Virus record (IMG/VR): IMGVR_UViG_3300034198_005392
Location: 1 to 21,848 of that record
Reading direction: 5' to 3' (one strand)
DNA from: a virus
Length of the DNA: 21,848 nucleotides
The notes under the pieces are model-generated. The model searched no databases, was not told the DNA's origin, and saw nothing but the letters and a program-made list of their open reading frames with translations. The translations under genes and the position numbers were made by a program. This document shows positions 1-21,848 of this stretch, piece after piece. The first letter of the stretch is position 1. Each line of letters begins with the position of its first letter.

Positions 1-34
1 CAGAGGCGTGCGTCGAGACGAAATTGGACTTTTT

Positions 35-59
35 GCTGGCCGGCTGTTCGCCGGCCAGC
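35..59. other. Perfect 10-bp inverted repeat upstream of the terminase genes
   Basis: The two arms (35-44 and 50-59, core CTGGCCGG) are perfectly complementary and separated by a 5-nt loop, TGTTC. Neither strand has a T-run after the stem, so it is not a canonical intrinsic terminator. It lies about 50 bases before the small terminase start and could be an RNA structure, a protein-binding site or part of a packaging-site region. No function is shown by the sequence. Confidence 0.4.
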
Positions 60-107
60 CGCCGACTCCTTTGCAGCGGCGTACCGGCGATCTCTAGGCT
101 GGTAGGC

Positions 108-593
108 ATGAAGGGTCGCCCGCCAACGCCGAAGAACATCCTCGAGATTCGGGGCTCCAAGCACGCGAAGAACCGCGAAGAGCTGGGGTCTGCGCCGACT
201 GACCCGCTTCCGCCGCCCGAATGGCTCAAGCCGCGGGCGCGGGAAATCTTCTCCCGCGTCGTGGAGTGGCTGGCGGGCATGGGCACGCTCGCCGTCTCCG
301 ACGAGCACGTCATCACGAGGTATGCGGCGATCTACGTCATGTGGGAGCACGCTATGCAGCAGCTCCAGTCGATCGACGCCACCTACGTCGAGGTGCTGGC
401 CCCCGACGGCTCGATCCGTTTTTCGAGGCCGACGGCGATGGCGATGCAGGCCAGAGAGTGCGGCGACCAGCTTCGGCACCTCGAGACCGTCCTCGGCCTG
501 ACGCCAGGCGACCGCACCCGCCTCGGCTACGGCGCGGTCAAGGTAGTCAAAGACCCAGTGGATGAGCTGTTTGGCGATGCCGCCGCGGGTTGA
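108..593 (+). CDS. terS: Terminase small subunit, P27 family
   Basis: Small terminases recognise phage DNA and hand it to the large subunit for cutting and packaging. The 161-residue product starts MKGRPPTPKNILEIRGSK, a basic proline-containing N-terminus typical of the P27 (Terminase_4) family, followed by a helical body with the characteristic PPPEWLKPRAREIF segment. Length fits the family. I chose ATG 108 because the family motif begins there; the frame is open further upstream (another ATG at 24), but those residues look unrelated and the ribosome-binding site is weak either way. It overlaps the large terminase start, which is the usual order at the head of a late operon. Family assignment is from motif recognition. 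Confidence 0.85.
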   Translation: MKGRPPTPKNILEIRGSKHAKNREELGSAPTDPLPPPEWLKPRAREIFSRVVEWLAGMGTLAVSDEHVITRYAAIYVMWEHAMQQLQSIDATYVEVLAPDGSIRFSRPTAMAMQARECGDQLRHLETVLGLTPGDRTRLGYGAVKVVKDPVDELFGDAAAG

Positions 594-2094
594 CATCCGG
601 CAGTTCTGCCGGCTCCTGAAGCACACCGAAGACCCGCACACGGGCCAGCAGTTCGTGCCGGAACCGTGGCAGGACGACTACCTCGCCGCGCTGTTCAACA
701 CGCGGAACGAGGCTGGGCTTCGCCAGTACATGACGAGCTTCTTGTTTCTGCCTCGCAAGCAGGGCAAGACGGCTCTGGTCGCGGCAATCGCCCTCTACGA
801 GGGCTTTTTCGGCCAGCACGGCGGCCAAATCATCATCGCGGCTGGCGACCGCGAGCAGGCTAGGAAGCTCTTCGACGCCTGCAAGAACTTCCTCGACTCG
901 TGCCCCGGCCTGGCGAAACGCTGCAAGGTCTACAAGAACTCGATCTTCTTCCCCAGCACGAAGACGACGGCGCAAATCATCAGCCGCGAGGCGAAAACCA
1001 AACACGGCTTCAATCCGAGCCTGGTGGTTGTGGACGAGTTGCACGTTCAGCCCAATCGCGCCCTGCTCGACGTGCTGACCAGCGGTATGGGTGCTCGAGC
1101 CGAGCCCCTGGTCGTCTACCTCTCGACGGCCGGGATGGACCGCGTCGGCCCCTGCTACGACGAGTTCCAGCGGGCCGTCAAGGTGCGTGACGGCCTGATT
1201 CAAGATCCGTCCTACCTCCCCTGCCTCTACTACGCCGATGAGGACGACGACCCGTTCTCGGAGGAGACGTGGAAGAAAGCTCAACCGAACTACCTCGTGA
1301 CGGTCACGAAGCGGTTCATGGAGCGGGAGATGCTCAAGGCGAAGGAGTCGGTCGCCGAGGAGATCAAGTTCCGCACCCTGTTCCTGAACCAGTGGTGCTC
1401 CAACGGGGCGAACCGCTTCTTCCGCATCGGCGAGTGGGATGCCTGCAACGCCCCGCTTCTGCCGACCGACGGCCGCCCTTGGTACTGCGCCCTTGACCTC
1501 TCAAGCACCGAGGACACGACGGCGTTCGCCGCGGTCAGCCCCCTGATCGACCCCGAGACGGGCGCGACCAGCTACGACATTCACTGCCACCTGTTCATCC
1601 CCGACGAGAAGGCCGACCGCTCGGAGGCACCGTATCGCCAATGGGCGAGGGATGGATTCGTTACACTGACAGATGGGCCGATTGTCGATTACGACGTTGT
1701 GAGAAACTACGTTCTCTCGTTTTGCGAGAAGAACAACGTCCGCACTATTGCCATCGACCGCTGGAATGCCACGCAAGTCACCACCCAACTGATGAACGAA
1801 GGGCTGGACGTGAAGCTCTACGGTCAGGGGTACGCGAGCATGAGCGCCCCGACGAAGCTGCTGCACGCCGCCACGCTCGGAAAGAGGATCAGGCACGGCG
1901 GAAACCCGGCCTTGGCCCTCCAGATGAGCAATATGCAAGTCAAGCAGGACGACGCCGACAACCTGAAGCCGACCAAGAAGAACTCGCACTCGACAGCCAG
2001 GATCGACGGGGCTGTGGCGACGATCATGTGCTTCGGGCTGTGCGGCAGCGAGCCGCCGCCGCCGACCGATGACCCCGTACTCATGGTGCTGTGA
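577..2094 (+). CDS. terL: Terminase large subunit (HK97-type, Terminase_1)
   Basis: This is the ATPase and nuclease of the DNA-packaging motor. Counting from ATG 577 (505 residues): Walker A PRKQGKT at 59-65, Walker B LVVVDE at 149-154 with catalytic acidic residues, then an RNase-H-like nuclease domain with aspartates at D307 (ALDLSS), D394 (AIDR) and D477 (ARIDGAVA). Order and spacing match full-length HK97-type large terminases, so both activities should be intact. An in-frame ATG at 562 would add five residues (MSCLA); I prefer 577 because GGATGAG precedes it by about 10 bases and nothing similar precedes 562. It overlaps the small terminase, and its stop overlaps the portal start as GTGA. 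Confidence 0.93.
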   Translation: MPPRVDIRQFCRLLKHTEDPHTGQQFVPEPWQDDYLAALFNTRNEAGLRQYMTSFLFLPRKQGKTALVAAIALYEGFFGQHGGQIIIAAGDREQARKLFDACKNFLDSCPGLAKRCKVYKNSIFFPSTKTTAQIISREAKTKHGFNPSLVVVDELHVQPNRALLDVLTSGMGARAEPLVVYLSTAGMDRVGPCYDEFQRAVKVRDGLIQDPSYLPCLYYADEDDDPFSEETWKKAQPNYLVTVTKRFMEREMLKAKESVAEEIKFRTLFLNQWCSNGANRFFRIGEWDACNAPLLPTDGRPWYCALDLSSTEDTTAFAAVSPLIDPETGATSYDIHCHLFIPDEKADRSEAPYRQWARDGFVTLTDGPIVDYDVVRNYVLSFCEKNNVRTIAIDRWNATQVTTQLMNEGLDVKLYGQGYASMSAPTKLLHAATLGKRIRHGGNPALALQMSNMQVKQDDADNLKPTKKNSHSTARIDGAVATIMCFGLCGSEPPPPTDDPVLMVL

Positions 2095-3722
2095 CGGTGG
2101 ACTCACTTGACTCCGAAGCCCTGGGCCTGATCGAACTGCGGAGCAATCTGTCCCGCATTTTCGAGGAGATCGCCGAGACGAGGAGGACGATTTCCGGCGT
2201 CCCCGTCTCCCCCGAAACGAGCCTCGAGTGCGCCGCGGTTCTCTGCTGCGTGCGGGTGCTGGCAGAGTCGTTGGCGTCGATGCCGATGAACGTCTACCGC
2301 CGGCTCAAGGGGGGCGGCAAAGAGATCGCCGACGAGCTGTGGCTGCACGAGGTGCTGGCCCACCAGCCGAACTCGTGGATGACGGCGTTTGAATTTCGCG
2401 AGCTGATGATGTCGTGGCTCCTGCTCTGGGGCAACGCCTACGCCCTGATCGTCCCCAGCAGCGAGCACGGTGCCGTCAGCGAGCTGATCCCTCTCCACCC
2501 GTCGCGGATGGAGGTGAAGCGGCTCAGTAACGGCAAGCTCCGGTTCTACTTCACGCCACCGTCGTCGATCTTTGAGCCGAACCCGACGGTGAAGGAGTAT
2601 CGGCAGGACGAGATTTTTGTGCTCCGCTGGCTCTCGAGCGACGGAGTGAAGGGGTACATCCCGACGACGCTCAACCGCGAAGCCATCGCGCTCGCCAAGG
2701 CGACCGAACTGCATTCGGGCGCGTACTTCGGCAACGGCGGGCAGCCCGGATCGTACTTCGAGACCAGCACCCCGCAGAAGCCCGAGACGCTCGTCCGGTT
2801 CAAGGATCAGTACAACGAGGCGCACCAGGGGCCGGGGAACCACTTCAAGACGTTCGTCGTCCCCTTCGGCTTCACCTACAAGCAGGCCGAGGTTCGCAAC
2901 GATTCTGCACAGCTAGTTGAGACTAGGCGGTATCAACTCGCCGAGGTGGCTAGGTGCTATCGCGTGCCCCCCCACATGGTGGGCGACCTGAAGGACGTTC
3001 GCTTCAGCACCGTCGAGCAGTCCGCGATCGACTTCGTCACGTTCAGCCTGATCCCGTGGTGCCGGCGCTGGGAAGCCGCCTGCCGCCGCGACCTCGTCGT
3101 GGACGACAAGCAGTATTTCGTCGGCTTCGACGTGAACTCGCTCATGGCCGGCGACTACGCCGCCAGGGCACAGTTCATCCGCGAGATGTGGAACATCGGA
3201 GCACTCAACATCGACGAGGTTCGCGCCCAGATCGGCTACAACCCGCTCGAGGACGGTCAGGGCAAGAAGCGGTTCGTTCAGGTCAATATGCAGCTCCTCG
3301 AGGGCTTCACGCTCCAGAATCCCGGCGGCCAGCCGGTCGATCAGGCCAAGCAGACGCCCGCCCAGCCAGCCCCCGAGGCCGACACGCCGCCCGAGAACGA
3401 CACCCGCGACCTCGCCGCGGCCGAGGTGGTCTTCAAGACGAACCTCCGCCGGCTCGCACAAGTCGAGGTGGACGGCGTGCTCGAGCGCCGCAACAAGCCC
3501 GAGAAGCTGGCCGCCTGGCTGGATCAGGTGAGCGGCCGGATGCGCGAGGAACTGCTTGAGCCCGCCCGTGCTACCGGCCGAGACATCGACCAATTCGTGG
3601 TAGCGTGGATGAATCGGTCTCGTGATCTGCTCCTCGAGTGCCACCGGAGCGGCACGAAGTACGAAACGGTCAAGGAGGGCTGGTGCGACAAGCACCTTGA
3701 AGCCAATGCCGCAACCGCTTGA
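2091..3722 (+). CDS. Portal protein, HK97 family
   Basis: The portal forms the twelve-subunit ring at one capsid vertex through which DNA enters and leaves. The 543-residue protein has the HK97-family core: ECAAVLCCVRVLAESLASMP (46-65), a helical stretch with LLWGNAYALI (111-120), and RVPPHMVGD (291-299) ahead of the clip/stem region. Around 410-440 there is a Pro/Gln/Glu-rich linker, then an extra helical tail (about 440-540) beyond the usual core. The start is GTG 2091, overlapping the large terminase stop (GTGA); a second in-frame GTG follows two codons later. There is no clear Shine-Dalgarno sequence, so translation is probably coupled. The 3' end overlaps the ferritin-like gene by 17 bases. 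Confidence 0.93.
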   Translation: MTVDSLDSEALGLIELRSNLSRIFEEIAETRRTISGVPVSPETSLECAAVLCCVRVLAESLASMPMNVYRRLKGGGKEIADELWLHEVLAHQPNSWMTAFEFRELMMSWLLLWGNAYALIVPSSEHGAVSELIPLHPSRMEVKRLSNGKLRFYFTPPSSIFEPNPTVKEYRQDEIFVLRWLSSDGVKGYIPTTLNREAIALAKATELHSGAYFGNGGQPGSYFETSTPQKPETLVRFKDQYNEAHQGPGNHFKTFVVPFGFTYKQAEVRNDSAQLVETRRYQLAEVARCYRVPPHMVGDLKDVRFSTVEQSAIDFVTFSLIPWCRRWEAACRRDLVVDDKQYFVGFDVNSLMAGDYAARAQFIREMWNIGALNIDEVRAQIGYNPLEDGQGKKRFVQVNMQLLEGFTLQNPGGQPVDQAKQTPAQPAPEADTPPENDTRDLAAAEVVFKTNLRRLAQVEVDGVLERRNKPEKLAAWLDQVSGRMREELLEPARATGRDIDQFVVAWMNRSRDLLLECHRSGTKYETVKEGWCDKHLEANAATA

Positions 3723-4179
3723 AGGCGTCGTCGATGCGTTGCAGGCGTCTGCCGCCCTGCACATGACGGCGATCGAGAACTATCAGGCACAGGCCGAGCA
3801 TCTGGACCGCTGGGGCTACGGCAAGCTGGCCGCAGCGTACCGCGAGGATGTCGAGGAGGAGCGTGGGCACCTCCGCGACGTGCAGGCGAGGCTCGAGTTC
3901 TACGACGTTCAGCCGTCCTACGACCATGAGCAGCCGGATTGGCCGCGCCACGACTACGAGGGCATTCTGGCCGCGAACCTCGCGATCGAGTCGGCCGCAG
4001 CAGAGGTCGAGCGTGCCGCCGTCGTGGCCTGCCGGGCCGTCGGCGACGAGATTTCGGCCCTCGTTTTCGCCAAGTTGCTCGCCGGAAGTGAGGCGTCGGT
4101 GGCGGAAAACGAGGCGATTCAGCGTGTGATCGAGCAGATCGGTCTGGACAACTACCTCGCGAATCAGGTGACGGCATGA
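3706..4179 (+). CDS. Bacterioferritin-like four-helix protein
   Basis: Bacterioferritins oxidise Fe(II) at a di-iron site and store ferric iron in a 24-subunit cage. This 157-residue protein matches their length (about 158) and helix layout: helices near 5-35, 38-66, 84-112 and 114-143, a long crossing loop at 67-83, and a short last helix IGLDNYLANQV close to the E. coli Bfr ending. Using Bfr numbering from memory, ligands E51, H54 and E94 correspond to E52, H55 and E95, but E18 aligns with H19, E127 with S128 (E129 adjacent) and H130 with S131; the heme methionine M52 aligns with R53. The ferroxidase site is therefore partial. ATG 3706 is the first start that gives this fold; a GTG at 3622 would add unrelated residues. 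It lies between portal and protease, overlapping both. A structural four-helix role without iron is the main alternative. Confidence 0.72.
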   Translation: MPQPLEGVVDALQASAALHMTAIENYQAQAEHLDRWGYGKLAAAYREDVEEERGHLRDVQARLEFYDVQPSYDHEQPDWPRHDYEGILAANLAIESAAAEVERAAVVACRAVGDEISALVFAKLLAGSEASVAENEAIQRVIEQIGLDNYLANQVTA

Positions 4180-5813
4180 ACGGCGACATTGAGCGGCGCA
4201 CTTTCATCTCCGACGCGACGATCGAGTACCGCGAGGGCGACAAGAAGCCCGTGATTTCGGGCTATGCGGCCGTCTTCAACGTCGAGAGCCGCAATCTGGG
4301 CGGCTTCATCGAGTCGATTCACCCGAATGCCTTCGACAGGGTGCTCTCCGAGACCCCCGACGTGATCGGCGTGTTCAATCACGACCGCAACAACCTCCTG
4401 GGCCGCACCGGAAACGGCACGATGCGGCTCACGAAGGACTCCTACGGCCTCCGCTACGCGATCGACGTGAACGAAAACACGTCTGTCGGCAAGAACGTCG
4501 TCGAGTGGGTGAAGGATCGCACCGTCATCGGGTCGTCTTTCGCCTTCGCGGTGCGCCGCAGCAACGGAACGGACGGCGATTCGTGGTCTACCGACCACCA
4601 GAGGGGCATTCGGAAGCGCGAAGTTCGCGAAATCACGCGACTCGAGGACGTTGGACCCGTCGTTCGGCCCGCCTACGACTCCTCGAGCGTCGTCGTGAGC
4701 CGTCGCGCGATCGAAATGGCGCTCGGCGAGTCGTTTCGGCCGGTCACGACGATGGCGAACGCCTCGAAGCGCGGCCTGAAGCTCGCGCATGGTCGCGAAG
4801 GCGTCGATCCGAGGCTTCTTTGCGTCGCCGAGCGCGTCGCGAACCGCGAAATCGTCAGCGTGGAGGAGGTTTCCTACCTGGCAAGCGTCTACGAGCGCTG
4901 CCTGGCGGCAAAAGTCACCGGCTGGTCGGGTTCTCCCGCCTGGATCGAGTGGCAACTGGCCGGCGGCGACACCGGGGAGAAGTGGGTTGCTCGGCGGGCG
5001 GCGTCTGATCAGGCTCAAGAGCCTGATCAGGCACCGCCGCCGTCCATCGAGCCCCGCTCCGAGCCGCAAATCAGCCTGGTTCCCACCTCCGGCATGGCCG
5101 CGGCGGCGAAGCGTGGCCTCGCGCTGCACGAAGCCGGCCGATCGGGCGACGGCCTCAAGCCTGAGACGGTCGCGCGGGCCAAGAAGATCGCGTCGCGCGA
5201 CGAACTGACGCCGGAGCACGTCCGCGAGATGCGGGCCTGGTTCCGCCGGCACAAGGTGGACAAGAAGCCGGGGTGGAACGCCCGCGGCGAGGAGACGCCG
5301 GGCTACACGGCGTGGCAGCTCTGGGGCGGAGACGCGGCCTGGCGGTGGTCTGAGGCAAAGGTTCGCCAGATGGAGGGCGAGAAGCGCGATGACGGCGAGG
5401 AGGAATACCCCGGCACGATCTCGCCCGCGAACCTCATGCTCGCCGAAGCCGAGGAGAGCATCGCCGAGGAGTCTGGCAAGTGGCCGCAGGAAGGCCCGGC
5501 CGGTGCCCACTACATGGCGGCGAGCCCGTTCGCAGAGCGTGGCATGAAGTGCGCGAACTGCGTCTTCTACGAGGGCGGCGGCGCGTGCGAGATCGTCAAC
5601 GGCGAGATCGCGCCTGAAGGTCTGTGCAAGTTGTGGATCATCCCCGAGGAACGCATGAGCGAAGAGAAGAAGCCCGAGACGCAGGCGGAGCCGCCGGCTC
5701 CGCCTGCTCCGACCAACGAGCGGTCTGCCGAAGAGAAGCAGAACGAAGAGATCGCGGTGAAGATCGCGACCCTTCAGGGGACAATTCTTCGGACTCAGTT
5801 GCACGCGATGTAA
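4176..5813 (+). CDS. Prohead protease with duplicated accessory domain and C-terminal four-Cys (HiPIP-like) domain
   Basis: The N-terminal ~190 residues are an HK97-type (S78) prohead protease, which trims the capsid protein during maturation: ISGYAAVFN (27-35), His69 in FNHDRN, nucleophile Ser121 in GSSFAF, and acidic E157/D158 before the PVVRPAY segment. At 545 residues it is far longer than a plain protease. Residues 197-270 and 311-391 are two diverged copies of one module (KRGL start, WQL.GGD end), separated by a Pro-rich linker. Then C459, C462, C471 and C484 (KCANC...GLCKLW) form a C-x2-C-x8-C-x12-C set like the cluster end of high-potential iron-sulfur proteins; a zinc site is the alternative. 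A Pro/Glu-rich tail ends the protein. The start overlaps the previous stop (ATGA), with AGGTGA 4 bases upstream. Protease call is firm; C-terminal calls are inference. Confidence 0.85.
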   Translation: MNGDIERRTFISDATIEYREGDKKPVISGYAAVFNVESRNLGGFIESIHPNAFDRVLSETPDVIGVFNHDRNNLLGRTGNGTMRLTKDSYGLRYAIDVNENTSVGKNVVEWVKDRTVIGSSFAFAVRRSNGTDGDSWSTDHQRGIRKREVREITRLEDVGPVVRPAYDSSSVVVSRRAIEMALGESFRPVTTMANASKRGLKLAHGREGVDPRLLCVAERVANREIVSVEEVSYLASVYERCLAAKVTGWSGSPAWIEWQLAGGDTGEKWVARRAASDQAQEPDQAPPPSIEPRSEPQISLVPTSGMAAAAKRGLALHEAGRSGDGLKPETVARAKKIASRDELTPEHVREMRAWFRRHKVDKKPGWNARGEETPGYTAWQLWGGDAAWRWSEAKVRQMEGEKRDDGEEEYPGTISPANLMLAEAEESIAEESGKWPQEGPAGAHYMAASPFAERGMKCANCVFYEGGGACEIVNGEIAPEGLCKLWIIPEERMSEEKKPETQAEPPAPPAPTNERSAEEKQNEEIAVKIATLQGTILRTQLHAM

Positions 5814-5965
5814 CAGCCTTTATAGGCTACCAGTAGATACACAAGACTTCGCGGCGGATGTCGCGGAGATCGGTGCGAGCGACTCGAGGATTCGATGTCG
5901 CGGTGCGCTAGCGGGAAAACCCGCCGGCCGCCGCGCGGCCGGCTCAACACAGGAGCAGGCCGAAC
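5814..5965 (+). promoter_or_regulatory. Structured 152-base leader of the major capsid gene
   Basis: This is the longest gap in the window. Reading toward the capsid start: a small hairpin AGCCT-TTAT-AGGCT (5815-5828); a 10-base direct repeat GATGTCGCGG (5857-5866 and 5894-5903); then three hairpins that each share two bases with the next: GCGGG-AAAA-CCCGC (5911-5924), a 9-bp GC stem (5923-5943), and GCTC-AACACAG-GAGC (5942-5956). The last contains part of the Shine-Dalgarno AGGAG (5951-5955). A weak promoter-like pair, TTGCAC at 5799-5804 and TATAGG at 5821-5826, is present but not convincing. No T-run follows any stem. A role in tuning capsid translation or processing the mRNA is inference. 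Confidence 0.4.
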
Positions 5966-7342
5966 ATGGCAGCGTCGAATCTCAAGCGTCTTCAGGAACG
6001 TGCCGCCGCCGTCGCCGAGCGGATGAAGGAGCTGGCCGCGATCGAGGAGCGGTCGGCGGATCAGACCAAGGAACTCATCTCGCTCGGCACCCAGTCCGAC
6101 GAGCTGAAGTCCTCGCTCGAGTTCGAGGGGCGCATCGCGGCCAAGGAGGCCGAGCTTCGCGCGATGGTGGACAAGTCGGCCCCGGCCGGCACCGTCGCCC
6201 CGCCCGCGCCGCCCGCTGGCGAGCCGGCTCCGTCGAAGGACGAGGGCAAGAAGCTCGAGATTCGGGCGCTGATGCCCCACCACACCAGCCTGCGGGCGTT
6301 CAACGACGGCCCCGAGGCCGTCGAGAGCGCCTACAAGTGCGGCCGGTGGCTGCGGGCCACGATGTTCAAGCACCCCGATGACATCCGGTGGTGCAAGGAT
6401 CACGGCGTCGAGTCCCGCGCCATGAACGAGGGCAGCAACTCGGCCGGTGGCGCGCTCGTCCCCGAGGAGTTCGCCGCCCGCGTGATCCGGCTCGTCGAGA
6501 CCTACGGCACCTTCACGGCGTCGAACGTCGAGAAGGTGACGATGACTCGCGACACGATGATCATCCCGAAGCGCATCACCGGCACGACCGCCTACTTCGT
6601 CGGCGAAGGCACGACGGTGAACGAGTCGGAGCCCACCTACGCGAACGTCCAGCTCATCGCGAAGAAGCTGGCGTGCGGCACGCGGATGTCGAGCGAGGTC
6701 GTCGAGGATGCTCTCGTGGGCCTCGTGGACGCCTGTGCGGTTGAGTACGGCACGAGCCTGAGCTACCGCCAGGATCTGTGCGGCTGGCTCGGCGACGGCA
6801 CCTCGAGCTTCGGCGGGATCTACGGCGTCGTGCCGAAGATCAACGACGGCACGCACGCGGCCGGCGTGATCACTGCCGGCACGGGTGCGACCGGGTTCGA
6901 GACCCTCACGCCCACCGACTTCATCAAGACGATCGGCAAGATGCCGCTCTACGCCCGCCAGGGCGCTGCGTGGTACATCTCGCCGTCCGGCTTCGCGGCC
7001 TCGATGGCTCGCCTCCGCTACGCGGCCGGCGGCAACACCGTCGAGCAGCTCGGCGGCGGGGTGTCCGAGACGTTCCTCGGCTACCCGGTCAACCTCGTCC
7101 ACGTCATGGACGGGACTCTGGGTGCCGATCCGAGCAAGGTGAAGGTTCTCTTCGCCAACCTCGGGCTCTCGAGCATCTACGGCCGGCGTCGGGACTTCTC
7201 GGTGCGGCTGTTCGATCAGGTCTACGCGACCACCGACCAGCTCCTCCTCCAGGGAACGATGCGGTTCGACATCGTCCACCACTCGCTCGGCGACAACACG
7301 ACCCCCGGCCCGGTCATCGCTCTCAAGACCGCCGCGTCGTGA
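5966..7342 (+). CDS. Major capsid protein, HK97 fold
   Basis: This protein forms the icosahedral shell. Residues 1-65 are a charged helical, coiled-coil-like segment, the expected delta (scaffold) domain; a Pro/Ala-rich linker (about 71-93) follows, and the shell domain starts near 100. Conserved HK97-type blocks are visible: SAGGALVPEEFAARVI (159-174), TAYFVGEGTTVNESEPTY (208-225), WLGDGT (274-279), AWYISPSGFAASMARL (335-350), LGYPV (371-375) and the C-terminal RFDIVHHS. The 458-residue length fits a precursor whose first ~95 residues are removed by the upstream protease, which would explain the absence of a separate scaffold gene. AGGAG (5951-5955) lies 10 bases before the ATG. The exact cleavage site cannot be read from the sequence. 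Confidence 0.94.
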   Translation: MAASNLKRLQERAAAVAERMKELAAIEERSADQTKELISLGTQSDELKSSLEFEGRIAAKEAELRAMVDKSAPAGTVAPPAPPAGEPAPSKDEGKKLEIRALMPHHTSLRAFNDGPEAVESAYKCGRWLRATMFKHPDDIRWCKDHGVESRAMNEGSNSAGGALVPEEFAARVIRLVETYGTFTASNVEKVTMTRDTMIIPKRITGTTAYFVGEGTTVNESEPTYANVQLIAKKLACGTRMSSEVVEDALVGLVDACAVEYGTSLSYRQDLCGWLGDGTSSFGGIYGVVPKINDGTHAAGVITAGTGATGFETLTPTDFIKTIGKMPLYARQGAAWYISPSGFAASMARLRYAAGGNTVEQLGGGVSETFLGYPVNLVHVMDGTLGADPSKVKVLFANLGLSSIYGRRRDFSVRLFDQVYATTDQLLLQGTMRFDIVHHSLGDNTTPGPVIALKTAAS

Positions 7343-7382
7343 GCCTGACACAAACACCCTCAACGAAGGAGCATCCAGTCCC

Positions 7383-7808
7383 ATGATTCACTCCCAGATG
7401 GAAAAGGTCGTCGGCTCCGTCCCCACCACGGTGGGCTCGAGCGCGGTGACCCTGACGATCGACACGCGCGGCTACGACTACGCCAGCGTGGCCGTGCTGC
7501 GTGCGAGCAACGCCTCGACGGTGTTCGCGAGCGTCCTGAAGGTCGAGGAGTCGGACGACAACTCGTCCTACTCCAACGTCTCGGGCTTCGTCGGTGGCAC
7601 CGACTTCACGATCCCGGCGGTCACCGACACTGCGGTGGCCTCGCTCGTGAAGCTCGACCTCGACACCAAGGCTCGGAAGCGCTACCTGAAGGTCACGGCG
7701 ACCCCGGCGGTCAGTGTGAACACGGTGGTGACGGCGCGGCTGTCCCGAGGCGAGGAAGCCCCGGCGACCGCCCTCGATGCCGGCGTGCTGGCCTGGGTCA
7801 AGGGCTGA
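7383..7808 (+). CDS. Probable accessory head (decoration-type) protein
   Basis: The 141-residue product is rich in Val, Thr, Ser and Asp and looks all-beta, with alternating strands such as AVTLTIDTRGYDYASVAVL and KRYLKVTATPAV and no membrane or catalytic motifs. I recall similar small proteins right after capsid genes in other tailed phages, usually unannotated; a role in decorating or stabilising the shell is inferred from position and predicted beta content. A GAAGGAG Shine-Dalgarno sequence (7365-7371) lies about 11 bases before the ATG, in a leader (CTCAACGAAGGAGC) that resembles those of the neighbouring capsid and glycosyltransferase genes. An alternative start at M6 cannot be excluded. 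Confidence 0.6.
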   Translation: MIHSQMEKVVGSVPTTVGSSAVTLTIDTRGYDYASVAVLRASNASTVFASVLKVEESDDNSSYSNVSGFVGGTDFTIPAVTDTAVASLVKLDLDTKARKRYLKVTATPAVSVNTVVTARLSRGEEAPATALDAGVLAWVKG

Positions 7809-7858
7809 TCCCGAATAGCGGGTCGGCCAGGATGGCCTCATAGCGCAAGGAAGCGCCC

Positions 7859-7877
7859 CGCTCCAACACAAGGAGCG
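7859..7877 (+). promoter_or_regulatory. Hairpin occluding the glycosyltransferase ribosome-binding site
   Basis: CGCTCC (7859-7864) pairs with GGAGCG (7872-7877) around the loop AACACAA, so the Shine-Dalgarno GGAG is inside the stem, 7 bases from the GTG start. Such pairing can restrain translation until the RNA is unwound; here that is inference from the sequence alone. Confidence 0.4.
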
Positions 7878-7882
7878 AACCA

Positions 7883-8614
7883 GTGCTACTGCGTATCGGA
7901 AACGTCGAAGCTGAACTCCGAGTCGCGGCGGTGATGAGCACCCCGCGACTCGGGTTCACCGACAACTTCTTCTGCGTCTCGACGGCGCTTGCCCCCCACG
8001 GCATCTCGCCGGTCAAGGTGACCGGAGCTTTCTGGGGGCAGTGCCTCCAGAGGTCGCTCGAGCAAGTCATCGACAACCACGACGCCGTCTTCACCATCGA
8101 CTACGACACGGTGTTCTCGTCGAAGACGGTGGAGGCGCTGGTCGCCCTGTTCCTGCACTCTGGGGTGGACGCGATTGCGCCGCTCCAGATCAAGCGGGAG
8201 AGCGACGCCCTCATGTTCGCGCTGCCCGACGGCGACGTGGACGCGAAGACGACGGTCGGCGACGACTTCTTCTCGAGGTCGGTGCAGCCGGTGGAGACGG
8301 CCCACTTCGGGCTGACCCTCCTGCGGTGCTCGGCGCTGAAGCGGATGCCGAAGCCCTGGTTCCTCGCCACGCCGAACGAGAAGGGGGAGTGGACGGGTGG
8401 GCACACCGACGAGGACATCGCCTTCTGGCGGGGCTGGAAGGCCGCGGGCAACACACTGGGCATGGCGACGGGCATCAGCGTCGGTCACGCCGAGCTGATG
8501 GTGACGTGGCCCAGCCGGCGGCAGGGGGCAGGCGGCCGGGTGCAGCAGCACACGACCGACTACTGGACGAGCGGGCAGAAGGCACCTGAAGCAGCGTGGG
8601 GGCACGTCTCGTGA
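7883..8614 (+). CDS. GT-A-fold glycosyltransferase-like protein
   Basis: GT-A enzymes transfer sugars from nucleotide-sugar donors using a metal held by a DxD motif. Here NHDAVFTIDYDTVFSS carries D73-Y-D75 in the expected strand/turn, and AIAPLQIKR, HFGLTLLRCSALKRM and HTDEDIAFWRGWKAAGNTL followed by ISVGH (H202) match the acceptor/catalytic half of GT2-like proteins. At 243 residues it is a minimal catalytic domain without membrane segments, so it should act in the cytoplasm. The start is GTG, 7 bases after AGGAG (7871-7875). Its place among head genes suggests modification of capsid or tail proteins, as reported for some actinobacteriophages; substrate is unknown. The stop overlaps the next gene (GTGA). 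Confidence 0.75.
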   Translation: MLLRIGNVEAELRVAAVMSTPRLGFTDNFFCVSTALAPHGISPVKVTGAFWGQCLQRSLEQVIDNHDAVFTIDYDTVFSSKTVEALVALFLHSGVDAIAPLQIKRESDALMFALPDGDVDAKTTVGDDFFSRSVQPVETAHFGLTLLRCSALKRMPKPWFLATPNEKGEWTGGHTDEDIAFWRGWKAAGNTLGMATGISVGHAELMVTWPSRRQGAGGRVQQHTTDYWTSGQKAPEAAWGHVS

Positions 8615-8811
8615 AGATTCGCGTCATCCAGAACTTCGGCGACTACCAGGCGGGCCAGGTCTTCGAGGACTGGCCCGGCGGCATGTGCGAGGTGCTGATC
8701 GGCCGCGGCCTGATTCAAGAGGTCCGAGACGAGCCGATGCTCGAGGCGGCCGAGGAGCAGCCGAAGGTTGAACGGGCCGAGCGGCCTGCCTACAAGCCCA
8801 AGAGGCGATGA
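8611..8811 (+). CDS. Small head/connector-region protein, unknown function
   Basis: A 66-residue product starting at GTG 8611, which overlaps the glycosyltransferase stop as GTGA; a GTG at 8596 would add five residues. The N-terminal half (KIRVIQNFGDYQAGQVFEDW...LIGRGLIQEV) looks like a compact beta-barrel-like module often found as a short protein just before phage connector genes. The C-terminal half is highly charged and ends in a basic KPKRR. No catalytic motif is visible. The function is not known; a minor head or connector accessory is inferred only from position. Confidence 0.6.
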   Translation: MKIRVIQNFGDYQAGQVFEDWPGGMCEVLIGRGLIQEVRDEPMLEAAEEQPKVERAERPAYKPKRR

Positions 8812-8812
8812 G

Positions 8813-9457
8813 ATGGACACAATCGTCTTCGGCACGCCGCAGCGGCCGAACGCCACGATCACGCCGTACCGCAGCCTGGTCCGCGTGACTCAGCCGACGG
8901 TCGAGCCGTTGAGCCTGACCGACGCCAAGGCCCACTGTCGCGTCGATACGAACGCCGAGGATCTCTACATCCAGGCGCTCATCACGGCCGCGCGGGTTTA
9001 CGTCGAGGACATCTTCGACATCACGATCTGTACGTCGATCTGGGAGGCGAAGTATGACCTCTTCCCGATCTGGGCGATCGTGCTGCCGCGGCTGCCGCTC
9101 CAGGCCGACAAGCCGATCACGATCACCTACCGCACCGGCGACGGCACCTACTCAACGCTGGCGAGCGCGAACAACGACTTTCAGGTGGACGGGAGCGTCA
9201 TTCCCGGCCGCGTCTACCCGCAGTGGGCGCGGTCGTGGCCGGCGACCCGCGGCGACGAGAACTCGGTGACCATTCGGTACTCGTCCGGCTACGGGGACGG
9301 CGGGCAGAGCGCGCCGCCGATGATCAACCGCCTGATCGCCGTCCTCGTCCTGCACTGGTACGAGAGCCGCCAGCCGGTCGCGCCGGGCACCCAGACCAGC
9401 GTGCCCTACGTCTTCGACACGCTGGTCGCGGCCTGCAACATGGGGGTTTACCGATGA
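8813..9457 (+). CDS. Head-tail connector, gp6 / phiE125 gp8-like
   Basis: Proteins of this type form the ring under the portal that closes the DNA-filled head. The 214-residue product has the hallmark N-terminal helical block LSLTDAKAHCRVDTNAEDLY followed by IQALITAARVYVEDIF, a central beta region (LPRLPLQADKPITITY), and a C-terminal helix with ALVLHWYESRQPVA-like residues (VLVLHWYESRQPV) seen in the phiE125 gp8 family. The start is ATG 8813, with AGAGG (8801-8805) 7 bases upstream and 1 base after the previous stop; an in-frame upstream ATG at 8768 would overlap the preceding gene and adds unrelated residues. The stop overlaps the next start (ATGA). Confidence 0.85.
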   Translation: MDTIVFGTPQRPNATITPYRSLVRVTQPTVEPLSLTDAKAHCRVDTNAEDLYIQALITAARVYVEDIFDITICTSIWEAKYDLFPIWAIVLPRLPLQADKPITITYRTGDGTYSTLASANNDFQVDGSVIPGRVYPQWARSWPATRGDENSVTIRYSSGYGDGGQSAPPMINRLIAVLVLHWYESRQPVAPGTQTSVPYVFDTLVAACNMGVYR

Positions 9458-9783
9458 GCGTCAGGGCCAGAATCGACATCGACGCCACGTTCCACGACGC
9501 CACGGCGACGACGCTGACCGTCGGCAACCTGACCGAGCACATCGCCCCGTCGATCACGACGGCGCAGGCGATCACCGGCACCGTGGGCACGTCGGCGGTG
9601 CAGATCGCCGGCACGCCGCCGCTCTCGAGCCTCGTGCTCAAGAACACGGGCAACGGCGTGCTGCGGCTGGCGGGGGCCATCGACGTGCAGGCGGGCCGGG
9701 TGTCCTGCCTGCCGGTGACGGCGACGATCACAGTGTCGGCCCCAAGTGGCAGCGGCAGCTACTCGGCCCTCTGGGTGGGGTGA
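9454..9783 (+). CDS. Small beta-rich virion-region protein, unknown function
   Basis: A 109-residue product starting at ATG 9454, overlapping the connector stop (ATGA) with a GGGGG-containing Shine-Dalgarno region about 7 bases upstream. Composition is dominated by Thr, Ala, Val, Gly and Ser in alternating hydrophobic patterns (SSLVLKNTGNGVLRLAG, TATITVSAPSGSGSY), which predicts a compact beta-sandwich. I do not recognise the family. Its place between connector and head-tail adaptor suggests a minor virion or decoration protein, but this rests only on context. Confidence 0.6.
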   Translation: MSVRARIDIDATFHDATATTLTVGNLTEHIAPSITTAQAITGTVGTSAVQIAGTPPLSSLVLKNTGNGVLRLAGAIDVQAGRVSCLPVTATITVSAPSGSGSYSALWVG

Positions 9784-9786
9784 CGC

Positions 9787-10110
9787 ATGGCATGGGCCGG
9801 CAGCATGCGCGAGCGGTTGACGATCCAGAAGCCGGTCGAGCGGCAGAACGCCGGCTTCGGCGAGGCGACGATTGAGTGGGAGACCGAGGGCGAGGTGTTC
9901 GGGAGCGTCATGGGGCTCAGGGTCTCCGACTACGTCGCCGCGCAGCAGGCGGGGTCGATCGTGACCCACCGCATCCGCATCCGGTTCTTCCCGACGCTGA
10001 CGCATCAGCACCGGCTGATCTGGCGGGGTCGGAAGATGGAGATTTCAGCCATCCTCGAGCGCGAGACGCGGGCAATCCACGAGATTCTCGCCAGAGAGGA
10101 CGCCACATGA
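9787..10110 (+). CDS. Head-tail adaptor (Phage_H_T_join-like)
   Basis: Adaptors of the SPP1 gp16 / HK97 type bind below the connector ring and act as the head stopper. The 107-residue protein begins MAWAGSMRERLTIQKPVE, the usual 'M...lr.ritiq.p' start, continues with WETEGEVFGSVMGL and the GSIVTHRIRIRFFP strand, and ends with RLIWRGRKMEISAILE, all typical of the family at the typical length. It begins 3 bases after the preceding stop behind a G-rich ribosome-binding region, and its stop overlaps the next start (ATGA). Confidence 0.87.
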   Translation: MAWAGSMRERLTIQKPVERQNAGFGEATIEWETEGEVFGSVMGLRVSDYVAAQQAGSIVTHRIRIRFFPTLTHQHRLIWRGRKMEISAILERETRAIHEILAREDAT

Positions 10111-10850
10111 TCACGCAAGGCATCGGCTCGCCCCGCACGATCGGCGGGCAGACGGCGAAGCAGCTCACGCAGGCGTTCGTCACCGTCAAGACGGCCGGCG
10201 TCCGCGAGATGGCGGAGAAGCTACGAAAGCTCGGCGAGCAGATGGGGGAGCCCAAGGCACTCGAGAACGCCTGCAAGCTGGCCGCCAAGCACATTGAGCG
10301 AGGCTACAAGGCCAAGATCGGCAACGTGACGGGCAACCTCCGCAAGTCGGTGGTCATCAGAACGAAGCTCTACGACGCCGCCGCGGTGGCGATCGTCGGC
10401 CCCCGGCAGACCGGCACCGGCGCGAGCAAGGAAGGCCGAGAATCGGGAAACCACGCATGGCTCGTGGAGTTCGGGACGGGCGTGCGAAAGCCCGGCACAA
10501 GGGGCCGCCGCACCTATCTGAACGTCCACCAGCTCATCAACGGCAAGATGCGGCGGCACTCGTCGGCGAACAACACCCAGTTCGCCAACATGAGCAAGGG
10601 CTACTACTTCCTGATGGGCAGCAAGTACGAGCCGACCAGGCAGGCGAGGGCCGGCAGCGGCGGCGACCATGACTTCTGGACGCCGGAGTCGGGTGGCCCG
10701 CAGCGTCCGGTCACGCTGCACCCCGGTGAGACCTACGGAGCGATGCCGGCCAGCCACGCGATGCAGAAGACGATCTCCGAGCAGCAAGGGGCCGTGTTCG
10801 GGAGCCTGGTGGCAGCCATCCAGAACTCGCTCGACAGGTTGACCAGATGA
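10107..10850 (+). CDS. HK97 gp10-like head-tail joining / tail completion protein
   Basis: gp10-like proteins work at the head-tail joint and in tail completion. This 247-residue copy shows the family's hallmarks: helical N-terminal segment GVREMAEKLRKLGEQM, GNVTGNLRKSVVIRTK (the G.LR.S motif), NHAWLVEFGTGV (the 'vEfGT' motif) and a terminal MPASHAMQKTI block. It is longer than usual (about 110-160) because roughly 80 residues rich in Gly, Arg and Asn (about 135-215) are inserted between the EFGT motif and the C-terminal helix. AGAGAGGA (10093-10100) precedes the ATG by 6 bases. The start overlaps the adaptor stop and its own stop overlaps the next start. Confidence 0.83.
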   Translation: MITQGIGSPRTIGGQTAKQLTQAFVTVKTAGVREMAEKLRKLGEQMGEPKALENACKLAAKHIERGYKAKIGNVTGNLRKSVVIRTKLYDAAAVAIVGPRQTGTGASKEGRESGNHAWLVEFGTGVRKPGTRGRRTYLNVHQLINGKMRRHSSANNTQFANMSKGYYFLMGSKYEPTRQARAGSGGDHDFWTPESGGPQRPVTLHPGETYGAMPASHAMQKTISEQQGAVFGSLVAAIQNSLDRLTR

Positions 10851-11272
10851 TCCTCGGCCCCGAAAAGCACGTCTTCCAGAAGCTCGTCACCGCACCGGCG
10901 GTGGCGAGGCTCGTCGGGTTTCAGGTCTACCCGATCGCGGTGCCGAAGAACGCCGTCCTGCCGTTCTGCGTCTACAAGCGGCCGAACGTCACCCGCGAAA
11001 GCACGATGTCTGGCCCGCTTTACCAGCCGGTCGTCCATCTTCAGATCGCCTCGTGGGCCTTGTACTACGACGACGCTCGAGAGTTGGCGGAGGCCGTCAG
11101 GCTGACTCTGGATGGCAACATCGGCACGCTCTCGGGCGTTACAATCAGTGATATGCGGCTTGTGTCCGAGACGGACGACTACCTCGATCCCGCGGCAGTC
11201 GGAGCCCAGCTCCCCCCCGCATACGAAGTACGACAGCTTTTTCAGATTCGGTGGTCGGAAGCCACCGAATAA
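10847..11272 (+). CDS. DUF3168-like tail completion / terminator protein
   Basis: DUF3168 proteins cap the tail tube and connect it to the head. The 141-residue product fits in size and pattern: an N-terminal helix and strand (QKLVTAPAVARLVGFQVYPI), a strand PFCVYKRPNVTRES, the core HLQIASWALYYDDARELAEAVRL (split here in two helices) and a final strand ending QLFQIRWSEATE. Order after the gp10-like gene and before tail tube genes is canonical. The start ATG overlaps the previous stop (ATGA). Its last codons form a perfect 9-bp hairpin that includes the first base of the stop codon. Confidence 0.8.
   Translation: MILGPEKHVFQKLVTAPAVARLVGFQVYPIAVPKNAVLPFCVYKRPNVTRESTMSGPLYQPVVHLQIASWALYYDDARELAEAVRLTLDGNIGTLSGVTISDMRLVSETDDYLDPAAVGAQLPPAYEVRQLFQIRWSEATE
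11246..11270 (+). other. Perfect 9-bp hairpin at the boundary before the tail tube genes
   Basis: ATTCGGTGG (11246-11254) and CCACCGAAT (11262-11270) are exact complements around the loop TCGGAAG. It ends at the stop codon of the tail completion gene and precedes a strong Shine-Dalgarno site. No T-run follows, so simple termination is unlikely; RNA protection, processing or partial attenuation are possible. A smaller GCGT-AAGGAG-ACGC stem (11279-11292) with the Shine-Dalgarno sequence in its loop follows directly. Confidence 0.5.
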
Positions 11273-11296
11273 CACTTCGCGTAAGGAGACGCATCT

Positions 11297-11626
11297 ATGG
11301 CCGGTGTTGCAGCGATGGGCGTGACGATGACCTACGGGTCTCAGACGCTCGTCATCACGAGCTTCAATGTCAACGACCAGATCGACAACGCCGACGGCTC
11401 GCACCTGGGCATCCCCATTGGCGGCCGTCGGGAGTACGTTCCGACGTTCGTGCAGCGGGAGATTTCCTGCGACTACATCGCGACGACCGTCGTCACCGTG
11501 CAGTCGGCCGCGATCAGCATCACCGGCCCGGTCAGTTTCAGCGGCAACGCGACCCTCCAGACATCGACGGTCGGCGGCACCGTGGGCGACTTCATCAAGG
11601 GCAACGCCACCTGGCGAGTGGCTTGA
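11297..11626 (+). CDS. Tail tube-like protein A (paralogue of the next gene)
   Basis: The 109-residue product is almost entirely beta-prone, as expected for a tube subunit that stacks in hexameric rings. It begins MAGVAAMGVTMTYGS and ends TVGGTVGDFIKGNATWRVA. The next gene begins MAGVTAHGAQFTF and ends ATAGDLVKGSLRFSL, so the two share start, end pattern (GD[FL][IV]KG) and size and are best read as a tandem duplication. A strong TAAGGAGA Shine-Dalgarno sequence (11282-11289) lies 7 bases upstream. Assignment as tail tube rests on size, fold prediction and position between the completion protein and the assembly chaperone; a decoration or adaptor role is possible for one copy. Confidence 0.65.
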   Translation: MAGVAAMGVTMTYGSQTLVITSFNVNDQIDNADGSHLGIPIGGRREYVPTFVQREISCDYIATTVVTVQSAAISITGPVSFSGNATLQTSTVGGTVGDFIKGNATWRVA

Positions 11627-11646
11627 TGACCAGGGGGTGACCCGCA

Positions 11647-12033
11647 ATGGCCGGAGTCACCGCGCACGGCGCACAGTTCACGTTCAGGCCGTCGAGCCTG
11701 GGCGTGCAGTCGTTCTCCGCCTCCGCGGTCGGCATCTCAGTCGAGACGCCGACCGCGGAGGTTGTCGATATGACGGGGGCCACCGACCCCACTGGGTACA
11801 TCGTCAAGGTGCCGACCGGCGATTGGTCGGGCGGCTCGGTGGCGGTGGACTTTCTGTATGCGAACTACGACCCCTCTGGTCTGGTTCGCGTCCCCGGCAC
11901 TCTCGTCTTCACCTCACCCGGCATGACGATCTCCAGGCGAGTGATTCTGGAGTCGGCGTCTGTCAACGCCACGGCTGGCGACTTGGTCAAGGGTTCACTT
12001 CGGTTCAGCCTCACTGACTATCAGGGGCAGTAG
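11647..12033 (+). CDS. Tail tube-like protein B (paralogue of the previous gene)
   Basis: A 128-residue beta-rich protein with the same start (MAGV) and closing motif (GDLVKGSLRFSL) as the gene 20 bases upstream. It differs in the middle, with PTAEVVDMTGATDPTGY resembling the loop seen in small siphovirus tail tube proteins, and SPGMTISRRVILESASVN near the end. AGGGGGTGA (11632-11640) sits 6 bases before the ATG, one of the strongest ribosome-binding sites here, consistent with a structural protein needed in quantity. Directly upstream of the chaperone and tape measure genes is where a major tail protein is expected, so this copy is my preferred major tube protein. Confidence 0.68.
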   Translation: MAGVTAHGAQFTFRPSSLGVQSFSASAVGISVETPTAEVVDMTGATDPTGYIVKVPTGDWSGGSVAVDFLYANYDPSGLVRVPGTLVFTSPGMTISRRVILESASVNATAGDLVKGSLRFSLTDYQGQ

Positions 12034-12045
12034 AAAGGTTTTCTC

Positions 12046-12417
12046 ATGGCTCTCAGCAAGTCCAGCATCATCGCGGTCGAGGATTTTCGACTCGAGAAGG
12101 TTCACGTCCCCGAGTGGAAGGGCGACGTGTACCTCCGCGTGATCAGCGGCACCGACCGCGATCACTTCGAGGAGTCCTACGCGGACCAGAAGATGCGGGC
12201 CTTCCGCATCCGCTTCCTCCTGATCACGCTCTGCGACGAGGGCGGCGAGCGGCTCTTCGAGGACAAGGACATCGACCTCCTCGGCAAGAAGTCGAGCGTC
12301 GTGATCAACCGGCTCTTCGAGGAGGCGTGGAAGCTCAACGCCTTCACGCAGGAGGCAGTTGATGCCTTGGGGGAAGATTCCGCCGACGCCCCGAGCGGCG
12401 ATTCTACTTCAAGCTAG
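12046..12417 (+). CDS. Tail assembly chaperone, G-like
   Basis: G-type chaperones bind the tape measure protein and recruit tube subunits. The 123-residue protein has the family's pattern: VHVPEWKGDVYLRVISGTDRDHFEE, then FRIRFLLITLCDEGGERLF and LGKKSSVVINRLFEEAWKLN. Its tail (GEDSADAPSGDSTSS) is low-complexity and polar, as in proteins whose 3' end overlaps a frameshift region. AGAAAGG (12032-12038) is 7 bases upstream. The following reading frame is in -1 register and continues the conserved sequence, so this gene should also yield a longer G-T fusion. Confidence 0.82.
   Translation: MALSKSSIIAVEDFRLEKVHVPEWKGDVYLRVISGTDRDHFEESYADQKMRAFRIRFLLITLCDEGGERLFEDKDIDLLGKKSSVVINRLFEEAWKLNAFTQEAVDALGEDSADAPSGDSTSS
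12369..12375 (+). other. Probable -1 programmed frameshift site for the G-T fusion
   Basis: Five Gs (12369-12373) are read in frame as TTG GGG GAA. A -1 slip lets the glycine tRNA re-pair perfectly on GGG and continues as GGA AGA. The -1 frame is open only from 12363, and it encodes RRFYFKLAAMFGMSV, a conserved T-like segment starting upstream of the next gene's own ATG. Known stimulators are present: AGGAGG at 12350-12355, 13 bases before the G-run, and a 5-bp GC stem (12381-12385 with 12396-12400) 5 bases after it. The fusion would be about 216 residues. The heptamer GGGGGAA is not an ideal XXXYYYZ, so slipping may depend on the P-site codon. Confidence 0.65.
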
Positions 12418-12422
12418 CCGCG

Positions 12423-12695
12423 ATGTTCGGGATGTCGGTCAAGAGGATGCTGGCCGAGGTTGATTCGGAGGAGATCGCTGAGTGGCACGCCTATGACCAG
12501 AGGTGGCCGCTCAACGACGGCTGGCAGCAAACCGCGAGGGTATGCCGGGTCATCATGGCGGCGTCGGGCCACTTCAAGAAGCACGACCTACCGGACGAGT
12601 CGGCGTTCATCCCCGCGGTCGTCAAGCCGGAGCAGACGAACGAGCAGATGTTGACCGAGTTGCTGAAGCTCAAGACGCCGATCAATCAAGGATGA
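12423..12695 (+). CDS. Tail assembly chaperone, T-like region (expected as the frameshifted extension)
   Basis: The open frame gives a 90-residue product from ATG 12423, but there is no good ribosome-binding site and the recognisable sequence begins before that ATG (FYFKLAAMFGMSVKRMLAEV). The body continues DSEEIAEWHAYDQRWPL, the 'elaew.ay.rl.P' pattern of phage chaperone C-terminal domains, and ends in a charged helix. It is in -1 register relative to the G-like gene, so I read it mainly as the T part of a G-T fusion that helps load the tape measure protein; separate translation cannot be excluded. It ends 4 bases before the tape measure start, and AAGGA at its end serves that start. Confidence 0.75.
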   Translation: MFGMSVKRMLAEVDSEEIAEWHAYDQRWPLNDGWQQTARVCRVIMAASGHFKKHDLPDESAFIPAVVKPEQTNEQMLTELLKLKTPINQG

Positions 12696-12699
12696 AGCG

Positions 12700-15600
12700 A
12701 TGGCAAACGGCTATCTCGGCAAGATCAGCGCCATCGTCTCGGCGAACACGGCCGACTTCCAGAAAAAGATCGACGCCTCTGCTCAGGATGTCGATCGTTT
12801 CGCCAGGCGGATCGGAAGCGACCTAAACGCGGCGTCCCGCCAGGCGTCGCGGTCGCTCGAGAACATCTACACGCCGCTTCAGAAGGTGGAGCGAGCCCTG
12901 AAGGCGGCGAACAGCATGAAGCTGTCGTTCCAGGGCTTCAAGGGTGCGGTGCGGACTGTCGAGGAGCTTTCCGAGCGGCTGGCGGAGCTGGGAAAGCGGC
13001 AGATCGACATCAGCGTCCGCGGGACCGGCTTCAAGACGGCAGCCCAGCTCCACGACGCGATCCGCGGTATCTCGTCGAAGGAGGTGAACCTCGTCGCCAG
13101 CGTCGGCGGGCTGAAGGAGGCGAGGGAGCTGGTCGCCTCCATGCAGGCCGCCGACGAGTACGGCAAGCGGCGAGGCGTTGCCTTTGGCAAGGACACCTCC
13201 ACGGGAGCGGTCGTCAAGGTCAGGCAGACGCAGCTTGAAGAGGCCGTCGCGAAGCTGGCTCAGTTCCGCGACCTCGACCAGATCAAGATCGCGCTCAAGG
13301 TCGTCGGCACGCAGCAGCTTGACGAAGCGACTCGCAAGTTCAAGCAGATGGTCTCGCTCGGCCAGGAGGTCACGGCCCCGCTCGAGAAGATTCAGGGCGA
13401 GCTGTCCTCCTTCCCAGCAGACATCCAGGCAGCGTTCCAGCCCACTCTGATTGAGCTACAGAAGCGCACCGAGCGAGTCAGCGCGAGCATTGAGAAGGTC
13501 GGCACGACGGGCCGCACCTTCAACAGGCTGGCCGCCGACGTTCGCGGCGCGACGCAGTCTGTCGGCTTTCTCAAGGATGCCGTCGCGTCGCTTGGCGCTA
13601 TCAACGCTCGAGGAATCGTTGACAGGGCTCCGGCGTTCAAGCAGGCGCTCGACTCTAGCGCCGCCGCCACGAAGATGCGGGACTCTCAGCCCGCGTTCGT
13701 CACCCGTAACGCCGATGTCGGTGCTCTCGACGAACGAAGGCTCGACGCCGTCAACAAGCTCGTCGCAGCCTACGCCAAGCTTGAGGGCGAGGAAAGCCGC
13801 GGCGGCGCGAGCGCGAAGACGAGCCGAGAGTTTGAGCGACAGGTCGGGATCGTCAACCAGTTGACCGACAGTTTCAACGAGTTGGTGGCCTCGACGAAGG
13901 GCGCGGCGTTCGACGAGATCGCGCTTCAGGCGAACCGCGCAAACGCGATCTTTTCCACGCTCTCGCCGCAGGCCGCCCGCGGCCTTCTGGCGCTACAGAA
14001 GGAGGCGACGGGGCTGATTGCAGCCTACCGCGACACGGGGGCTGGCGCAGCACAAGCAGAGGCCGCAATTCGCCGCCTTTCGGACGCTTCGTCAATCGCC
14101 AGCAGCGCCGACAAGCTGCGAACGGCGGCGACGGCGATCGGCGAGCCTTCGGCTTTTGCTGGCGTCGAGGCGGCGGCAGCCCGGACGCTGGCCGCGTTCG
14201 ACGCCCTGCCGGAGTCGCTTCGGCAGCGGTTCTCGCCGGAGATGCGCAAGGCTCTCGGCGATGCGGCGTCCTTGGGTGACGCGGTCTCAGCAGGCGGCGC
14301 TCGCGGCACCGAGTCGCTTGACAGGATGGTCGCAACGCTGGGGAGGCTGCAATCGGCGTTCAAGGCCAGCGGAGATGCCGCTCAGGCCAGCCAAGCACTC
14401 GGCGATGCAGCCAGCCGAGTCCGCGCGAGGACGCCGGTCAACGTGTCGGCCATTGCCAACCAAGCGACGACGGCCGTCGGCGAGTTTGAGACCCTGTCCG
14501 AACCTATCCGCCGGCAGCTCATCCCGGCCTTCTCCGACGCGATCGGTCGCGCCGCCGCGCTCGCGCAAACGATCAGAGACGGCGGGTCGGCGAGCGTCTC
14601 CGACATCAACGCTGTTGCGAAGGCCGTCGGCAATCTGTCGGCAGAGATGCAGCGGGCTCGAGCATACGCCGAACTCGTCAACACCGGCCTCTTCAAGGGC
14701 GAAGGCGGCTCGCGGAGCGTCGAGGCGCTGAACACTGACGTTCGGGCTTTGAGCGACTCGTTCAAGACTTTGCCGGCAAGTTCTCGCACGGCGCTCGCCC
14801 CGTTTGTCAAGGAGGTCAAGGACGCAAGGTCTGCCCTTCGCGCCGGCGCTGGTTCGGTTCGCGACTATCAGGCCGCCGTGTCGGCACTCGCGGCGGCGAC
14901 AAAGTCGATCTCGGCCACCTCTGGCGCGTTTGTGTCGGACAACTCTTCGGCTGGCAGGGCGAAAGCCGTCGCGGATCTAGAGGCTCGCATCACTTCGGCG
15001 AGCAAGGCGAGCGAAGATTTCGGCAGGGCTGCTCGGAGGTCTCTGCAAGATGTTGCCGAGGCCGCGAGAGCGGCTGCGGCTGCGTTCGCCGCCGGAGTTC
15101 AGCCGCTGTCGGCGGCCGAGCGAGCCATCGCTGTGCTCGAGGAGAGGATTGATTCCATTGGCCGCGGCGAGGGCATCAAAAACCTCTTCCGCGTCGGCAG
15201 CGAGAGCACGCAGCTTGATCGCTTGCTCGGCGAGATGAAGTCCCTGGACGAGCGGTTCGCCGCACTCGACATCACGCAGCGCCGAGCGCTTCAGAACATC
15301 GCCAAGAACCTGAAGGCCGCCGCGCAGGCCGCGGCCGACGCGGGCAGAGCAACGACGCAGTTTCGCGACGCGGTGGCTGCGATGGAGGCCGGCGTCGGCG
15401 AGAGCGAAACCCGACCGGCCGAGAACCGTCGCCGGGTCGATGCGGCCAATCAGTTTCTGCTCCCGCCCGTTTTGCAGCGAGAGTCAGAAATCCTGTCGAA
15501 TCAGGGGCTTGCGACCGACGTTCGGGGGCGGCTGGCGAGGGCGGCTCAACTGCGGCAGATCCAAGAGGCGAGGACCGAGGCGCAGGCAGAGCAGCGTCGT

Positions 15601-18600
15601 CGGGTGGCAAGCGCGAACGAGTTCATGCTCCCGCCCGTCTTGCAGCGGGAGTCCGAACTCGTCTCAAACCAGGGGCTCGCCACAGACGTTCGAGCGCGTC
15701 TGGCGGCTGCTGCTGCGGCAAGGCAGCGTCAAGAGCAGCGTGACGAGGCGCGTGCCGAGCAGAGGCGGCGAGTCGAGAACGCGAATCAATTCCTTCTGCC
15801 ACCTGTGCTTCAAGACGAGTCGCGCGCGTTGTCGAACCAAGGCTCCGCGACCCGTCTTGGGCAGAACTACTTCTCCGACTCCCTGCGAAGCCGCGCCGCA
15901 CAGTTGCTCGGCCGCCTGCCGAATGACCCTGCCAAGATGCTTTCGGGCGTCGGGCAATCAATCGTTTCGTTGCAATCTCAGATCGAAAGCCTGCCCGGCC
16001 CGCTCCAAGCCCGCATGATCCCGGCCATCATTGAGGCGAGGGAAGAGTTCAGGCGGCTCAACGCCCTTGGTCCGCGCGCCACGGCGCAGGAAATCGAAGC
16101 CGCCCGCGCGAGCCTCATTCACCTGACGCAAGACGCGACCCGCGCCGCCGGCGCGATGAACTTCTCTCGCTCGTTTGGCGGAGAGGGCGTGACGGGAGTC
16201 AGCCTCGGACTCGACCAGAACGCACTGAGAGGCGTTAGCGCTCAATTGCAAATCCTTCAAGGGTACATCGGTCGCGTCTCGCGAGATGCCCGAGGGCCGG
16301 CGGTTGCCGCGTTCAATGATCTGCGCAACGCCGCCGCCGCCGCTTTCGCGGCCGGCACGCTGGACACGCCAGCGGTCGAGCAAGAACTGGCGAGGCTTAG
16401 GACCGCAGCAACCCGCACCACCGCAACCCTCGCCAGAGTCAACGAGAGGGGGCTCGGCCGCGAACTGGGGCGGGCTGGCGACATTGGCAGGCAGGGCGTA
16501 GACAGGTTGTCCCTCGCTTTGAATCAAGCCGCCTTTGCCGTTGACGACTTCTTGTCGTCCACGGGCGGCATTGAGTTCAAGCTCCGCGCCGTCAGCAACA
16601 ACATCACGCAGCTCGCCTTCGTGCTCGGCGGCACCACCGGCCTGTTCGTCGGCCTCGGGGCGGTGCTCGCAGGCCAGGCGGCGGTCGCTCTGATCCGATG
16701 GGCAAACAACGGCCGCAGCGCAGAAGACCAGACTCGAGCACTCAACGATGCCCTCGCCAGGCAGAAGAACCTCGTCGAAGAGTTGGGGCAGTCGTTCAAG
16801 TCGCTTGGAGACTCTGTCGCAAGGGGGCTTTTTTCGGACGCTGGCGAGAAGGCGGCCGACTTCGCCAGGCAACTCGAGGCGATTCAGCGGAAGCAGGCAG
16901 AAGTCGCAGCCGAGCGACGCGCGGCGGCGAACTCGTCGCCGGCAGCCCCGCAAAACCTCGGCAGGACGATCGGCGAACTGTACGCCCCGCCTCTTCGACG
17001 CCAGGAGTTTCAGGGAGTCGCCGAGATTCGGGCCGAACTGAACAAGCTCCAGAAGGAGCTTGAAGGGGCGACCACCGCCGGGGAGCGAGCGATCACGCAG
17101 GGCCGCATCAGGACAACGCGGCAGCAGGAGCGCGCAGCTCTCAATCGTCTTTCTGTGGAGCCGGCTCCCGATGACACCGTCGTTCGCTCGGCGGTGCGCA
17201 ATTCGGCGAGCGAGTCGGGTCGCGCGGCGAGCGTTGGTCAGTTCTTGTTTTCAAACATCGTCACGGGCTTTTCGTCGCTCCTGCTCGGCATCGACCGCGA
17301 GCGCACTTCGCAAACGGTTGACGCAGCAGGGCGTCTGCGACGACTTTCTGGCGAGGTGGGCAGCGACCCGCAGTCGCAGATTGAAGTTCTGCGCAGAGCG
17401 CAAGAACTCAAGCGGCCGGAAGCTTCGCAGAGAGACTTCTTTGGCCTCATCAAGACGAACTCGGCGATCTCCGCAGAGCAAGAGATCGCGAAGTTTGAGG
17501 AACTGATCCAGTCGCTTCAGAACGTCATTGACAAAGGGCTCAACAAAACCGCCAACGAGATCGTGGCGGCGGCTCGTGGGCCTGCGGAGGCCATTCGGCA
17601 GGCGCAGGAAGAGGTCGCCAAGGCGATTGAGGCTGGCCTGCCGGGCGCGAGGCTCTTCGGCCTTGAACTGGACGCAGCCGCCAAGCGACTCGAGGAAGCA
17701 AACAAGCGGCTGGAGCAGTTCGCCTCTGGCAAGGATGAGAACGGCAGGGAGCTGACCGACGCGGAGCGCGAGAAGCGGGTCATTGGGGCGAAGGCCGAGG
17801 TCGATACGCTTCGCCGGCAGCAGGCTGCGATTGAGGCCAGAACCGACGGCTTCCGGCGCGAGAGAACGCTCGACCCCCAGCGGCAGATCGACGCTCGCCT
17901 AGGTCGCGCTGCCAGCAACTTGCAGGCGGCCGGAATGCAGGACGGCGCAGTTGCCAGGCAGATGCGTGATATTGAGTACCAGCGAGAGACGATCCGCCGG
18001 CAAGCCATGAAGCCGGAGTTCCAGACCCCGGCAGCCCGCGGGCGTCTTGAGAAGCAGGAAGCCGCCCTCAACGCCGAGGCCGCTGCGATCGAGGCCGCGA
18101 CCATCCAGCTCAAGGCATTCGCCGACGCTCTGAATCGCGCGACCGAGGAGGCCAAGGGCAACCTCAACTCGGCGCAGCAAGCGGCCGACGAGGCACGCCG
18201 GGCCGACCTGGCGATGAGCACGCCGCAGACGCAGGAGGCTCGCCGGATCGCCGACGCGAACCTCGAGAAGCAGCGAGAGCTTGAGCGGCGGGTTCAGACC
18301 GAAGCCAAGGCTGACCTCGAGCGTCAGGCGAAGATCGCCGCGTCGCCGGAAGCCCTCCGCATCCGCCAGATCGACGAGGAGATGCAGTCGGGCAGCGGGG
18401 CCAAGCGGGAGGAGTTGCTTCGCGAGCGAGCACAGCTTCAGGCCAAGGTTGACAAGGCAGCCCGCGAGAGCGCGGCTGGCCTGAACGCGGCTCGCGATGT
18501 AAGCACCGCCGAGGCCGAGCAGGCACGAATGGCCGCGCGGGGTGCCGAGATAGCGAAGACACCGGAGCAGCGGTTCAACGAGGAGACCAGCACTGGCCTC

Positions 18601-19137
18601 GCGTCGATCGGCGAATACTTCAAGAGGGAGGCGAACGGCGGCCCCGTGGACGCCGCCGGGCAGCGGCGGGCCGAGCAGCGGTACATGGAGGATCGCGGCA
18701 AGGAGTTCCGCCAGCAGACTTCCGTCGGCCGCGGCGTTGATCTGATGATGACTGAGCTGCAACGCTTCTCGCGCGACATCCGCGAGGGGGCGGCGAAAGA
18801 CCTCGGGGTTGCCGCGAAGGAGATGCAAGATGCCGGGCTGCCCCGAGATCTGATCGCCGCCAGATTGCAACAGGGCATCCAGAACCAGATGGAGCAAGTC
18901 GCTCCGATGTTCAAGCAATTTGAGGACGAACGGCGAACGGCCCAGCTTCAAGGCCCGTCGCGCGCCGCCCTCCAAGTCTCCGACGTGACGACGACCGGCG
19001 GGGCCAGCGAGCTGACCCGCCTCCTCCGCGGCGACGACTCCGCGAAGAACGAAAACCTCGCCGAGCTGCGGCGGCAGAGCGACAAGCTCGACGAGGTCGT
19101 CAAGGCCGTCCGCGAATCCGCCCCAGGAGTGCTCTGA
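12700..19137 (+). CDS. Tail tape measure protein
   Basis: This protein sets tail length and threads the tail tube. At 2145 residues it is large; by the usual ~0.15 nm per residue it implies a tail near 320 nm. It is mostly helical and Ala/Arg/Glu/Gln-rich. Features: N-terminal GKISAIVSANTADFQKKID, the classic tape measure start; degenerate ~80-97-residue repeats from about 420 to 870 and again about 1099-1250; three tandem 56-residue repeats (910-1055) sharing FLLPPVLQ and LSNQG; a conserved core LALNQAAFAVDDFLSSTGG before a hydrophobic membrane-like segment at 1307-1332; then a long coiled-coil-rich C-terminal half. No peptidase or lysozyme motif was found. AAGGA lies 7 bases before the ATG. 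Confidence 0.95.
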   Translation: MANGYLGKISAIVSANTADFQKKIDASAQDVDRFARRIGSDLNAASRQASRSLENIYTPLQKVERALKAANSMKLSFQGFKGAVRTVEELSERLAELGKRQIDISVRGTGFKTAAQLHDAIRGISSKEVNLVASVGGLKEARELVASMQAADEYGKRRGVAFGKDTSTGAVVKVRQTQLEEAVAKLAQFRDLDQIKIALKVVGTQQLDEATRKFKQMVSLGQEVTAPLEKIQGELSSFPADIQAAFQPTLIELQKRTERVSASIEKVGTTGRTFNRLAADVRGATQSVGFLKDAVASLGAINARGIVDRAPAFKQALDSSAAATKMRDSQPAFVTRNADVGALDERRLDAVNKLVAAYAKLEGEESRGGASAKTSREFERQVGIVNQLTDSFNELVASTKGAAFDEIALQANRANAIFSTLSPQAARGLLALQKEATGLIAAYRDTGAGAAQAEAAIRRLSDASSIASSADKLRTAATAIGEPSAFAGVEAAAARTLAAFDALPESLRQRFSPEMRKALGDAASLGDAVSAGGARGTESLDRMVATLGRLQSAFKASGDAAQASQALGDAASRVRARTPVNVSAIANQATTAVGEFETLSEPIRRQLIPAFSDAIGRAAALAQTIRDGGSASVSDINAVAKAVGNLSAEMQRARAYAELVNTGLFKGEGGSRSVEALNTDVRALSDSFKTLPASSRTALAPFVKEVKDARSALRAGAGSVRDYQAAVSALAAATKSISATSGAFVSDNSSAGRAKAVADLEARITSASKASEDFGRAARRSLQDVAEAARAAAAAFAAGVQPLSAAERAIAVLEERIDSIGRGEGIKNLFRVGSESTQLDRLLGEMKSLDERFAALDITQRRALQNIAKNLKAAAQAAADAGRATTQFRDAVAAMEAGVGESETRPAENRRRVDAANQFLLPPVLQRESEILSNQGLATDVRGRLARAAQLRQIQEARTEAQAEQRRRVASANEFMLPPVLQRESELVSNQGLATDVRARLAAAAAARQRQEQRDEARAEQRRRVENANQFLLPPVLQDESRALSNQGSATRLGQNYFSDSLRSRAAQLLGRLPNDPAKMLSGVGQSIVSLQSQIESLPGPLQARMIPAIIEAREEFRRLNALGPRATAQEIEAARASLIHLTQDATRAAGAMNFSRSFGGEGVTGVSLGLDQNALRGVSAQLQILQGYIGRVSRDARGPAVAAFNDLRNAAAAAFAAGTLDTPAVEQELARLRTAATRTTATLARVNERGLGRELGRAGDIGRQGVDRLSLALNQAAFAVDDFLSSTGGIEFKLRAVSNNITQLAFVLGGTTGLFVGLGAVLAGQAAVALIRWANNGRSAEDQTRALNDALARQKNLVEELGQSFKSLGDSVARGLFSDAGEKAADFARQLEAIQRKQAEVAAERRAAANSSPAAPQNLGRTIGELYAPPLRRQEFQGVAEIRAELNKLQKELEGATTAGERAITQGRIRTTRQQERAALNRLSVEPAPDDTVVRSAVRNSASESGRAASVGQFLFSNIVTGFSSLLLGIDRERTSQTVDAAGRLRRLSGEVGSDPQSQIEVLRRAQELKRPEASQRDFFGLIKTNSAISAEQEIAKFEELIQSLQNVIDKGLNKTANEIVAAARGPAEAIRQAQEEVAKAIEAGLPGARLFGLELDAAAKRLEEANKRLEQFASGKDENGRELTDAEREKRVIGAKAEVDTLRRQQAAIEARTDGFRRERTLDPQRQIDARLGRAASNLQAAGMQDGAVARQMRDIEYQRETIRRQAMKPEFQTPAARGRLEKQEAALNAEAAAIEAATIQLKAFADALNRATEEAKGNLNSAQQAADEARRADLAMSTPQTQEARRIADANLEKQRELERRVQTEAKADLERQAKIAASPEALRIRQIDEEMQSGSGAKREELLRERAQLQAKVDKAARESAAGLNAARDVSTAEAEQARMAARGAEIAKTPEQRFNEETSTGLASIGEYFKREANGGPVDAAGQRRAEQRYMEDRGKEFRQQTSVGRGVDLMMTELQRFSRDIREGAAKDLGVAAKEMQDAGLPRDLIAARLQQGIQNQMEQVAPMFKQFEDERRTAQLQGPSRAALQVSDVTTTGGASELTRLLRGDDSAKNENLAELRRQSDKLDEVVKAVRESAPGVL
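15427..15864 (+). repeat. Three tandem 168-bp in-frame repeats in the tape measure gene
   Basis: Units start at 15427, 15595 and 15763, exactly 168 bp (56 codons) apart. Each begins RRRV, followed by AN[QE]F[LM]LPPVLQ and LSNQG; units 1 and 2 keep LATDVR.RLA and a charged helix to the end, while unit 3 diverges after about 34 residues. Nucleotide divergence between units shows they are not recent. Gain or loss of units would change tail length in steps of about 8 nm; that consequence is inference. Confidence 0.85.
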
Positions 19138-20237
19138 TGCCACGCATGGTCAAGGAACTCGCGCAGGGCAACGCCTACTCCCGCAGTTCGGACGGGGGCG
19201 GCAGCGCGTACCAGGCCACCCGGAAGTGGCGGGTGCTGCTCTCTGCGCCGAACGAGTCGTGGGACGTTCACCAGGCGATCGGCGTGCAGATCGGCGACGC
19301 CTACGGGCCGAACGAGCCGCTCCCCTGCGTCAGCGTCGAGGCCGCCGCCGACGGCGAGAGCCGGCACGTTCGGATCGTCACGGCGACCTACCGGACGAGC
19401 CCCAGCGCCTCCCCCGGCGTCCCCGACCCGAAGACGCAGGAGCCGGCGGTTAGGCCAGCCCTCTACTCAATGTCCACGTCGCTCACCGAGATCGTCGCCT
19501 GGGGCGGCAAGCTCGTGACCAACGGCGTGTCAGGGGCGTGGAAGCCGAACACGAACCCCGCCGGCGACCTCGTGGACGGCCTGTCCCGGCTCGAGCCGGT
19601 CGTGACCGTCAACATCGACCAGTATTCGACGAGCGACCAGAGCCAGCTCCTTCAGTACACTGGCTACGTCAACTCCGACACGTTCGCCTTTAGCTCCCTG
19701 ACAATACTTCCCCACGGCTGTATGCTCCAATCGGTCGTGTCCAACCCGGTTGTCGAGCAATTCGGCGGCAGCACGTTCCGCGGCTTCAAGGTCTCCTTCG
19801 GCTTTGCCATCCGCGCCCACTGGGCAACCACCCGCAACGGCACCGAGGCGATCGGGTGGGATATGGCGGTGCCGCAGACGGGCTTGATCATCATCAACAC
19901 GGGGCTCAGTCGGTCTGACGTTGACAAGCAAGTCCTCAATCTCCAGCACCGATCGGGGCGAGTCGCAAAAGACTTCGGCCAGGAGTTCCTAGCCGAAGGC
20001 ACGTCTGGGAGGAGGGTCAGGGCGATGGTGACCGTGCCTGCGAACGAAACGTCGGACGCAACCACGTTCGGCTACCTCCAGCGCCCATCAGCCCAGCCGG
20101 TCGCCTTGAATGACGACGGCACGCCCCGCAACGTGCAGACCCAGAACCCGCCGGTGCTGATCAATCGCATTTGCATCCAGCCCGAGCGGTCGTTCGGCAA
20201 CAACTTCTCCGCCTTCGGCATCCGGTGGATCTCCTGA
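19137..20237 (+). CDS. Tail-tip/distal tail region protein, unknown function
   Basis: A 366-residue, largely beta-rich protein starting at ATG 19137, which shares one base with the tape measure stop (TGATG); AGGAG (19125-19129) is 7 bases upstream. Visible landmarks: YQATRKWRVLLSAPNES near the N-terminus, DGESRHVRIVTATYRTSP, DLVDGLSRLEPVVTVNIDQY, a GYVNSDTFAFSSLTI strand pair and EAIGWDMAVPQTGLIIIN. The first gene after a tape measure usually encodes the distal tail protein or baseplate hub, which is the likely role, but I cannot match it to Dit or Tal families. I recall similar uncharacterised proteins in planctomycete-associated sequences, which is not verified. Confidence 0.65.
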   Translation: MPRMVKELAQGNAYSRSSDGGGSAYQATRKWRVLLSAPNESWDVHQAIGVQIGDAYGPNEPLPCVSVEAAADGESRHVRIVTATYRTSPSASPGVPDPKTQEPAVRPALYSMSTSLTEIVAWGGKLVTNGVSGAWKPNTNPAGDLVDGLSRLEPVVTVNIDQYSTSDQSQLLQYTGYVNSDTFAFSSLTILPHGCMLQSVVSNPVVEQFGGSTFRGFKVSFGFAIRAHWATTRNGTEAIGWDMAVPQTGLIIINTGLSRSDVDKQVLNLQHRSGRVAKDFGQEFLAEGTSGRRVRAMVTVPANETSDATTFGYLQRPSAQPVALNDDGTPRNVQTQNPPVLINRICIQPERSFGNNFSAFGIRWIS

Positions 20238-20238
20238 T

Positions 20239-20595
20239 ATGGCAGAGCCAGGCCGCTATCTCGTCGGCGAGCGCTTCAAGCAGAAGCTCGAGGCCACCAT
20301 TGAGAAGGTGGACTCGATGGCACTGGGCCGCCCTGTCACGAGGATACCGACGTTTTTGGATGGCGGCCCAGACTACGTCGCGCCGGCGCTCCGGCTGGGC
20401 ACTGTTTCTGCCACTTGGAGCAAGGGCAGTAGCGCGACGGTTACTCAGCAGAACGGTGACGGCGCGGCGATCTCGCCGGCGCAGACGTTCACGGCATCGA
20501 ACTACTTCGCGACGATCACCGTGAGCAGCGGCACGAAGAGGGTCGCGTGCGGCCTCGTCGGCTCGACGTGGATTCTCATCGCCGCGGAGTGCTGA
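20239..20595 (+). CDS. Small beta-rich tail-region protein, unknown function
   Basis: A 118-residue protein beginning MAEPGRYLVGERFKQKLEATIEK, a short helical lead, followed by an all-beta domain: LRLGTVSATWSKGSSATVTQ, NYFATITVSSGTKRVACGLV and the terminal STWILIAAEC. The strand pattern with WSKGSSATV and GTWILIAA-like endings recurs, as I recall, in small proteins of tail-tip gene clusters from poorly known phages. It starts 1 base after the previous stop with a weak ribosome-binding site, so it is probably coupled. Two cysteines lie near the end. No enzymatic motif is seen; a minor tail component is inferred from position. Confidence 0.6.
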   Translation: MAEPGRYLVGERFKQKLEATIEKVDSMALGRPVTRIPTFLDGGPDYVAPALRLGTVSATWSKGSSATVTQQNGDGAAISPAQTFTASNYFATITVSSGTKRVACGLVGSTWILIAAEC

Positions 20596-20598
20596 CCC

Positions 20599-21636
20599 AT
20601 GCTCGGGAGCCCGTGTTCGCCGTGCTGCGGGTGTACGCCGGATGCACTCAAGGGCATCTATGACACGCTGGCGGCAAAGACGTGCCGCATGACTCTGACG
20701 GGGCGTCTTCCCAAGTTTGACGCCGCGACGTTTATCTACCCTGGGTACGGTGCTCCAAGCCTCGCCAGAACAATCAACGAAGCTCTCGCGGTGGTCACGC
20801 AATCCGGCATCACGGCAGTGTTTTACAAAGCAACTGCGATGCCTAGCTCTATAGACTTAGCGCTAGACCTGAGCCAGTCGTCTTTTTCGCTTCAATACCA
20901 AAACGGCAATGCGGTCGCGGCACGCGGGCGACTTCTGTTTGTATACAGATCAAACCCGCTTACCCAGGCGAGCTGGGAGCAGAGCTATAGTTTTCTGATC
21001 GAACTAAATACGAGTTTCAATCAAAGCGTAAGCGTTATCCCGAACACCCAATGCTTCATTTACAGCGTTGCATCTGGGCACGTTGGATTCCCGGCAGAGC
21101 TAATGGCCTGGAGCGACATGTCCAGCCCCACTGGTTCCCTCAGCGCCGCAAAGCAAAGCCTGAGTGGGTTTGACATGAGCGCGACAAATGTTGCTGGATT
21201 TGCATGGCTCGTGAAGGCCAACGCTCCGTATTTCGTAACGCGAAACAACAGCAATTTTTTTCCTATCACATTTGAAGGGCAGGCGGCGTGGCCCGACGAC
21301 ATACGGTCTGGAGAGAAAACGTATTCGATTGACGCACTTCAGTCTGGGTACGGGTTTGGTCAGCAAATGACTGTGGAGCCGTCGTTGTCGAGCTTTGTTG
21401 GGACACCGGCATATCCCGAAAGGGCATTCGCGTTGAATGATGCCTCCCCGTCGCGGGTGTGGCATCCGTACCAACATAACTTGGCAGACGGGCCGCCGAC
21501 ATTTTCTTCTGACATCACATCTAACGCAGTCGATGGGGCTAATAGGCCAGTCTTGAAATACACAGTGGCAGCGCAAGCCTACGGTCGGGATCCCGTGCCA
21601 AACACTCTTGAAAGGGTGGAAGTAACCCTGTCGTGA
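20599..21636 (+). CDS. Candidate variable tail-tip / receptor-interacting protein
   Basis: The 345-residue product starts MLGSPCSPCCGCTPDALKG, a Cys-rich N-terminus, then a mainly beta, Ser/Asn/Tyr/Phe-rich body with no recognised domain. Base composition changes inside the gene: sampled lines between 20821 and 21300 are about 40-52% G+C, against up to about 77% in the capsid gene, and codons such as ata, aat, aca and ttt become common. The first ~100 bases and the following gene are GC-rich again. This fits a mosaic gene with a conserved anchor and an acquired distal part, typical of host-range proteins. GGAG (20586-20589) is 9 bases upstream; the stop overlaps the next start (GTGA). Receptor binding is inference. 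Confidence 0.6.
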   Translation: MLGSPCSPCCGCTPDALKGIYDTLAAKTCRMTLTGRLPKFDAATFIYPGYGAPSLARTINEALAVVTQSGITAVFYKATAMPSSIDLALDLSQSSFSLQYQNGNAVAARGRLLFVYRSNPLTQASWEQSYSFLIELNTSFNQSVSVIPNTQCFIYSVASGHVGFPAELMAWSDMSSPTGSLSAAKQSLSGFDMSATNVAGFAWLVKANAPYFVTRNNSNFFPITFEGQAAWPDDIRSGEKTYSIDALQSGYGFGQQMTVEPSLSSFVGTPAYPERAFALNDASPSRVWHPYQHNLADGPPTFSSDITSNAVDGANRPVLKYTVAAQAYGRDPVPNTLERVEVTLS

Positions 21637-21848
21637 TCCTCTGCACCTTCACCGCCGACCGCTGCACCGTCTGCGGTGCCCCGCGGATCAACGCCCGGCA
21701 GGTCTGCGGCTCGTGGACGCCCGGCCTCGGCGACTACGTCCACGACGCTCTCGCCGCCGTGGGCATCACGCCCGCCCGCGTGGCCGCCGCGCTCGGCGTG
21801 GACGACTGCGGGTGCGAGGAGCGGCGAGAGTGGGCAAATCAGGCGGGC
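21633..21848 (+). CDS. Small Cys-rich (zinc-ribbon-like) protein, partial at window edge
   Basis: The frame opens at GTG 21633, overlapping the previous stop (GTGA), and stays open to the end of the window (72 codons). It encodes CTFTADRCTVCGAPR with a CxxC pair, another Cys at VCGSW, then GLGDYVHDALAAVGITPARV and a DDCGCEERREWANQAG ending. I recall short phage proteins that finish with 'GDxv...l..vGIt..rv...lG..CGCxeR', so the C-terminus may be near. A metal-binding structural role is suggested by the cysteines; function is unknown. High G+C returns here, in contrast with the gene before it. Confidence 0.6.
   Translation, partial: MILCTFTADRCTVCGAPRINARQVCGSWTPGLGDYVHDALAAVGITPARVAAALGVDDCGCEERREWANQAG

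Follow-up and report, generated by a model that had tools for sequence, protein, structure and literature searches.

Among the closest described relatives of the phage protein family analysed here are the bacterioferritins (Bfr; TIGR00754, 5zur, 1bcf and P. aeruginosa BfrB), with which it shares the fold over its full length, short C-terminal helix included, a GLxNYL-type C-terminal motif, E51, H54, often E94, and Trp35-Gly36. The family differs from them by the replacement of E18 by His, E127 by Ser, H130 by Ser, Ala or Gly and Met52 by Arg, His or Gln, by invariant residues of its own (H32, R35, E64, R81, H82 and E102), by its viral location and by scores far under the bfr equivalog cut-off. 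Phage Dps-like and ferritin-like proteins in BFVD, such as that of Lactobacillus phage Semele, also contain a ferritin-like four-helix bundle, but their identity is mostly 11–16%, their TM-scores are lower than those of Bfr and they are named Dps or non-heme ferritin.

A targeting peptide of the LTVGSL type marks the C terminus of encapsulin cargo proteins. Some encapsulin systems hold ferritin-like or Bfr cargo (PMC8346489), and in these, as in the locus described here, a ferritin-like gene lies beside the gene of an HK97-fold shell. In our case, by contrast, the shell is encoded in a phage head operon that also includes portal, protease and terminase genes, phages can do without the ferritin gene and exchange it, and its product has no targeting peptide: reading the C termini of the family by eye, we found DNYLANQV(TA) or close variants and no LTVGSL-type peptide. 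Bfr homologues encoded by viruses are on record for a Bathyarchaeia virus, whose Bfr is described, in the available part of the report, as host-derived and with a ferroxidase function (PMC10904782), and for Flandersviridae (PMC11780533). The available parts of these two reports, with which we compared our family by description and not by sequence, mention neither a head-operon slot nor a remodelled site nor allele exchange. In the open-access literature we found no description of a phage head operon with a bacterioferritin relative. With this family the ferritin superfamily gains a large viral branch, missed by the phage family library and by the cultured-phage collection searched.

Gene organization and predicted structure

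The window, i.e. the whole stretch of 21,848 nucleotides of viral DNA analysed here, had been reported in an initial annotation, made from the sequence alone, to encode a 157-residue Bfr-like protein between the portal and protease genes of an HK97-type head operon, overlapping both. Our analysis agrees with this description (Table 1). The ATG of the Bfr-like gene lies inside the portal ORF, its stop codon overlaps the ATG of the S78 protease gene as ATGA, and the neighbouring genes encode TerL, the portal, the protease and the HK97-type capsid protein. Given these overlaps, the portal, Bfr-like and protease genes are probably translationally coupled, and in this phage the gene would be read together with the head genes.

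Table 1. Position of the Bfr-like gene, its neighbours and its putative ligand codons in the window.
Feature	Position	Strand	Remarks
Portal protein	2091..3722	+	3' end overlaps start of Bfr-like gene; PF04860 E 1.8e-88
Bfr-like ORF, 157 aa	3706..4179	+	Five-helix Bfr fold (predicted); H19/E52/H55 in place of canonical six-ligand di-iron site
Stretch replaced between window and near-twin L099	~3750..4140	+	~50-80% nucleotide identity in 30-base blocks; flanks ~90-100%
H19 codon (Bfr E18 equivalent)	3760..3762	+	His in 142/142 members
E52-R53-G54-H55 codons	3859..3870	+	E51 and H54 kept in 142/142; heme Met52 replaced
E95 codon (Bfr E94 equivalent)	3988..3990	+	Glu/Asp in clades A and B, Val in large-phage clade
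S128-S131 codons	4087..4098	+	Bfr E127 (always Ser) and H130 (Ser/Ala/Gly) lost
S78 prohead protease, long C-terminal extension	4176..5813	+	ATG overlaps stop of Bfr-like gene; PF04586 E 8.6e-38
HK97-type major capsid protein	5966..7342	+	PF05065 E 1.4e-24; phrog_10

The identity of the protein was supported by profile, sequence and structure comparisons. Its PF00210 score of 39.5 bits exceeds the curated Pfam cut-off of 24.5 and places it in the ferritin superfamily; it also matches TIGR00754 (bfr) with an E-value of 7.1e-14 and 52.1 bits, below the NCBIfam equivalog cut-off of 125.55. The top PDB sequence match is Bfr 5zur (E 4.4e-12), and the closest solved Bfrs are mostly 22–29% identical to it in sequence. 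The AlphaFold monomer model (pLDDT 93.8) is a four-helix bundle with helices at residues 8-35, 39-65, 84-111 and 115-145, followed by a short C-terminal helix at 147-152, and Foldseek gave TM-scores of 0.92–0.95 to Bfr. Superposition on P. aeruginosa BfrB with VIA-align (Z 24.4, 1.0 Å, 155 residues) revealed a constant offset of +1. These independent matches rule out a chance resemblance to ferritin. A phage scaffold as a better match is ruled out as well, since no PHROG profile matches the family members P0001, L113 or L106 and the top BFVD matches are ferritin and Dps types.

Judged from sequence and predicted structure, the protein is a phage-specific offshoot of bacterioferritin that keeps the Bfr monomer fold. 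The C-terminal helix and its G..N.L motif are retained, and the conservation of the Bfr-like residues G146, N149 and L151 favours the retention of a ferritin-type cage, which is probably still formed. The protein ends in NYLANQVTA, in line with the initial annotation, which had seen no encapsulin-type C-terminal peptide.

Metal and heme site

In E. coli numbering we take the di-iron ligands of Bfr to be E18, E51, H54, E94, E127 and H130. Ligand equivalence was derived from the one-to-one superposition on the predicted model, in which the uniform offset to BfrB fixes the ligand map of the window protein. E52, H55 and E95 correspond to E51, H54 and E94, while E18, E127 and H130 are changed to H19, S128 and S131 and the heme ligand Met52 to R53. 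The di-iron site is therefore half kept and the heme Met lost, as had been proposed before. Bfr 5zur itself has Thr at position 127.

We aligned 142 distinct family members, which fall into three clades (A, B and a large-phage clade). His at position 18, Glu at 51, His at 54 and Ser at 127 are found in every member; position 130 is Ser, Ala or Gly and never His, and none of the 142 members has the intact six-residue set. At position 94, clades A and B have Glu or Asp, and 72 of 72 large-phage members have Val. The heme-ligating Met52 is replaced across the 142 members, mostly by Arg in clades A and B, and in the large-phage clade by His or Gln. The ligand pattern is thus invariant in the three clades although other sites vary; since residue 94 is Val in the large-phage clade, the site may differ among clades. 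Median dN/dS values of 0.14, 0.10 and 0.08 indicate strong purifying selection.

On the ligand map from the superposition, the site is a remodelled His-Glu-His set under strong purifying selection, in which the ferroxidase site within the subunit would have been rebuilt by loss of E127 and H130 on helix D and by the change of E18 on helix A to His, with E51 and H54 kept. Such a set would most likely bind a single metal ion, Fe(II) or Zn, and not an oxidising di-iron pair. Heme-assisted iron release is unlikely, because the heme Met is gone. The family thus offers a natural experiment in which a ferroxidase site appears to have been rewired with the fold unchanged.

Distribution and genomic context of the family

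Scans of IMG/VR recovered 51 loci with the window protein, 222 matches with the family profile and 109 with a distant member, many of the latter on contigs >100 kb; these lists may partly overlap. The window protein had no relatives among 50,697 phage records, and the cultured-phage candidates, the MT835709 and phage Y5 records, were set aside as their matches look bacterial (in MT835709, a Bfd-like ORF directly precedes the Bfr gene). A cellular origin was rejected after two motif patterns, which distant cellular relatives may escape, were run against 84,980 bacterial and archaeal genomes and matched only two short contigs, both with the large-phage gene set. No record searched carried more than one copy; in the 75-kb record G001 (L106) the head operon begins at the contig edge, so an additional copy in the portal slot is possible there.

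Most genes of the family adjoin a portal and/or protease gene (49 of 51 in the first scan and 68 of 80 in the second), and homologues between the two genes were found in most of the window's clade. Others occupy different contexts. Some are next to an integrase gene (L028/L072, L075, L080, L081, L095 and L102), and in L050, L103, L106 and their relatives the order is UvrD-like helicase, Bfr-like gene and DNA methyltransferase. In the large phages, a small Lys-rich protein is usually encoded before the Bfr-like gene, and sigma-factor and ClpP-like protease genes mostly lie downstream. The family tree separates the head-slot genes into two deep clades, A and B, with the methyltransferase-context genes as the sister group of clade B and the integrase-context genes mostly placed with clade A. 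We also observed, after the Bfr-like gene of some large phages, a gene for a cysteine-rich protein of 140 aa, with a CxNC motif and further Cys and of no clear family (L113 1371-1793; L114 3540-3968).

Gene absence and allele exchange in the head operon

In six portal-related records (L121/L122, L135/L136 and L143/L144) the portal gene leads directly into the protease gene and the Bfr gene is absent from this slot. For L121/L122, identity is 71% in the portal and 67% in the protease. No Bfr gene was found elsewhere in the L121, L144 and L139 records, which are perhaps fragments.

Comparison of closely related operons revealed a different kind of change. The nearest portal relative of the window, L099/L125, shares 97–98% identity in portal and protease and only 59% in the Bfr protein, and the divergent stretch is confined to the interior of the gene (Table 1). 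Pairs with portal and protease 92–98% identical at the amino acid level have Bfr proteins of 52–59% identity. When the portals of a pair are at least 88% identical, the Bfr proteins fall below 70% in 38% of the pairs; for the other genes compared (TerL, portal, protease and capsid among them), some of which are represented by few pairs, this share is 0–3%. Mapped on the portal and protease tree, the A/B distribution requires 7–9 allele changes, 5 of which are forced by well-supported branches. By these sequence comparisons, two deep Bfr alleles are exchanged in the head slot, at least 5 and up to 9 times. Co-variation with portal, protease or capsid would be expected of a protein in physical contact with them. 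Its lack here argues for an autonomous role, which is probably host-facing or metal-facing, under purifying selection within each allele.

The small protein encoded after the capsid gene (window 7383-7808) shares 74% identity with its counterpart in the near-twin L099, its neighbours being 91–98% identical. It is possibly a second exchanged gene, perhaps for a decoration protein.

Possible role of the protein

We favour, with a probability of roughly one half, an accessory cage-type metal-binding protein that acts autonomously and is sometimes co-expressed with the head genes, its biochemistry being the part that we infer. The fold, the invariant ligand pattern, the purifying selection, the dispensable slot, the other contexts, the single copy and the allele exchange are all consistent with it. 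During infection the protein would act alone, as a binder or buffer of iron or a different metal or through contact with a host partner, and would not serve as a scaffold, decoration or cargo needed by this capsid. Against this, the place between portal and protease in most of the window's clade (49 of 51 loci in the first scan) points to an importance of late expression together with the head proteins. A role in handling iron or another metal is plausible. More tentatively, and with a probability well below one half, the family may be a widespread phage-only ferritin that turned a ferroxidase cage into a single-metal His-Glu-His protein facing a host factor (the iron pool, host Bfr or defence). 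If true, this would explain why the core is invariant and also why deep alleles were exchanged repeatedly at a single head-operon site. The accessory reading also makes the family a testable case of phages with their own metal-handling protein, versions of which are traded, and bears on the phage use of host iron.

The initial annotation had suggested that the phage packages the protein or builds it into the head, and a cage or dimer could indeed bind portal, protease or capsid during assembly, as an assembly factor or packaged like encapsulin cargo. The position between portal and protease is conserved in most relatives and the gene overlaps both of them; moreover, BFVD models of uncultured-phage "prohead protease" proteins match the ferritin-like fold (TM ~0.73), and large phages carry, a few genes away, a ClpP-like gene that matches head maturation proteases. 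However, related phages have the same head genes, with portal adjacent to protease, and lack the Bfr-like gene there; members of the family are also found away from head operons and in a different kind of large phage; and alleles differing by 41–48% are swapped while portal, protease and capsid show no corresponding change, the flanking portal and protease remaining 92–98% identical. These observations, together with the missing targeting peptide, weaken the encapsulin-like packaging reading and make a head-associated role unlikely.

We consider it decidedly unlikely that the phage subunit co-assembles with host Bfr to alter iron storage or block iron release. Natural hetero-oligomeric ferritins do mix different subunits, hetero-oligomeric Bfr/Ftn structures (9bts, 9iig and 9h1u) are among the matches, the Bfr fold and C-terminal helix are kept with the ferroxidase and heme residues lost, and allele swapping is compatible with a host-facing partner. 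On the other hand, mixed interfaces are doubtful at the low identity to solved Bfrs, and a passive subunit would not need an invariant His-Glu-His set. An ordinary auxiliary metabolic gene for iron storage, i.e. a functional ferritin for storing iron or for limiting Fenton damage in infection, agrees with the PF00210 score, with the virus-encoded Bfr of supposed ferroxidase function in the available part of PMC10904782 and with the bacterioferritin gene in Flandersviridae vOTUs in that of PMC11780533, but is very unlikely with three of six ferroxidase ligands and the heme Met replaced in 142 of 142 members and a bfr score of 52 against a cut-off of 125.55.

Other features of the head genes

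Three BFVD proteins named prohead protease (A0A6J7XDU5, A0A6J7WIS1 and A0A6J7WPK9) are modelled as a ferritin-like bundle, and may be independent ferritin-protease fusions. The long extension of the window protease contains two similar KRGL..LxGGD segments, the second of which is matched by phrog_2859, and a HiPIP-like motif (CANC...C...CKLW; window 5550-5627) whose cysteines are invariant in 27 aligned relatives; the Pfam HIPIP match (E 0.039) is below the cut-off and the structure model has a pLDDT of 47. A strict iron link between this domain and the Bfr-like gene was rejected: the four-Cys motif is frequent, but the proteases of the Bfr-positive L016, L040, L048 and L109 lack it and L135 has it without a Bfr gene. 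Protease length among relatives ranges from ~440 to 770 aa. An additional head-operon ORF (window 7883-8614) has weak matches only, one of them to a phage glycosyltransferase family (E 0.055).
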